Assembly: GCF_000175575.2 (NCBI RefSeq)
Contig: NZ_CP005986.1
Coordinates: forward strand, 2,437,001 to 2,501,000
Direction of reading: 5' to 3'
Length of the DNA stretch: 64,000 nucleotides
Source of the DNA: Acidithiobacillus caldus ATCC 51756
Lineage (GTDB): Bacteria; Pseudomonadota; Gammaproteobacteria; Acidithiobacillales; Acidithiobacillaceae
A program made the position numbers and the translations under genes. The stretch's first letter is position 1, and each line of letters opens with the position of its first letter. Positions 1 through 64,000 of the stretch are shown here, piece by piece. The notes beneath the pieces were generated by a model. That model was not told the origin of the DNA and searched no databases. It worked only from the letters and a program-made list of their open reading frames with translations.

Positions 1-172
1 CGAGCTTGGCGGGCGCGGCCGGCTCCTGGTGCGCCCGTCGGGGACCGAGCCCCTGCTGCGGATCATGGTGGAGGCCTCGGATCACGCGACGGCCGAGGCT
101 GCGGCAACCGGCCTTGGTGAGCGTCTTACCCTGCTCTACCACGAACAAACCAGGGCTTGCGCCTCAAATTGA
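1..172 (+). CDS. glmM: phosphoglucosamine mutase, C-terminal end (partial)
   Basis: Only the last 56 codons lie in the window, read from base 2 to a TGA at 170-172. They contain [15 protein letters not shown], the phosphate-binding signature in the C-terminal domain of alpha-D-phosphohexomutases. The short conserved tail and position before tpiA and secG fit GlmM, which converts glucosamine-6-phosphate to glucosamine-1-phosphate for peptidoglycan and LPS precursors. A related mutase cannot be fully excluded because the catalytic serine region is outside the window. Confidence 0.8.
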
Positions 173-239
173 CCGCCCTGGGCAGAGTCTTTACACTCGT
201 CGCCTTGTTTAGGAAACAGCGATAAGAGGAAACCGACGC

Positions 240-1019
240 GTGCGCCCCATCATGGTAGCGGGAAATTGGAAGATGCATGGCCTCAGTGCCGATGCCCAGC
301 ATCTGACCCAGTCCATATTGGACGCGGGTCTCGAGCCCACCGTGCCGGAGGTCGTCCTCTTTCCCCCTTTCACGCTCCTGCACACCGTAAGCCAGGTGGC
401 CAAGGGTACCGCCCTGCGCTGGGGAGGACAGAACCTGTTCTGGGAAAACCAGGGCGCCTACACCGGTGAGATCTCCGGTTCCATGCTGCGCGACATGGGC
501 TGCCGCTACGTCCTCGTGGGGCACTCGGAACGGCGCCAGCTCTTTGGCGAAACGGATGCCGTCGTCCTGCGCAAGGCGCAGGCAGCCCTGCACACCGGCC
601 TGATACCGGTCATCTGTGTCGGCGAGACCGGAGACGAACGCCAAGAGGGAAAGACCAATGCCGTGTTGCGGCGTCAGATCGAGGCCTTGACGCCGGTGCT
701 GGAACACCAGGGCGGGGGACATCAACCGCACCTGGTGCTGGCCTACGAACCGGTGTGGGCCATCGGTACCGGCCTGACCGCAACGCCCGAGCAGGCCGAA
801 GAGGCACACGCTTTCATCCGCTCCCTGGTGGCAGAACACACTCCGGCACTGGCCAAAAAGCTGCTCATTCTCTACGGCGGCAGCGTCAAGGCGAACAACG
901 CCGCAGCACTCTTCGCCGCCGAGGATATCGACGGTGGTCTCGTGGGTGGCGCCTCCCTGCAGGCCGGCGAGTTCATCCAGATCTGTCGAGCCGCGCACAG
1001 CGTCGGTCGAGGAGTCTAA
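240..1019 (+). CDS. tpiA: triosephosphate isomerase
   Basis: Cytosolic glycolytic and Calvin-cycle enzyme interconverting dihydroxyacetone phosphate and glyceraldehyde-3-phosphate. The 259-residue product has the usual length and all landmarks: AGNWKMHG with Lys11, YVLVGHSERR with catalytic His95, AYEPVWAIGTG with catalytic Glu170, and a phosphate-binding LYGGSVK. The start is a GTG at 240, chosen because AAGAGGA at 224-230 lies nine bases upstream; the in-frame ATG at 252 would be too far from it. Six bases separate it from secG, so the two are probably co-transcribed. Confidence 0.96.
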   Translation: MRPIMVAGNWKMHGLSADAQHLTQSILDAGLEPTVPEVVLFPPFTLLHTVSQVAKGTALRWGGQNLFWENQGAYTGEISGSMLRDMGCRYVLVGHSERRQLFGETDAVVLRKAQAALHTGLIPVICVGETGDERQEGKTNAVLRRQIEALTPVLEHQGGGHQPHLVLAYEPVWAIGTGLTATPEQAEEAHAFIRSLVAEHTPALAKKLLILYGGSVKANNAAALFAAEDIDGGLVGGASLQAGEFIQICRAAHSVGRGV

Positions 1020-1025
1020 GGCGAC

Positions 1026-1433
1026 ATGTACGATTTTCTCTTGATTCTGCAGGTCATCATCTGCGTGGTATTGGTGGGTCTCGTACTGATCCAGAAAGGT
1101 CAGGGCGCGGACATCGGCGCCGTGTTTGGCGGCGGTGGTTCCCAGACCGTATTTGGTGCGCGCGGTGCCGGTAATTTCCTTAGCCACACTACGGCGGTGG
1201 TAGGAGCGCTGTTCTTTCTCAACAGCTTGGGACTGGCTTACCTTTCCGACCACGCGAGCCGCTCCGTGAGCTCCGGCATCGCCCTTCCGGCGGCGTCGGC
1301 GCCGGCTGCCGCGGCTCCCGCAGCGGCGGCTACAGGCTCCAGCACTCAGGCCGGCGCCAGCGCCCAGGCTCCAGCCTCGGCAACGACGTCCGCGTCCCAA
1401 GCCCCGTCCAAAGAGGTCACCCACAAGCCTTGA
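1026..1433 (+). CDS. secG: preprotein translocase subunit SecG
   Basis: Small inner-membrane subunit of the SecYEG channel. The first hydrophobic helix, about residues 3-22, is followed by LVLIQKGQGADIGAVFGGG, the cytoplasmic SecG signature, then a second helix around residues 53-72. The 135-residue length is long for SecG because of an Ala/Ser/Thr/Pro-rich low-complexity tail after residue 80, which is common in proteobacterial SecG. It follows tpiA closely and precedes tRNA-Leu; its stop codon lies inside the putative tRNA promoter. Confidence 0.93.
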   Translation: MYDFLLILQVIICVVLVGLVLIQKGQGADIGAVFGGGGSQTVFGARGAGNFLSHTTAVVGALFFLNSLGLAYLSDHASRSVSSGIALPAASAPAAAAPAAAATGSSTQAGASAQAPASATTSASQAPSKEVTHKP

Positions 1434-1458
1434 CCTTGGTCTTGGAGCATGAGACATT
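1430..1458 (+). promoter_or_regulatory. putative sigma-70 promoter for tRNA-Leu
   Basis: TTGACC at 1430-1435 is a good -35 element and overlaps the secG stop codon. A weak -10, GACATT at 1453-1458, follows after 17 bases. Transcription would begin just before the tRNA at 1468. The -35 is convincing; the -10 is poor. Confidence 0.4.
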
Positions 1459-1467
1459 TGTGTCATA

Positions 1468-1553
1468 GCCGAAGTGGTGAAATCTGGTAGACACACCGTC
1501 TTGAGGGGGCGGCGGCGCAAGCCATGCCGGTTCGAGTCCGGCCTTCGGCACCA
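1468..1553 (+). tRNA. tRNA-Leu (anticodon GAG)
   Basis: Class II tRNA of 86 nt. The acceptor strand GCCGAAG (1468-1474) pairs with CTTCGGC (1543-1549), followed by discriminator A and encoded CCA. The anticodon stem CCGTC/GGCGG closes the loop TTGAGGG, giving anticodon GAG for CUC/CUU leucine codons. A long variable arm (GGCGCAAGCC) and the GGTTCGAGTCC T arm are present. Confidence 0.96.
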
Positions 1554-1556
1554 AAC

Positions 1557-1579
1557 ACAGCCCGCGTGGCTGTTTTTTT
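1557..1579 (+). terminator. Rho-independent terminator after tRNA-Leu
   Basis: ACAGCC at 1557-1562 pairs with GGCTGT at 1568-1573 around a five-base loop, and a run of seven T follows. It lies four bases after the tRNA CCA end and separates the tpiA-secG-tRNA unit from the nuo operon. Confidence 0.85.
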
Positions 1580-1601
1580 GTCTCTGGGCTTTTCCACGGC
1601 A

Positions 1602-1629
1602 TTGATTATACAGATAAAAATTATTTTAT
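1602..1629 (+). promoter_or_regulatory. putative promoter of the first nuo operon
   Basis: About 26 of 30 bases between 1601 and 1630 are A or T, which stands out in this GC-rich sequence. TTGATT at 1602-1607 and TTTTAT at 1624-1629, 16 bases apart, could be the -35 and -10. The site lies just after the tRNA-Leu terminator and 43 bases before nuoA. No recognisable operator was found. Confidence 0.4.
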
Positions 1630-1672
1630 GACTTCCTGGTGAAGTCCGGAATTCGGCGGAGGGGTGTAGCGG

Positions 1673-2029
1673 ATGTTGGATCACTATCTACCCGTACTCA
1701 TTTTCTTGCTGGTTGCCCTGGTGGTGGGTATCGTGCCGCTGTGGCTGGGATCCAACCTCGGCCCCAAACGGCCGGACAGCGAAAAACTCTCCCCCTACGA
1801 ATGCGGTTTCGAGGCCTTCGAGGATGCGCGCGTCAAATTCGACGTGCGGTATTACCTGGTCGCCATCCTTTTCATTCTGTTCGATCTGGAAATTGCCTTT
1901 CTTTTTCCCTGGGCCGTGGTCTTTGACGCCATCGGTGTGACGGGTTTCCTTGCCATGATGATTTTTCTGGCCATTCTCGTGGTCGGTTTCATCTACGAGT
2001 GGAAGAAGGGAGCGCTGGAATGGGAATAG
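1673..2029 (+). CDS. nuoA: NADH-quinone oxidoreductase subunit A (Nuo-1)
   Basis: Inner-membrane subunit of complex I at the junction of the hydrophilic and membrane arms, helping to form the quinone-reaction site. The 118-residue protein has three hydrophobic helices and the conserved loop [21 protein letters not shown] with the family cysteine, then [12 protein letters not shown]. It is the first gene of the 14-gene Nuo-1 operon. The last ten bases overlap nuoB. Confidence 0.97.
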
Positions 2030-2496
2030 AGGGAGTCCTCGAGAAGGGGTTTGTCACCACCAGCATCGACACGGTAGTCAACTGGAGTCGTACCGGATCC
2101 CTGTGGCCCATGACCTTTGGGCTCGCCTGTTGCGCGGTGGAAATGATGCACGCCGGCGCCGCCCGCTACGATCTGGACCGCTTCGGCATCATCTTTCGTC
2201 CGAGCCCAAGACAGTCGGACGTCATGATCGTCGCCGGTACCCTGGTCAACAAGATGGCTCCCGCCCTGCGTAAGGTCTACGATCAGATGCCCGAGCCACG
2301 CTGGGTGGTGTCCATGGGCTCCTGCGCCAACGGTGGCGGCTATTACCACTATTCCTACAGCGTGGTGCGCGGTTGCGACCGCATCGTGCCGGTGGACGTC
2401 TATGTCCCGGGCTGCCCGCCAACGGCAGAGGCTCTGCTCTTTGGACTCATCCAGCTGCAGAAGAAAATCCGCCGCACCAACACCATAGCCAGGTAA
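2020..2496 (+). CDS. nuoB: NADH-quinone oxidoreductase subunit B (Nuo-1)
   Basis: Peripheral-arm subunit carrying the terminal [4Fe-4S] cluster N2 that reduces quinone. With the ATG at 2020 the protein has 158 residues. N2 ligands are visible as the tandem Cys37-Cys38 (LACCAVE), Cys102 (GSCANGGG) and Cys132 (PGCPPT). The start at 2020 is preferred over an in-frame ATG at 1999 because GAAGAAGGG at 2002-2010 is a suitable ribosome-binding site and family members begin near MGIEG. It overlaps nuoA by ten bases. Confidence 0.97.
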
Positions 2497-2499
2497 ACG

Positions 2500-3108
2500 A
2501 TGAGCGAGAGCATGAACGATACCAGCCAGATCCTTCTGGCGGAGTTGGGTCAGCTGGTGCGCCACTGTCGGGTGGATCGCGCTGAGCTCACGCTGGAGCT
2601 GGAGCGGGACGGCCTGCTGGAGAGCCTGCGCTTCCTGCGCGACGACCCCCGCTGTGACTTTCAGCAACTCATCGACCTCTGTGGCGTGGACTACGCCGAG
2701 TACGGCGACGGAAGCTGGAGCGGGCCGCGCTTTGCCGTGGTCTACCACCTGCTTTCCCTGAACCACCACCAGCGCCTGCGGGTGCGCGTGTATCTGGATG
2801 AGGAGCTGCCGATAGTCCCCTCGGCGGTGGAGATCTGGCCAGCGGCCAATTGGTTCGAGCGGGAAGCCTTTGATCTGTTCGGGTTCCTGTTCGAAGGACA
2901 CCCCGACCTGCGGCGCATACTGACGGACTACGGTTTCGTGGGTCACCCGTTCCGCAAGGATTTTCCCCTCGTGGGGACGGTGGAGATGCGCTACGACGCG
3001 GACCAGCGTCGCGTCGTCTACGAGCCCACCCGCACAGAAGAACGGGTCGTGGTACCGCGGATAGTGCGGATCGGTGAGGAGGGCCGTTACGATGCCGGAA
3101 ATCAATAA
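2500..3108 (+). CDS. nuoC: NADH-quinone oxidoreductase subunit C (Nuo-1)
   Basis: Hydrophilic subunit of the connecting module, without redox centres. The 202-residue product carries the 30-kDa-subunit signature [14 protein letters not shown]-like ([21 protein letters not shown]) and HPFRKDFPL near residues 120-160. Here it is a separate gene, unlike the fused copy in the second cluster. Its last 17 bases overlap nuoD. Confidence 0.96.
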
Positions 3109-4345
3109 CTTCACCATGAACTTCGGGCCGCAACATCCGTCGGCCCACGGTGTCCTGCGCCTCGTCCTGGAGCTGGATGGGGAGGTCATCGAGCGGGCCG
3201 ACCCACACATCGGCCTGCTCCACCGCGCCACCGAGAAATTGGCCGAACACAAGACCTACCTGCAGAATCTCCCCTACATGGACCGTCTCGACTACGTGTC
3301 CATGATGTGCAACGAGCATGCCTACTGTCGCGCGGTCGAAAAGCTGCTGGGGGTGGAAATACCCATCCGCGCCCAATACATCCGTACCCTCTTCGATGAG
3401 ATCACCCGCATCCTCAACCACCTCCTGTGGCTGGGTGCCTACGCCCTGGACGTCGGTGCCATGAGCGTCTTTCTGTACTGCTTCCGCGAGCGGGAGGACC
3501 TCATGGACGTCTACGAGGCGGTCTCCGGAGCACGCATGCACGCTGCCTACTACCGTCCGGGCGGCGTCTACCGCGACCTGCCCGAGCGCATGCCCCAGTA
3601 CGAGCCCTCGCCCTACCGCGATGCCCGGCGTCTGGCGGAACTCAATGCCAACCGGCAGGGCAGCGTCCTGGATTTCATCGAGGATTTCACCCGCCGCTTT
3701 CCGGGCTACGTGGACGAGTACGAGACCCTGCTCACGGACAACCGCATCTGGAAACAGCGCACCGTCGGCATCGGTGTGGTCAGCCCCGAGCGCGCCATTG
3801 CCCTGGGCTTTACCGGTCCCATGCTGCGCGCCAGCGGTGTCGCCTGGGATCTGCGGCGCAGCGAGCCCTACGCCGCCTACGCCGACCTCGACTTCGACAT
3901 TCCCGTGGGCAAGGAGGGAGACTGCTACGACCGCTACCTCGTGCGCGTTGCCGAGATGCGCCAGAGCAATCGCATCATCGCCCAGTGTGTGGATTGGCTG
4001 CGCCGTAACCCGGGGCCCGTCATAGTCGACGACTACAAGATTGCCCCGCCACCGCGGGAGACCATGAAGACCAGCATGGAAGCCCTGATCCACCACTTCA
4101 AGCTCTTCACCGAGGGTATGGCGGTACCGCCCGGCGAGGTCTACGCCGCCGTCGAAGCGCCCAAGGGGGAATTTGGCATCTATCTGGTCTCCGACGGTGC
4201 CAACAAGCCCTACCGCATGAAGATCCGGGCACCGGGATTCGCGCACCTGGCTGCCATGGACGAGATGGCCCGCGGCCACATGATCGCCGACGTCGTGGCC
4301 ATTCTCGCGACCATGGACATCGTTTTTGGCGAAATCGACAGGTAA
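3092..4345 (+). CDS. nuoD: NADH-quinone oxidoreductase subunit D (Nuo-1)
   Basis: The 49-kDa-type subunit forms the quinone pocket with NuoB and is related to NiFe-hydrogenase large subunits but lacks the metal cysteines. The 417-residue protein starts [20 protein letters not shown]; the His-containing GPQHPSAHG loop binds the quinone head group. The start at 3092 has GAGGAGGG at 3076-3083 upstream; an earlier in-frame start at 3074 would lie before this site. It ends with the usual DIVFGEIDR. Confidence 0.97.
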
Positions 4346-4349
4346 AGCC

Positions 4350-4841
4350 ATGCTTACGGAAAACGCCCTTGCCGCCATCGCCGCCGAGCGGCGCAAGTAT
4401 CCTGTCGATCAGGCCCGCTCTGCCCTGCTCGCGGCCCTGCGCATTGCCCAGGAAGAGCACGGCTGGCTGCCCACGGAGCTCATCGAGGAGGTGGCCGAGG
4501 TGCTGGGGATACCGAGTATTCAGGCCTTCGAGGTCGCCACCTTTTACACCATGTACGACCTCAAACCCGTGGGCAAGCACAAGCTCTGTGTGTGCGGCAG
4601 CGTTTCCTGCTTTCTCAATGGCTCCGACGATATTCTGGCGCACCTGCAGAAGCGTCTGGGTATCGGCATCGGCGAGACCACGGCGGACGGGCTCTTCACC
4701 CTGCAGGAAGTGGAGTGTCTGGGCGCCTGCAAGGACGCCCCGGTCCTGCATCTGGGCGACCGCTACGTTGAGCATCTGACCCCGGAGGGTGTGGACGCCC
4801 TCATCGAGCAACTGCGCGGAGGATCGAGCGATGTACGTTAA
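4350..4841 (+). CDS. nuoE: NADH-quinone oxidoreductase subunit E (Nuo-1)
   Basis: 24-kDa-type thioredoxin-fold subunit of the NADH dehydrogenase module, holding [2Fe-2S] cluster N1a. The 163-residue protein has the four ligands in standard spacing: Cys82-x4-Cys87 and Cys123-x3-Cys127, plus the family motif [15 protein letters not shown]. The ATG at 4350 follows the nuoD stop; a longer reading from 4326 would overlap nuoD without a ribosome-binding site. It overlaps nuoF by 11 bases. Confidence 0.96.
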
Positions 4842-6117
4842 CGGCGTTACCCTCAAGAATCGCGGGATCCCGGATTCCCATCGCCTGTCGGTCTATGAGT
4901 CGACGGGCGGCTACCAAGCCCTGCGCAAGATCTTTGCCGAAGGCATCACGCCTGAGCAGGTGATTGCCGAGATGAAGACCTCTGCCCTGCGCGGGCGTGG
5001 TGGCGCGGGTTTTCCCACGGGCCTCAAATGGAGTTTCATGCCCAAGGGGGTGTCGGGCACCAAGTATCTGCTCTGCAACGCCGACGAGGGGGAACCCGGC
5101 ACCTGCAAGGATCGCGATATCATGCGCTACGAGCCGCATCGGCTCATCGAGGGCATGATCATCGGCGCCTATGCCATGGGCGCGCGTGCCGGTTATATCT
5201 TCATCCGCGGTGAGTTCATCGAACCCATCCGTCGGGTCGAGGCGGCCCTGGAGGAGGCCTACGCCGCGGGCTTCTTGGGAGAACGTATCCTCGGACAGGA
5301 GTTCTCCTTCGACCTGTACGTCCACCGCGGTGCCGGCGCCTACATCTGTGGAGAGGAAACGGCGCTGATGGAGGCTCTGGAAGGCAAGAAAGGCCAGCCA
5401 CGCTTCAAGCCGCCCTTCCCGGCCAGCTATGGTCTGTACGGTCGCCCCACCACCATCAACAACGTCGAGACCTTTGCCTCGGTGCCCGACATCATCGTCC
5501 GCGGCGGCCAGTGGTTTCTCGATCTCGGCAAGGCCAACAACGGCGGTACCAAGATATTTTCGGTGACCGGTCAGGTGCAGCGCCCAGGCAATTATGAAGT
5601 GCCCATGGGCACCCCTTTTCCGGAACTGCTGGACATGGCCGGCGGCCTCCATCCGGGTCGGAGCCTCAAGGCGGTGATCCCCGGTGGGACCAGCACCGCC
5701 ATGCTCGCCGGTGCCACCATGATGGAATGCACCATGGACTACGACTCCATCGCCAAGGCTGGCTCGGCCCTGGGGGCCGGCTCGGTCATCGTCATCGACG
5801 ACAGCGTCTGTATCGTTCGCGTAGTGGAGCGTATCGCCCGCTTCTACATGCACGAGTCCTGCGGTCAGTGCACCCCCTGTCGCGAGGGTATGGGCTGGCT
5901 GTGGCGGGTCATGCACCGCATCGAAAATGGTCAGGGCCGCGCCCAGGACATCGACCTCCTTCTCAATGTCGGCGCGCGTATCGAGGGCCGTACCATCTGC
6001 GCCCTGGCCGATGGGGGGGTGGCGCCGGTGGTCAGCTCCATCAAACTCTTCCGCGATGAGTACGAGCACCACATCCGCCATGGCCAGTGTCTGGTGGGAC
6101 AGCGGAGGGCCGCCTGA
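4831..6117 (+). CDS. nuoF: NADH-quinone oxidoreductase subunit F (Nuo-1)
   Basis: 51-kDa-type subunit that binds NADH and FMN and holds [4Fe-4S] cluster N3. The 428-residue protein shows [11 protein letters not shown] at 54-64 (NADH/FMN site), [13 protein letters not shown], and N3 ligands Cys344-x2-Cys347-x2-Cys350 with Cys390 further on. Start at 4831 is supported by GGAGGA at 4818-4823. TGATG coupling joins it to nuoG. Confidence 0.97.
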
Positions 6118-8447
6118 TGCCACACATCGAGATCGATGGCCGGGAACTGGACGTCGCCGCCGGTACCACCATCCTCGAGGCGGCGCGACAGCTGGGTATC
6201 TACATCCCGGTCTTCTGCTACCACCCCAAGTTGTCCATCGCCGCCAATTGCCGCATGTGTCTGGTGGACGTGGAGAAGCAGTGGAAACCTCTGCCCGCCT
6301 GCGCTACCCCCTGCGCCGACGGCATGAAGATCCAGACCCGCTCGGCCAAGGCGAAGGCGGCGCAGCAGGGGGTCCTGGAGTTCCTGCTCATCAATCATCC
6401 CCTGGATTGTCCGGTCTGTGACCAAGGGGGCGAGTGTCCACTGCAGGACATCACCATGGGCTACGCCAATCCCCACAGCTTCTATCAGGAGGAGAAGCGG
6501 GTCGTAGCGGACAAGGACATCGGCCCACTCATCGCCACGGAGATGACCCGCTGCATCCAGTGCACCCGCTGCGTGCGCTTCGGTCAGGAGATCGGCGGCA
6601 TCATGGAACTGGGGGTGGTCGGCCGCGGCGAAAAGGAAGCCATCAGCACCTACGTGGCCAAGGCCGTGTCGTCGGAGCTGTCGGGCAACATGATCGACCT
6701 CTGTCCCGTCGGCGCCCTGACCAGCAAACCCTTTCGGTACAAGGCGCGCTCCTGGGAACTGAAGCACACCCCAAGCCTCTGTCCGCACTGCTCCACGGGC
6801 TGCAACACCGACGTGCAAAGCCTGGGCAAGGACGTGCTGCGGGTGTTGCCACGCGCCAACGAGAGCGTCAACGAGGAATGGATCTGCGACAAGGGCCGCT
6901 TCGCCTACGCCGGGCTTGCGGCCAGCGACCGTGGCCAGACTCCCCTGCTGCGCGTCAACGGTAGCCTGCAACCGGCCAGCTGGGCAGAAGCCCTCGAGGT
7001 GGCTGCGGCGGGTCTGGAGCACCTCATCCAGAAACACGGTCCGCAGGCCATCGCCGCACTCATATCCCCCAATAGCAGCAACGAAGAGCTTTTTCTTTTT
7101 CAGGCGCTCTTTCGCGCGCTGGGCGTGGCGCACATCGAGCATCGGCTGCGGCAGACGGATTTCCGCGCCGACGCCGCCATGCCCCTCTACCCCGCCCTCA
7201 ACATGAGTCTCGAGGACCTGGAACGGGAGCGCACCGTTCTCCTCTGCCATGCCTTCCCGCGGGAGCAGCAACCCCTGACCAACCACCGCCTGCGCAAGGC
7301 AGCCCTGGCGGGTGCCGAGATCTACGCCATCAACACCGTACTGCGGGAATTCAACTTTCCGGTGCAGGGAATCTTCTCGGAGACCGGAAACGATCTCGGC
7401 CTCTACCAGCGCCTCGAGGAGCTATTGCGCGGTGCCACGGCGCAATCCCACGAGGGAGCGCTGGCGCGCTTGGCCACGGCCCTGCGCACGGCGGAGGACC
7501 CGCTGTTGCTCATCGGTAACGACGCCCTGCAGCATCCCCGGGCCGCCGAACTGCTGCTGGCCATCCAGCGCGTTGCCGCGCTTGCCGGGGCCCGGACCGG
7601 CTGGCTTGCCAACGCCGCCAATGCCGCCGGTGCCTGGCTTTTGGGCTGCGTTCCCCAGCGCCGGCCCGGGGGCGCGAGCGTGGCGGGGGATCGCAGCCCC
7701 ACCTGGTCCAACGCCCACAAGGGCTTTGTGCTCTACGGTGTGGAGCCGACGTACGATAGCCTGGATGCAGAGGCAGCGCGGCACGCCTTGGGGCAGGCAG
7801 AATTCGTGCTGGCCCTTGGCCATTTCACCGGCCACCTGCCGGATTCGGTCCAGGTCTTCCTGCCCCTGGCCAGCTGGGCTGAGAGTGCCGGCAGCTTCAT
7901 CAACAACGAGGGGCGTCTGCAACACTATCGGGCCGCGGTGGCACCCGTGGGCGAGGCCCGTCCGGGCTGGAAGGTGCTGCGTGTGCTGGCCGATCATCTG
8001 GGCATCGCCGGCCTCGCCTTCAACGATCTCGAGGAGGTTCAGGCCGCCTGGCACGGCACTCTGGGGGATTTCCCCTTGGATGTGCCCGCCTTTGGCACCT
8101 TCCCAGAGCTGGCAATGGCCGCCGCCGAGCCGCTGCCCGAGGGCGATCTACGCCTACTCGGGGACTGGACCATCTACACGGCCGATCCTCTGGTCCGCCG
8201 CGCGAACCCCCTGCGCCGGCGCGCAGCCTGCCGCATGCACCCCGACGACATCGAGGCGCGGGGCTTGGGCAGCGTGGTGGAATTGCAAAGGGCGGGAGGT
8301 GCCCTGGTTGCCCTGCCACTGCTGGCGGACGCGGGGATTCCCCGGGGCTCCGTGTGGTTGCCGCTGGGAACGGCCGAGAGCGTTGCCCTGGGTGGCGTGG
8401 CAGGATCCTGTGCAGTGGGCCGCGCGGCGCGGCGACAAGCGGTCTGA
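6117..8447 (+). CDS. nuoG: NADH-quinone oxidoreductase subunit G (Nuo-1)
   Basis: 75-kDa-type iron-sulfur subunit conducting electrons from NuoE/F towards NuoI. The 776-residue protein has an N-terminal [2Fe-2S] ferredoxin domain ([15 protein letters not shown]), the His/Cys N5 site [14 protein letters not shown], the N4 site CIQCTRC, and an N7-type set CPHCSTGC followed by a Cys before DKGRF. The rest is a molybdopterin-oxidoreductase-like fold. The start overlaps the nuoF stop (TGATG), preceded by CGGAGGG. Confidence 0.96.
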
Positions 8448-8457
8448 AGGAGCATTC

Positions 8458-9489
8458 ATGGTCTTTGCGGAGCTCACCTCGACCCCCTGGTGGCCAGCCC
8501 TCTGGTCCTTGCTGAAGATCGTCGCGGTTCTCGTCCCCCTGCTGGCTGCCGTCGCCTATCTCACCCTGGCCGAGCGCAAGGTCATCGGTTACATGCAGAT
8601 CCGTCTTGGCCCCAACCGGGTGGGCTTTCGCGGCCTGCTGCAACCCATTGCCGATGCCCTGAAGCTGCTCTTCAAGGAAGTGGTCATCCCCACCAATGCC
8701 AACCGCTTCCTTTTTCTGACGGCGCCGGTGCTGGCCTTCGTACCGGCCATGCTGGTCTGGGCTGCGGTACCTTTCGGTCCCGATGTGGCCATCGCCAACA
8801 TGAATGCGGGCCTGCTCTACGTGCTCGCCGTCGCCGGGCTGGGTGTCTACGGGATCATCGTTGCCGGCTGGGCCTCCAACTCCAAGTACGCCTTTTTGGG
8901 AGCCATGCGCGCCGCGGCCCAGCTCGTCGCCTATGAAATCGCCATGGGCTTTGCCTTGGTGGGCGTGTTGATGGTGGCGCAGAGCCTGAACCTCAGCAAG
9001 ATCGTCGCGGCGCAGGCGGGCGGCGGCTTCTGGTCCTGGTACTGGTTGCCCCTCTTTCCCTTCTTCCTGGTGTACTTCATCTCGGGAGTCGCCGAGACCA
9101 ACCGGGCGCCCTTCGATGTCGCCGAGGGCGAATCGGAGATCGTCGCCGGTTTTCACGTGGAATATTCGGGCATGGGCTTTGCGCTCTTTTTCCTGGCGGA
9201 ATACGCCAACATGATCTTCGTCTCCCTGCTCACTTCGGTGCTTTTCCTGGGCGGTTGGTACCCGCCCTTGGCCATTGCGCCCTTCACCTGGGTTCCGGGT
9301 ATCGTCTGGCTGCTGTTGAAGACGGCTTTCCTGCTGTACGTCTTTCTCTGGATTCGCGCCACTTTTCCACGGTATCGTTACGATCAGATCATGCGGCTGG
9401 GGTGGAAGGTATTCATCCCGGTGACCATCGCCTGGATCGTGGTCATCGGCATCGCCCTGGAGACGCCCTTACGCAGCCTCTTGCGCTAG
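8458..9489 (+). CDS. nuoH: NADH-quinone oxidoreductase subunit H (Nuo-1)
   Basis: Eight-helix membrane subunit at the base of the quinone tunnel, coupling quinone chemistry to proton translocation. The 343-residue product has [19 protein letters not shown] near the N terminus and the acidic loop [20 protein letters not shown], the quinone-site signature. The frame is open far upstream through nuoG, but GAAGGA six bases before the ATG at 8458 and the family N terminus fix the start. Confidence 0.96.
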
Positions 9490-9501
9490 AGAGAAGCCAC
9501 C

Positions 9502-9993
9502 ATGCAGATACGTCCAAAACAGTGGTTCCACAGCTTTTTCCTGACCGAGCTCCTGCGTGGCATGCAGCTGACGGGACGCTATTTCTTTGGCCGGAAGTTC
9601 ACGGTGCAGTACCCGGAAGAGCGCACTCCCCAGTCGCCCCGCTTCCGCGGACTGCACGCCCTGCGGCGCTACGAGAATGGCGAGGAACGCTGCATCTCCT
9701 GCAAGCTCTGCGAGGCCGTCTGCCCGGCACTGGCCATTACCATCCGTGGCGAGGAGCGGGCCGACGGTACCCGGCGCACCACGGCCTACGATATCGATCT
9801 CAGCAAATGCATCTTCTGCGGGCTCTGCGAGGAATCCTGTCCCGTGGATTCCATCGTCGAGAGCCGGGTCTTCGATTACCATGCCGAGACGCGGGCGGAG
9901 CTCCTGTACAACAAGGAGCGGCTGCTCGCCAACGGCGACCGCCTGGAACGGCAGCTGGCCGCGGATCGGGCGGCCGACCGCCCCTACCGCTGA
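9502..9993 (+). CDS. nuoI: NADH-quinone oxidoreductase subunit I (Nuo-1)
   Basis: TYKY-type subunit holding two [4Fe-4S] clusters (N6a and N6b) that pass electrons to NuoB. The 163-residue protein shows two classical eight-iron ferredoxin motifs, [12 protein letters not shown] and [12 protein letters not shown], after the family sequence [20 protein letters not shown]. It lies 12 bases after nuoH and 12 bases before nuoJ. Confidence 0.97.
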
Positions 9994-10005
9994 GGGAGTG
10001 GGCGG

Positions 10006-10602
10006 ATGCTGGTGACGACCCTGCTTTTTTACGTATTTTCGGCCATTCTCCTGCTGTCGGCGTTGCTCGTCATCACCGCCCGCAATCCGGTCTACGCGAG
10101 CCTCTATCTGGTGTTGGCCTTCTTCAATGCCGCGGCCTTGTTCCTGCTGTTGGGTGCGGAGTTTCTGGGCCTCATCCTGATCCTCGTCTACGTGGGCGCG
10201 GTGATGGTGCTGTTTTTGTTCGTGGTGATGATGCTGGATATCAATCTGGCTCGCCTGCAGGAGGGCTTTCTGCACTATCTGCCCCTGGGGCTGGCGGTGG
10301 CGATCCTGGGGGTTCTGGAACTCGCCGCCGTCTTTTGGACGGCGCCTCTGGGGCACGTGCCTGCCCCCGCCGCCCTGCCGGCCAATGCCGACAACACCCG
10401 GGCCTTGGGCGGACTGCTCTACACACAGTATCTGTATCCCTTTGAAATTGCGGCGGTCATTCTCCTCATTGCCATCATCGCCGCCATCGCCCTGACCCTG
10501 CGGCGTCGGCCCCAGAGCAAGACTCAGGATATCGGCCGGCAGCTAGCAGTGAAGGTCAGTGAGCGCCTCAGGCTCGTGGATCTGCGGAGGCCGCGTCCAT
10601 GA
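10006..10602 (+). CDS. nuoJ: NADH-quinone oxidoreductase subunit J (Nuo-1)
   Basis: Membrane subunit next to NuoK; its third helix contains the flexible segment linked to coupling in complex I. The 198-residue protein has five predicted helices and the motif [28 protein letters not shown] in helices 2-3. It overlaps nuoK by four bases (ATGA). Confidence 0.95.
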
Positions 10603-10913
10603 GCGGCCAGCCTACCCTCGCGGCCTGGCTCATCCTGGGCGCTCTACTCTTTTCCATTGGCGTCGTCGGCATCTTTCTCAATCGCAAGAACGTCATCATC
10701 CTGCTCATGGCCATCGAGATCCTGCTCCTGGCCGTGAACATCAACTTTGTGGCCTTTTCCCGCTATCTCGGTAATCTGGAAGGACAGATCTTCGTGTTCT
10801 TCATACTGACGGTGGCCGCGGCCGAAGCGGCCATCGGGCTCGCCATCCTGGTGGTGTACTTCCGCAAGCGTCACAGCATCAACGTGGACGACATCGACGA
10901 ATTACGGGGCTAG
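10599..10913 (+). CDS. nuoK: NADH-quinone oxidoreductase subunit K (Nuo-1)
   Basis: Three-helix membrane subunit of the proton path. The 104-residue protein keeps both conserved buried glutamates: the one in [13 protein letters not shown] (E. coli Glu36 equivalent) and the one in [14 protein letters not shown] (Glu72 equivalent). This contrasts with the second-cluster NuoK. The C terminus [11 protein letters not shown] matches the family. Confidence 0.96.
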
Positions 10914-10914
10914 T

Positions 10915-12897
10915 ATGTGGATTTTCCAATGGCTGCATGGGCAAAGCCCGCTTTTTGTCTATCTTCTGATCCCCCTCGCCCCGTTGGCGGGCGCCCTGAT
11001 TGCCGGTCTCTTCGGCTGGAAGTTGCGGGAGCAGGCGCACTGGTTTCCCATCCTGGGCGTCGCCCTGTCCTTTGTGCTTTCCCTGCACGTTCTCTGGCAA
11101 AGCGTCCACGGGATCGGCTTCTACGGCAACGTGTATACCTGGGGTGTGTTGGGGAGTCTGCCCGTTTCCATCGGTTTTGACATCGACAGTCTCACGGCGC
11201 TGATGCTGGTGGTGGTCACCTTCGTATCCCTGTGCGTGCACATCTACACCATCGGCTACATGCACGACGATCCGGGCTACGCGCGCTTTTTCAGCTACAT
11301 CGCCCTGTTCACCTTCAGCATGTTGATGCTGGTGATGAGCAACAATTTCTTGCAGCTCTTTTTTGGTTGGGAGGCCGTGGGGCTCGTTTCCTACCTGCTC
11401 ATCGGTTTCTGGTTCACGCGCGAGAGCGCCAACCAGGCTGCCATCAAGGCCTTCCTCGTCAACCGCGTGGGCGACTTTGGCTTTCTTTTGGGCATTGCCG
11501 CCATTTACCATTACTGCGGAAGCCTCGACTACCGCACGGTTTTTGCGGCGGTTCCCGGTCTCGTCGGGCAAACGGTGGAGATCATTCCCGGCGCGCACTG
11601 GTCCGTGCTTACCTGGATCGCCATCCTGCTCTTCATCGGCGCCATGGGTAAATCGGCTCAGGTGCCGCTGCACGTCTGGCTGCCGGAGTCCATGGAGGGC
11701 CCCACGCCCATCTCGGCCCTGATCCACGCCGCCACTATGGTCACCGCCGGCATTTTCATGGTGGCACGCATGTCGCCCATCTACGAGGAGTCCACCACGG
11801 CGCTGTCCGTCATCCTCCTCATCGGCGCCATCACGGCCCTGTCCATGGGACTCATCGGTCTCGTGCAAAACGACATCAAACGGATCATTGCCTATTCCAC
11901 CCTGTCCCAGTTGGGCTACATGACGGCAGCGCTCGGGGCATCGGCTTTCTCGGCGGCCATTTTCCACCTGATGACCCATGCCTTTTTCAAGGCCCTGCTC
12001 TTCCTGGCGGCGGGCTCCGTGATCCACGCCATGGCCAACGAACAGGACATCCGCAAGATGGGCGGCCTTCGGCGCCACATGCCGGTGACCTACGTCACCT
12101 TCCTCATCGGCAGTCTCGCCCTGGCGGGTATTCCGCCCTTCTCGGGTTTTTTCAGCAAGGACCTCATCATCGAGGCTGTTGGTCTGTCCCACATTCCCGG
12201 CGCGGGTTGGGCCCATGCCTTCCTCGTCCTCGGGGTGCTGGTGACCGCACTCTACACCTTTCGCATGTTTTTTCTCGTTTTTCACGGTGCGCCGCGGATG
12301 GATGAGCACACCCGGGCACATCTGCACGAGTCCCCCTGGGTGATTACCCTACCCCTCCTTGCCCTCAGTGTGCCCGCCGTGTACGCGGGCTGGGCCTACG
12401 TGCGTCCCGTGGGTCTCGGGAGCTTTCTCGATACTTCCTTGAGCATCCGCCCAGGGCTCGATACCGTGGCCGAGATTGCCGCGCACTGGCATGGCGCCTG
12501 GGCCTTCGTACTGGAGGGCCTCATGGCCTGGCCGTTCTGGTTGGCCCTGTCGGGGATCGCCTTGGCGGCCTATTTCTATGCCTGGCACGACGGTGTCCCC
12601 GCGCGCCTTGACCGCGCCCTCGCGCCTTTTTCCTGGATCCTGCGCAAAAAATATGGCTTCGACGCCTTCAACAACGGGGTCCTGGTACCTCTTGCCCTCT
12701 GGTTCGGACGGCGCTTCTGGCATCAGGGCGATGAGCAGGTCATCGACGGCTGGCTCGTCAATGGCTCGGCCCGGGAGGTGGGTCGCGCAGCCCTATCCTG
12801 GCGCCGCCTGCAAAGCGGTTATATCTACCACTATGCCTTTGCCATGATCATCGGCCTCGTCCTGTTCATGAGCTATTTCATGATCTGGAGGGGCTGA
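10915..12897 (+). CDS. nuoL: NADH-quinone oxidoreductase subunit L (Nuo-1)
   Basis: Largest antiporter-like membrane subunit, at the distal end, with a long lateral helix expected near the C terminus. The 660-residue protein shows FGWEAVGLVSYLLIGFW (key Glu), MGKSAQVPLHVWLPESMEGP (key Lys) and GFFSKDLIIEA (Lys/Asp of the second half channel). It begins one base after the nuoK stop. Confidence 0.96.
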   Translation: MWIFQWLHGQSPLFVYLLIPLAPLAGALIAGLFGWKLREQAHWFPILGVALSFVLSLHVLWQSVHGIGFYGNVYTWGVLGSLPVSIGFDIDSLTALMLVVVTFVSLCVHIYTIGYMHDDPGYARFFSYIALFTFSMLMLVMSNNFLQLFFGWEAVGLVSYLLIGFWFTRESANQAAIKAFLVNRVGDFGFLLGIAAIYHYCGSLDYRTVFAAVPGLVGQTVEIIPGAHWSVLTWIAILLFIGAMGKSAQVPLHVWLPESMEGPTPISALIHAATMVTAGIFMVARMSPIYEESTTALSVILLIGAITALSMGLIGLVQNDIKRIIAYSTLSQLGYMTAALGASAFSAAIFHLMTHAFFKALLFLAAGSVIHAMANEQDIRKMGGLRRHMPVTYVTFLIGSLALAGIPPFSGFFSKDLIIEAVGLSHIPGAGWAHAFLVLGVLVTALYTFRMFFLVFHGAPRMDEHTRAHLHESPWVITLPLLALSVPAVYAGWAYVRPVGLGSFLDTSLSIRPGLDTVAEIAAHWHGAWAFVLEGLMAWPFWLALSGIALAAYFYAWHDGVPARLDRALAPFSWILRKKYGFDAFNNGVLVPLALWFGRRFWHQGDEQVIDGWLVNGSAREVGRAALSWRRLQSGYIYHYAFAMIIGLVLFMSYFMIWRG

Positions 12898-12900
12898 ATC

Positions 12901-14385
12901 GTGTGGACTGAGGCTGTACTGAGTCAATCCATCTGGGTGCCCATCGCCTTTGGTATCCTGGTGCTGGCCCTGGGCGATAAACGCGCGACCCTGGTTCGCT
13001 GGGTGGCCCTGCTGGGTTCGGTCGTGACCTTTGCCATTACCCTGGAAATCCTGGCGGGCTTCGACACCCGCACCGCCGCCATGCAGTTTGTGGAGCGGAT
13101 CCCCTGGATTCCGGCCTTGAACATCGATTACCACCTGGGAGTGGATGGTATCTCCCTGTGGTTCGTGCTCCTGACCAGCTTCCTTACGATCCTCGTGGTG
13201 ATCAGCTCCTGGACCAATGTGGAAAGGCGCCTGGCGCAGTTCCTGGGGGCCTTCCTCATCATGGACGGGTTGATGATCGGTGTGTTCTGCGCCCTGGATG
13301 CCATCCTCTTTTACTTTTTCTGGGAAGCCACCCTCATCCCCATGTTCCTCATCATCGGGGTCTGGGGCGGACCGCGGCGAGTCTACGCCACCATCAAGTT
13401 CTTCCTGTACACCTTCCTGGGCTCGGTGCTGATGCTGGTTGCCCTGCTCTACCTGCATTTCCACAGCGGTGGTAGCTTCAACCTCCTCACCTTCCAGAAC
13501 ACTCCCCTGGGCATGGTGGCGCAGATCTGGATTTTCCTGGCCTTCTTCCTGGCGTTTGCGGTGAAGATCCCCATGTGGCCGGTGCACACCTGGCTGCCGG
13601 ACGCCCACGTGGAGGCACCCACAGCGGGCTCCGTGATCCTCGCCGCCGTCATGCTGAAGATGGGCGCCTACGGTTTTCTGCGCCTGAGCCTGCCCATCAC
13701 CCCGGACGCAAGCCACCACCTGGCCTGGTTGATGGTCCTCCTGTCCCTCATCGCCATCGTCTACATCGCCCTGGTGGCCATCGTCCAGCAGGACATGAAA
13801 AAGCTGGTGGCCTACTCCTCCATCGCCCACATGGGTTTCGTGACCCTGGGATTCTTTGTCTTTGATGCCACAGCCATGGAGGGGGGCATCATCCAGATGC
13901 TTTCCCACGGCTTCATCAGCGCGGCCATGTTCCTGTGCATCGGGGTGCTCTACGATCGCATGCACACGCGCGACATCCACGCCTACGGTGGGGTGGCCAA
14001 CGTCATGCCCATCTTCGCGAGCTTCATGATGCTTTTCGCCATGGGCAACGTGGGTCTGCCCGGCACCTCGGGCTTCGTCGGTGAGTTCATGGTGGTACTG
14101 GGTACCTACCAGGTACAGCCCTGGGCGGCCATCGTCGCGGCAACGGGTCTCATCACCGGTGCCGGCTACACCCTCTGGCTCTTCAAGCGCGTCATTTTCG
14201 GACCCGTCATCCACCCGCAGGTGGCGGCCCTGCAGGATTTGAACCTGCAGGAATTTCTCGTGCTGGGGTCCCTGGCCGTCCTCACCCTGCTCATGGGGGT
14301 GTGGCCAGCGCCCTTTCTCGACATCGTCCACGCCTCTGTGCAGCATCTGCTGACGCAGGTGGCCGTCAGCAAGATTCCCGCATGA
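12901..14385 (+). CDS. nuoM: NADH-quinone oxidoreductase subunit M (Nuo-1)
   Basis: Antiporter-like proton-channel subunit of 494 residues, starting at GTG 12901. Key residues are present: Glu in FYFFWEATLIPM, Lys in FAVKIPMWPVHTWLPDAHVEAP, Lys in AAVMLKMGAYGF and Glu in GTSGFVGEFMVVLG. These provide a reference for the altered second-cluster copy. Confidence 0.96.
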   Translation: MWTEAVLSQSIWVPIAFGILVLALGDKRATLVRWVALLGSVVTFAITLEILAGFDTRTAAMQFVERIPWIPALNIDYHLGVDGISLWFVLLTSFLTILVVISSWTNVERRLAQFLGAFLIMDGLMIGVFCALDAILFYFFWEATLIPMFLIIGVWGGPRRVYATIKFFLYTFLGSVLMLVALLYLHFHSGGSFNLLTFQNTPLGMVAQIWIFLAFFLAFAVKIPMWPVHTWLPDAHVEAPTAGSVILAAVMLKMGAYGFLRLSLPITPDASHHLAWLMVLLSLIAIVYIALVAIVQQDMKKLVAYSSIAHMGFVTLGFFVFDATAMEGGIIQMLSHGFISAAMFLCIGVLYDRMHTRDIHAYGGVANVMPIFASFMMLFAMGNVGLPGTSGFVGEFMVVLGTYQVQPWAAIVAATGLITGAGYTLWLFKRVIFGPVIHPQVAALQDLNLQEFLVLGSLAVLTLLMGVWPAPFLDIVHASVQHLLTQVAVSKIPA

Positions 14386-14396
14386 AGGAGCTTTTG

Positions 14397-15842
14397 ATGC
14401 CCGCCCTCTTGCACCATTGGACCTTTGCCATCCCCGAGATCTGGGTGCTGGTGATGGCTTGCGCGGTATTGCTGGCCGATCTGTTCTGGGGGCAGCGCAG
14501 CCCACACCTGGCGGCGCTGCTCAGCGCGGTGACGATCCTGGGCGCCATGCTGCTGACACTGGCGCAGTGGGGTCTCAATGGCTCGGCCTTTGCCGGCCAG
14601 CTGCTCCTGGATCCCTTCACCCTGGTGGCCGAGCTGTCGGTGGAGTTGCTCAGTCTCCTCGTGCTCCTCTACTCGCCGCGATATCTGCGCGAACGCAGCC
14701 TGTACCGTGGCGAGGTCTTCGTTCTGCTGCTCTTTGCCCTGCTCGGCAGCATGATCATGATCTCCGGAGCGAATCTCCTGATCCTGTATCTTGGGCTGGA
14801 ACTCCTGGCCCTGAGTCAGTACGCCCTGGTCGCCCTGCAGCGGGACAACCTACGGGCGGTGGAAGCAGCGCTGAAATACTTCATCCTGGGTGCCCTGGCG
14901 TCGGGCTTGTTACTGTACGGCATGTCTCTGCTCTATGGCCTCACGGGAAGCCTGGACATCGCCCACATTGCCGGGGGCTTGGTCAATGCCGGTGCCGATA
15001 ATTTCGTGCTGACCATGGCTCTGGTCTTCGTGGTGGCGGGCATCGCCTTCAAACTCGGTGCGGCACCCTTTCACATGTGGATTCCCGACGCCTACCAGGG
15101 GGCGCCAACGGTCATGACCCTGTTCATGGCCACGGCCCCCAAGGTCGCCGCCTTTGCTCTGGTCCTCCGCATTCTGGCACAGGGCAATGCCGGTGCGGTG
15201 GAGATCTGGCAGCAACTGTTTGTCGCTCTGGCCGTGGCGTCCCTGCTCATCGGCAATGTCGTCGCCATCGCCCAGAGCAATCTCAAACGGATGTTGGCCT
15301 ACTCCACCGTCAGCAACATCGGTTTTCTGTCCCTGGGTATCGTCGCCGGCAACGCCAACGGGCTGGCCAGTGCCTTCTACTATGTGCTCGTTTATGCGCT
15401 GATGGCGGCGGCCGGTTTCGGGATGATCCTGCTGCTCAGTCGGGAAGGCTTCGAGGCGGAGGATATTGCCGACTTTGCCGGTCTTGCCCAGCGTCGGCCC
15501 TGGTACGCACTGCTCATGCTCATCGTCATGTTTTCCATGGCGGGCGTGCCGCCCACCGTCGGCTTTACGGCCAAACTCGCTGTCTTTCAAGCTCTGGTTC
15601 AGGCGGGCTACGTGCCCCTCGCCGTTTTTGCCATCCTCATGGCGGTGGTCGGTGCCTTCTACTATCTGCGGGTGGTCAAGGTCATGTATTTTGATCCCGT
15701 GCCCCAGGATGCCCCGGAACTCGCCCCGGATGCCCTGACCCGTACCGTGCTCGGTCTCAACAGTGTGGCACTCTTGTTGCTAGGGATATTGCCGGGGGCC
15801 CTGCTCGGCCTCTGCTTCCAAGCCCTTCAGGGAGTCTTGTGA
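14397..15842 (+). CDS. nuoN: NADH-quinone oxidoreductase subunit N (Nuo-1)
   Basis: Antiporter-like subunit next to NuoK. The 481-residue protein keeps Glu in LYLGLELLALSQ, Lys in GIAFKLGAAPFHMWIPDAYQGAP, Lys in ATAPKVAAF and Lys in FTAKLAVFQ. The ATG at 14397 is chosen because AAGGAG at 14385-14390 precedes it; another ATG at 14382 overlaps the nuoM stop and lacks such a site. It ends by overlapping the DUF2818 gene. Confidence 0.95.
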   Translation: MPALLHHWTFAIPEIWVLVMACAVLLADLFWGQRSPHLAALLSAVTILGAMLLTLAQWGLNGSAFAGQLLLDPFTLVAELSVELLSLLVLLYSPRYLRERSLYRGEVFVLLLFALLGSMIMISGANLLILYLGLELLALSQYALVALQRDNLRAVEAALKYFILGALASGLLLYGMSLLYGLTGSLDIAHIAGGLVNAGADNFVLTMALVFVVAGIAFKLGAAPFHMWIPDAYQGAPTVMTLFMATAPKVAAFALVLRILAQGNAGAVEIWQQLFVALAVASLLIGNVVAIAQSNLKRMLAYSTVSNIGFLSLGIVAGNANGLASAFYYVLVYALMAAAGFGMILLLSREGFEAEDIADFAGLAQRRPWYALLMLIVMFSMAGVPPTVGFTAKLAVFQALVQAGYVPLAVFAILMAVVGAFYYLRVVKVMYFDPVPQDAPELAPDALTRTVLGLNSVALLLLGILPGALLGLCFQALQGVL

Positions 15843-16153
15843 TGTCCTTGCAGAACTGGTCATTGATCTACATCTTCATCGCCTTTCTTGCTGCCAATCT
15901 GCCGTGGCTGAGCTCGCGCCGCTTCATCGTCGGTCCACAGGGTGAAAAGTCTCTGGCCTGGTATCTCGGGGAATGGCTTGCCATGTATTTTCTGGCGGGG
16001 TGTATCGGCATGGGGATGGAATGGAAACTGGATGGCCACCTCAGTCCCGAGGGTTGGGAGTTCTATGTCATCGCCCTGTGCATGTTCGCGGTCTTCGCCA
16101 TACCCGGCTTCATCTGGCGCTTCAATGTCCTGCCTCTGCTGAGAAAATCTTGA
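15842..16153 (+). CDS. DUF2818 family membrane protein
   Basis: A 103-residue protein with three predicted transmembrane helices (about residues 8-22, 43-60 and 74-92) and the conserved start [17 protein letters not shown]. It resembles the DUF2818 family, found directly after nuoN in many beta- and gammaproteobacteria; its role is not known and may be in complex I assembly. The ATG at 15842 overlaps the nuoN TGA; a GTG one codon earlier is possible. AGGGAG at 15829-15834 serves either. Confidence 0.8.
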
Positions 16154-16178
16154 CGGGGCCAGGGCGGCTTGCTATCTT
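16150..16178 (+). promoter_or_regulatory. sigma-70 promoter of tRNA-Val
   Basis: TTGACG at 16150-16155 and TATCTT at 16173-16178 are exactly 17 bases apart, and the tRNA begins 11 bases after the -10. The -35 contains the TGA stop of the DUF2818 gene. The region after the -10 is CGCGCTCTCC; a GC-rich discriminator of this kind is typical of stringently controlled stable-RNA promoters. Confidence 0.72.
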
Positions 16179-16188
16179 CGCGCTCTCC

Positions 16189-16263
16189 AGGCGCGTAGCT
16201 CAGGGGGAGAGCGCTACCTTGACACGGTAGAGGTCGGCGGTTCGAAACCGCCCGTGCCTACCA
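16189..16263 (+). tRNA. tRNA-Val (anticodon GAC)
   Basis: 75-nt cloverleaf. AGGCGCG (16189-16195) pairs with CGTGCCT, with one G-T wobble, followed by A and encoded CCA. D arm GCTC/GAGC, anticodon stem CTACC/GGTAG around TTGACAC (anticodon GAC), and T arm GGCGG/CCGCC around TTCGAAA are all intact. Confidence 0.96.
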
Positions 16264-16283
16264 ATTCGGTATCAGAAGGGCCC

Positions 16284-16315
16284 GCACCAGGAGGCTTTCC
16301 TCACTGGTGCTTTTT
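16284..16315 (+). terminator. hairpin terminator between tRNA-Val and thrS
   Basis: GCACCAGGAGG (16284-16294) pairs with CCTC plus CTGGTGC (16299-16310) with one bulged A and a CTTT loop, followed by five T and then CTTT. It is a good intrinsic terminator for tRNA-Val. It ends directly against the thrS Shine-Dalgarno sequence (GGAGG at 16320), so it could also act as a leader structure controlling thrS. Confidence 0.75.
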
Positions 16316-16328
16316 CTTTGGAGGCAGC

Positions 16329-18263
16329 ATGCCCGACATACGCTTACCCGACGGCACGGTACGGTCGTTCCCGGCTGCCGTCACGGGAGTGGAACTGGCT
16401 GAGAGTATTGGCAAGGGTCTGGCCAAGGCAGCCTTGGCCATGCGCGTAAACGGGCAGTTGCAGGATCTTTCCCGCACCATCGCCACGGATGCCGAGGTAA
16501 CCATAGTCACCAAAGACACGCCGGAGGGTCTCGAGATTCTGCGCCACTCCACGGCGCACCTGCTGGCCCAGGCGGTACAGGATCTGTTCCCTGAGGCCCA
16601 GGTGACCATCGGGCCAGTCATCGACCAGGGTTTCTACTACGATTTTGCCTTTTCGCGGGGCTTCACCCCGGAAGACCTCGAGGCCATCGAAAAGCGCATG
16701 CACGAACTGGTTCAGGCGGACCTTCCGGTCCGACGCGAGACGGTCTCGCGGGAGGAGGCCATCGCCCGCTTTGCGGACCTCGGGGAAGACTACAAGGTCC
16801 AGATCATCCGCGACATCCCGGCCGACGAGCCCCTGACCCTCTACCACCAAGGGGACTTCGTGGACCTGTGCCGCGGACCACACGTTCCGCGCACCGGAGT
16901 GCTGGGGGCCTTCAAGCTGTTGCGGGTGGCCGGCGCCTATTGGCGGGGCGATGCCCGCAATCCCATGCTGCAACGTATCTACGGTACCGCCTGGGCGACC
17001 CAGAAGGAACTGGACGCTTACCTTGCGCAGATGGCCGAGGCCGAACGCCGCGATCATCGCCGTATCGGACGGGATCTGGACCTCTTTTCCATTCAGGAAG
17101 ATGCCGGTGGCGGCCTGGTCTTCTGGCATCCCCAGGGAGCGCAAATACGCAAGGTCATCGAGGATTACTGGCGGCAGGCTCACCTCAGGGGCGGCTACGA
17201 GTTGCTCTACACGCCCCACATAGCCCACGAGAAACTCTGGTTTACCTCGGGCCACAAGGATTTTTACGCCGACTCCATGTTCCAACCCATGGAAGACGAG
17301 GGCGAGCCCTACCAGCTCAAGCCCATGAACTGCCCCTTCCACATCCTCATCTACAAGAACACGCTACGTTCCTACCGGGATCTGCCCATTCGTTGGGCGG
17401 AGCTTGGGACGGTGTACCGCCACGAGATGTCCGGAGCCTTGCACGGGCTCATGCGCGTGCGCGGCTTTACCCAGGACGACGCCCACATCTTCTGCCGCCC
17501 CGACCAGATCGAGGCGGAGATCGCTGGAGTCCTCGCCCTCACCCAGAATATTCTCGGCACCTTCGGCTTCCAACGCTATGAGGTCCACCTCTCCACCCGC
17601 CCCGAGCACTCCGTCGGCAGCGACGAGATCTGGGAGACCGCGACCCGCGCCCTGGAGGGCGCCCTGGCCCGGGCCGGCCTCGAATACCGGGTCGACGCCG
17701 GTGGCGGGGCCTTCTATGGCCCCAAGATCGACCTCAAGATCGAAGACGCCATCGGTCGAAAGTGGCAGTGCAGCACCATCCAGCTCGATTTCAATCTGCC
17801 CCAGCGTTTTGCCATGGAATACGTGGATGAGGACGGTAGCCGCCGGACCCCCATCATGGTCCACAGAGCCATCTTTGGCTCCATAGAGCGTTTCTTCGGC
17901 ATTCTCATCGAACACTACGAGGGGAAATTTCCCCTTTGGCTTGCGCCCACCCAGGTGGTCGTCCTGCCCATCAGTGAGCATCAGGCCGACTATGCCCAAA
18001 TGGTCCAGTCCACCCTCGGCGCGGCGGGTCTAAGGGTCGAATCGGACTTGAGAAACGAGAAGATCGGCTATAAAATACGCGCCCACACTTTGCGTCGGGT
18101 CCCCTTCCTTGCCGTCGTTGGGGAACGCGAAAAGGCGGCTGGTGAGGTGGCTCTGCGCAGTCGCGACGGCGTAGATCTGGGAAGCCTGAAGCTCGCGGAT
18201 GTGGCGGCAAATCTGAAGGCAATGGACGAGAGCCGTCAAAACGCCCTCGATTGGCAGGGCTAG
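16329..18263 (+). CDS. thrS: threonine--tRNA ligase
   Basis: Class II synthetase charging tRNA-Thr. The 644-residue protein has an N-terminal TGS domain (about 1-61), the editing domain with [10 protein letters not shown], the catalytic core with [12 protein letters not shown] (zinc cysteine) and [21 protein letters not shown]-type motif 2, and a C-terminal anticodon-binding domain. The open frame extends upstream through the tRNA gene, but GGAGG at 16320-16324 and the family N terminus MPDIRLPDG fix the start. Confidence 0.96.
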
Positions 18264-18278
18264 GGGGAGGGTAGGACT

Positions 18279-18797
18279 ATCGCGACGGAGAAAGAGGTAA
18301 ACGTCAATCGGGAGATCACGGCCGCAAAGGTCCGTCTCATTGGCGTTGAAGGGGACCAGTTGGGTATCGTGTCTCTGTTCGAGGCACTGGCAGCAGCGGA
18401 ATCCGCGGATCTGGATCTCGTGGAAATCGCTCCACAAGCCAACCCGCCCGTCTGCCGAATCATGGATTACGGGAAATACCGCTTTCAGGAAAGCAAGCGG
18501 CAGCATGAGGCGCGACGTAAGCAAAAGCAGAGTCAGGTCAAGGAGATCAAGTTTCGACCCCGGACCGATGACGCCGACTATCAGATCAAGTTACGCAACA
18601 TCGTGCGCTTTCTGGAGGATGGAGACCGTGTCAAGATTACCCTGCGTTTTCGCGGTCGCGAGATGACCCATCCAGAATTGGGCATGGAAGTCCTCAACCG
18701 GGTGGAAAAGGATTTGCTGGAAATGGGCGTGGTGGAACAACGACCACGGATGGAAGGTCGGCAGATGGTGATGGTGATCGCGCCACGGAAGAAATAG
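18279..18797 (+). CDS. infC: translation initiation factor IF-3, AUC start codon
   Basis: IF-3 binds the 30S subunit and proofreads start-codon/initiator-tRNA pairing. The conserved N domain ([20 protein letters not shown]) lies upstream of the first ordinary in-frame start, a TTG at 18360, so translation must begin earlier. An in-frame stop at 18261 and the absence of ATG, GTG or TTG in between leave the ATC at 18279, eight bases after GGGGGAGG. This gives 172 residues, close to the usual 175-180. Rare start codons in infC allow autoregulation by IF-3 itself in E. coli, where the codon is AUU. Confidence 0.93.
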
Positions 18798-18806
18798 GAG
18801 AGTATC

Positions 18807-19004
18807 GTGCCAAAAATGAAGACCAATCGCGGGGCTGCCAAGCGTTTCAAGCGTACCGGCTCCGGCAAGTTCAAGCACCGTCAGGCCTTCTTGAATCATA
18901 TTCTGACCAAGAAGAGCACCAAGCGCAAACGTCACCTGCGGCACACCCTGGTGACCTCGGGCAGCGACCAGGCCGCTCTGCGACGGATGCTACCGTACGC
19001 CTAA
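18807..19004 (+). CDS. rpmI: 50S ribosomal protein L35 (bL35)
   Basis: 65-residue very basic protein starting at GTG 18807 after [28 protein letters not shown], the standard L35 N terminus. It sits between infC and rplT in the classical infC-rpmI-rplT operon. Confidence 0.96.
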
Positions 19005-19036
19005 GGGTTCAGGTAGCCCAGAGGTATCCATGTTGA

Positions 19037-20458
<1,422 letters not shown>

Positions 20459-20466
20459 GGATAGCC

Positions 20467-22857
20467 ATGCAGATCAGCATCCAATGGTTACGCGAGGCTT
20501 GGCTGGACAGCAGCTGGAGTACGCAGCGCCTCGCCGAGAGCCTCACCATGGGTGGCATCGAGGTGGAAGCCATCGACCGTGCGGCTTCCCCGTTGCCGGG
20601 CGTCGTTGTCGCTGCGGTTCGCACCGTGCGGTCGCACCCGCAAGCGGAAAAACTGCGCATAGCGGAGGTGGACGCTGGCGACGGTCGTTTGCGCCAGGTG
20701 GTCTGTGGCGCTGCTAACCTCCGTCCCGGCCAGTGCGTGCCTCTGGCTCTGCCGGGGGCTTTGTTGCCGGGCGACGTCCATATCCAGGAAACGGAGCTGC
20801 GGGGGGTGCGCTCCGAGGGCATGCTCTGCTCTGCCGCGGAACTGAACCTTGCCGATGGCAGCAGCGGCCTGCTGGAGCTGGATGCGCAGGCACCCCTGGG
20901 GCATGCCCTGTACGATTATCTGCGCCTGGACGATGAGATTCTGACCTTGGGCATCACCCCCAATCGCGGCGATGCCTTCTCCTACCTGGGGATTGCGCGG
21001 GATCTCTCGGCCCTGGGTGCCGGAATGTTGCGCGCCTGGCAGCCGCAGGCCGTATCCTGGGCGCAGCAAGCGCAGAGGGCACCCCTGGGCGAGCGTCTGC
21101 AGATCGCCGTGGAGCCTGCCGCTGCACAAGCTTGTCCACGCTACCACGCGCTGCTTCTGGAGGATTTGCCCACGCGCCTGCCCGACCACCTGCGCGAACG
21201 CTTGCGGCGCAGTGGGCAGCGCCAGGTAGCACCCGTGGTGGACTGGCTCAACCTGCAGATGCTCGCCCTGGGTCAGCCCATGCACGCCTTCGACGCCGAC
21301 CAAATCCGCGGCGGTTTGACGGTACGCTGGGCCCGATCCGGAGAAATCCTGGATGCACTGGATGGGCGCGATCGGATTCTGGAATCCGACATGCTCGTCA
21401 TTGCCGATGACGAGGGTCCGGTGGCCCTGGCCGGCATCATCGGCGGACGTCGCACTGCGGTCCACGACGATACCCGCCGGATCGTTCTGGAATCCGCCTA
21501 CTTTCAGGCAAAGGCCGTGCAGGGCCGGGCGCGGCGCCTGGGGCTGCAGACCGAGGCAGCAATGCGCTTCGAGCGCGGCGTGGACTTTCGTCTTGGCCTG
21601 CCGGCGGCGGTGGCAACGTGGCAGAGCATGGCCCACCACGCCCGCGTCACCGTATTGGCGAGCGCCATGGTCGCCAACGCCGAACCCGATCTACCCTGGA
21701 TCCCACTACGAAGCCAGCGGGTGGCGCGGATCCTGGGCTTTGCGCCACCCGCCGAGCGCATTCGGGAGATACTGTCGGCGCTGGGCTGCAGTGTGGAGGC
21801 TCAGGGTGAGGGAAGCTGGCGGGTACAGCCGCCAAGCCATCGCTACGACCTGCGGATCGAGGCCGACCTCATCGAGGAAATTGCGCGGATCAGCGGCTAC
21901 GATCAGTTGCCGCAGCGCCAGCCACTCGGCCTACTGGCGCCCCACCCGCTCGCGCCGGAGCCACGTGCCGAAGCGCTGCGCGCTTTTCTGGTTGCCCGGG
22001 ATTATCACGAGGTCATTACCTACAGTTTCATCTCCGCTGAGGCTCAGGCGCGCTTTTGCCCGGACGACGAACCCGTTGCCCTGCGCAATCCCTTGAGCAA
22101 CGACCTGGCCGTCCTGCGCGGCAGCCTTTGGCCTGGGCTGCTACAGGCCCTGCAGTTCAACGTCAACCGGCAGCAGGAGCGGGTGCGGCTCTTTGAGATG
22201 GGACGCATCTTTACCGGTGCGCAGCAAAGGCTGCAACTAGCTGGCGTGATACACGGCCCGGCCCTGCCGGAGCATTGGTCCGGGCCGTCTCCGTGGTGCG
22301 ATTTCTACGATCTGCGGGGCGATGTCGAGGGTCTGCTCCGCCATTGGCAGACGCTGGATCTGGAGTATCGACGTAGCTGCAATCCCAATCTGCACCCTGG
22401 TCAGTCTGCCGATCTCTGGCTCGATGGGTCGCTCTTGGGCAGCATCGGCGCGCTGCGCCCAAACCTGCACGAGCGTTACGAACTGGACAAGGCGGCCTTT
22501 CTCTTCTATCTAGACTTGGAAGCCTTGGCCAAGCACGGAAAATCGGTCCACTTCCAGCCCATTCCGTCACAACCTGGCCTGCGGCGGGATCTGGCCCTGA
22601 TCGTGCCCGAGGGCATCAGCGCCGGCCAGGTGCTGCGGACGGTGCGGGAGGCGGCCAGCCGCGCCGTGCGGGAGCACTGGATATTCGATCGCTACCAGGG
22701 AAGCCAGGTGGCGCCGGGACATTACGGACTTGGGGTCGGGCTGCTCCTGCAGGAAGACGACAGGACGCTCACGGAATCCGAGGTACAGGGCGAATTAGAG
22801 AGGATCCTCGCCGCGCTGCGGACACTGGGATCCATTCAGCTGCGCATCCAGGGGTGA
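20467..22857 (+). CDS. pheT: phenylalanine--tRNA ligase beta subunit
   Basis: The 796-residue beta chain binds tRNA-Phe and edits mischarged tyrosine. Order of domains: N-terminal, tRNA-binding EMAP-like insert (about 40-150), B3/4 editing domain, B5 domain (about 400-470), catalytic-like fold and C-terminal FDX-ACB anticodon domain. Eight bases after pheS. Confidence 0.96.
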   Translation: MQISIQWLREAWLDSSWSTQRLAESLTMGGIEVEAIDRAASPLPGVVVAAVRTVRSHPQAEKLRIAEVDAGDGRLRQVVCGAANLRPGQCVPLALPGALLPGDVHIQETELRGVRSEGMLCSAAELNLADGSSGLLELDAQAPLGHALYDYLRLDDEILTLGITPNRGDAFSYLGIARDLSALGAGMLRAWQPQAVSWAQQAQRAPLGERLQIAVEPAAAQACPRYHALLLEDLPTRLPDHLRERLRRSGQRQVAPVVDWLNLQMLALGQPMHAFDADQIRGGLTVRWARSGEILDALDGRDRILESDMLVIADDEGPVALAGIIGGRRTAVHDDTRRIVLESAYFQAKAVQGRARRLGLQTEAAMRFERGVDFRLGLPAAVATWQSMAHHARVTVLASAMVANAEPDLPWIPLRSQRVARILGFAPPAERIREILSALGCSVEAQGEGSWRVQPPSHRYDLRIEADLIEEIARISGYDQLPQRQPLGLLAPHPLAPEPRAEALRAFLVARDYHEVITYSFISAEAQARFCPDDEPVALRNPLSNDLAVLRGSLWPGLLQALQFNVNRQQERVRLFEMGRIFTGAQQRLQLAGVIHGPALPEHWSGPSPWCDFYDLRGDVEGLLRHWQTLDLEYRRSCNPNLHPGQSADLWLDGSLLGSIGALRPNLHERYELDKAAFLFYLDLEALAKHGKSVHFQPIPSQPGLRRDLALIVPEGISAGQVLRTVREAASRAVREHWIFDRYQGSQVAPGHYGLGVGLLLQEDDRTLTESEVQGELERILAALRTLGSIQLRIQG

Positions 22858-22860
22858 AAC

Positions 22861-23160
22861 ATGGCGGTGACCAAAGCGGAGATCGTGGATATGTTGTACG
22901 ATACCATGGGCCTGAACAAACGCGAGGCCAAGGGTATCGTCGAGTCTTTTTTTGACAGTATTCGGGAGACCTTGGCGCGTGGGGAAGAGGTGAAGCTATC
23001 GGGCTTTGGCAACTTTACCCTGCGCGAGAAAAATCCCCGCCCAGGCCGGAATCCCAAGACGGGAGTGGAAATTACCATAACCGCACGGCGGGTGGTGACC
23101 TTTCACCCCAGTCAAAAGCTCAAGGCCTATGTGAATGGCAGGTCCGAGCAGCAAAGTTAA
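22861..23160 (+). CDS. ihfA: integration host factor alpha subunit
   Basis: 99-residue DNA-bending protein of the HU/IHF family. [21 protein letters not shown] and the arm motif RPGRNPKTG identify the alpha chain. Following pheT is its conserved location in proteobacteria. It needs the beta subunit, which is not in this window. Confidence 0.96.
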
Positions 23161-23596
23161 AGCGGGCAAACTGGAACCACTGCCCGACATTCCGGACAAA
23201 CGCTACTTCTCCATCAGTGAGGCAGCGCAACTCTGCGGTGTCAAGGCACACGTACTGCGTTACTGGGAACAAGAGTTTCCGCAATTACGCCCACTCAAAA
23301 GACGCGGTAATCGTCGCTACTATCAAAAACACGATCTCCTTCTGGCGCGCGCCATTCGCCAACTGCTCTACGGCGAGGGCTATACCATCCACGGCGCCCG
23401 CGACCGGCTGCAGGAACCACGCCCGCGGGAGACCGTCGCCACCCACCCCGACCAGCTCAGTCTGGGTATGGAGGATCTGGTGACAGCGGGAGAGGAGACG
23501 CCTTGGCCGCAACGTCTGCGCTTTCTGCGCAGCGAGATCGGCCAGCTGCTGCGCCTGTGCCGCGGAGCAATTGACGGCGACGGCGGTTCCAAGTAG
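23135..23596 (+). CDS. MerR-family transcriptional regulator
   Basis: 153-residue protein with an N-terminal MerR-type winged helix: [30 protein letters not shown], followed by [15 protein letters not shown]. The C-terminal half has no metal-binding cysteine cluster, so the ligand is unknown. It overlaps ihfA by 26 bases; this ihfA-merR pair is common in proteobacteria. Its TAG stop forms part of the -10 of the downstream tRNA promoter. Confidence 0.85.
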
Positions 23597-23599
23597 AGT
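23571..23599 (+). promoter_or_regulatory. sigma-70 promoter of tRNA-Pro
   Basis: TTGACG at 23571-23576 and TAGAGT at 23594-23599 are 17 bases apart, and the tRNA begins 11 bases after the -10, the same geometry as the tRNA-Val promoter. The whole element lies in the end of the merR reading frame. Confidence 0.68.
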
Positions 23600-23609
23600 G
23601 CAGGGCTCA

Positions 23610-23686
<77 letters not shown>

Positions 23687-23926
23687 GATACCCTCCCCTA
23701 TCGGATCGGCCCGCATTCAGCCGATTCGGCGGCCCTTGCGGATCTTTGCGGCCTCCTTCGGTCTGGCAACGTCGTCATCGTGCAGACCTTGTCCCCACAT
23801 AAAACGCTCACCCGGTCGTTCTAAGTCGCGGGTATTCCGCTCACCGCGTCCGTAGCCCTGGGATCAGCTACACCAGGGGAGTGCCAGAAAAATCCCGAGT
23901 CCACCAGGCACGCCGCGGGAAAAGTT

Positions 23927-25234
23927 TCAGCCGGGATCGTCCAGGCTGAATTCGGCGTGGTTGTCGTCGTAGGCGAAGATCTCGGCGTAGCGTCCCCAGT
24001 AGATCACCGTTTCCAGTACCGAGCGCGCCGCGTCCTCGGGCAGGCGATCCTCGAGCTCCGACAAGAAACGCGCGGCCGGTGCACGGTGGTGCGTGCGGGC
24101 GTCCAGAACGCTACGGATATGCGCGGCCAAGGGTACCCGTTGGAGCAGATGCCGGGCAAAGAGAAGCTTGCGCTCTTGCACACCGCCCTGGACGAACTGG
24201 TGTCCGGCAGTAGTGAGACGAACCCGATCTTCCTCCGTTTCGGCAAAGCCCAGTAGTTCCAGACTCTCGAGCAGTGGAAAAAGATCGTCTATGGAAAAAC
24301 CCTTGGCGTGAGACAGTGCGGCCAGACGCACCCAAGCCCCCTGACCTTTCCGACCCAGTTCGTCCAGAGCCTCCAGCAACCCGGCCATGCGGTTGATGGA
24401 GACCAGCGGCAGGCGCTGGCGAATGTCGGGAAGATTGGGCTCGCCGCCCCCCCGCCCGTCCCTGGTGGTCATGAGACCGTAGATTTCCTCCACCAGGACG
24501 CGAAAATTCTCGGCACTGCGGTCCCGAGGCTGGGCTAGGGGGATGGGGATTTCTCGCCGGATCGTTCCGGGATGGCTGCCAAAAACCAGCACCCGATCGG
24601 CCATCAGGACGGCCTCCTCGATATTGTGGGAGACTAGGAGGATTCCGCGGGTAGCGGTCTTGCCCTCCAGCCACAGGTCCAGGAGATCACCACGCAAGGT
24701 CTCGGCGGTGAGCACGTCCAGTGCAGAAAAAGCCTCATCCATGAGCAAGACCTGGGGCTCGATGACCAGGGCACGGGCGAAGCCCACCCGCTGGCGCATG
24801 CCTCCCGAAAGCTCGCGAGGATAGGCCGACTCAAAGCCGTCCAGGCCAATGGCGTCGATGGCGGCCAGCGCCCGCTGCCGCCGCTCTTTGCGCGGAACGC
24901 GGCGGGCCTCCAGGCCCAATTCCACATTCTGCAAGACATTGAGCCAGGGAAAAAGGGCAAAGCTTTGAAAGACCATGGCCGCCCCCGCCACGGGTCCGTC
25001 GACGAGTTCTTCACGAAAAAGTACCTTACCCTGGCTTGCGGGGAGCAGGCCGGCAAGGATTCGCAAAAGGGTGGACTTGCCCGATCCGGAACGGCCGACG
25101 ATGACGAGGATCTCACCATCCCGCAGTTCCAGGTCCACGCCTTCCAGAACGCGGATTTCGCTGCCCTCGGGGTTGGTAAAACTGCGCCCCACCCCGGTCA
25201 GGCGATACAAGGCTTGGGCGACGCGATCGACCAT
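23927..25234 (-). CDS. ABC transporter ATP-binding protein with C-terminal AAA-associated domain
   Basis: 435-residue ATPase of the nitrate/sulfonate/bicarbonate (NrtD/SsuB/TauB) type. Walker A GRSGSGKST at 47-55, Q-loop FQSFALFPW, signature LSGGMRQRV at 142-150 and Walker B VLLMDEAFSALD are complete. Residues from about 290 on form an extra domain resembling the AAA-associated C-terminal domain seen in some such ATPases, possibly regulatory. Ten bases after the double permease, so they form one transporter. No substrate-binding protein is encoded nearby and the substrate is unknown. Confidence 0.85.
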   Translation of the reverse strand: MVDRVAQALYRLTGVGRSFTNPEGSEIRVLEGVDLELRDGEILVIVGRSGSGKSTLLRILAGLLPASQGKVLFREELVDGPVAGAAMVFQSFALFPWLNVLQNVELGLEARRVPRKERRQRALAAIDAIGLDGFESAYPRELSGGMRQRVGFARALVIEPQVLLMDEAFSALDVLTAETLRGDLLDLWLEGKTATRGILLVSHNIEEAVLMADRVLVFGSHPGTIRREIPIPLAQPRDRSAENFRVLVEEIYGLMTTRDGRGGGEPNLPDIRQRLPLVSINRMAGLLEALDELGRKGQGAWVRLAALSHAKGFSIDDLFPLLESLELLGFAETEEDRVRLTTAGHQFVQGGVQERKLLFARHLLQRVPLAAHIRSVLDARTHHRAPAARFLSELEDRLPEDAARSVLETVIYWGRYAEIFAYDDNHAEFSLDDPG

Positions 25235-25243
25235 GGGTTTTCC

Positions 25244-26962
25244 TCAGTCCAAGCGCAGGCGGCGCGCGGCGAGATCGTAAAGCCGGCGCCAGAAGAGGCG
25301 GTTGACCACCACCACATAGAAGGACATGACACCGATCCCGAGGGCGACCGCATTCAAATTCCCGGCAGCGGTGGCCAAGGTGATATAGGCACCAAGGCCT
25401 GTAGCCACTAGGGTGTGATTGCCCCAGGAAACGACCTCGGCAACGATGGAGGCATTCCAGGCACCGCCACTGGCGGTGATACCGCCAGTCACGGTGCCCG
25501 GAAAGGTGCCCGGGAGGAGGAGCCGTTTCCACAGCAACCATCCCCGCAGCCCCAGATTGCGCGCCGCCTCCTTGAGATCGGCGGGCAAGGCCGCTGCTGC
25601 ACCGATGACGTTGAAAAGCACGTACCACTGACTACCCAGGATCATCAGTGGACTCACCCAGATATTGACGTTCAGGTGCCAGTGTAGAATGGCGAGCACG
25701 ACCATAGGAAACAGGAGATTGGCGGGAAAGGCAGCAAGGAATTGGATGGCCGCCTGAATTCTCCCGGACAGTCCAGGGCGTAGACCGACGAGGATGCCAA
25801 CGGGCACCCAGATGAGCAGGGACAGGGCCACCAGCACCATGACACGCAAACCGGTGACCAGCCCGAGGAAGAGCACGTGCACCAGTGTAGTGAGATCGAA
25901 GCTCCGCGCGAGGGTCGCATACAACTGCCAAAAGCCGTATACCAGCACTCCGCCAACCAGCAGCAGGAATAGGACATCTGCCCACGGACGGCGCTTTTCC
26001 TCCCCGACCCAATGGGGACGCCCTGGCGGCAAGATCCGCAGGGAGAATTCCCAAAGCTCCGCCGGAACCATGGCCACGGCCTGTGCCAGGCGACTACGGC
26101 GCAGAAAATCGAGCACCCAGGAACGCGGCCGCTGCAGGTCCGCACCCGTTTCCAACTTGAATTTGTCGGCCCAGGCAACCACCGGACGAAAGAGCAGAAA
26201 ATCGTAGAGCCCAATGACCAAGAGCATAGCCAGGATGGCCCAGAAAACGGCCGCCAGATTTTTCTGAGCGATGGCCATGGCAATGTAGGAGCCGATACCC
26301 GGCACCATCACCTCGTGACCGGCCACGGTAATAGCCTCGGCGGCGACCACGAAAAACCAGCCCCCCGACATGGACATCATGGTATTCCACAGCAGCGGCG
26401 GCACGGCAAAGGGTAACTCCAGGCGAAAAAAGCGCTGCCAGGCATTGAGGCGATAGAGGCGAGCAGCCTCGTCCAGATCCTTGGGCAGGGTGATCAAGGC
26501 TTGGTAGAAGGCAAAGGTCATATTCCAGACCTGGGAGGTGAAAACGGCAAAGACCACGGCGAGTTGCACCCCGATCAGGCTGCCCGGGAAGAGGGCAATG
26601 AAGCCGGTCACGGTGATGGAAAGATAACCCAGGATGGGTACGGACTGCAGGATATCCAGCAGCGGAATGAGGATCTTGCCGGCATAGCGATTTTTAGCGG
26701 CCAGAAGCCCATAGAATATGGTGAAAATCAGGGAGGCGGCGACGGCGGCGAGCATCCGCAGCGTCGTGTAGAGGGCGTCATCGACAAGGGCGCTGGGACG
26801 CGTGGAAATGGGCAGGGCCTCGCCCAAGGTGAAGGGCACGGACATCTGCCGGGTTGCGTGGGCCAGGACAAAAAAGCCGAGCACGAGCAGCGGAAGAAAA
26901 ACGATATCCTGGCGGTTGTTGTGCAAAGCCAGGCGGATACCGAAAACCTGGGCGCGGCTCAT
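25244..26962 (-). CDS. ABC transporter permease with two fused BPD domains
   Basis: 572-residue membrane protein made of two binding-protein-dependent permease halves, about 60-290 and 340-570. Each carries an EAA-type loop: LDEAARLYRLNAWQRFFRLE in the first half and LKEAARNLGLRGWLLWKRLL in the second. The chain therefore supplies both permease subunits alone. Family resemblance is to taurine/nitrate/bicarbonate permeases. It begins six bases after the pyruvate kinase-like gene, suggesting an operon. Confidence 0.85.
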   Translation of the reverse strand: MSRAQVFGIRLALHNNRQDIVFLPLLVLGFFVLAHATRQMSVPFTLGEALPISTRPSALVDDALYTTLRMLAAVAASLIFTIFYGLLAAKNRYAGKILIPLLDILQSVPILGYLSITVTGFIALFPGSLIGVQLAVVFAVFTSQVWNMTFAFYQALITLPKDLDEAARLYRLNAWQRFFRLELPFAVPPLLWNTMMSMSGGWFFVVAAEAITVAGHEVMVPGIGSYIAMAIAQKNLAAVFWAILAMLLVIGLYDFLLFRPVVAWADKFKLETGADLQRPRSWVLDFLRRSRLAQAVAMVPAELWEFSLRILPPGRPHWVGEEKRRPWADVLFLLLVGGVLVYGFWQLYATLARSFDLTTLVHVLFLGLVTGLRVMVLVALSLLIWVPVGILVGLRPGLSGRIQAAIQFLAAFPANLLFPMVVLAILHWHLNVNIWVSPLMILGSQWYVLFNVIGAAAALPADLKEAARNLGLRGWLLWKRLLLPGTFPGTVTGGITASGGAWNASIVAEVVSWGNHTLVATGLGAYITLATAAGNLNAVALGIGVMSFYVVVVNRLFWRRLYDLAARRLRLD

Positions 26963-26968
26963 GGGCCT

Positions 26969-28781
26969 TCAGGACCAATGCAGAGCACGCATCAAGGCGA
27001 ATTTCTTGCGCTGATGGCCTTCCATGCGCCGCAGGATATCGTCCAGGCTGTGCACCGCTTCCAGAATGTAGGGCCCTTTGTTGAGCATGACGCATTCGCT
27101 TCGTTCCGCCATGGCCGCGTCGGTGAGTTCGGGCCGCGAGATGATCCCCTTCTTGGCCAGGCTCTCCAGGACTTGGGTTGCCCAGATGACGGGCAAATGG
27201 GCAGCGTCGGCGAGCCAGAGCATTTCTTCCTGCACCTCCGCCAGGCGTTCTGGTCCAAGCTCCATGGCCAGGTCGCCGCGGGCGATCATGATCCCCAGGG
27301 GCTGGTGACCGATGCCGCTGAAGACGATGTCGGGCAGACGGCGGAAAGCCTCGGCCGTTTCGATCTTGGCAATGACACCGAGCCCTTCAGCCCCGTATTC
27401 CAACAGCGCCCTGCGCAGGGCGAGCAGGGATTCCGGGCTCTCGACGAAAGAGAGGCCGATGATATCCACCAAGGGCGCCATGACCCGGAGGCTTTCCCGA
27501 TCCTCGGTGCTGAGGGGAGGAAAATCCAGGCGCAGTCCCGGAACGTTCAATCCACGTTCGGGCCGTAAGCGCGTTCCACCAGCCTTGGCCCGGGTTACCT
27601 GCAGCAACACCCTCTGCTCACCGACACGTACCACCTGCGCTGCCATCTTGCCATCGTCGATCCAGATTTGCTGCCCCAGCTGGAGCTTGGGCAAAATTGG
27701 CGGGGACGGAACAGGGGACCGCCGCCACAGCCCCATCGGCAAGGCTCGGGACAGGGTCGACGGCATCGCCATAAAGCCAAAAACGGTCTCCCTGGCGCAA
27801 GCGTATGTCAACGGGCTCGTCCGGTATTCCCCGGATTTCGCCGCGGCAGTGCGGTCGCCGTCGGCTGTGCCACGGACAACCATTGATGAGATAAACACTC
27901 GCCTGTGCGCTCAGTTCCAGTTCTTGTCCTCGTACTCCCTCGACGGTCAGGGCGCGCCACTTACCCCGGGCATCGCGCAGGAGCAAGACCTCGCCGGGCT
28001 CCGGGAGGGCACTTGGGCTTTGGGGAAGGAAGTGGGGGGCGCCACCAGCTTCTTGGGAAGCATCCCAGTACACCCGCAGATGTGCGGCCTCCTGGACCCG
28101 CCCCAGGCGATCCCGTTGCGGCCGCAAGTGCTGCACTCCGGGGACCATGGGCAAGGCCCCGATACGAAGTTTATGGCCGGGCAGATCCGCCACGATCCGG
28201 CAGGGCAGGCCAGTGGCCGCGCTGGCCCGACGCAGATTTTCCACCATCCGCTTCCAAATGTCCGGACCGTCGTGGGCACAGTTGATCCGCGCGAGCTGCA
28301 TACCCCCCTGGAGCAAGTCACGGAAAAAAGCCTCATCCGCGGCCCGCTCCCCTGGGATGGTGACCATGATACGGGTGCTGCGGCCTTCGGGCGCTGGCCC
28401 CAGCAGGTTTTCACTGTGTACCTTCAGCTCACGATGAGCACAGACACGGTCCAAGGCATGGGCTTTGGCCGGATGCTCCGCATCCGGCGCACCGGTTGCC
28501 GCCGCGAGCACGCCAATGACACGCTCCAGGGCATCGCGGACGTGGCTTTCGGCGCGTCCAAGGGAGGACAGCCCAGCATCGGCCAGAGCCTCCTGCAAGG
28601 CGCGCAGATCCTCGCGGCGCAAGGCCAGGTAGTCCAAGAGGTTCAGAGCCCCCGGGGTCCATCGGATTTCGGGATCACGCTGCTCTCGCTCGACCCGTTG
28701 TCGACCGGCCTCCTCCTGAACCCGCCGACACAGCGTCTGTAAACTCTTCAGGAGTTCCCTCCAAGATTCGTTTGTCCGCAT
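26969..28781 (-). pseudogene. pyruvate kinase-like protein, disrupted by a frameshift
   Basis: Two overlapping frames together encode a long pyruvate-kinase-like protein of about 600 residues. The first frame (28781 to about 27687) gives an N-terminal helical extension of some 130 residues and the start of the barrel (IMVTIPGERAADEAFFRDLL, INCAHD). The second frame supplies LQLGQQIWIDDGKM, IAKIETAEAFRRL, GIMIARGDLAMELG and IWATQVLESL, all characteristic. The frames join near 27686, where CAA-G-CTC carries one extra base relative to the expected FAQ-LQLG reading. This may be a real mutation, a sequencing error or, less likely, recoding. Confidence 0.72.
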
Positions 28782-28814
28782 GGGATCCGCCTCGTGCCTC
28801 TGGCCTCGGGCACC

Positions 28815-28847
28815 AGTATAGCGTGGGATTGTGACAATATCGTGACA
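28815..28847 (-). promoter_or_regulatory. putative promoter and direct-repeat operator of the pyruvate kinase-like operon
   Basis: On the minus strand TATACT (28820-28815) is a good -10, 33 bases before the ATG. Two copies of TGTCAC (28847-28842 and 28836-28831) are spaced 11 bases apart, one helical turn, just upstream. No clear -35 is visible, as expected if an activator binds the repeats. Confidence 0.35.
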
Positions 28848-28887
28848 CTGGGGTCTTTTTTATAGATAAGGAGAAAATCCCAGCGGG

Positions 28888-28924
28888 CGGGCAACGATTC
28901 CGCTGCGGTAGCGGGGTTTGCCCG
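28888..28924 (-). terminator. putative terminator of the repeat-protein gene
   Basis: CGGGCAA (28888-28894) and TTGCCCG (28918-28924) form an outer stem enclosing an inner CCGCT/AGCGG hairpin. On the minus strand a short T-rich stretch (ATTTTCTCC) follows. It lies about 43 bases after the stop of the gene ending at 28967. Confidence 0.4.
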
Positions 28925-28966
28925 AGTGTTCAGGCCGTCGCGGAATCGTGCAGGATTGCGCTGGAT

Positions 28967-29410
28967 TCAGCGGTACAATGCCACCTGCCCGGGGCGACAG
29001 CGCGTCTGGCTGGGGCGTGGGCCCTTTTGCGCAGCCTGGCGGACGAGTTCGTCCTTGTCCTCCAGCAATTGCCGACGCTGCTCCGCACTCAGCAACGCAT
29101 TGCGCGCGATGGCATAACGGACATTGGGATCCTTGTCCCGACACAGGGCCGCCACCTGTTCCGGCGACAGATCTGGTCGCTTGGCCATGCACAGACGCAC
29201 CACATAATCGGGATCCTTACAGAAATGCTCCACCTCAGCGGGACGGAGATCGGTTCTGCGCGCAAAGTAGCAGCGGGTCTGCACCCACTGCTCCTGAAGC
29301 AGGGCCTGCCGATACGGAGCAGGAAGCTTCGGGCTGAGGGCCCAGTCGAGGCGAGCGGCAAGCTCGAGACTGGGCCAGGGTTCTAGGAGATCGTTCGCGT
29401 TTTCCTGCAA
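28967..29410 (-). CDS. LRV/HEAT-like repeat protein
   Basis: 147-residue soluble protein with three consecutive helical repeats of about 25 residues: RRTDLRPAEVEHFCKDPDYVVR, KRPDLSPEQVAALCRDKDPNVR and RNALLSAEQRRQLLEDKDELVR. The pattern resembles leucine-rich repeat variant (LRV) repeats known from nitrogen-fixation regions. The only plausible start is TTG at 29410, 15 bases after the lipoprotein gene. Function is unknown; a protein-binding role is an inference from the fold. Confidence 0.6.
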   Translation of the reverse strand: MQENANDLLEPWPSLELAARLDWALSPKLPAPYRQALLQEQWVQTRCYFARRTDLRPAEVEHFCKDPDYVVRLCMAKRPDLSPEQVAALCRDKDPNVRYAIARNALLSAEQRRQLLEDKDELVRQAAQKGPRPSQTRCRPGQVALYR

Positions 29411-29425
29411 AATGCCAAGCTTTGC

Positions 29426-29782
29426 TCAGTAGTTGGGGGTACAGCTGTAGCCCGGAGGACAACTGGGTGGTGGTGTGGTGGGGGTGCAGTTGTAGCCCGG
29501 AGGACAGTTGGCCGTGGACTGTTGGCTCTGACGGGAGATGGCGTATCCGGCAAGGCCACCAAGCCCCGCACCGATGGCCGCGCCCGCGAGCGGACTACCC
29601 GTTTGATTGCCCACCACCGCGCCGGCCACGGCACCCAGGGCTGCCCCCGCTGCTGTGTCCGTGGTGGGATTGTTGCTCATGCCACCATTGCCATACCCGT
29701 AGCCATAGGGGCTACCGTAGGGGTTGTTGGCACAGCCGGCGAGGCCTGCCACACACAGCACCAAAAGGATTTTTCTGAACAT
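29426..29782 (-). CDS. glycine-zipper lipoprotein with C-terminal CPPGY repeats
   Basis: 118-residue outer-membrane-type lipoprotein. The signal peptide MFRKILLVLCVAGLAGC has a lipobox LAGC with Cys17. The middle is a glycine-zipper segment (AAGAALGAVAGAVVGNQTGS and AGAAIGAGLGGLAGYAI). The tail carries two copies of CPPGYxCTP. GAGAGG precedes the ATG at 29782; a longer frame start at 29857 lacks a signal peptide. Related to YmgG/SlyB-like glycine-zipper proteins. Confidence 0.75.
   Translation of the reverse strand: MFRKILLVLCVAGLAGCANNPYGSPYGYGYGNGGMSNNPTTDTAAGAALGAVAGAVVGNQTGSPLAGAAIGAGLGGLAGYAISRQSQQSTANCPPGYNCTPTTPPPSCPPGYSCTPNY
29435..29510. repeat. 45-bp-period direct repeat encoding CPPGY motifs
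   Basis: Two 31-base copies (29435-29465 and 29480-29510) differ at about four positions and encode the duplicated CPPGYxCTP tail of the lipoprotein. Each copy contains TAGCCCGGAGGACA on the plus strand. Confidence 0.7.
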
Positions 29783-29971
29783 TGTGCCTCTCCATGGACG
29801 ATTGAGCCATCGACACCGCTGTCGCGCTCTGCGCGGTTCAAGCAAAAAACAGACCAAACCCAGAGGCCGGACCGGCGGGATTCACCGCCCCGCAGACCGT
29901 CGCTTTTTGACCGCAGTATCCGGTAGCCCCAAGGATGCACTGGAACCGTTCCGTCGCCAAACGGCGACGTC

Positions 29972-30823
29972 TCAACTCGGGGCCAACTGCCCGTCGCGCG
30001 CCTGCGTGCTCATTTCCTTGCGATAGCGACTGAGATCCTTGGCCGTGCGGATGGGGGTCTCCAAGAGGGTCGAAAGGTTGCGCAGGATGCCATTGACCAC
30101 CTTGCCTTCCCAGATGCTGTCGAAGTGGATCTGGGTGTCGAGCCAACGCTCCAGCCAGCCCGGATCGGGTAGATGACTCTGCACGCTGTCCTGGGGATAC
30201 ATTTCCTTGTTGACGTGCAGATTGGTGGGATGCAGGGCTTTGGCGGTCTTGGTATTGGCCATGAGGACGCCGATCTTGGCGAAGGCCAGACGGGCCTGAT
30301 CGCCGATGCGGTCGATAGCCCGGCGCATGTATTTGAGGTAGATTCCGGCGTGGCGGGCTTCGTCCTTGGACAGGGTCTCGTAGATGGCCTTGATGACGGG
30401 CTCGGTGTGCCACTGGGCCGCTGCCTTGTACCAGTGCGTCAGGCGGATCTCGCCGCAGAAATGGAGCATCAGGGTCTCCATGGCTGGGGCGGGGTCGAAC
30501 TCGAAGCGCACCCGGTGCAGTTCCTCTTCGGTGGGCACGTATTCGGGCGCAAAACGGCGCAAATACTCCATGAGCACCAAGGCGTGCTTCTGTTCCTCGT
30601 AGAACCAGATGGACATGAACGCGGAAAAATCCGAATCGTTGCGGTTGTCCCGCAGAAACATCTCCGTTGCCGGCAGCGCCGACCACTCGGTGATGGCGTT
30701 CATCTTGATGGTCTGCAATTGTTCATCGGTGATGAGCGCAGGATCGAAGTCATCCCAGGGGATGTCCTTTTCCATGTTCCAGCGCGCAGCCTCAAGGGAT
30801 TTGAACAATTCCGGATAAAGCAT
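29972..30823 (-). CDS. ferritin-like di-iron protein, acyl-ACP-desaturase type
   Basis: 283-residue soluble, mostly helical protein. It has two EExxH/DExxH motifs in the acyl-ACP desaturase arrangement: FYEEQKH (Glu77, His80) and SKDEARH (Glu155, His158), plus Glu125 and a Glu at 46 or 54 as further candidate iron ligands. That supports a di-iron oxygen-activating centre; a fatty-acid desaturase role is plausible but substrate and electron donor are unknown. The ATG at 30823 has GGGAGGT upstream; a TTG at 30832 lies too close to it. Confidence 0.7.
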   Translation of the reverse strand: MLYPELFKSLEAARWNMEKDIPWDDFDPALITDEQLQTIKMNAITEWSALPATEMFLRDNRNDSDFSAFMSIWFYEEQKHALVLMEYLRRFAPEYVPTEEELHRVRFEFDPAPAMETLMLHFCGEIRLTHWYKAAAQWHTEPVIKAIYETLSKDEARHAGIYLKYMRRAIDRIGDQARLAFAKIGVLMANTKTAKALHPTNLHVNKEMYPQDSVQSHLPDPGWLERWLDTQIHFDSIWEGKVVNGILRNLSTLLETPIRTAKDLSRYRKEMSTQARDGQLAPS

Positions 30824-30977
30824 AACGCACAACCTCCCGGTCGATGATTCGCGGACAGGCCGACGCTCCCGAACCTGGTCGACTGCCCTACTTCGGGCCC
30901 CACCGGCCCTTTACCGGTATATTGTACGGCAACGCACGAAAAAAGTATGCCTTCAGGCTGCGTGGCGCGTGCTCCCT

Positions 30978-31283
30978 TCAGCAGGAATCGGGGCGACAGA
31001 GCCAGGCGTCTTTGACCTGTCCGGCCGCGTCGAGGCGCAGATGCACCTCGCCGCTCTGGCGCAGGCGCTGAGCAGCGGCGGCACCGTAACCGACGAGTTC
31101 CTCAAAACTGACCTCACAGCGCAGGTCGAGGTCGTCTCCCACGCGCCGCGGATCGCTGCAATGGCAGTGCGCGCCCTCACGCAGGGGGAGGCCGCCGAGG
31201 CTCGTGAAGCTCGCCAGGAACTGGTGCGTATCGAGGTAATCCAGGATGCGGTCCAGCACCACCGGATCTTCCCATATCTCCAT
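30978..31283 (-). CDS. hypothetical protein, 101 aa
   Basis: Small soluble acidic protein starting MEIWEDPVVLDRILDYLDTH, with AHCHCSDPRR and a Cys near the C terminus (LCRPDSC). GGAGG lies just upstream of the ATG at 31283. It is divergent from the second nuo cluster across a 134-base gap. I do not recognise the family. Confidence 0.6.
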   Translation of the reverse strand: MEIWEDPVVLDRILDYLDTHQFLASFTSLGGLPLREGAHCHCSDPRRVGDDLDLRCEVSFEELVGYGAAAAQRLRQSGEVHLRLDAAGQVKDAWLCRPDSC

Positions 31284-31347
31284 CGTCGACCTCCTTGTCG
31301 TGGACGACAACATCGGCGAACCCGGACGGGCCCGGGATCCCGTGTCC

Positions 31348-31375
31348 TTGCACTGAGGGGTTCGCGGACTACACT
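31348..31375 (+). promoter_or_regulatory. putative promoter of the second nuo cluster
   Basis: TTGCAC at 31348-31353 and TACACT at 31370-31375 are 16 bases apart, 42 bases upstream of nuoA2. The -10 hexamer TACACT also occurs in the putative promoter at 48484. The -35 matches the consensus only in TTG. Confidence 0.4.
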
Positions 31376-31417
31376 TCTTACTGTAGCGCATTTTTATGGC
31401 GACAGGAGGTCGAGCCG

Positions 31418-31777
31418 ATGGTATGGAGCGATGCGGCGCGTGTGGGACTTTTCGCACTCCTCGTGGTCCTCATTCTCGGCGCCCTGTTGCTGCTTGCCCG
31501 GCGTCTGGGTCCGCGCCGTGTTGGTCAGAATCAGGACATCCCCTTTGAGAGTGGGCTTGGTCGTGGCAGTCGCTCCCATCCGCCCCTGCAGGTGGCCTTC
31601 TACCTGTTGGCGGTGTCCTTTCTAGTCTTCGAGTTGGAGGGCGCTTTTCTCTTCGCGTGGGCGGTGGCTTTTCACACGCTGCCCGTGCGGGCGGTCGTGG
31701 GTGGCTTGATTTTCCTGCTCATCCTTGCCCTGGGCTGGGTCTATGAGTGGCGCATGGGAGCTCTGCGATGGCACTAG
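31418..31777 (+). CDS. nuoA: NADH-quinone oxidoreductase subunit A (Nuo-2)
   Basis: 119-residue, three-helix subunit. The conserved loop is [21 protein letters not shown], so the family cysteine of PYECG is Ser here, while [12 protein letters not shown] keeps the acidic membrane pair. AGGAGGT at 31404-31410 supports the ATG at 31418. It opens Nuo-2 and overlaps nuoB2 by ten bases, as in the first cluster. Confidence 0.93.
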
Positions 31778-32256
31778 AGCGGGGTCCACTGTCGCTGTTG
31801 GCGGGCAAGCTGGACGAACTCATCGCCTGGAGTCGGGCGGGATCCCTGTGGCCGCTCAACTTTGGCACCTCCTGCTGTTTCATCGAGATGGTAGCGGCCG
31901 TTACGCCGCGCCACGACATCGCCCGCTTCGGCGCCGAAGTCCTGCGCTCGTCGCCGCGGCAAGCCGACGTGCTCATCTGCTCCGGCACGGTCTTCGCCAA
32001 GATGGCTCCCATGATCGTCGAGATCTACGCCCAGATGCTCGAACCCAAATGGGTCATTTCCATGGGATCCTGCGCCAACTCCGGCGGCATGTACGATGTC
32101 TACAGCGTCATTCAGGGCCTGGACCAAATCCTGCCCGTGGATGTCTATGTGCCCGGCTGCCCTCCCCGACCCGAAGCCCTGACGGACGGTCTGCTGCTCC
32201 TGCAGCGCAAGATCCGCCAGCGACCGGCGCGGGTCGTTGCCCGTGAGGAGGCCTGA
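31768..32256 (+). CDS. nuoB: NADH-quinone oxidoreductase subunit B (Nuo-2)
   Basis: 162-residue subunit with all ligands of cluster N2: Cys36-Cys37 (GTSCCFIE), Cys102 (GSCANSGG) and Cys131 (PGCPPRP). Electron transfer to quinone should therefore be intact. The ATG at 31768 is chosen for the family start; an in-frame ATG at 31747 lies deeper inside nuoA2. The stop overlaps nuoCD in TGATG. Confidence 0.95.
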
Positions 32257-33953
32257 TGCTGCTGGCCGAAGCGCTGCAAAAGGAGTTCTCGGCCACCCCG
32301 TTTACCGCTGCCTGCGACGATTGTCTCGACTTCAGCCTCCCGACCGCCAACCTCAAGCCCTGCCTGCGCTATCTGCGCGATGACTGGCGCAGCCCCTATC
32401 GCTGCCTGTGGGATCTCACGGCCATGGACGAGCGGCCCTCTGGCGGTGGCTTTACCTTGATCTATCACCTGTTCAACTACGCGGTGGGAGAGCTCCTGCG
32501 CCTGCGCGTGCCGCTGCCTGCGGGGCAGGAGACGGCGCCATCGCTGACGGACTTATACGCCAATGCCAACTGGTACGAGCGTGAGGTCTATGATCTTTTC
32601 GGTCTGCGCTTTGCCGGACACCCCGATCTGCGCCGCATCCTCCTGCCGCCGCAGTGGCGGGGCCACCCGCTGCGCAAGGAGGAGGCAATCCGTGCCACGG
32701 AACGACCGCCCATCGTCATCGACCGTGAACACCTTCAGGAGCGCCTGGGTGAGTACCAGCGCAGCCCCGACGGCCAGGCCCTGGACGACGGGGAGACCAT
32801 GGTGCTCAATGTCGGCCCGCACCACCCCGGCACCCACGGTATCCTGCGCTACATCCTGCGCCTGCGCGGTGAGGAGATCGTCGCCGTCGATCCGGACATC
32901 GGCTATCACCACCGTGGGGTAGAGAAGATTGCCGAGGGCCACAGCTATCACAATTTCATCCCCTACACGGATCGGGTGGACTATCTGGGTGGGGTCTTGG
33001 GGGAGTGGCCATATCTGCGGGCCATCGAGAAGCTGGCGGCCATCCACGTGCCGGAGCGCGCCGAGGGTATCCGCACGCTCCTCGCCGAGCTCTGTCGGAT
33101 CAGCTCGCATCTGGTGTGGTTGGGTAGCTACGGCAACGATCTCGGCACCATGGGGCCGGCCTTTTATGCCTTCCGCGACCGGGCTTGGCTACTGGAGCTC
33201 ATGGAGCGCTTCACCGGTGGGCGTCTGCATCCGCAGTTCTTTCGCATTGGCGGGGTGGCGGACGACCTTCCCGAGGGCTGGCGCAGCGATCTGCTGGCAC
33301 TTTTGCGGCGCATCGAGAAGGGTCTGCCGGACAGTGAGCGACTCACGGTGGAAAACCCCATCTTTCGTGCCCGCACGGAAGGCGTCGGCGTGGTCACGGC
33401 GGAGCAAGCGGAGCGTTGGTGTGCAACGAGTATCCTTTTGCGCAGCACCGGGCGCGCCTTCGATTTGCGCAAGGCCGCGCCCTACGGGCTCTACGACCGG
33501 GTGGATTTCGAGGTGCCCGTAACCACGGCGGGCGATGCCTGGAGCCGCACCTGGCTGCACATCGCGGAAATCCGCGAGAGTATCCGCATCCTGCGGCAGC
33601 TGGCCGATATCCTTCCGGAGGGGCCGACCCTGGCGTGCGATGCGCCCCTCGCCCTCATGCCCAAATCGCGAACTTTGCTGGATATCGAGACCCTCATCCA
33701 CCACTTTGAGCAGATGGCCGACGCATTCGGTCCGCCGCCGGGATCGGCTCTGGGTCTTGGGGAGTCTGCGCGCGGACTGCTAGGCTACTTTGTCGTCAGC
33801 GACGGCGGCCCCAAGCCCTACCGCCTGCGGGTACGCACGGGTTCCTTCGCCCACGTGCAGATGATCACCGAGCTTGGCCGTGGGCTCAGGCTGCCCGACT
33901 TCATCGCCACCATAGGATCCCTGGACTATGTCCTCGCCGACCTCGATCGCTGA
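32256..33953 (+). CDS. nuoCD: fused NADH-quinone oxidoreductase subunits C/D (Nuo-2)
   Basis: 565-residue fusion of the 30- and 49-kDa subunits. The NuoC part (1 to about 165) has NANWYEREVYDLFGLRFAGHP; after a linker, the NuoD part begins near residue 183 with VLNVGPHHPGTHGILRYILR and ends DYVLADLDR. The quinone-site His of the GPHHPGTHG loop is present. The fusion resembles E. coli NuoCD, while the first cluster has separate genes, so the two clusters are of different lineages rather than a recent duplication. Confidence 0.95.
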   Translation: MLLAEALQKEFSATPFTAACDDCLDFSLPTANLKPCLRYLRDDWRSPYRCLWDLTAMDERPSGGGFTLIYHLFNYAVGELLRLRVPLPAGQETAPSLTDLYANANWYEREVYDLFGLRFAGHPDLRRILLPPQWRGHPLRKEEAIRATERPPIVIDREHLQERLGEYQRSPDGQALDDGETMVLNVGPHHPGTHGILRYILRLRGEEIVAVDPDIGYHHRGVEKIAEGHSYHNFIPYTDRVDYLGGVLGEWPYLRAIEKLAAIHVPERAEGIRTLLAELCRISSHLVWLGSYGNDLGTMGPAFYAFRDRAWLLELMERFTGGRLHPQFFRIGGVADDLPEGWRSDLLALLRRIEKGLPDSERLTVENPIFRARTEGVGVVTAEQAERWCATSILLRSTGRAFDLRKAAPYGLYDRVDFEVPVTTAGDAWSRTWLHIAEIRESIRILRQLADILPEGPTLACDAPLALMPKSRTLLDIETLIHHFEQMADAFGPPPGSALGLGESARGLLGYFVVSDGGPKPYRLRVRTGSFAHVQMITELGRGLRLPDFIATIGSLDYVLADLDR

Positions 33954-34425
33954 ACGCCTGCCGCCGTCCGTCCGGCGGGAGCTGGAAGCGCACCTGCGCC
34001 AGTCGCCACAACGCGCTGCGGCCATCAGCGACGTATTGCGTCTCCTGCAGGAGGCTCTGGGATACATCGACGACGAAGCTCTGCATTACGCGGCGGACTG
34101 CACCGGCCTGACCCCGGTACAGGTGGAGGAGCTTTGCAGTTTTTACCCCCTGGTCCTGCGTCGTCCAGCGGGTCGCCATCTGTTACGTATCTGCGACAGC
34201 GTCGCCTGCCACCTGGCGGGCGCCCCGGAGCTCGTGCGGCGGGCCGAAGCCATCAGCGGTGTCCGCCTGGGTCAGGTAGCCGGGGCTGGTCACTACAGCA
34301 TCCTGCCCCACGTCTGTCTCGGCTTGTGCGACCGGGCGCCGGCCGTCCTCGTGGACGGACGTGCCGTGGGGGGATTCAGCCCTACGGCTCTGGAGCAGTT
34401 GCTGGCCGAGTGGGAGCAGGGCTGA
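33928..34425 (+). CDS. nuoE: NADH-quinone oxidoreductase subunit E (Nuo-2)
   Basis: 165-residue subunit with the N1a ligands Cys89-x4-Cys94 and Cys130-x3-Cys134. The motif here is VEELCSFYPLVLRRPAGRH rather than ATFYTMY. It overlaps nuoCD by 26 bases and nuoF2 by TGATG. Confidence 0.93.
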   Translation: MSSPTSIAERLPPSVRRELEAHLRQSPQRAAAISDVLRLLQEALGYIDDEALHYAADCTGLTPVQVEELCSFYPLVLRRPAGRHLLRICDSVACHLAGAPELVRRAEAISGVRLGQVAGAGHYSILPHVCLGLCDRAPAVLVDGRAVGGFSPTALEQLLAEWEQG

Positions 34426-35678
34426 TGCAATTGCTCAGCCGCTACTTTGGCGCAGAAGACCCGGCGGATCTGGATCGCTATCGCGACGATGGTGGCTATA
34501 CGGGTCTGCAACGGGCCCTGGACATGGCGCCCGCCGAACTCATCGCCGAGGTGGAGCGCTCGGGCCTGCGTGGTTGTGGTGGCGCCGGCTTTCCGACGGG
34601 CGTCAAATGGCGTCTGCGGGGTGTCGACGCGCCCACGCCGCGCTATCTCGTCTGTAATCTGGATGAGACGGAACCTGGGAGTTTCAAGGACCGCGCTCTG
34701 CTTTTGGGTGCCCCGCACCAAATACTCGAGGGTATGCTCATCGCCGCCCACGCCCTCGGTGTGCAGTATGCCGTCGTCTTCATCCGAGGCGAGTATGCCG
34801 AGGGAGCTGCAGTACTGGAGCGCGCTCTTGCGGCGGTGCGCGCGGCCGGTCTCCTGGAACTGCCGGGCGGGGCTCTGCGCCTGGATATCCACCTATCCTT
34901 GGGTCGCTACATCTGTGGCGAAGACTCCGCCATCCTCAACGCCATCGAGGGGCGTCGGCCCAATCCGCGGAAAAAACCGCCCCACATCGCGCAGCAAGGT
35001 CTTTGGCTGCAGCCCACCACCGTCAACAATGCCGAGACCTTTGCCCAGCTGCCCGGAATTCTCCGTCTGGGCGTCGATGCCTGGCGCGCCCTGGGCGTCC
35101 ACGATGGGGTGGGTACCAAGCTCTACAATGTCAGCGGCCCCGTGCGCCGCCCGGGCGTCTTTGAGTTGCCCATGGGAACCACCCTCGCCGAGATTCTGGA
35201 AACCCACGCCGGCGGTGCCCTCCCGGGACGGCGCATCCGTGGCGTGCTGCCGGGAGGGTCGTCCACACCCTTCGTCCTGCCCGATAAATTCCACACCCCC
35301 ATGCACTTCGACGCCATGGCCAAAATCGGCTCACGGCTGGGCACGGGTGGCGTCATCGTCCTCGACGATGGCCACTGCCCTGTGGATTTTCTCCTGGCCA
35401 CGACCCGGTTCTTTGCGCGCGAGTCCTGCGGTTTCTGTACACCCTGCCGTGAAGGTCTACCCTATATACAGTGGTTGTTGGAGCGCATCGAACAGGGGCT
35501 TGGTACCATGGCCGATATCGACAAGATTCGCAGCCTCGGGGCAGAAATCGCCCCCAACAGCTTCTGTGCCTTGGCACCCGGTGCGCTCATGCCGGTGCTG
35601 TCGGGACTCGAAAGTTTCCACGAGGACTTCCTTGCCCACGTTCGGGAACACGCCTGTCCCTATGGGAGGCGGCCATGA
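34425..35678 (+). CDS. nuoF: NADH-quinone oxidoreductase subunit F (Nuo-2)
   Basis: 417-residue NADH/FMN subunit. [11 protein letters not shown] (dinucleotide/FMN loop), GRYICGEDSAIL and cluster N3 ligands Cys335, Cys338, Cys341 and Cys381 are all present, so NADH, rather than ferredoxin or F420, is the expected partner. The start at 34425 overlaps the nuoE2 stop. Confidence 0.95.
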   Translation: MQLLSRYFGAEDPADLDRYRDDGGYTGLQRALDMAPAELIAEVERSGLRGCGGAGFPTGVKWRLRGVDAPTPRYLVCNLDETEPGSFKDRALLLGAPHQILEGMLIAAHALGVQYAVVFIRGEYAEGAAVLERALAAVRAAGLLELPGGALRLDIHLSLGRYICGEDSAILNAIEGRRPNPRKKPPHIAQQGLWLQPTTVNNAETFAQLPGILRLGVDAWRALGVHDGVGTKLYNVSGPVRRPGVFELPMGTTLAEILETHAGGALPGRRIRGVLPGGSSTPFVLPDKFHTPMHFDAMAKIGSRLGTGGVIVLDDGHCPVDFLLATTRFFARESCGFCTPCREGLPYIQWLLERIEQGLGTMADIDKIRSLGAEIAPNSFCALAPGALMPVLSGLESFHEDFLAHVREHACPYGRRP

Positions 35679-37966
35679 CAGCGCATTTTTATCTCGACGG
35701 CCGGGCGATTCCTTTCGTAGCGGGGCAAAACGTCCTCGAGGCCTTGCTGGCCATGGGGCGCGACCGCGATGTTCCCTACTTTTGCTATCATCCGGCCCTG
35801 GGCAGCCTGGGCGCCTGTCGCCAATGCGCGGTCAAGTTCTATCCCCACGACGACCGGCACCCGCCGAGAGTGATGATGGCCTGTCTGCTGCCCGCCAGTC
35901 CTGGCCTGCAGCTCGTCACGGCAGAGGCCGATGTCGAGCGGGAACACGCTGCCATCAGCGAGCTGTTGATGCGCAACCACCCCCACGATTGCCCGGTCTG
36001 CGACGAGGGTGGCCAATGCCACCTGCAGGATATGACGGTGCGGGCTGGCCATCGCCTGCGCACCTACGAAAACCGCAAGCGCACCTTCCGCAGTCAGCAA
36101 CTGGGACCCCTCATTCGCCAGGAGATGAATCGTTGCATCACCTGCTATCGCTGCGTACGCTTCTACCAGGACATAGCCGGGGGCGAAGATTTTGGTGTGT
36201 TCGGATCCCGCGACCGGGTTTTCTTTGGTCGCCTGCAGGACGGCGCACTGGAAAGTCCCTTCGCCGGCAACCTGGCGGAAATCTGTCCGACGGGAGTATT
36301 CACGGACAAGGTCTATCACGCCAACTACCTTCGTCCCTGGGATCTGGAGACGGCGCCCTCCGTCTGTCCGCACTGCAATCTCGGCTGTAATACCGCACCG
36401 GGAGCTGCCCGCGGACGCTTGCGGCGCGTCCGCCAGCGACCCCATCCCGACATCAACCCCCATTTTCTCTGCGACCGCGGTCGCTACGGTTTCCGCCACA
36501 CCGCCCATCGCCAGCGACCATGGACCAACCAGCTGCGCGGGCGCGATGTGGACAGCGATGCCACCTTGGACCATCTGGCGGACATCCTTGCCCAAGGGCA
36601 GACGGCCTTCCTTGGCTCACCCCGCGCCGACATTCTGGCCAACCTCGCCTGGCTCGCCCTGGCCGATGCCTATGGGGCGCCTTTCGCTGCCTTTTCCGAC
36701 CCCTGGCAGGAAGCTCTGGCGCGGGAGATTCTTGCCCTGCCCCAGGCACCCTCACTGGCGGAACTTGCCAAGGCCGAACGCATCCTGATCCTGGGTCAGG
36801 CTCTGGAACTCTCCCCCAGTCTGCGTCTGCCCGTGCAGGCGGCAGTGCGGGCGGGCGCGCACCTGACCCTGGCTTCGGTTTTGCCTACCGCTCTGGACAA
36901 ACATGGGCAAGTGCAACGCCTGCGTCCCGATGGCTTTGTCGATGCTGCCGGTGCGTGGTGCCGGGCCCTGCCCTCGGGCAAGCGTGCCGTCATCCTGGCC
37001 AGCGCCGACGCTCTGGGGCCTGCGGGCGTACACGTCGTCCGGCGCCTGCAGGAGGATCTGCCGCCCGGGACCGGGGTCATCGTCGCCCACACCGCGCCCA
37101 ATCTCGGCGGTGCCGCCTTTTTTGCCACCGATGGCCAGAGCGCGCGTCTGCGCGAAGCCGTGGCTATTGGGCGCTGTCGCCATCTTCTGGCACTGGCGGC
37201 GGATCCTCTGGGCGAGGATGGGGACGCCCCCTTCTGGCGTCAGCGCCCTCCGGAGCTACAGATCAGCCTGCTGGATCATCTTCCCACGACCACCTACGGG
37301 GAAGCGGACCTGCGCCTGCCCATGGCGGCGACGGCGGAGCGGGACGGGGTGTTTCTCAACTACGAGGGACGTTTTCAGGCCTTTGCCAAGGTCTATCAAC
37401 CGGCCCGGGAGCAGCGCCAGTGGGACCCCAGTCGCAGTGCTTTCCCCCTACCCGCAGGCGGCATGCGTGAGGCGATGGCCCTGTGGGAGCCCTATACCCT
37501 GGCCGAGGCTCTGGCGCAGCGCGGGGATCGTCTGGAGCGTTTTCGCCAGCGCTTTGCCTTCTATCGGCACTACCTCTGCCCCGAGCTTCCCGCCCCTGGT
37601 GATCCCGGCGCCTTCCTCCCCGACGGTCTGCGTGCCCGTTTTCGTATCGGTATCGTTCCCGTCCCCCACAGCGGCAGCGGGCGCTGGTGGCTGAGCGCCA
37701 ATCACTGGTATGGCGACGAGGCGCAGGCCCGCTTTGCTCTGGAGCTGCAGAGTTTGGCGCCGGTTCCCGGGGTGCGTTTGGCACCGGGACAGACCGAGGC
37801 GCGCGCCCTGCTCCTCACCAGCCGCGACGGGCAGGTCCGGCGTTTTCCCGTCATCGAGGTGGAGGGTATGGCAACCGACGTGCTGGCTCTGGATCCTGCC
37901 CAGCTCTCGGATCTCGGCTACCATCCCGGTGAGCGCATCGACGCGCGCGAGGAGGTGGCACCGTGA
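35675..37966 (+). CDS. nuoG: NADH-quinone oxidoreductase subunit G (Nuo-2)
   Basis: 763-residue subunit. Fe-S sites: CYHPALGSLGACRQC, the His/Cys site HPHDCPVCDEGGQC, CITCYRC and the N7-type CPHCNLGC with a later Cys in HFLCDRGRYGF. The remaining molybdopterin-like domain is more divergent from the first-cluster copy than the Fe-S part. The start overlaps nuoF2 (ATGA) with GGGAGG upstream. Confidence 0.94.
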   Translation: MTAHFYLDGRAIPFVAGQNVLEALLAMGRDRDVPYFCYHPALGSLGACRQCAVKFYPHDDRHPPRVMMACLLPASPGLQLVTAEADVEREHAAISELLMRNHPHDCPVCDEGGQCHLQDMTVRAGHRLRTYENRKRTFRSQQLGPLIRQEMNRCITCYRCVRFYQDIAGGEDFGVFGSRDRVFFGRLQDGALESPFAGNLAEICPTGVFTDKVYHANYLRPWDLETAPSVCPHCNLGCNTAPGAARGRLRRVRQRPHPDINPHFLCDRGRYGFRHTAHRQRPWTNQLRGRDVDSDATLDHLADILAQGQTAFLGSPRADILANLAWLALADAYGAPFAAFSDPWQEALAREILALPQAPSLAELAKAERILILGQALELSPSLRLPVQAAVRAGAHLTLASVLPTALDKHGQVQRLRPDGFVDAAGAWCRALPSGKRAVILASADALGPAGVHVVRRLQEDLPPGTGVIVAHTAPNLGGAAFFATDGQSARLREAVAIGRCRHLLALAADPLGEDGDAPFWRQRPPELQISLLDHLPTTTYGEADLRLPMAATAERDGVFLNYEGRFQAFAKVYQPAREQRQWDPSRSAFPLPAGGMREAMALWEPYTLAEALAQRGDRLERFRQRFAFYRHYLCPELPAPGDPGAFLPDGLRARFRIGIVPVPHSGSGRWWLSANHWYGDEAQARFALELQSLAPVPGVRLAPGQTEARALLLTSRDGQVRRFPVIEVEGMATDVLALDPAQLSDLGYHPGERIDAREEVAP

Positions 37967-38925
37967 GCGTGGTCTGGACTGCCCTGGGTATGGTACTGAC
38001 CATCCTCCTGCTCCTGGGATTGGCAGGCTTTCTGGTCTTTGCCGAGCGGCGGGTGCTGGCCCTCCTGCAGAATCGCTGGGGTCCCAACCGGCTGGGCCCC
38101 CTTGGTGTTGGCCAAGCGCTGGCCGATGCCCTCAAACTCCTGAGCAAGGCCGATTTTCTGCCAAGCTTTGCCGATCCCTGGCTGTACCGCCTGGCCCCCC
38201 TGGTGGTAGCCTTCAGCGCCCTGGCCGCCTTTGCCGTCGTGCCCCTCGACCCCCACCTGTCCTGGGCTGGGGACTGGCAGATTGGCCTGCTTTTCCTCCT
38301 CGCTCTGAGCTCCCTGCACGTTTACGGGGTCTTCCTGGGTGGCTGGGCCTCGGGCAACAAGTTTGCCCTGTATGGCGCCATTCGCGCCGTTGCCCAGCTG
38401 GTGAGCTATGAGCTCCCCATGGGACTCAGCCTGCTGGCCATCGTGCTTCTGAGCGGTAGCCTCTCCCTCGTTGGCATCGTCACCGCCCAGTCGCTGCCCT
38501 ACATCCTGCTCCAGCCCCTGGGCTTTCTCATCTTCCTCATTGCCGGCATGGCCGAGACGGAGCGTCTGCCCTTTGATCTGCCCGAGGCCGAGAGTGAACT
38601 CGTCGCCGGCTACCACACGGAGTACGGCGGCATGCCCTTCGGCTTTTTCTTCTTGGGGGAGTATGTGAGCCTGGTACTGACGGCGATCCTGACGAGCCTC
38701 CTGTACCTGGGCGGCTGGCATGGGCCTTGGGCACCCGGCTGGCTCTGGCTGCTCGGCAAGAGTGCGTTGCTCATCTTTTTCTTCTTCTGGCTGCGCGCGA
38801 CCCTGCCACGGCCGCGTTACGATCAACTCCTGCACCTGGGCTGGCAGTGGCTCCTGCCGCTGGCCCTGGTAAATCTCATGGGCACGGCAGTGGTGGCCGC
38901 CGGACTGCGCTGGGGATGGCTATGA
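37963..38925 (+). CDS. nuoH: NADH-quinone oxidoreductase subunit H (Nuo-2)
   Basis: 320-residue membrane subunit starting at GTG 37963. It keeps AERRVLALLQNRWGPNRLG and the acidic quinone loop GMAETERLPFDLPEAESELV. It is about 20 residues shorter than the first copy, mostly at the ends. It overlaps nuoG2 and nuoI2 by four bases each. Confidence 0.94.
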   Translation: MSVVWTALGMVLTILLLLGLAGFLVFAERRVLALLQNRWGPNRLGPLGVGQALADALKLLSKADFLPSFADPWLYRLAPLVVAFSALAAFAVVPLDPHLSWAGDWQIGLLFLLALSSLHVYGVFLGGWASGNKFALYGAIRAVAQLVSYELPMGLSLLAIVLLSGSLSLVGIVTAQSLPYILLQPLGFLIFLIAGMAETERLPFDLPEAESELVAGYHTEYGGMPFGFFFLGEYVSLVLTAILTSLLYLGGWHGPWAPGWLWLLGKSALLIFFFFWLRATLPRPRYDQLLHLGWQWLLPLALVNLMGTAVVAAGLRWGWL

Positions 38926-39443
38926 GGCCGGTGCTGCGCTCCTGGATCGTGGGTTTCTGGACCACCCTGCGCCAGCTGGGTCGCTGGCCGGTGACCCTGT
39001 CCTATCCCGAGGAACAGCCGCAACTGCCGCCGCGCTGGCGAGGCCGCCCGGTCCTGACCCGCGATCCCGACGGCGATGAGCGCTGTGTTGCCTGTGAGCT
39101 CTGTTCTGCGGTCTGCCCCACCCAGTGCATCGAGCTCGAGGGCGACGACCGCCCCGACGGACGCCGCTATGCCCGCACCTTTCGCATCAATTTCAGTCGC
39201 TGCATCTACTGCGGACTCTGTGAGGAGGCCTGTCCCACCTTGGCCATTCAGTTGTTGGAGGAGTTCGCCTTCGGCAAGGATCGACGGGCCGATTTCGTCT
39301 ATCACAAGGCGGCCCTGCTCATCGATGGACCGGGCAAGCATCCGCACTATCGCTATTACGACCACGCCGGCGTGCGTATCGAGGCGGCAGCCGAGGTATC
39401 CGCCCGCGCCGCGCCGCTGGACCCCCTGGACAATCGCCCATGA
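38922..39443 (+). CDS. nuoI: NADH-quinone oxidoreductase subunit I (Nuo-2)
   Basis: 173-residue ferredoxin-like subunit with CVACELCSAVCP and CIYCGLCEEACP for clusters N6a and N6b, after VTLSYPEEQPQLPPRWRG. The ATG at 38922 overlaps the nuoH2 stop; an in-frame ATG two codons earlier is possible. Confidence 0.93.
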   Translation: MRPVLRSWIVGFWTTLRQLGRWPVTLSYPEEQPQLPPRWRGRPVLTRDPDGDERCVACELCSAVCPTQCIELEGDDRPDGRRYARTFRINFSRCIYCGLCEEACPTLAIQLLEEFAFGKDRRADFVYHKAALLIDGPGKHPHYRYYDHAGVRIEAAAEVSARAAPLDPLDNRP

Positions 39444-39940
39444 TGGCTGTGGCTCTCATCCTCGTGCTTGCGCTCCTGACGGTCCTCGCGGCACTCGTCT
39501 ACGCGGCAGTGCCGATGCGCGGTGCAGTCCTCTTCGGCGCCGTGTTGCTCCTGCTGGCCGTACTCTTTCTGCTGCTGGGGGCGCCCTTCGTCGCCGCCCT
39601 GGAGGTGATCCTGTACCTGGGCGCCATCTTGGTACTGTTTCTTTTTGCCATCATGTTGCTACGTCCGGATCCGGAGGAAGAAACTGGGGCGCGGCGCTTT
39701 CGCCGCGGTGCCGGACCCGCTCTTCTCCTGCTTTGCGCCCTGGCGCTGGTGCTGGGGCTTTTGTTTCTGCCCCAGACGGGTCCGCACCTGAGTGCTCATC
39801 CCCTCGGCATCGCCGAGATCGGTGCAGCCTTGTTCGGCCCCTGGCTCTGGCTCGTGGAGGCTTTGGCCGTTTTGCTCTTTGCGGTAATCGGGGCGGTGCT
39901 GGCCATCCATCAAGGAGGTGACGATGGTGAATCTCGCTGA
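39440..39940 (+). CDS. nuoJ: NADH-quinone oxidoreductase subunit J (Nuo-2)
   Basis: 166-residue, five-helix subunit, 32 residues shorter than the first copy, which mainly lacks the inter-helix loop and C-terminal tail. The coupling helix is recognisable in LEVILYLGAILVLFLFAIMLL. It overlaps nuoK2. Confidence 0.9.
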   Translation: MMAVALILVLALLTVLAALVYAAVPMRGAVLFGAVLLLLAVLFLLLGAPFVAALEVILYLGAILVLFLFAIMLLRPDPEEETGARRFRRGAGPALLLLCALALVLGLLFLPQTGPHLSAHPLGIAEIGAALFGPWLWLVEALAVLLFAVIGAVLAIHQGGDDGESR

Positions 39941-40241
39941 CTTTGCCTTCGTCATCGCCTTCGCTCTGGTTCTGGCGGGCTTTGCCTTGGTACTCCTGCG
40001 CCGCAGTCTGATCTTTTTCCTCCTGGGGGTGGAGCTGCTCTTCAACGCAGCCATGGTCATCGCGTTGGTGGGGGGTGCGCTTTGGAACCGTGCCGACGGT
40101 CAGATTCTCGCCCTCTTCCTGATGGCCTTGAGCGGCGCCGCGCTGGCACCGACCCTGGCTCTGCTGCTGCGCGTGCGCAAGGCCTTTGGTGGCAGCAACG
40201 TGGATGTCCTGCGGCACCTACGGGGTGGGCGTGATGGCTGA
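39924..40241 (+). CDS. nuoK: NADH-quinone oxidoreductase subunit K (Nuo-2), second glutamate missing
   Basis: 105-residue, three-helix subunit. Glu37 in FFLLGVELLFNAAM matches E. coli Glu36. In helix 3 the segment after DGQI reads LALFLMALSGAALAPTLALLL; the position of E. coli Glu72 is Ala73. The ATG at 39924 follows AGGAGG at 39913-39918; an upstream GTG at 39918 is unlikely. It overlaps nuoJ2 by 17 bases. Confidence 0.92.
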   Translation: MVNLADFAFVIAFALVLAGFALVLLRRSLIFFLLGVELLFNAAMVIALVGGALWNRADGQILALFLMALSGAALAPTLALLLRVRKAFGGSNVDVLRHLRGGRDG

Positions 40242-42093
40242 CTGGCTCTGGCTCATCCCCGGCTTTCCGCTCCTAGGGGCGCTCATCAACGCCGGTTTTG
40301 GCCAGCGCCTGGGTGTACCCGTCGTGAAAAGGCTGGCAGCCCTGATGCCCCTGCTCTCCAGTGGCGTGATCCTGATCCTCTGGCTGCAGCATGCCGCCCA
40401 TCCGGATCTGACGGATCGGATCTGGACCTGGATGACCGTGGGTTCCTTCGTCGCCCGGATCGGTCTACACGTCGATGCCGTCAGTCTGGTGATGATCTCC
40501 ATCGCGGCCTTCGTGGGCTTCCTCATCCATCTGTATTCTCAACAGTTTCTGGCTGGGGACTACGGCGAGCGTCGCTATTATTTTTACCTGAACCTCTTCG
40601 TCGGCGGCATGCTGATCCTGACCATGGCCGACAACCTCCTGTTGCTGTATCTGGGCTGGGAAACGGTGGGTCTGTGCTCCTATGCCCTCGTCGCCCATTG
40701 GTACCGCCTGCGGAAAAACGCCTGGGCGGGACGCAAGGCCTTCGTGGTCACGCGCATTGGCGACATGACCTTCGCCATTGGTATATTCCTGCTCTTTGCC
40801 CAATACCATACCCTGGACATCCAGCGCCTGTTGCCGATGATCCAGGCGCAGCCAGCGCCCTCGGTGCTCTTGGCGGCGAGCGCGCTGGTACTCATCGGGG
40901 CTCTCGCAAAGTCCGCGCAGTTTCCCCTGCATCTGTGGCTACCCGACTCCATGGCCGGCCCCAGCACGGTATCGGCACTGATCCACGCAGCGACCATGGT
41001 GACGGCAGGGGTCTATCTCAGTATCCGCCTGCTGCCGCTTTTTGCCGCCGTGCCGGGCATGCTCTCGGTCATCGCCCTCTTGGGCGCCTGGACGGCTTTT
41101 TACGCAGCCAGCTGTGGTCTGGCGCAGGTGGACATCAAACGCGTTCTGGCCTATTCCACCATCAGTCAGCTGGGTTATATGTTCCTGGCGGTGGGTATCG
41201 GCGCGCCAGCCTTGGGGCTCTTTCACCTCTTGGTACATGCCTGCTTCAAGGCCCTGCTATTCATGGCGGCGGGTGCAGTGATCAGCATCTACGCCGAGGA
41301 TCACGACATTCGCCACATGGGTGGTCTCAAGAGGCAACAGCCCTTGCTGCGCTGGACCTTTCTCGCCGGCATCTCTGCCTTGGCGGCCGTGCCGGTGATC
41401 TCGGCAGGCTTCTACAGCAAGGACGCCATCATCGATGCCAGCTGGCTTGCACCCCACGGGATCCTGCTCTACACCCTCGCCCTGGCGGGAGCGCTGTTGA
41501 CCGCCGCTTATGCTTTCCGTCTGTATTTCCTGGTCTTCGAGGGTGAGCCGAGGGGCGGCGAGCCCTATCGCCTGGGCTGGGGCATGAAGATACCCCTCCT
41601 GATCCTCGCCATCGCCAGTGTCGGGATTGGCTGGCTGCAGTTTCCGCCAGGCTGGCCGGGACCACACCTCTGGTTGCCGTGGCTGCAGCGGGAACTGGGA
41701 CCGACTCCCGAGCCCACGGGCAGCCTCGCGGCGATACTGGAGGCCGTTGGGGCGATGGTAACGCTGGTGGGCATCGGCCTCGGTTACCTTGCAGCCCGTT
41801 GGGAACGTCAGGGTCGCGGGCTGAGCCGCATCACCTTCCTTGCCCAGGCCTGGCATCTGGATGCCCTGGCCCTGCGGTTCCTGCCGCCGGTGCTGTATGG
41901 CGCGGCCACTTTCTTGCGCCAGGGCGTGGAGGGGCTGCTTTTTCGCAGCGCCATCCTCGGTGGCCTACGGGAGGGCCTGCAGTGGAGCGGCGTGGCCCTT
42001 GCCTGGGGTGAAAATGGCCTGATCAGCCGATACGTCGCCTTCATGCTCCTGGGCCTCTTGCTTCTCGTGCTCCTGCTCTGGGGTGGTCCATGA
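40234..42093 (+). CDS. nuoL: NADH-quinone oxidoreductase subunit L (Nuo-2)
   Basis: 619-residue antiporter-like subunit. The main channel residues are kept: Glu in LYLGWETVGLCSYAL, Lys in LAKSAQFPLHLWLPDSMAGP and Lys-Asp in AGFYSKDAIIDAS. It is some 40 residues shorter than the first copy. The ATG at 40234 overlaps the end of nuoK2. Confidence 0.93.
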   Translation: MADWLWLIPGFPLLGALINAGFGQRLGVPVVKRLAALMPLLSSGVILILWLQHAAHPDLTDRIWTWMTVGSFVARIGLHVDAVSLVMISIAAFVGFLIHLYSQQFLAGDYGERRYYFYLNLFVGGMLILTMADNLLLLYLGWETVGLCSYALVAHWYRLRKNAWAGRKAFVVTRIGDMTFAIGIFLLFAQYHTLDIQRLLPMIQAQPAPSVLLAASALVLIGALAKSAQFPLHLWLPDSMAGPSTVSALIHAATMVTAGVYLSIRLLPLFAAVPGMLSVIALLGAWTAFYAASCGLAQVDIKRVLAYSTISQLGYMFLAVGIGAPALGLFHLLVHACFKALLFMAAGAVISIYAEDHDIRHMGGLKRQQPLLRWTFLAGISALAAVPVISAGFYSKDAIIDASWLAPHGILLYTLALAGALLTAAYAFRLYFLVFEGEPRGGEPYRLGWGMKIPLLILAIASVGIGWLQFPPGWPGPHLWLPWLQRELGPTPEPTGSLAAILEAVGAMVTLVGIGLGYLAARWERQGRGLSRITFLAQAWHLDALALRFLPPVLYGAATFLRQGVEGLLFRSAILGGLREGLQWSGVALAWGENGLISRYVAFMLLGLLLLVLLLWGGP

Positions 42094-43544
42094 TCCTGAG
42101 CGCCCTCGTCCTTTGGCCCTGGATCGTCGCCCTGTGGCTTGGCGGGCGGCCGCAGGACAGCCATCACTTGGCCTTACCCGCAGCCCTCCTCGAGCTCGTC
42201 CTCGCTCTATCGGCGGCCTTTGCCGGAGGCACACTGGACAACCGAGCGCTGTATCTGCCTCTGATTGGGTATCTCTGGAGCCAGCAAAACTCGAACCTCG
42301 CGGCGACCCTGGCCGTCACGGCAGCCGCCCTGCTGCCCTTTGCTCTGCGCTTTGCCTGGCGTCTGGAGGAATTCCGCGCCCTGGTCATCGCTGCCTTCGT
42401 CCTGGTGGGCGCCCTCATGGGAACCTTCTTTTCCCAGAATTTTCTGGGCTTCTATCTCTTCTACGAGATCGTCGCCCTCAGTGGTGCCTGGATGATCCTC
42501 ATCAGTGGCGATCGGGACCGGGCGGCGGCACTGCGTTTCCTGCTGTATACCGTCGGCGGTTCCCTCCTGCTCCTGCTGGCGGTGCTCTACATTTACCTCG
42601 ACAACGGAAGTGCCAACGGCATCTACACCTTTTCCTGGACCGGCCTTGCGGCGGTGCCAAGGCCGGAGGGGGCGGTAGCACCCTGGCTTTTTCTGGCCAT
42701 GCTCGCGGGCCTCGCGGTCAAGCTTCCCGTGTTCCCGCTGCACAGCTGGGCGGGACCAGCCTATGGGCGGGCGGCACCGGCGGCGAGCATGCTGCTGTCG
42801 GGTGCGGCGGTACTTGCCGGTGCCTATGGTCTCATCCACTGGGCCATTCCGCTGCTGCCCCAGGGCGCGTTGCAGTTTGCGCCCTACGGGATTCTCACGG
42901 GTGCCGTGGGTACCCTGTATGCGGCTTTCCTTGCCCTGGATGCTCCGAATCTTCGCCGTTTCGCCGCCTGGGCCAGTGTGAGCCACATGAATCTCGTCGC
43001 CCTCGGCCTCTTTGCGCTCCAGGAACAGGCTCTACACGGCGCCCTGTTCCTGCTGGTGGCGCATGCGCTGCTGGCGGTGGGTCTTTTCGGCGTCATCGCC
43101 ATTCTCGAGGCACGCGGCCTGCCGGGCCACTGGGATGGCCTGGGCGGACTGTTCCGTCAGACCCCGAGGCTCGGTGCCTGGACGCTCTTTTTCTTCCTCA
43201 CCGGCATGGGTCTGCCGGGCCTTGCCAACTTTCCGGGAGAGTTCCTTTCCTTAGCCGGTGCTTTCCGCGTCTCGCCGTGGCCGGCGGCCATTGCCGCTTT
43301 CGGCATCCTGCTCAGTGTGATTGTCTTTCTGCGCGCCTATGAGCGGGTCATGCTGGGTCCTCTGAACCCTGGGATCCCGCGGGGAATAGGCGACCTGTCC
43401 GGGGGTGAGCTGACCATGATGTGGGCACTGGGAATCCTCTGCCTGTGGCTTGGTCTCGATCCCCAGCCCGTGCTTGGGCAGTTCCAGGGACTGCTGCCCG
43501 TCCACAGCGCCGTGCACTTTGCGGGAGCTTTCCATGGCCATTGA
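42090..43544 (+). CDS. nuoM: NADH-quinone oxidoreductase subunit M (Nuo-2), divergent channel
   Basis: 484-residue antiporter-like subunit. Glu in GFYLFYEIVALSG, Lys in LAVKLPVFPLHSW and Glu in ANFPGEFLSLAG are present. The usual WLPDAHVEAP is replaced by WAGPAYGRAAP, and the Lys of VMLKMGAYG (E. coli Lys265) is Ala in AAVLAGAYG. It overlaps both neighbours (ATGA with nuoL2, 11 bases with nuoN2). Confidence 0.92.
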   Translation: MILSALVLWPWIVALWLGGRPQDSHHLALPAALLELVLALSAAFAGGTLDNRALYLPLIGYLWSQQNSNLAATLAVTAAALLPFALRFAWRLEEFRALVIAAFVLVGALMGTFFSQNFLGFYLFYEIVALSGAWMILISGDRDRAAALRFLLYTVGGSLLLLLAVLYIYLDNGSANGIYTFSWTGLAAVPRPEGAVAPWLFLAMLAGLAVKLPVFPLHSWAGPAYGRAAPAASMLLSGAAVLAGAYGLIHWAIPLLPQGALQFAPYGILTGAVGTLYAAFLALDAPNLRRFAAWASVSHMNLVALGLFALQEQALHGALFLLVAHALLAVGLFGVIAILEARGLPGHWDGLGGLFRQTPRLGAWTLFFFLTGMGLPGLANFPGEFLSLAGAFRVSPWPAAIAAFGILLSVIVFLRAYERVMLGPLNPGIPRGIGDLSGGELTMMWALGILCLWLGLDPQPVLGQFQGLLPVHSAVHFAGAFHGH

Positions 43545-44871
43545 AGCGAGTCTGGAGCCCCTCGCTCTGGTGGGTGTGGCGGCGCTGCTCGCCTTCTTTT
43601 TCGATCTGGCCCCCATCCTCGCACGCTGGGCATTGCGCTTCGGCGTTCTCGTGGCCATCTGTGCGGCCTGGGTGGTTTTCCACGCTCGCCTCGAGCTGGG
43701 CGGGGGGTTCTATTGGGATAGCAGCGCCAGCGTGCTCGGGGTCTACCTCAGCCTGGCAACGGCCGCCGTGCTGGCCTTCATCGCCGGACACCCTTTGGCC
43801 CAACGCCTGCCCGGAGCCCTGACCGGGCTTTCCCTGACGGTACTTCTGGGGGCTCTGTGTCTGGTCAGCAGTCAGACCCTGCTGGGGCTCTTTGTGGGCC
43901 TTGAACTCCAGGTGCTACCGTTCTTTGCGCTGCTCGCCTGGCCCGGAAGCCGCCGCATCGCCCTGGAGGCAGCCGCCAAGTACGCATTGCTGGCCGGTCT
44001 CGCCTCGGCCCTTTTTGGCCTCGGGGTGGCGATACTCTTTCTCGGCAACGGGAGCCTTGCCCTGATTCCGCCGCAGGGCACTCTGCTGACGGGCTTTGCC
44101 AGTCATCTCGGTCTATTGCTGCTCTATGCAGCCCTTGCCTTCGAACTGGCCGTGGCTCCCTTCCATGCTTGGGTAGCGGACATCTACGAAGGCGCACCTG
44201 CTCCCATCGTCCTCCTCCTGGGCGCCGTGGCCAAGGTAGGCATCCTCGGGGCCTGGATCGATCTGGCCAGTGTCAGCGAGGCCTGGGCTACGCCCCTCTG
44301 GGTGTTGGCCGCCATCAGCATGGTGATAGGCAATCTCCTCGCCTTGCGCAGTCAGCGTATCCGTCGTCTCATGGGCTACTCGGCGGTGGCCCACGCGGGC
44401 TATTTCCTCGCCGCGCTTGGCGCTGGACCCCTTGGGATCGTTGCGGCCACCGTCTATGCCCTGGCTTACGGCCTCATGCATATGGCCAGCTTCCTGCCAC
44501 TGTCGGTTCTGCCGGAGGATAGCCATGGCATACCCTGGAGCGCTTTCCGCCGGCGCCAGCCGGTACTTGCGGGCCTGCTGGCTCTGGCCCTCCTGTCCCT
44601 GGCGGGCATGCCGCCCAGCCTCGGCTTTTTTGCCAAACTCGGGGTGCTCCTGGTAACCCTCCACGGGGGACTCTGGCCGCTCGCCGTCCTCCTCGCCCTC
44701 ATGAGTGCCCTGTCCTTCGCCTATTATCTTCCGGCCATCTGGCGTGTAGACCGGAGCGAACGCAGTCCGGCTCTGAAGCAGGCCGCTTGGTGGTCCTACC
44801 TGGGCGCTGTGGGAATCGTCGTCCTCCTGCTGGGCTGGCTCGGCCTGCCCGCGCTCTTGACGGTCCTCTGA
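43534..44871 (+). CDS. nuoN: NADH-quinone oxidoreductase subunit N (Nuo-2), channel Lys replaced by Glu
   Basis: 445-residue antiporter-like subunit. Glu in LFVGLELQVLPFF, Lys in GAVAKVGILG and Lys in FFAKLGVLL are kept. The segment FKLGAAPFHMW of the first copy (E. coli Lys217) reads FELAVAPFHAW, so the broken-helix Lys is Glu. The start at 43534 overlaps nuoM2. It is the last nuo gene; no terminator was recognised after it. Confidence 0.92.
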   Translation: MAIEASLEPLALVGVAALLAFFFDLAPILARWALRFGVLVAICAAWVVFHARLELGGGFYWDSSASVLGVYLSLATAAVLAFIAGHPLAQRLPGALTGLSLTVLLGALCLVSSQTLLGLFVGLELQVLPFFALLAWPGSRRIALEAAAKYALLAGLASALFGLGVAILFLGNGSLALIPPQGTLLTGFASHLGLLLLYAALAFELAVAPFHAWVADIYEGAPAPIVLLLGAVAKVGILGAWIDLASVSEAWATPLWVLAAISMVIGNLLALRSQRIRRLMGYSAVAHAGYFLAALGAGPLGIVAATVYALAYGLMHMASFLPLSVLPEDSHGIPWSAFRRRQPVLAGLLALALLSLAGMPPSLGFFAKLGVLLVTLHGGLWPLAVLLALMSALSFAYYLPAIWRVDRSERSPALKQAAWWSYLGAVGIVVLLLGWLGLPALLTVL

Positions 44872-44994
44872 CTCCACCGGTCCACCCTGCGCCCCCGCGG
44901 CGCGCTGTCGAGATCCGAGGCATGCTTGACGGCACCATCGCTATCGCGGAAAAATGCAACCTTGTTGCAATTACTACCCCATTGGAGAATCACC

Positions 44995-45694
44995 GTGCCG
45001 CAGAACCCTCCCCGCGCTGAGGATCGCCCCCTGCGTCCCAATGTCGTCGGTTTTTGGGGCCTCATCGGCCAGAGCATAGCCGGCATGGCGCCGAGCTGCG
45101 ATGTGGTGGCCTTCATGACGGCTGGCGCCGCTTTTGCCCTGGTCGCGATGCCGCTCTCTTATCTCGCAGCTTTTCTGCTCATGTTCATCGAAGTCAACAC
45201 CATCTATCGACAGTTCGGCGCGCGTACTCTTCGCCATCGGTCGCGACAGCCTCATCCATCAGCATTTTGCCCACGTCAACGGACAGAAGGCTCCGGCTGC
45301 GGCAACGGCTTTCATCGGTGGCACTGCGATCCTGCTGGCCCTGGCAGGCGGTGCGATCTGGGGACCAGCCAATGCCTTCAACGTCATGACCACAGCCGTC
45401 CTGTTCGGACTGGTCACCGCTCACACCTTCATGAATGTGGCACTCATGCGTTTGCCGTGCAGCGCAGGAGAGAGGCTACTGACCCGCCGCTTTTTTCATT
45501 TCCTGCTCCCGGCCATCGCCACCGTACTGTTCTGGTGGGTTTTGTATGAGTCCATCTTCCCGATGACCTCACCTTTGGCGTATGCGCCGCTGCTGTGGCT
45601 CCTCGTGCTTGCGCCCGGCGCTTTGTACGCGCTACGCAAAAATCGCGGCCTGGATCCCCAGCGCAGTCACCGTCTGGGAATCCCGCCGGGTTAG
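44995..45694 (+). pseudogene. remnant of an APC-family amino-acid permease
   Basis: Reading from GTG 44995, after GGAGA, the N terminus VGFWGLIGQSIAGMAPSCDV and the first two helices are typical of APC permeases. Near 45215 the sequence jumps frame into RVLFAIGRDSLIHQHFAHVN, which normally lies about 250 residues later, and continues with the last four helices to the stop at 45694. So the middle is deleted and the frames no longer agree. GCAAC/GTTGC hairpin-forming bases lie just before the start. Confidence 0.75.
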
Positions 45695-45804
45695 CGTGGA
45701 AGCGGGCGCCTTGCGTCGCACCCTTTCCCCTTTTCATGGTCTAGACTTTAGGTGTGTTGAAGCCACCAGACGACAGAGTTTGTTCTCAGACCAGGAGGCC
45801 CGAG

Positions 45805-47064
45805 GTGAAAGACCTACGTTCTCATTTTCTCGACCATGTCAAAAAAGGCTTGGATGGTGCGCACCTGCCGCTCAAAATCCGCTTTTGGGACGGCTACACG
45901 TATAGCTTTGCCGAGCCAGCGGCGGTGGTCATGGAACTACGTTCGTCCCAGCTCGTGTCGCGTCTGCTCATGGGTAGCGCGCTGGATGTGCTGGGTGAGG
46001 CGTACGTCGAGGGCGAGGTAGGCCTGGAGGGCCGTTACCAGGATATCCTCGCCGTGGCCGAGGGCCTCAATCGGGCATTCCCCAAGAAAAAGGAAGGTAA
46101 TCGACCACGCTGGTTTGGGCGCAAGGCACACAGCAAGGAAAAGGATGCCGAGTCCATCCACTACCACTACGACGTCTCCAACGATTTCTATCGCCTCTGG
46201 CTGGACCGCAACATGGTCTACTCCTGCGCCTATTTCAAGACGGGCGAGGAGGACATCGATCTGGCCCAGGAGCAGAAATTTGCCCACATCTGCCGCAAGC
46301 TGCATCTCGAACCCGGCGACAAACTGCTGGACATCGGTTGCGGCTGGGGAGGGCTCCTGGCCTGGGCCGCCCAGCATTACGCCATCGAGGGCGTCGGTGT
46401 GACCCTGAGCGAGGCCCAGTATCACTACGCTAAAGAGCGTATGGAGCGTGAAGGTCTGGCGGATCGTGTGGAGATCCGTCTGCAGGACTACCGCGACATT
46501 CCGGAACGGGATCATTTCGACAAGGTCGTTTCCGTGGGCATGTTCGAACACGTGGGACGAGCGCATCTCAGTGCGTATTTCGGGGTCATCCGCCGGGTGC
46601 TCAAGGAGGGCGGCTGGGTGCTCAACCACGGCATCACGGCGAGCCAGCAGGACGATGAGAACGGCCACCACTCGGGCAGCGACTTCATCGACAAGTACGT
46701 CTTTCCCGACGGGGAGATACCGCACCTGTGGCGGGTGGTGCACGAGATGGCGGGGCAGGATCTGGAGGTACTGGATGTGGAGAATCTCCGCCCCCACTAC
46801 GCCCAGACCCTGATTCACTGGGTTCGCCGTCTGGAGGCCCACAAAGACGAGGCCATCGCCATGGTAGGCGAGAAACGCTATCGCATCTGGGCCATCTACA
46901 TGGCCGGCTGTGCCTACGGTTTCTGGCGCAACTGGTCGGCTCTGCACCAGGTTCTGGCGGTAAAGCAGACGGGCGATGAGCTCACAGCGCGGCCTTGGGA
47001 GCGTCGCTATCAATACGCGGACGACAGCTTCCGTCTGGCGGAACCCGATTGGGGCGAACTTTGA
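45805..47064 (+). CDS. cfa: cyclopropane-fatty-acyl-phospholipid synthase
   Basis: 419-residue SAM-dependent enzyme that adds a methylene bridge to unsaturated acyl chains in membrane phospholipids, a known acid-stress response. It has IHYHYDVSNDFYRLWLD, the SAM site LLDIGCGWGGLLAWAA and the active-site region VSVGMFEHVGRAHLSAYF. The GTG at 45805 has AGGAGG six bases upstream and is preferred to a GTG at 45754. Confidence 0.93.
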   Translation: MKDLRSHFLDHVKKGLDGAHLPLKIRFWDGYTYSFAEPAAVVMELRSSQLVSRLLMGSALDVLGEAYVEGEVGLEGRYQDILAVAEGLNRAFPKKKEGNRPRWFGRKAHSKEKDAESIHYHYDVSNDFYRLWLDRNMVYSCAYFKTGEEDIDLAQEQKFAHICRKLHLEPGDKLLDIGCGWGGLLAWAAQHYAIEGVGVTLSEAQYHYAKERMEREGLADRVEIRLQDYRDIPERDHFDKVVSVGMFEHVGRAHLSAYFGVIRRVLKEGGWVLNHGITASQQDDENGHHSGSDFIDKYVFPDGEIPHLWRVVHEMAGQDLEVLDVENLRPHYAQTLIHWVRRLEAHKDEAIAMVGEKRYRIWAIYMAGCAYGFWRNWSALHQVLAVKQTGDELTARPWERRYQYADDSFRLAEPDWGEL

Positions 47065-47702
47065 CCGCAGGCCTACGCAGCATCACCCTGGTGCGTCACG
47101 GCACGACGGAGTGGGCTGCTTCGGGTCGCCACACCTCCGTCACCGACATCGGGCTGACCCCCGATGGTCGGGCCGAAGCCATGGCGCTATGGCCTTTTTT
47201 CCGCGACCGTGGGCGTAACTTCGATGGGATCTACACGAGCCCTCTGAAACGCGCCCGCCACACCGCCATTCTCGCCGGTTTCACCGATGCCGATCCCCAC
47301 GATGGGCTACGCGAGTGGCACTACGGCCGTTACGAGGGTAAAACCAGCGCCGAGATCCATCGGGAATGGCCGCAGTGGACCATTTTTCGCTGTGGCGCGC
47401 CCGAGGGCGAGAGCCGGGAAGCGGTACAGCGGCGTTGCCGCAGCCTCATCGAAGACTGGCAGAAACGCGGCCATGAACATGTGCTCTGCTTTGCCCACGG
47501 TCATATCCTGCGGGCTTTGGCCTGCTGCTGGTTGGAGCGGGAGCTGGAATTCGGCGATCAACTGCACCTGGATGCCGGCAGCATTTCGTGCCTCGGCTTC
47601 GAGCACCAGTCACCGGCCGTGCTGTTCTGGAATCTGCATCCCCACTTCTGCGGCGGTGGGCGTGGAGCAGAGCCCATCTTGCGTGGCACGACGCACCCGT
47701 GA
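47061..47702 (+). CDS. histidine phosphatase (phosphoglycerate mutase-like) family protein
   Basis: 213-residue protein with the RHG motif ITLVRHGTTEW near residue 10 (phosphorylated His), YTSPLKRARHTA, and HVLCFAHGHILRAL with the second catalytic His. The family includes phosphatases of sugar phosphates and alpha-ribazole phosphate; no cobamide genes are near, so the substrate is not assigned. The start TTG at 47061 overlaps the cfa stop. Confidence 0.82.
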   Translation: MTAGLRSITLVRHGTTEWAASGRHTSVTDIGLTPDGRAEAMALWPFFRDRGRNFDGIYTSPLKRARHTAILAGFTDADPHDGLREWHYGRYEGKTSAEIHREWPQWTIFRCGAPEGESREAVQRRCRSLIEDWQKRGHEHVLCFAHGHILRALACCWLERELEFGDQLHLDAGSISCLGFEHQSPAVLFWNLHPHFCGGGRGAEPILRGTTHP

Positions 47703-47739
47703 GCGCCCGGCGGGGCATGGCTGCGGGATCCCCCGTACA

Positions 47740-48204
47740 CTATGGGACGTGCTCTTTACCCGCCGTCGCAGCATCGGCGGACAGGGAGCAGGAACGGGTG
47801 GCCACACGCCGCCAATGGGTAGATCCACCGAGCCAGGAGAATCCAAGGTAGCCATAGACCTTCAGCCGGTCTTCCGACTCCAAGGTCAGGCGACCCTGAA
47901 AATGCTGGCCATTGCGCGGGTCAAAGATGCGCCCGTAACGATACAGGCCAGGGTGATCGGGAGAGGCGGCGAAGCCAGACAAAATGACGGGTTGATGATG
48001 CGCCCGCGCTGCCGCCACGGAAGCCTCGGCACTGGGTAGACTGATTCCATCAAAGAGCCCGTCGACCCGGTAGATACGAATGTAGGCCTCACCATGGCTG
48101 GTCGCCCAGACACCGCAGATGCTCTCGTCCCTTGCCCAAACCGGCTGGCTCCGGAGAGCCGCGCCGAGGACGACCAAAATGGCGAGGGCGAGGCGGTAAC
48201 ACAT
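47740..48204 (-). CDS. DUF2147 family secreted protein
   Basis: 154-residue protein with an N-terminal signal peptide (MCYRLALAILVVLGAALR, cleavage near VWA-RD). The mature part, CGVWATSHGEAYIRIYRVDG and LKVYGYLGFSWLGGSTHWRRV, matches the DUF2147 pattern of a small periplasmic beta-barrel. Function unknown. The ATG at 48204 begins the signal peptide; the frame is open further upstream. Confidence 0.75.
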   Translation of the reverse strand: MCYRLALAILVVLGAALRSQPVWARDESICGVWATSHGEAYIRIYRVDGLFDGISLPSAEASVAAARAHHQPVILSGFAASPDHPGLYRYGRIFDPRNGQHFQGRLTLESEDRLKVYGYLGFSWLGGSTHWRRVATRSCSLSADAATAGKEHVP

Positions 48205-48298
48205 ATACCGCGACCGCCACGGGAGGCTTCTGCGGGATACATAGCCAATGGCTCGGAATCCGCGCGCCAAGGGCACGTTTTTCCAGATCATTTCCAGA

Positions 48299-48448
48299 TC
48301 AGTGCCCAGCCTTGGTTGGGGTCACGGAGCGACTGCCAGCTGGGGTATTGTAGTACACCACGGAGCCCGCGGCACTCGCGGCCATGAGGGGAAGGCAGCC
48401 GCTGAGGCTGAGACTGAGGGCGCCAAGACCGGCGATCCGGCAGGCCAA
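48299..48448 (-). CDS. possible small lipoprotein, 49 aa
   Basis: From TTG at 48448 the frame reads a short hydrophobic signal with lipobox: ACRIAGLGALSLSLSGC, then LPLMAASAAGSVVYYNTPAG. The lipobox is convincing, but there is no clear ribosome-binding site and only a TTG start. The 382 bases between DUF2147 and the next lipoprotein otherwise hold only a promoter. Confidence 0.35.
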   Translation of the reverse strand: MACRIAGLGALSLSLSGCLPLMAASAAGSVVYYNTPAGSRSVTPTKAGH

Positions 48449-48460
48449 CGTTGCAAATTG

Positions 48461-48489
48461 TCGACATTTTATGGCAATCCTGCTACACT
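48461..48489 (+). promoter_or_regulatory. sigma-70 promoter for the glycine-zipper lipoprotein
   Basis: TCGACA (48461-48466, five of six consensus bases) and TACACT (48484-48489) are 17 bases apart, and a TG dinucleotide at 48481 gives an extended -10. The transcript would have a leader of about 90 bases before the ATG at 48587. Confidence 0.55.
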
Positions 48490-48586
48490 TACCCGAGTGA
48501 GTGGGGCGAAGGCTGAGTCGCCTCCAGAGCGTCCCTTGCCCTTTGCCCAGTCCCGAACGTTTGACCTTTTTTCGGAGGCAGGTTCC

Positions 48587-48829
48587 ATGAACGCGAAAAG
48601 TTTCTCCCTGCGCAACGTTGCTTATGCTGGCATATTCAGCCTGGGTCTCGTGGGCCTTTCGGGTTGCGCCCACATGACTCCAACACAACAACGCGTGGTC
48701 AGTGGCGGCGCCATCGGCGCTGCTGGCGGTGCCGCCCTGGGTGCCATTACGGGGGGTAGTCCGGCAGTGGGTGCTGCGGTGGGCGGCGTAGCCGGTGGCG
48801 CTGCCGGTGCCGTGATGGGTAATCACTGA
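48587..48829 (+). CDS. small glycine-zipper lipoprotein
   Basis: 80-residue protein. Signal peptide with lipobox LSGC near residue 25, short HMTPTQQRVVSGG linker, then an Ala/Gly zipper (AIGAAGGAALGAITGGSP and onward) with GxxxG spacing. Similar to YmgG/osmotically induced lipoproteins; role probably structural in the envelope. CGGAGG at 48573-48578 precedes the ATG. Confidence 0.78.
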   Translation: MNAKSFSLRNVAYAGIFSLGLVGLSGCAHMTPTQQRVVSGGAIGAAGGAALGAITGGSPAVGAAVGGVAGGAAGAVMGNH

Positions 48830-48891
48830 CCGCTCTACGGCGCCGCCCCGGGTCTGCGGCGCCCTGAGGCGCTCAGGGTGTGCGCGACCCG

Positions 48892-49392
48892 TCACGATTT
48901 GACCGAGCCGCCGTGATCCTCTCCCTGGGAACGGGCGCCCGCTGCGCTGTCGTCGGGCAGGGAACAGACCCCCTCTTTCTGCATGCCGACACAGGTTCCG
49001 TAGAGATAGAGGCTGTGGTCCGAGAGATGAAAGCCGCGCTCGCTGGCAATGCTTTGCTGGCGTGCCTCCAGGATCTCGTCGTAAAACTCCAGCACCCTGC
49101 CGCAGGCGGTGCAGACCATGTGATCGTGGTGGCCGCTTTCGTTCAGCTCAAAAACGGCGCGGTCGCCCTCAAAGTGGTGCCGCCGCACCAGTCCGGCCAT
49201 CTCGAACTGGGTCATGACCCGGTAGACCGTGGCGAGGCCCACCTCTTCGTCGGCCTCCAGGAGCTGGCGGTAGACCTCCTCGGCGGTGAGGTGGCGGCTC
49301 TCGCTGGTCTCCAGAATCTGCAGGATCCGTAGCCGAGGGAGCGTGGCCTTGAGGCCAGCCCTTTTCAATTCATCGCTGTGCATGAAACTCAT
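48892..49392 (-). CDS. fur: ferric uptake regulator Fur
   Basis: 166-residue metal-dependent repressor. ELKRAGLKATLPRLRILQIL begins the winged helix, LATVYRVMTQFEMAGLV is the recognition region, and the HHDHMVCTACGRVLEF segment supplies metal ligands and the structural zinc CxxC. The ATG at 49392 is chosen; ATG 49383 and TTG 49398 are alternatives. It is divergent from bamE, a standard arrangement. No convincing Fur box was found in the 57-base gap. Confidence 0.93.
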   Translation of the reverse strand: MSFMHSDELKRAGLKATLPRLRILQILETSESRHLTAEEVYRQLLEADEEVGLATVYRVMTQFEMAGLVRRHHFEGDRAVFELNESGHHDHMVCTACGRVLEFYDEILEARQQSIASERGFHLSDHSLYLYGTCVGMQKEGVCSLPDDSAAGARSQGEDHGGSVKS

Positions 49393-49449
49393 GGCCAAAG
49401 TCTGATCTATTGGTTAGCATAGAGAACCCCACTCACCAAGACAAGGACC

Positions 49450-49791
49450 ATGCGCAGCCTTTCTCGTCTCGTCATCCTCATCGCCCTGAGCGCCCTCCTA
49501 CTGGATGCCTGCAGCATCTACCGGGTGGCGGTGCAGCAAGGTAACGTCATCACCCAGAAAGAGCTGGCCAAGGTACACCCGGGCATGGACAAGCTCGAGG
49601 TGCGCACCGCCCTGGGCTCACCCATGCTCCAGGATCCCTGGCACCCCGACCAATGGACCTACGTCTACAGTTACAAGCCGGCCTATGGCCGCACCGAGGT
49701 GCGCCAAATCCAGCTGCAGTTCAAGGACGATCGCCTGCAAAGCATCAGCGGCGACGTCAAGGCGGAAGACCCCCACACCCCCCAGGGTTGA
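49450..49791 (+). CDS. bamE: outer membrane assembly lipoprotein BamE (SmpA/OmlA)
   Basis: 113-residue lipoprotein of the BAM complex. Lipobox LLDAC (Cys21), then QGNVITQKELAKVHPGMDKLEVRTALGSP, the SmpA/OmlA core. Asp at the -2 position of the lipobox is unusual. AAGGA lies just upstream of the ATG. Confidence 0.93.
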   Translation: MRSLSRLVILIALSALLLDACSIYRVAVQQGNVITQKELAKVHPGMDKLEVRTALGSPMLQDPWHPDQWTYVYSYKPAYGRTEVRQIQLQFKDDRLQSISGDVKAEDPHTPQG

Positions 49792-49837
49792 AGGACGCGC
49801 ATGGCTGGGGTGACGGTGCTGGACCAGTATCGGGGGG

Positions 49838-50308
49838 TCAGGACCGGGACGCTGAGGAACTGACCTTGGTCAAATCGGGCTGACCATACACGGTGCGCGC
49901 CCGCTGGGCGAATCGTTGCACCATGGTCTCCGCCGCTTGCTTGAAGATGGGTTCGAGGAAGGCGCCCACCAGACGCGAGGCAAACTCGAAGCGCATGTCC
50001 AAGGTCACCCGCGTGCCACCCTCCTGTGGCTCCAACTGCCACAGGCCTTCAAGAAATCGGAATGGACCCCGGACCAGACGTACCTCGGCGAGCTTCGGCC
50101 GCTGATAGCGGTTGCGGGTGGCGAAGGATTTGCCGAAGGCGCCGTGGGAGATGCCAATTTCCGCCACGACCTCATCGTCCTTACGCTCGAGGATACGGGC
50201 GCTACCGCACCAGGGCAGAAACTGGGGATAGGCCTGGACGTCTTCGATCAGGGCAAATATCTGATGGGTAGTGTACGGCAGCACGGCCGTCTTGCGTATA
50301 TGATGCAT
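49838..50308 (-). CDS. ratA: RatA/COQ10-like START domain protein
   Basis: 156-residue single-domain protein with the family N terminus RKTAVLPYTTHQIFALIEDVQAYPQFLPWC and LWQLEPQEGGTRVTLDMRFEF. Relatives bind ubiquinone (COQ10) or act on ribosomes (RatA toxin); which applies here cannot be told. The ATG at 50308 has GAGGA upstream. It lies near smpB on the opposite strand, as in many proteobacteria, with a cardiolipin-synthase-like gene inserted between. Confidence 0.82.
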   Translation of the reverse strand: MHHIRKTAVLPYTTHQIFALIEDVQAYPQFLPWCGSARILERKDDEVVAEIGISHGAFGKSFATRNRYQRPKLAEVRLVRGPFRFLEGLWQLEPQEGGTRVTLDMRFEFASRLVGAFLEPIFKQAAETMVQRFAQRARTVYGQPDLTKVSSSASRS

Positions 50309-50319
50309 GAGCGTCCTCT

Positions 50320-51483
50320 TCAATAGCGGCGCGCACCCATGGCACGCGCCTGCACCCAGCCATCGATCCTGGCGAGGATGCCCTCCAGGGGACGACGCCA
50401 CCAGGGCCGTCGCGCCCAGCGGTCCGCGACGATTTCGTGGGCACGGGCGAATTCCCGCAGGAACAGGGTGCGCAGCAACAGGTTGGGCACGGCGCCGCGC
50501 AATTCCATGTTGAGTTCACGATTGAACCACAGACTCAAAAAGTCGAGATTGGCAGAACCCACACTGGCCCAGCGCCCATCGACCTGGACGTATTTGCCGT
50601 GCAGGAAGCTACCCTCGTATTCGTATACGCGAATACCGTGTCTCAGCAGTTTCTGATAATACGCCTGAATACCAAAGCGCAAAAGTGGATGATCCGTGAT
50701 CCTGCCCGCCAGCAGCACGCGCACGTCCACGCCGCGGCGCACCGCTCCATACAGGAGGGAGAGGACCCTGGGATCGGGGTTGAAATACGGCGTGGCGATC
50801 CAGAGACTCTGCCGTGCCCCCTTGAAGGCCGCCATGTAGCGGCGCCGCACGTTCATCCGCCGCGGCGGATTGCCGGCCAACAGGCGCGCTTCGCCCCAGG
50901 AACCCGATTTGGCTGGGGACGAGTTTTCGGCTTGGCCGAGATCGGGATGCAGACCGGTGGCAAAAAGCGCGCGTCCGCGCTCGGCTATGGCACCCATCCC
51001 GGCCAGGAGTACGTCGCGATAGGGACGACCGCCGGGATGTCCGGACAACCAGGCGTCGCTTAGGGCAAAGCCGCCAACGGCGAGGCAGTATCCATCCACC
51101 AGAACGAGACGCCGATGGGTGCGCCGCAGGCGACCCTCCAGACCGCGCAGAGAGAGACGATGGTACCAGTGCAAAACGGCGCCCGCGGCCTCCAGTTCGC
51201 GCACCCAGCGTGTTGGGAACTCGCGGCTGCCCAGAGCGTCCAGAGTGAGATGCACACGCACACCGGCCCGGGCTTGGCGCACGAGGATGCGAAAGATCCG
51301 TTCTGGCCAGACTCCGGCTTGAAAGATATAGTTTTCCAGAAGTATCTCGTGGCGTGCCCGAGCCAGGGTCTGTTCCAGCCAATTGGCGATGTGCTCCATT
51401 TCCGTGAGCAGAACCAAGTCGCTCAGGGCTAGCCAGGGCGGCAGGGGCCAAAGCCTGTGGGGTCGGGGTAGGTGCTTGGACAT
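50320..51483 (-). CDS. cardiolipin synthase-like phospholipase D family protein
   Basis: 387-residue protein with two PLD motifs: [16 protein letters not shown] (first, with Arg in place of Lys) and [20 protein letters not shown] (second, canonical). Length and layout resemble ClsB, which joins phospholipids to cardiolipin at the inner membrane. The ATG at 51483 has GGAG upstream. It precedes ratA by 11 bases on the same strand. Confidence 0.85.
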
Positions 51484-51640
51484 GGGGTCTCCGGGCCTGT
51501 ACCGTGCCATGCTAACCAAAGTACCGGAGCCTGGGCAGGCCTGGCTAGCGCCGTCGTCACCGGTCGATCCCGGCGGCGGTTACCAGCACTTCGCGGGCGG
51601 ATATTTTTGGTTACAATGCGCCCTTGCACGGGAGACACCC

Positions 51641-52102
51641 ATGAGCAGCACCATCGCCCTCAACCGTGAGGCGAAACACGAGTATTTCATCGAAGAGCGT
51701 TTCGAGGCCGGCATCGCCCTGGAAGGCTGGGAGGTGAAGTCCCTGCGGGCCGGGCGTCTGAACCTCAAAGACAGCTATGTGGTGGTGAAGCAGGGTGAGC
51801 TGTGGCTCTTAGGCGCGCACATCAGCCCCTTGACCACCGCCAGCACCCACATCCATCCGGATCCGACGCGCACGCGCAAACTCCTCATGCATCGGCTGGA
51901 AATCAATCGCCTCATCGGTGCCATCGAACGCAAGGGCTACACCGTGGTGCCTCTGGCAATGTACTGGAAGGCGGGACGCGCCAAGGTCGAGATTGCACTC
52001 GTCAAGGGTAAACAGGCCCACGACAAGCGCGCCAGCATCAAAGAGCGGGAATGGCAGCGGGACAAGGCGCGGATCCTGAAAGGGGGCGGCCGTGAGCTCT
52101 GA
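51641..52102 (+). CDS. smpB: SsrA-binding protein SmpB
   Basis: 153-residue partner of tmRNA in ribosome rescue. [40 protein letters not shown] and the basic tail [19 protein letters not shown] are typical. GGGAGA precedes the ATG and a TACAAT at 51612-51617 could be its -10, though no good -35 is visible. No tmRNA gene is in the window. Confidence 0.95.
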
Positions 52103-53756
52103 ACGTCGGCAGGGCGGATTTACGGTTCAGGCTGCCCTCGTTTTTCTTTTTGCCTTCTGGCTGCTGGCCTTTCACACGGGCGACGCGAGTCTCTGGGATA
52201 TCGACGAACCCAACAATGCCCAATCCCTGAAAGAAATGATCGTACACCACGATTTCGTGGTGCCCACCTTCAATGGCCAGCTGCGTCCCGACAAGCCCAT
52301 CCTCAACTATTGGCTGATGGATGTGGGCGTGCGCCTCTTGGGTATGAACTCCTGGGGACTGCGCATCGGCTCGGTGGCCCTGGGCGCGCTCTTGGTGCTC
52401 TATCTGATGTTCGCCCTGCGGCCCTTTCTGGGCGATGAGGCGGCGCTGCTCACCGGCCTTTTTACCGCCACGGCCCTGCATAGCCAGATCATTTTCCGGG
52501 CAGCGGTACCCGACCCTCTGCTCATTTTTTTCGTGACCGTGAGCCTGCTGTCCTGGCTGCACGGTTATTTGCGGTCCAAGGGACGTCTTGGCCACTATCT
52601 CCTGGCCTACGCCGCCATGGGCTTGGGCACGCTGGCCAAGGGGCCCATCGCTTTTCTCCTGCCCGGCCTCATCATCACCGTTTTTCTCCTCTTGCGTCGC
52701 GATCTCCCCCACCTGTGGCGGGAAGGTCGGCTCACCCTTGGTGTGCCGCTCTTTCTCGTCATCGCTTTGCCCTGGTATCTGGCCGTGGGCATTGCCACCC
52801 ACTGGGCCTGGGACCTGCGCTTCATCGATGCGCAGAATGTGGGCCGCTACACGGCGGCCATGCAGGGACATCGCGGTCCCATCTACTACTACCTGCTGAC
52901 GACCTTCCTTGGCCTTTTGCCCTGGTCGGTCTTCCTCCCCCAGACCCTGGCCGAGGGCTGGCGGCAGCGGCGGGGAATGATCGTTGCGCAACCCGTCCAG
53001 GCCTTTTTCTGGCTTTGGGCGGGGTTGTGGATCGCTTTTTTCAGCCTCGGCGCCACCAAGTTGCCCAACTACGTCTGGGAAGCCTATCCACCCCTCCTGG
53101 CCCTGCTGGCCTGGCGCATTCGCCTTGCCCTGACCGGCGAACGCCCCCTTGGACCTTGGGGATTGCGCGCCTCCTTCGCGCTGCTGGCGACGGTGGGTCT
53201 CGTTCTGGTGGGGCTGGGCGCCTGGCTCGTGCCCAAGGACATCCCGCCCCTGGGTTCGGTGGCTTACCTCGGTTTGCCCTATCTTCTGGGAGCTTTACTT
53301 GCCTTGGTCTTCGTGCAGGGACGCCGGCTCTGGGGGGTTATCGCGAGTCTCGGTGCAGCCGCCGTTGGCCTCACTCTGTGTCTCGTGCTCCTGGCCATGC
53401 CCTCCCTGGACGCCCTGAAACCCTCGGTCACCATGGGGTATCTGGTCCGCCACCTGGAGGGTTCCAGGTCCTACAGCCTGGGCACCTGGCGCTGGTGGGA
53501 ACCGAGCTTTCTCTTTTATGCCGGCCGCGGCGCGATGACGGCAACCGAGCTCGATGCCCCACAGACCCAGGTACCGGAGATCCTCCAGGGCCATCCCGGA
53601 CCACTTTTCCTGGTGACACCACAGGAAGATGTGTCGGCCCTGCGGCGGGAGCTACCGAAGGGCATCCAGGTGAGGGAACTCTATACGGGCTACGAACTCT
53701 ATAGCCGCCGACGCATCAGCCTGCTGCGCATCGATAAGGAGAAGATCCGACCATGA
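52092..53756 (+). CDS. GT83-type membrane glycosyltransferase (ArnT-like)
   Basis: 554-residue polytopic membrane protein with about 12 helices. The N-terminal periplasmic loop [16 protein letters not shown] and [15 protein letters not shown] match the ArnT/PMT-like family that transfers sugars from undecaprenyl phosphate to lipid A or proteins. Substrate not assigned; no arn genes are nearby. It starts at GTG 52092, overlapping smpB by 11 bases. Confidence 0.8.
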
Positions 53757-54385
53757 AGATCCGCATCCCGAGTATACCTGCCCTATGGGCGAGCGCCCTG
53801 TTGACTCTGTGCCTGATGTCCATCTTCGCTCCATGGGTTGCAGCACAGGCAGAGCCACAAAAGGGCGCGGACGAGAGTTTCTGGCAGGCCCTGGACCACA
53901 CCCACTACATTGCCGAGGGGGAGCACGGGCCGGTGGTCTATCTCTTCATGGACCCCAATTGTCCCTACTGTCACGAGCTTTTTGCCTGGCTGCAGAACCC
54001 TGTCGCGGCCGGGCAACTGCGCTTGCGCGTGGTTTTGGTGGGCTACCTCACGGCCAGCAGTGCGGCCAAGGCGGCCTCCATCCTGGCGGCGAAGGACCCG
54101 CTCCAAGCACTGAAAGCCAACGAGGACGGCTTCGCCATCCGGGATGGTAAACCCGAGGGGGGGGCGCCTTTGGCCAATGCGGCGACCCTGGCCAAAATGC
54201 GCCCCATTCTCGACCGTAACTATAATTTCCTCCAGGGCAAGGAGTCCTTGTTGCCGGAGTTGGCCTCTGCCGGGGAGGAGTCGGCGACGGTGCCGTTTCT
54301 GGTCTATCGTCAGAAGGGAGTCATCCACTATGTCATCGGTCTACCCAGTCATCGGCAATGGAAGGCCTTGACCGGATCAAACTGA
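53753..54385 (+). CDS. DsbG/DsbC-like thiol-disulfide protein
   Basis: 210-residue periplasmic thioredoxin-fold protein. Signal peptide about 1-31, then VVYLFMDPNCPYCHELFAWL with active site CPYC, as in DsbG, and cis-Pro region ATVPFLVYRQKG. It is shorter than E. coli DsbG/C and lacks most of the N-terminal dimerisation domain. It overlaps the glycosyltransferase gene (ATGA) and dsbB, suggesting that DsbB is its partner. Confidence 0.82.
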   Translation: MKIRIPSIPALWASALLTLCLMSIFAPWVAAQAEPQKGADESFWQALDHTHYIAEGEHGPVVYLFMDPNCPYCHELFAWLQNPVAAGQLRLRVVLVGYLTASSAAKAASILAAKDPLQALKANEDGFAIRDGKPEGGAPLANAATLAKMRPILDRNYNFLQGKESLLPELASAGEESATVPFLVYRQKGVIHYVIGLPSHRQWKALTGSN

Positions 54386-54933
54386 GGGGCCGCGGACCCT
54401 CCGTCCTGGCCGTCGCCATTGCGGCGATGGCGGCCTTTGCTCTGGGAATCATGCTCTGGCTGCAATTTCACCAGGGTGTCCAGCCCTGCAGCCTCTGCAT
54501 CTATCAACGCCTGGCGGCCATCCTCCTGATTGTCCTGCTGCTGCTCGGTCTGCCGGGATCATGGACCTGGCGTCGTGCCAGCTGGATCGGCGCTATCGTG
54601 GTGAGCCTGGGGGGCGCGGGACTGGCCGGTTGGCAGTGGCACCTGGCAGCGGCCGCCGCAAGCCGGGTTCGTGCCTGCACGGCGGTGCAGCTGCTACCCG
54701 CGTCGAGCTTTGCACCGGGAACCCTGGCGGGCTCTCTGGCCGCCGCCTTGGCGGGCAGGGGCTCCTGTGCCGTAGCCGGGCAGGCACGCTGGTTGGGCTG
54801 GCCCGTCACCCATTGGAGCCTGCTCTTCTTTCTGCTTGCGGCGCTACTCGTGCTCTGGGCGGTGTGGAGCTGTTGGCAAAAGCCCTTGGTCGGCACATTC
54901 CGGGAGGAATCCGAGGGGCGGCAGATCCGGTAG
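54358..54933 (+). CDS. dsbB: disulfide bond formation protein DsbB
   Basis: 191-residue inner-membrane protein with four helices that passes electrons from periplasmic dithiols to quinone. First pair Cys44-Cys47 (QPCSLCIYQR), second pair Cys107 and Cys137 in the long periplasmic loop. It overlaps the DsbG-like gene by 28 bases and its last 90 bases overlap purK on the opposite strand. Confidence 0.9.
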   Translation: MEGLDRIKLRGRGPSVLAVAIAAMAAFALGIMLWLQFHQGVQPCSLCIYQRLAAILLIVLLLLGLPGSWTWRRASWIGAIVVSLGGAGLAGWQWHLAAAAASRVRACTAVQLLPASSFAPGTLAGSLAAALAGRGSCAVAGQARWLGWPVTHWSLLFFLLAALLVLWAVWSCWQKPLVGTFREESEGRQIR

Positions 54934-56049
54934 GGCAAGACTGCGGCGCAAAGCCGCAACGGTCTTGGCGATGGCATGGGAATGCTCAGGGAGGATCGTC
55001 AGATGGCCCATCTTGCGCCGCGGGCGGGCTTCCCGTTTACCGTAGAGCCAGAGCTTGGTCTGCGGATGCTCGAGAACGCTGGACCAATCCGGCTCCTGCG
55101 GGGTCCAGAGATCGCCCAGCAGATTCATCATCGCTACGGGGCTCAACAGGCGGGTGTCGCCCAGAGGTAAGCCGCAGAGACAGCGAAGCTGCTGGTCGAA
55201 CTGACTGTGGATGCTGGCATCGAGACTGAAATGGCCACTGTTGTGCGGTCTGGGGGCCAGTTCGTTGACCAGTATCTCCCCGTGACCATCGACAAAGAAC
55301 TCCACGGCGAGAACACCGATGTAGTCGAGGGCTTCGGCAATCCGCAGGGCCATGTGGCGCGCCTCGGACTCCATGGCGGTGGGCTCTGTGTCGCAGACCA
55401 GGGTGAGATCCAGTATGCCGTCGCGGTGATAGTTGTACGCTGCCGGGTAGAACACCACCATGCCGTCCTCGCCACGCGCCAGCAGAATGGAAAACTCGGC
55501 CGCGAGATCGACACGCGCCTCGAGGACCGCATCCACGGTGCCCAGGGCCTGCCACGCAGCGGCCAGATCCTCGCCGCAGACCACCGTCTCCTGGCCTTTA
55601 CCATCGTAGCCCCAGCGCGCTGTCTTGAGGAGGGCAGGGAAGGGGAAATCGTCCGTCACGGGTGGCAGTGGAGTGCCAGCATCCAGCGCGATGAAGGGTG
55701 CCACGGGAAGATCGAGATCTCGGAGGAAGGATTTTTCCAGGCGACGATCCTGGGCGATACGCACCGCTTCGGGACCCGGGCGCATCCACGCTGCGCAGTG
55801 GGCCAGGGCCGCCGCCGGGATGTTTTCCGATTCCACGGTGACGGCAGCAACGCCGCGAGTAAACTCCTCCAGGGCCACCGGATCGTCCAGCGGGGCACAG
55901 AGGTGACGGGCGGCGGTACGGGCGGCGGGACAGTGGGGGTCGGGGTCGAGCACCCAGACGGGATAGCCGTGCCGCTGCGCCGCCAGGACGAAGAACATGC
56001 CGAGCTGCCCGCCGCCCAGCACACCCAGGGTTTGGCCGCCCCGAATCAT
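54844..56049 (-). CDS. purK: N5-carboxyaminoimidazole ribonucleotide synthase
   Basis: 401-residue ATP-grasp enzyme of purine synthesis. [21 protein letters not shown] opens the chain, with [11 protein letters not shown] (ATP loop), [25 protein letters not shown] (metal/ATP site). It starts four bases inside purE (ATGA) in the usual purEK order. The C-terminal 30 codons overlap dsbB on the other strand. Confidence 0.95.
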
Positions 56050-56546
56050 GGCAGCGTGGGCGGCGGCACGGTGGCGGCCAGAACGGCGCTTTCCTGCTGC
56101 CGACGGAACTCCGCCAAGGCAGCGGCGATGGCGGGATACGCCGGCGCCAGCATCGCCGCAGCAAAGAGAGCGGCATTGGCGGCTCCTGCCCGGCCGATGG
56201 CGAAGGTGGCCACCGGTACACCTTTGGGCATCTGGACAATGGAGAGCAGGGAATCCAGCCCCTGCAAATGCCGCGAAGGAACGGGCACACCCAGTACCGG
56301 AACCACGGTCTTGGCGGCGAGCATGCCCGGCAGGTGCGCAGCGCCCCCAGCACCGGCGATGATGGCGGTGAGCCCTCGCTGTGCCGCCGTCTCGGCGTAC
56401 TGGAAGAGCAGATCGGGAGTGCGATGCGCCGAAACCACCCGCGCTTCAAAGGGGATCTTCAGGGCCTCCAGGTGCTCGGCCGCAGCCTGCAGGGTCTCCC
56501 AGTCGCTCTGGCTACCCATGACCAAACCCAGCAGGGGGGATTGCAT
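56046..56546 (-). CDS. purE: N5-carboxyaminoimidazole ribonucleotide mutase
   Basis: 166-residue enzyme converting N5-CAIR to [15 protein letters not shown] (catalytic Ser/Asp loop), [11 protein letters not shown] (catalytic His) and [13 protein letters not shown] are complete. AAGGAGG lies eight bases before the ATG at 56546. Divergent from trmB. Confidence 0.95.
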
Positions 56547-56557
56547 GCCTGCCTCCT

Positions 56558-56586
56558 TTAGGCCTTTTTTCCAAACTCGCTATAAT
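56558..56586 (+). promoter_or_regulatory. putative trmB promoter giving a nearly leaderless mRNA
   Basis: A perfect TATAAT at 56581-56586 with a weak -35 (TTAGGC, 56558-56563) 17 bases upstream. Initiation about seven bases downstream would fall at the ATG at 56594. The TATAAT contains a competing ATG at 56585, which would then not be transcribed. Confidence 0.45.
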
Positions 56587-56593
56587 GCCTTGC

Positions 56594-57301
56594 ATGTCCA
56601 TTTCTCTCAAGCCAGATGTCCCGGGGCCCGGGCAGGGTCACCGTCCGCTGCGCAGCTTCGTACTGCGCCAGGGTCGATTTACCAAGGCACAGCGACGCGC
56701 TCTGGCCGAGCTGCTGCCGCGCTGGGCCATCGCGCCGGAGCGGGCCTGGACCTGCCCCTGGGGTGACAAAAGGCCTCTGGCTTTGGAGATCGGTTTCGGC
56801 AATGGCGAGCACCTTGCCCATTTTGCCGCCCAGCATCCCGACTGGGGTTGTATCGGTGCCGAGGTGCACGCCCCCGGCGTGGGCGCCCTGCTCCAGCGTC
56901 TGGAGGCGGGGAGCATCGACAATGTGCGGGTACTCCACGGGGATGCCATGGCCTGGATCGAGACGCTGCCGCCGGCGCTTTTCTCCCTCATCGTCATTCA
57001 GTTCCCCGATCCCTGGCCGAAGAAGCGCCACCACAAGCGCCGTCTGTTACAGGAAGCATCGGCGAAACGCCTGGCAGATCTCCTCGTCCCCGGCGGCGAG
57101 TTGCAGTTTGCGACGGACTGGGAACCCTATGCCCAGCACGCGCTGACCGTGCTCGACACCACCCCATCCCTCGAGAATCTCGCGCCGGGAGGGGGGTTCA
57201 GCCCGCCTCCGGAAAATCGCATTCCGACACGCTTCGAACGTCGGGGAGCGGCGCTGGGGCACCAGGTTTTCGATCTACGCTTTCGCAGGCGCCCAGGCTG
57301 A
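56594..57301 (+). CDS. trmB: tRNA (guanosine(46)-N7)-methyltransferase
   Basis: 235-residue SAM-dependent enzyme. RSFVLRQGRFTKAQ, SAM site LALEIGFGNGEHL and the family motif QFPDPWPKKRHHKRRL are present. The ATG at 56594 is preferred over 56585 because the latter lies in a TATAAT promoter box; neither has a ribosome-binding site. Confidence 0.93.
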   Translation: MSISLKPDVPGPGQGHRPLRSFVLRQGRFTKAQRRALAELLPRWAIAPERAWTCPWGDKRPLALEIGFGNGEHLAHFAAQHPDWGCIGAEVHAPGVGALLQRLEAGSIDNVRVLHGDAMAWIETLPPALFSLIVIQFPDPWPKKRHHKRRLLQEASAKRLADLLVPGGELQFATDWEPYAQHALTVLDTTPSLENLAPGGGFSPPPENRIPTRFERRGAALGHQVFDLRFRRRPG

Positions 57302-57303
57302 GC

Positions 57304-58002
57304 GTGGTGGCCGAGGAAGGGGCAAAAAAGTCCAACTGTCTGCGCTGTGCCATGCGTGCGCGCAGCATATTCGCCGGTTTGAGCGGTGAGGAACTCTGTG
57401 CCTTGGGCATGGACGTGATCGACCTGGAGTTTGTGGGCGGAACCACCATCTATCGGGAAGGCGACAGCGCCAGCCATGCCTATACCTTGCGCGAGGGAGC
57501 CATAAAGCTCGTCAAATCCTTGGCCGATGGTCGTGCCCAGATCGTTCGCCTGCTGCATCACGGTGATCTGTTCGGCTTTGAGGGACTGCACCGGGAGCAA
57601 CACCAGCACACGGCCATCGCCCTGTCGACGGTCAAGCTGTGCCGTCTCGACCTGCGCGAGCTAGACCTCTTGTCCCAGCGCTTGCCGGCCGTGCGCGAGG
57701 CCATCTTTCGCCGCTGGCAGCGCGCACTGGAAGAGGCCGAGAATCGTATCGTCGATCTGGGCACACGCCGGGCCGAGGCGCGGCTGGCTACCTTCCTGCT
57801 GCAATGGGCGCAGGCTTATCCGCAGCGGCGCAGCCTGCCCTTCCCCCTCACCCGCCAGGATCTTGGCGAATTCCTGGGACTAAGCACCGAGCACGTCAGT
57901 CGGATCATGGCGGACTTCAAGCGTCGCAACTGGCTGCGGGAATCCCGGGGCGAACTGGAGATCCTCGACCCGAAGGCCTTGGGCGCAGTCGGCGCGTCCT
58001 GA
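57304..58002 (+). CDS. Crp/Fnr-family transcriptional regulator (FNR-like)
   Basis: 232-residue regulator with a cyclic-nucleotide-like sensor domain and a C-terminal helix-turn-helix. The recognition helix GLSTEHVSRIMADF has the E-x-x-S-R pattern of FNR, which reads TTGAT half-sites. Cys12-x2-Cys15 and Cys113 align in spacing with FNR Cys20, Cys23 and Cys122, but the position of Cys29 is Ser21; Cys32 is another candidate. Start is GTG 57304, three bases after trmB. Oxygen sensing through a cluster is plausible, not proved. Confidence 0.82.
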   Translation: MVAEEGAKKSNCLRCAMRARSIFAGLSGEELCALGMDVIDLEFVGGTTIYREGDSASHAYTLREGAIKLVKSLADGRAQIVRLLHHGDLFGFEGLHREQHQHTAIALSTVKLCRLDLRELDLLSQRLPAVREAIFRRWQRALEEAENRIVDLGTRRAEARLATFLLQWAQAYPQRRSLPFPLTRQDLGEFLGLSTEHVSRIMADFKRRNWLRESRGELEILDPKALGAVGAS

Positions 58003-58041
58003 AGGGGCCGGTTCGGCAATACCCGATAAAATCGATCTACT

Positions 58042-58055
58042 TTGACAAATATCAA
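58042..58055. promoter_or_regulatory. FNR-type operator
   Basis: TTGACAAATATCAA differs from the consensus TTGAT-N4-ATCAA at one base. It lies 95 bases before the persulfide dioxygenase ATG. If it is centred at -41.5, transcription would start near 58090 with a weak -10 TAGTCT at 58078-58083, the arrangement of an FNR-activated class II promoter. Confidence 0.65.
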
Positions 58056-58136
58056 TGCATGGGACCGCCTCGCCGGTTAGTCTGGACGCAAAACGGGTGG
58101 ATTCCGGATACCACTGCGACGAGAGGAGCCGTCATC

Positions 58137-58844
58137 ATGTTTTTCAAGCAGCTTTTTGACACCGAGAGCAGCACCTACACCTACATCCTGGGCGATCTGA
58201 CCTGGCGCGAAGCCGTGGTCATCGACGCCGTCAAGGGGCATAGCGACGCGATTCTGCGCATCCTGCAAGAACACGACCTGACCCTGCGCTACGCTTTGGA
58301 AACCCACGTCCATGCGGACCACGTCAGCGCTGCCGGGGATCTGCGCGCCCTGAGTCGCGCCGAGGTCGTCATCTCTGCCGCCGCGGGAGCCGATTGTGCC
58401 GACCGCAAGGTGGAAGACGGAGATTTCCTGGTCCTCGGAGACGATGTCATCCGCGTACTGGCAACACCCGGCCACACGCCGGGCTGCGTGAGCTATCGCT
58501 GGCACGATCGCGTATTCACGGGCGACGCTCTGCTCATTGGCGGCTGCGGGCGTACCGACTTTCAGGGCGGCGATGCGGGTACCCTTTTTGACAGCATCAC
58601 TCAGAAACTGTTCACCTTGCCCGAAGAGACCTTGGTCTATCCCGGGCACGACTATCACGGGCGCTGGGTCAGTTGTATCGCCGAAGAGAAACGCAGTAAT
58701 CCGCGTCTGGCGGGAAAGTCCAGGGAAGAGTTCATTGCACTCATGGGCTCCCTGGATCTGGCCCAACCCAAACACATCCACGTAGCGGTCCCCGCCAATG
58801 TGCGCTGCGGCCGCGACGACATCGGGAGCAATCCACATGAATGA
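58137..58844 (+). CDS. persulfide dioxygenase (ETHE1-like, metallo-beta-lactamase fold)
   Basis: 235-residue non-heme iron enzyme oxidising glutathione persulfide to sulfite. Signature ETHVHADHVSAAG with His57, His59, Asp61 and His62; iron ligands by analogy with ETHE1 are His57, His113 and Asp130. GGCGRTDFQGGD and YPGHDYHGR are family motifs. GAGAGGAG precedes the ATG at 58137. It overlaps the next gene, and an SQR-like gene follows, so a sulfide/persulfide oxidation unit is likely. Confidence 0.9.
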   Translation: MFFKQLFDTESSTYTYILGDLTWREAVVIDAVKGHSDAILRILQEHDLTLRYALETHVHADHVSAAGDLRALSRAEVVISAAAGADCADRKVEDGDFLVLGDDVIRVLATPGHTPGCVSYRWHDRVFTGDALLIGGCGRTDFQGGDAGTLFDSITQKLFTLPEETLVYPGHDYHGRWVSCIAEEKRSNPRLAGKSREEFIALMGSLDLAQPKHIHVAVPANVRCGRDDIGSNPHE

Positions 58845-59346
58845 ATCCGACGATACCCCCCCATTTCCGGCAGATCGTCGCCGCGGCGGGCGCGGCCTCG
58901 CTCTGGCCACGGGCGGCGAAAAACAGGCGCGGCACCAGCACGATCAGGAGGTTTTCCATCGTCTCTTGGCCCTGCACGCGGAGATCCGGCGGGAGTTGCA
59001 TCGCACCGAGTCGGGCATCCGCAGTCTGACCACTTCGGAAAACCCCGAGGTGGTGGGCTTGCTGCACGACCACGTGCCCAGCATGCATCGGCGTCTGCAG
59101 GAAAACTTTGGTCTGCGTTTTTGGGATCCCGCCTTCGCCGAACTCTTCGCGCAGCACGACAAGGTACAGATGGAGGTCACCCTCCTGCCCAATGGCGTTC
59201 TGGTGGAAGAGTGCAGCGACGACCCCAATGTCGTGCGCCTCATTCAGGCGCACGGCCAGATCGTCAGTCTGTTCTCGGCGCGGGGTTTTGCCCAGGCACA
59301 GGAGGCGAGCCCCCTTCCCGAGGACTATCGACGCGTGCTGGTGTGA
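58837..59346 (+). CDS. hypothetical protein in sulfur-oxidation cluster, 169 aa
   Basis: Soluble protein of unknown family. The N-terminal third is charged and likely disordered; the rest has several conserved-looking His-rich segments: LLHDHVPSMHRRL, FAQHDKVQMEVTLLPNG and LIQAHGQIVSLF, with VEECSDDPNVV between. It overlaps the dioxygenase gene by eight bases and is followed by the SQR-like gene. A metal- or heme-related role is only a guess from the His content. Confidence 0.6.
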   Translation: MNESDDTPPFPADRRRGGRGLALATGGEKQARHQHDQEVFHRLLALHAEIRRELHRTESGIRSLTTSENPEVVGLLHDHVPSMHRRLQENFGLRFWDPAFAELFAQHDKVQMEVTLLPNGVLVEECSDDPNVVRLIQAHGQIVSLFSARGFAQAQEASPLPEDYRRVLV

Positions 59347-59479
59347 GCATCCCTGGCCGCGCCCGCGGCGCATTGCGCGAGCGCGGTATATACTGAGGAA
59401 GCAAGCCTGCGTCATCCGCATTGGATGCTCGGAATCTGCGCATACCGGGCGGAATCCACAGGTCACCGGAGGATGAAAA

Positions 59480-60613
59480 ATGACCAGAATCACCATATTG
59501 GGAGCCGGTTTCGGCGGCCTCACCGCCGTCCGTCACCTGCGCCGGCAGCTGCCGGACGCCGAAATCCATCTGCTCGCCCCGCGCGCGGAATTCGTTTACT
59601 ACCCGAGCCTTATCTGGGTGCCCACGGGCCTGCGCCAGGGGCCTGAACTGCGCGTCGATCTGGACGCATTCTTCCGTCGCAACCGCATCCACTTCCACGC
59701 CGGGCGCGTGACGGCCATCGAGGCGCAGGGACGAAAGGTGCGCAGTGACCAAGGCGAGGAGATCGACAACGATGTTCTGCTCATTGCCACGGGCGGGCGC
59801 TCCCTGCGCAAGCTCCCCGGGATCGAGCATGGCCTCGCCATCTGCGATGGTATCGAGGCAGCGGAACAGATTCGCGACCGCCTGGCCCTTCTGGAGGAAG
59901 GCGATATCGCCTTCGGTTTCGCCGGCAACCCGGCGGAACCCGGCGCGGTTCGCGGTGGACCCATCTTCGAACTGCTCTTTGGTATCGATACCTGGCTGCG
60001 CCGACGCGGTCGGCGTGACGCCATCCGCCTGCATTTCTTCAATCCCATGCGCGAGCCCGGTAATCGGCTGGGTTCGGCAGCGGTATCTGGCCTTTTGGCG
60101 GAGATGGAAAGGCGTGGGATTCACACCCATCTGGGCCACAAAATCCTTTCCTTCGACGCCCAAAAGGTAGAGACGGAGGGCGGCACCATTCCCGCCAACC
60201 TCATCCTCTTCATGCCGGGAATGACGGGACCAGAATTTGCCCTGCCCAGTGGCCTGCCCCTGTCTCCCGGCGGTTTTATCCAGGCCGATGGCCACTGTGC
60301 GGTGGTGGGCTTTCCCGGAGTCTATGTCGTGGGCGATGCCGGTGCCTACGAGGGCAGCCCGGACTGGTTACCCAAGCAGGGCCATGCTGCCGACCTGCAG
60401 GCGGAAACGGCGGCGCACAACATCGTCCGGTACCTGCGCGGCGAGGCGCCGGACAAGCGCTTCAAAAATGAACTGGTGTGTATCGTCGATGGCATCGACA
60501 ACGCCTTCATGGTCTACCGTAGCCCGGAGCAGGCGCGGGTCATCCCGAGCCCCCTGTGGCACCTCGCCAAACGCGCCTTCGAGTGGCGTTACCTTTTGCA
60601 CTACCGCGGCTAG
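59480..60613 (+). CDS. SQR-like FAD-dependent oxidoreductase
   Basis: 377-residue flavoprotein of the sulfide:quinone oxidoreductase/flavocytochrome c family. N-terminal FAD fold ITILGAGFGGLTAVRHLRR, second nucleotide motif LLIATGG, and VYVVGDAGAY. Cys122 and Cys334 resemble two of the three redox cysteines of SQR; the third, Cys160 in the characterised enzyme, is absent (the segment reads RGGPIFELLFGID). The C terminus (LAKRAFEWRYLLHYRG) is amphipathic, fitting membrane attachment. GGAGG precedes the ATG; a TATACT at 59389 may be a -10. Confidence 0.8.
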   Translation: MTRITILGAGFGGLTAVRHLRRQLPDAEIHLLAPRAEFVYYPSLIWVPTGLRQGPELRVDLDAFFRRNRIHFHAGRVTAIEAQGRKVRSDQGEEIDNDVLLIATGGRSLRKLPGIEHGLAICDGIEAAEQIRDRLALLEEGDIAFGFAGNPAEPGAVRGGPIFELLFGIDTWLRRRGRRDAIRLHFFNPMREPGNRLGSAAVSGLLAEMERRGIHTHLGHKILSFDAQKVETEGGTIPANLILFMPGMTGPEFALPSGLPLSPGGFIQADGHCAVVGFPGVYVVGDAGAYEGSPDWLPKQGHAADLQAETAAHNIVRYLRGEAPDKRFKNELVCIVDGIDNAFMVYRSPEQARVIPSPLWHLAKRAFEWRYLLHYRG

Positions 60614-60682
60614 TCTGGGGCATCGGCCATTCTTCGTCGGAGGTGATCCGAGCTGGGCTCTTGGCGCACCGAGGTCGAGCTG

Positions 60683-61864
60683 TCAGGAGTAGTGCCGCCC
60701 CTTCCAGGCGCCGCCCCTTCCCAGGTAATGGCGGCGTCCGGAGTCGACGGTCATGAGGGTATACAGCCAGGCGGCGGGAAAGAGGCTGGCACCCCACCAC
60801 CAGGGTAAGGAGTAGAAACGCAGCATCGGCACATACATGCGCCAGGCGAGCAGAAGGGCCACGGCGGCGGGTAGCCACAACCACCAGACCTGCGTGAGTA
60901 CTCCGTAGAGCAGGGCCAGAAGCGGCCAGAGATAGAGGAGGGTCATCCCCGTCACTGCCAGCAGTAGGCGGCTGGGCTTCTGCTCCAACTGCACATAGGC
61001 CGAGCGGGCGACCATGGACCAGATCTCGTCGAGCCGTGGATAAGCGCGCAGGCTGCGGCTGTCGTGGGTGAGGCCAAGCCAGATGGCTCCCATGGGCTTC
61101 AGCAGGCCCGCCAGGGTGCAATCGTCGATGAGGGCAGCGCGCATGCGCGCGAGGCCTCCGGCACGCTCCAGGGCGTCGCGGCACAGCAGCATGCAACCAC
61201 CGGCTGCACCGGCGAGGCGGTGTCGCGCGTCATTGACCCAGGCAAAGGGATAGAGTTTCTGGAAAAAGAAAACGAAGGCCGGGATCAGAAGGCGCTCCCA
61301 AAAGCTCTGGCAGGACAGCTCCACCATCAGCGAGACCAATACCCGCTGCTCCCCTTCGGCCTTGGCCACCAGACGGCGGAGCACCGTCTCTCCGTGCTGG
61401 ATGTCGGCATCCGTAAACCAGAGCCAGGGCACATCACCCGCTGCCGCCACTCCTTGGGACTGAGCCCAGACCTTGCCCGCCCAGCCCGGTGGTAGATCCT
61501 GACCGCGCAGCACCTGCAGGCGGTGGCTGGCCCCTACGGCTGCCGCCGCCTGTCGCGCCAGTGCGGCGGTGTCGTCGCTACTCTGATCGTCCACCACGAT
61601 CAGGTGCAGACTGCCGGGGTAGTCTTGGCTCAGGATGCTGCGGACGCAGGGACCGATACCCGCGGCCTCGTTGCGTGCGGGGACCACCGCCACCACCGCT
61701 GGCCACTGGGGGGGTGGCGCGATCACCGCCGCCAGACGCTCGCTGCAACGCCAGAAGTGCCCCCGGCCAAAATAGAGCACGAGCCAGGCGAGGAGCACCG
61801 CCCAGGTCAGGAGGCCAAGTAACCGGAGCACAATGGGATCGGCTATCAGCTCTGGATACGCCAC
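60683..61864 (-). CDS. hpnB: hopanoid biosynthesis-associated glycosyltransferase HpnB
   Basis: 393-residue family 2 glycosyltransferase with an N-terminal membrane helix and three C-terminal helices. PAVVAVVPARNEAAGIG, VVDDQSSDDT, LWFTDADIQH and the membrane stretch LLIPAFVFFFQKLYPF match HpnB, associated with hopanoid (C35) modification. No other hpn gene is in the window. GTG at 61864 is the suggested start; the frame is open to 61918, deeper inside pilU. Confidence 0.82.
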   Translation of the reverse strand: MAYPELIADPIVLRLLGLLTWAVLLAWLVLYFGRGHFWRCSERLAAVIAPPPQWPAVVAVVPARNEAAGIGPCVRSILSQDYPGSLHLIVVDDQSSDDTAALARQAAAAVGASHRLQVLRGQDLPPGWAGKVWAQSQGVAAAGDVPWLWFTDADIQHGETVLRRLVAKAEGEQRVLVSLMVELSCQSFWERLLIPAFVFFFQKLYPFAWVNDARHRLAGAAGGCMLLCRDALERAGGLARMRAALIDDCTLAGLLKPMGAIWLGLTHDSRSLRAYPRLDEIWSMVARSAYVQLEQKPSRLLLAVTGMTLLYLWPLLALLYGVLTQVWWLWLPAAVALLLAWRMYVPMLRFYSLPWWWGASLFPAAWLYTLMTVDSGRRHYLGRGGAWKGRHYS

Positions 61865-62617
61865 TGCCGTTCGCCATCGCTCTGCGCGCCGGGATCCTCG
61901 AGGCCACGACGCAGGCATTCCATCTTGATGGCAAGGCGCAGGTCATTCTGCGAGTCCGCCCCGCGCAGAGCGTCCTCATAATGGATCAGACCGTCCATGT
62001 AGAGCTTCAGGAGGGACTGGTCAAAGGTCTGCATGCCGACATCGTTGGTGCGTGCCATGGCGTCCTTGAGCAGGCCTACCTCGCCCTTGTAGATCAGATC
62101 GGCGTTGGTAATTCTTATGCAGGAACTCGATGGGGTCCTCGATGGTGAGGATGTGCCCGGGGGAGTTCTGGTTACGATACTGGATCATGGACGCAAGGGA
62201 GGTACTCTTGCCCGAACCGGTTGCCCCCACGAAAAGCACCAGTCCCCGCGCCGACATAGCGAGACTCTTGAGCACGTCGGGCATCTTCAGCTGCTCAAGG
62301 GTGGGGATGTCGGTCTTGATGGCGCGCAGCACGAAACCCAGCTCGCCACGCTGGAAGAAGCCATTGACGCGAAAACGGCCGATACCACTGGCCGAGATCG
62401 CCATGTTGACCTCCTTTTCCTGCTGGAACTCCTGCAGACGCTCCAGACCCAGGATCTCCTTGGCCAGGGCCAAGGTTTGGCCGGGCCGCAGGGCCTCCTG
62501 ACCGATGGGAACCGCGCGACCGTCGATCTTCAGGGTGGGTGGAGCACCGACGGTGAGATACAGGTCCGAGGCGTTCTTCTGCACCATCAATTGCAGCAAC
62601 TGTTCGAGGGCGGCCAT
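61846..62617 (-). pseudogene. pilU: type IV pilus ATPase PilU with internal deletion
   Basis: The N-terminal part (62617 to about 62114) reads normally: MAALEQLLQLMVQKNASDLYL-like start, ATP loop FVGATGSGKSTS and TIEDPIEFLHK. Then the frame changes and the sequence continues at ITNADLIYKGEVGLLKDAMA and GMQTFDQSLLKLYMDGLIHYEDAL up to 61846. About 145 residues are missing between them, including the Asp box, Walker B and His box. The surviving first frame ends at 62021 as a 198-residue fragment. The neighbouring pilT is intact. Confidence 0.82.
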
Positions 62618-62625
62618 CCTGCACC

Positions 62626-63675
62626 TCAGGCGACGGCAGCGAAGCTGTCTTTGTTCTGCACCCGCCGAAGCGCCTCCTCGCGGGTGATACGGTGGGCGCG
62701 GACGAGGTCCGCAAGACACTGATCCAGGGTCTGCATGCCCTGATTCTGACCGGTTTGAATCACCGAGTACATCTGCGCAATCTTGTTTTCGCGGATGAGG
62801 TTGCGGATGGCCGGGTTGGCAATCATGATTTCGTGGGCGGCCACTCGGCCCTTGCCATCCGCCGTTTTGAGGAGGGTCTGGGAGATGACCGCGCGCAGGG
62901 ACTCCGACAGCATGGCCCGCACCATGTCCTTCTCGCCGCCGGGGAAGGAGTCGACGATACGATCGATGGTTTTCGGCGCCGAGCTCGTGTGCAGGGTCGC
63001 GAAGACGACGTGGCCGGTTTCCGCAGCGGTAAGGGCCAGGCGCATGGTCTCCAGATCGCGCAACTCGCCCACGAGAATGACGTCCGGATCCTCACGCAGG
63101 GCCGAGCGCAGGGCATTGGCAAAGGAGTGGGTATGTGGCCCCACCTCGCGCTGGTTGATGAGGCATTTTTTGGGGGTGTGGAGGAATTCGATGGGATCCT
63201 CGATGGTGATGATGTGGTCGGCACGCTGCTGGTTGATGTGATCGACCATGGCGGCCAGGGTCGTGGATTTGCCCGATCCCGTGGGCCCCGTCACCAGGAC
63301 CAGACCGCGTGGAACGTTGATGATATCCTTGAAGACCTTGGGCGCATTCAGATCCTCGAGGCTCAGCACCTTGGCGGGAATGGTGCGGAAGGCCGCCGCC
63401 GGCCCACGGTCCTGATTGAAGGCATTGACACGGAAGCGCGCCACCCCGGCCAGATCGATGGCGAAGTCGATCTCGAGATTTTCTTCAAACCATTTGCGCT
63501 GGGCATCGTTCATGATGTCGTAGATCATGGCGTGTACCGTCTTGGCGTCCAGGGGCTCGACATTGAGATGGCGGATGTCGCCATGGATGCGCAACATGGG
63601 CGGCAAGCCGGCGGACATGTGGGTGTCGGAGGCATTGTTCTTGACGGCAAAAGTCAGCAGTTCGGTGATATCCAC
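62626..63675 (-). CDS. pilT: type IV pilus twitching motility ATPase PilT
   Basis: 349-residue hexameric retraction ATPase. SDTHMSAGLPPMLRIHGD N domain, Walker A GPTGSGKST, Asp box TIEDPIEFLH, Walker B DPDVILVGELRD, His box TGHVVFATLHTSSA and C-terminal GMQTLDQCLADL are all intact. It lies eight bases before pilU. It gives the undeleted comparison for that gene. Confidence 0.96.
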   Translation of the reverse strand: MDITELLTFAVKNNASDTHMSAGLPPMLRIHGDIRHLNVEPLDAKTVHAMIYDIMNDAQRKWFEENLEIDFAIDLAGVARFRVNAFNQDRGPAAAFRTIPAKVLSLEDLNAPKVFKDIINVPRGLVLVTGPTGSGKSTTLAAMVDHINQQRADHIITIEDPIEFLHTPKKCLINQREVGPHTHSFANALRSALREDPDVILVGELRDLETMRLALTAAETGHVVFATLHTSSAPKTIDRIVDSFPGGEKDMVRAMLSESLRAVISQTLLKTADGKGRVAAHEIMIANPAIRNLIRENKIAQMYSVIQTGQNQGMQTLDQCLADLVRAHRITREEALRRVQNKDSFAAVA

Positions 63676-63706
63676 GGCGATTCTCCAGAGGGTGTGGAGC
63701 GACTAG

Positions 63707-63735
63707 TTGGGTTACGACGCCATGGGGACTAATAT
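63707..63735 (+). promoter_or_regulatory. putative promoter of the yggS-type gene
   Basis: TTGGGT (63707-63712) and TAATAT (63730-63735) are 17 bases apart in the 70-base gap between divergent pilT and yggS. The predicted start would be at about 63742, close to the ATG at 63746, so the leader would be only a few bases. Confidence 0.35.
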
Positions 63736-63745
63736 AGTCGAGCTT

Positions 63746-64000
63746 ATGAAATCCGCCCAAGCCGTCCCAGACATTATGCTGCCGCGCCTGCGTACCCTGC
63801 AGGCGACCTTGCAGGCATACCCCACGGTGCGCCTGCTGGCGGTCAGCAAGGGGGTGGCAGCATCCCGTCTGCGTCTGGCCTACGGTCTTGGTCTGCGCCA
63901 CTTTGGCGAAAACTATCTGCAAGAGGCTCTGGACAAACAGAAAGCCCTCGCCGACCTCGACGGTATCGTCTGGCATTTCATCGGCCGCATCCAACGCAAC
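63746..64000 (+). CDS. yggS: YggS-family PLP homeostasis protein (partial)
   Basis: First 85 codons only; the window ends inside the gene. LLAVSKGV contains the Lys expected to bind pyridoxal phosphate, and LRHFGENYLQEALDKQ and WHFIGRIQRN are family motifs. The pilT/yggS divergent pair is conserved in many proteobacteria. Confidence 0.93.
   Translation, partial: MKSAQAVPDIMLPRLRTLQATLQAYPTVRLLAVSKGVAASRLRLAYGLGLRHFGENYLQEALDKQKALADLDGIVWHFIGRIQRN

Follow-up and report, generated by a model that had tools for sequence, protein, structure and literature searches.

The window, a 64,000-nt stretch of Acidithiobacillus caldus ATCC 51756 (contig NZ_CP005986.1), carries on its + strand, according to ORF calls, an fnr-like gene, an FNR box, a persulfide dioxygenase gene (pdo), a gene for an unknown protein (unk), and a gene for an SQR-like flavoprotein, in this order. 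Every part of this row, as listed in the initial annotation, was located in the sequence. The FNR-like regulator (57304..58002, 232 aa, GTG start) was assigned from Pfam, PDB relatives, and an ortholog alignment, the ETHE1-type persulfide dioxygenase (58137..58844, 235 aa) from PDB matches, and the SQR-like flavoprotein (59480..60613, 377 aa) from Pfam and PDB matches. The unk gene (58837..59346, 169 aa; ORF call and AlphaFold2 core model) overlaps pdo by 8 nt and is separated from the SQR-like gene by 133 nt. Upstream on the same strand, an ORF call (56585..57301) corresponds to a tRNA methyltransferase that we presume, from its sequence, to be trmB-like; the fnr GTG start lies 2 nt past its stop codon, and thus a common transcript is possible. 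Homologs of the trmB-like gene adjoin fnr in 11 of 17 relatives. No plasmid-borne copy of the locus was matched in a plasmid collection that possibly excludes this genome and its closest kin.

The regulator has the Crp/Fnr architecture (Pfam cNMP_binding, 3.6e-17; HTH_Crp_2, 4.9e-19), and its closest matches in the PDB are chains labelled FNR type regulator (4.6e-24). The E..SR motif of FNR recognises TTGAT half-sites. It is present in the regulator as EHVSR, which aligns with ETISR of FNR, and all 16 aligned sequences (14 orthologs and two outgroups) share its residues E, V, S, and R. The EHVSR codons occupy 57889-57903, 138 nt before the box rather than the 40 bases initially given; the feature 39 nt ahead of the box is the fnr stop codon. 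Three of the four FNR cluster cysteines (20, 23, 29, and 122) are kept as Cys12, Cys15, and Cys113, which are invariant in the ortholog alignment, and Ser21 stands at the place of Cys29. Serine occurs there in all 14 Acidithiobacillaceae orthologs aligned and cysteine in the two outgroups (the FNR alignment A2 was made without L036, L040, L044, and L048, and alignment A1 without the first three). The NCBIfam Fnr cut-off was not passed (100.8 bits vs 228). The designation as an FNR-type regulator is therefore borne out by the domains and the recognition motif, but with only three of the four cluster cysteines the protein is not a canonical FNR.

The box, TTGACAAATATCAA (58042..58055, + strand; pattern search and conservation), is the sole match with at most one mismatch in the window. 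With up to two mismatches, 16 matches were observed vs 10.6 expected, and seven of 100 shuffles reached 16. Directly 3' of the box is an invariant TGC (58056..58058, by column conservation), and 5' of it a short conserved element TC..TC.A (58032..58039, about -58 to -51) was found in the columns of 10 clade representatives. A -10-type hexamer, TAGTCT (58078..58083), lies 22 nt past the box, and a degenerate candidate -35 region, ATGCAT (58055..58060), lies 17 bp from this hexamer; the TG at -34/-33 is invariant in 10 of 10 representatives. The position of the -10 predicts a transcription start at 58090, and an earlier guess of a start near this position agrees with the box/-10 footprint. As the hexamer is exactly 22 nt past the box, the box would be centred at -41.5. 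This is the class II FNR activator position, and a centre at -41.5, a fixed -10 distance, and a vestigial -35 form the layout of an activated promoter; by sequence only, the region has the -41.5 centre, the -10, and the weak -35 of a class II FNR promoter. No consensus sigma-70 promoter was found in 57200-60800, which says little because 0.4 were expected.

Among the 31 genomes searched, the box stands directly behind fnr in all 19 that have an fnr ortholog. The extended form TTGAYN5TCAATGC is exact in 18 of them, one of which has a partial fnr at a contig end, and the 19th reads TTGATTTTTCGCAATGC. A -10-type hexamer occurs exactly 22 nt 3' of the box in 18 of the 19 aligned rows (score >1), with a composition that varies by group (TAGTCT, TAGGCT, TATGGT, CAAGAT, GACAAT, GATACT, and CAAACT). 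The observed -10 score maximum was reached by none of 5000 shuffles of the 10 representatives, in a test that ignores relatedness and uses a hand-entered -10 matrix. In L047 the box is degenerate and the hexamer at 22 nt is poor. A Sulfuriferula-labelled metagenome-assembled genome (L060) has fnr-pdo-unk with the box only as TTAACAAATGTCAATGC and its best -10 one base off; as its box escaped the pattern, this genome does not figure among the 19 tabulated rows. L155, of the same class, has pdo-unk-sqr and no adjoining fnr, and carries ATGACTTTAATCAATGC with TATTTT at 22 nt; of the three genomes with this arrangement, the other two (L153 and L154) show no box. Two outgroups (L049 and L050) were dropped from the footprint, having neither unk nor a box with fewer than two mismatches behind the gene. 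Absence of the box from close relatives, named at the outset as grounds for rejecting the site, was checked, and the box was present in relatives.

These data bear on whether the box is a functionless chance match. About 0.75-1 match with at most one mismatch is expected per 64-kb window (a scaled estimate), and the box alone is thus weak evidence; but its retention in relatives exceeds chance, with the box, the TGC, and the -10 spacing kept across three genera amid flanking columns that are mostly unconserved. We give a chance match almost no credence.

Elsewhere in the 31 genomes, TTGAYN5TCAATGC was found at 54 sites in total, comprising the 18 behind fnr, one decayed duplicate, and 35 others. 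The reversed pattern gave one site, a control held unfair because of sequence bias. A broad regulon with the extended box was not accepted: of 13 of the 35 other sites inspected (12 regions), nine were inside long ORFs and four were ambiguous. The sole other such site in the A. caldus genome is inside an RND-type ORF. The shorter pattern TTGAYN4RTCAA occurs at 12 places in this genome (control, one), and one of the matching sequences, present twice, neighbours a globin gene. In G016 (L126), another box with this spacing was considered as a relocated functional copy and rejected; the pdo copy behind it has an in-frame stop near the start and its unk is truncated, and thus it was treated as a decayed duplicate and not counted as support.

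The box might instead be bound by another Crp/Fnr protein, such as a paralog beside cydA or one beside the globin gene. Crp/Fnr-type proteins of at least three kinds are encoded in the genome, with at least two such proteins besides the regulator, and one paralog has a similar cysteine pattern, the motif EHLSR, and, upstream of its gene, a degenerate box, TTGATAATTCGCAATGC. Against this, second box matches occur at only eight places in seven genomes, and a strong unk copy tracks the adjacent fnr exactly, being present in all 19 genomes that possess the fnr ortholog and in none of the 12 that lack it. We consider another binder distinctly unlikely.

The constant neighbour of fnr and the box is unk, and the presence of pdo and sqr at the locus varies: beside fnr in 17 relatives, unk was found in 17, the SQR-like gene in 11, and pdo in nine, and the box and unk are retained where pdo is absent or decayed. 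The proposal of a regulator standing with a sulfur-oxidation unit was thus upheld for the conserved site and -10 before the unit, but the sulfur genes are a variable component of the locus. A possible, though on balance doubtful, reading takes fnr-box-unk as the true module and pdo and sqr as its variable cargo. Here, an O2-tolerant activator with three cysteines and one serine would read the balance of O2 and sulfane sulfur and would primarily drive unk, as a new family of internally duplicated His/Met proteins that bind metal or haem and serve persulfide or metal-sulfur chemistry. The co-occurrence, the retention without pdo, the His/Met invariants of unk, and an unk-like paralog beside an RND pump support this reading; an SQR-like gene somewhere in 19 of 19 fnr genomes counts against the cargo reading. 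Beyond the Acidithiobacillaceae, unk accompanies pdo-sqr where fnr is missing from the locus (L153-L155), and thus its partners may be pdo and sqr and not the regulator.

PDO is covered by PDB 9rhq over 235 of 235 residues with two differences and matches an ETHE1 chain (4chl, 3.4e-65), and this full-length structure match places it among the ETHE1-type persulfide dioxygenases, which are O2-dependent. The SQR-like protein matches Pfam Pyr_redox_2 (2.6e-19), and SQR is among its nearest solved relatives (PDB 3h8i, 1.2e-24; 3t2y, 5.9e-24, which we take to be the A. ferrooxidans SQR). Its Cys122 and Cys334 are kept, Cys334 being at the place of SQR Cys356, and Arg158 occupies the place of SQR Cys160, where none of 11 orthologs has cysteine (L048 was dropped from this count for an assembly gap and L068 was added). 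The roles of Cys160 and Cys356 in the A. ferrooxidans SQR have been described (PMC6335251). The SQR-like designation agrees with Pyr_redox_2 and the SQR relatives, but with Cys160 missing the protein is not a canonical SQR. SQR activity has been claimed for AFE_0267 by overexpression, with a phenotype only under anaerobic conditions, in the available part of PMC12016491.

For unk, searches of Pfam, NCBIfam, and PHROGs matched no family up to an E-value of 0.1. The protein is internally duplicated, with two sequence repeats, and His41, His79, Met83, and His139 are invariant in 25 relatives, with His47 nearly so, which suggests a metal or haem site. The AlphaFold2 core model has a pLDDT of 93.8 and a pTM of 0.86. 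Among solved structures, the best Foldseek E was 0.1 and the best VIA-align Z was 5.6 (rmsd 3.2, 76 aligned), to a KEOPS complex chain, a likeness not accepted as homology; the lack of a fold-family match does not show a new fold. A PDB match to Ika8 (E 5e-5, with no single stretch passing alone) was judged not meaningful. The unk-like paralog in the same genome adjoins a metal-sensing repressor as well as the RND pump.

With the genes, the box, its fixed spacing to the -10, their conservation, and the recognition motif established, we regard low-oxygen activation of a persulfide-handling operon by the adjacent FNR-like protein as probable. The regulator would bind the box that immediately follows fnr and, positioned at -41.5, would recruit RNA polymerase to a promoter with a -10 but a vestigial -35, and at low O2 pdo-unk-sqr would be switched on, all three from one promoter. 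The signal would be O2 acting on an Fe-S cluster with three cysteines and one other ligand; oxygen control of pdo-unk-sqr is what we infer from sequence. When cells grow on sulfur under micro-oxic or anoxic conditions, the operon would handle sulfide and glutathione persulfide: the SQR-like protein would make sulfane sulfur, PDO would oxidise GSSH while O2 traces remain, and unk may be a metal- or haem-binding accessory. The box and TATTTT of L155 count for this explanation, as do the anaerobic-only phenotype of AFE_0267 overexpression and the higher anaerobic sdo12 (PMC12016491, in the part available). Against it count the weak sites of L047 and L060, the missing boxes of L153 and L154, the further Crp/Fnr proteins of the genome, and the response of sdo/sqr to AfeI/R; moreover, the genes given there as higher under anaerobic conditions do not include sqr (PMC12016491). 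In A. caldus, levels of sdo-2 and of A5904_0789 (by tag order the adjoining regulator) both rose upon deletion of rsrR, together with many other genes, which lends weak support (PMC5093147, in the part available).

An O2-needing PDO is an odd target for an activator working without O2. The regulator could conversely repress the operon without O2 by occluding the -35 region, which the box overlaps, and this fits an O2-dependent dioxygenase that is useless without O2. Repression is rather improbable: the -41.5 centre, the fixed 22 nt to the -10, and the vestigial -35 are the layout of an activated promoter. Moreover, the anaerobic level of sdo12 in the wild type is given as raised, not lowered (PMC12016491, in the part available).

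It is also conceivable, though unlikely, that sulfane sulfur or sulfide, detected through cysteines, is the regulator's chief signal, with oxygen secondary. SqrR and CstR are local regulators of pdo/sqr operons. The invariant Cys12, Cys15, and Cys113 suit such a sensor, the loss of FNR Cys29 makes for an unusual cluster site, and BigR and FisR control pdo operons upon (per)sulfide in Acinetobacter (PMC7315123, in the part available). Against this, the A. ferrooxidans FNR (AFE_0270, FNR-AF) has ~4.5 Fe per monomer, close to one [4Fe-4S], with a cluster that decays slowly in air, complete by 210 min, and it works at an FNR promoter, activating PnarG in E. coli (PMC6659574, in the part available). 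The locus may not be the small self-contained system that was first suggested: published work has sdo/sqr also influenced by AfeI/R, with a lux-box claimed at AFE_0269, and by RsrR (PMC7984328 and PMC5093147, in the parts available).

The switching of sulfur metabolism between oxic and anoxic conditions in acidophilic sulfur oxidisers is poorly known, and a conserved, precisely placed site offers a directly testable regulator target. A regulator of the low-oxygen type would be set over an oxygen-using enzyme, with the uncharacterised family unk as its most constant neighbour. The A. ferrooxidans regulator ortholog and both enzymes have already been characterised, and the fnr-sdo link was not found in the open-access literature searched; AFE_0268 had no occurrences there. 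FNR, SQR, and related terms are absent from PMC8790237.

By gene order and sequence, the locus is the same as the A. caldus sdo2 - sqr-like locus (A5904_0790 / A5904_0792) of the same or a very near species, for which the sqr-like neighbour was noted and regulators were described as common near sdo genes (PMC5584763); the words Fnr, Crp, and A5904_0791 are absent from that paper. FNR-AF is an ortholog of the regulator (69% identity over 220 aa), if G007 (L005/L033) is A. ferrooxidans, and shares the three cysteines, the Ser at the Cys29 place, and the same box behind the gene. Its published reverse primer matches L005/L033 and L006/L034 exactly and spans the box. The available part of PMC6659574 covers the protein, reports no FNR site upstream of fnr, and puts forward no native target; its text nowhere uses dioxygenase, intergenic, or downstream, and thus the site behind fnr and the sdo target are presumably not discussed there. 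Class II FNR promoters of E. coli likewise have a -10, a weak -35, and a site centred as predicted here at -41.5, but the present promoter differs in the invariant TGC after the box and in its target genes. The pdo/sqr operons of FisR and BigR likewise place a regulator beside persulfide dioxygenase and SQR genes; here, the regulator is of the Crp/Fnr type, not a sigma-54 activator or thiol-switch repressor, and unk lies between the two enzyme genes.

The FNR-like regulator gene (fnr, 57304-58002) follows an ORF that we take to be trmB-like (56585-57301), and downstream of it on the same forward strand lie an FNR-type site (the box, 58042-58055), a persulfide dioxygenase gene (pdo, 58137-58844), a gene for a 169-aa protein without a family match (unk, 58837-59346), and an SQR-like flavoprotein gene (59480-60613). 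The window itself corresponds to G000:C1:2437001-2501000. The initial annotation placed the EHVSR codons of the recognition helix 40 bases before the box; these codons end 138 nt before it, and the approximately 40 bases separate the fnr stop from the box (39 nt between). The PDO aligned with PDB 9rhq along 235 of 235 residues, two of them different; taken with the gene order, this suggests that the organism is A. caldus or a very close relative. No consensus sigma-70 promoter was found in 57200-60800 (0.4 expected) and terminator-like matches numbered two, vs 2.5 expected, both of which say little.

Among the genes adjoining fnr in 17 relatives, unk was found in 17, the SQR-like gene in 11, and pdo in nine. 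Strong unk copies (E <1e-60) coincided exactly with the fnr ortholog (a partial one counted), both occurring in the same 19 of 31 genomes, and the 12 genomes lacking them include incomplete assemblies (G019, 71%; G024, 61%; G013, 85%). Thus, the constant neighbour is unk, rather than pdo (counted beside fnr) or sqr. Two of the 12, G019 and G020, have unk-like paralogs of lower similarity (E 1e-15 to 1e-26). SQR-like homologs were encoded in 24 of the 31 genomes, namely all 19 with fnr (some not adjoining it) and five without. At one locus (L046), a decayed pdo remnant lies between the retained box and unk.

Of the 31 genomes of the order, 18 encode a nearly full-length fnr ortholog with 62-100% identity, and G012 has a partial gene lying at the end of a contig. 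Counting the latter, a box stood behind fnr in all 19 genomes, with the exact TTGAYN5TCAATGC in 18 and TTGATTTTTCGCAATGC at the same place in the 19th (G028, L047); judged by this conservation across relatives, the box is a footprint. Across 10 representatives picked by group, the invariant columns, numbered from the predicted transcription start (+1 = 58090), were TTGA, T at -40, and CAATGC at -37 to -32 in the box and just after it, together with -64 (A), -54 (T), and -53 (C) upstream; positions -38 (T), -11 (A), and -7 (T) were each kept by nine, and there was little conservation at -31 to -12 and after +1. A TC..TC.A element (58032-58039), 3-10 nt upstream of the box and containing the invariant T and C, was also conserved in these representatives. 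Using a sigma-70 matrix, the best mean -10 score fell 22 nt after the box, where 18 of 19 rows scored >1; the maximum was never reached when the 10 representatives were shuffled 5000 times within rows, a result that is not a probability because the rows are related. From the -10 element at 58078-58083, transcription is predicted to start at 58090, which centres the box at -41.5, and the invariant pair at -34/-33 probably supplies the TG of a -35 hexamer separated from the -10 by 17 bp.

Three genomes of the same class carried pdo-unk-sqr without an adjacent fnr. No box with <3 mismatches was found in approximately 250 nt upstream of pdo in two of them (L153 and L154), and the third (L155) had ATGACTTTAATCAATGC (two mismatches, TGC kept) with TATTTT 22 nt later. 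A Sulfuriferula-labelled MAG (L060) had fnr-pdo-unk-sqr and a weaker box, its sqr being matched over residues 1-135 only. A second, intact box in A. sulfurivorans (G016, L126), with GATACT at 22 nt, was dropped as functional evidence, as it precedes a decayed pdo-unk duplicate (in-frame stop near the pdo start, truncated unk).

Cys20, Cys23, and Cys122 of E. coli FNR have their aligned counterparts in Cys12, Cys15, and Cys113 of the regulator, and Ser21 stands at the place of Cys29 (numbering per PMC6659574). The Cys29 place was Ser in all 14 aligned Acidithiobacillaceae orthologs and Cys in both neighbouring-family outgroups. Cys32 is an unlikely fourth ligand because it was missing in three of the 14 (L043, L046, and L047), and the available text of PMC6659574 likewise does not favour Cys40 (its own numbering). 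According to that text, the A. ferrooxidans FNR (AFE_0270) carries about 4.5 Fe per monomer and decays slowly in air, its activity at PnarG is about 70% of that of E. coli FNR, and an FNR-type site is absent upstream of AFE_0270. The reverse fnr cloning primer used there has the complement of TTGATAATTGTCAATGCAGAC at its end; this sequence is present in L005, L006, L033, and L034, so the box lies inside the cloned A. ferrooxidans stretch.

The unk protein had no match in Pfam, NCBIfam, or PHROGs. Relatives were encoded at 33 loci of the genome collection, including Thioclava, other Rhodobacteraceae, Sulfoacidibacillus, Acidihalobacter, and Verrucomicrobia, and in a sample of 369 genomes from the class just 10 had a match (own genome and congener included). 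Invariant in 25 sequences were His41, Leu43, Arg52, Gly60, His79, Met83, Arg86, Arg94, WDPAF, Glu102, Gly120, His139, Phe146, and Gly150; His47 and Thr65 were nearly so. The two halves are alike, scoring 53 against each other, a value that none of 2000 shuffles reached, with His79 and His139 at equivalent places; the half-half score was unreached in 300 shuffles for 20 of 25 members and reached by 1 to 17 shuffles in five. The AlphaFold2 core model was confident (pLDDT 93.8, pTM 0.86), with no clear relative among solved structures. The unk protein may bind metal or haem. Besides the pdo-unk-sqr loci, its neighbours were a metallo-beta-lactamase/rhodanese protein and a sulfur transporter (L082), a thioredoxin (L158), a nearby glutaredoxin (L157), and a thioredoxin-like DUF255 protein (L077); clear sulfur genes were not seen by eye in the Rhodobacteraceae contexts inspected. 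An unk-like paralog in the own genome (2.99 Mb, 4 contigs) at G000:C1:1740433-1740780 (L152, L161) adjoins an RND pump and a metal-sensing Trns_repr_metal repressor. By eye, Verrucomicrobia homologs (L077, L080, and others) apparently start with signal peptides, which points to a possible extracytoplasmic role of the family in some lineages.

The SQR-like protein aligns with PDB 3t2y, whose Cys128 and Cys160 are the places given by the A. ferrooxidans SQR numbering in the accessible part of PMC6335251. The Cys160 place is Arg158 here and was Cys in none of 11 orthologs, all of which kept Cys122 and Cys334; another SQR encoded in this genome (L140) does have Cys at that place.

Elsewhere in this genome, TTGACACAGATCAA occurs twice with identical surroundings (G000:C1:1295156-1295169, L087; 1773964-1773977, L091). 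These sites lie ahead of a globin gene and a ferredoxin-type ORF and coincide with, or come just before, the 5' end of a Crp/Fnr regulator ORF that runs divergently; the globin locus, FNR-type palindrome included, is duplicated. An fnr paralog (G000:C1:1358706-1359332; L002, L030) is divergent from a presumably cydA-like gene, with the degenerate box TTGATAATTCGCAATGC between them, and the fnr-unk pair itself lies near such genes at L058, L059, and L064. By eye, TTGACCCGCGTCAA (G000:C1:1298360-1298373, L088) lies approximately 60 nt before a hemerythrin-type-looking ORF, and two side-by-side PilT-type ATPase ORFs occupy 62021-63675 of the window (- strand), the 232-aa one appearing cut short after EDPIEFLHKN.

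According to the accessible part of PMC12016491, AFE_0267 overexpression benefited A. ferrooxidans only anaerobically, and sdo12 was among the genes higher anaerobically in the wild type, in agreement with low-oxygen activation; the list of such genes there does not include sqr. A proposed low-oxygen activator set over an oxygen-using enzyme is a puzzle, which would be eased if the regulator were still active at traces of oxygen, as the slow cluster decay of its ortholog suggests, or alternatively if unk and the SQR-like protein were the main outputs. Neither a conserved, predicted class II-type site joining fnr, pdo, and the SQR-like gene nor unk as a constant partner was found in the largely open-access literature searched. 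The regulator ortholog, pdo, and the SQR-like gene are already known singly, and the available text of PMC5584763 reports the same gene order around A. caldus sdo2 and the sqr-like gene next to it.
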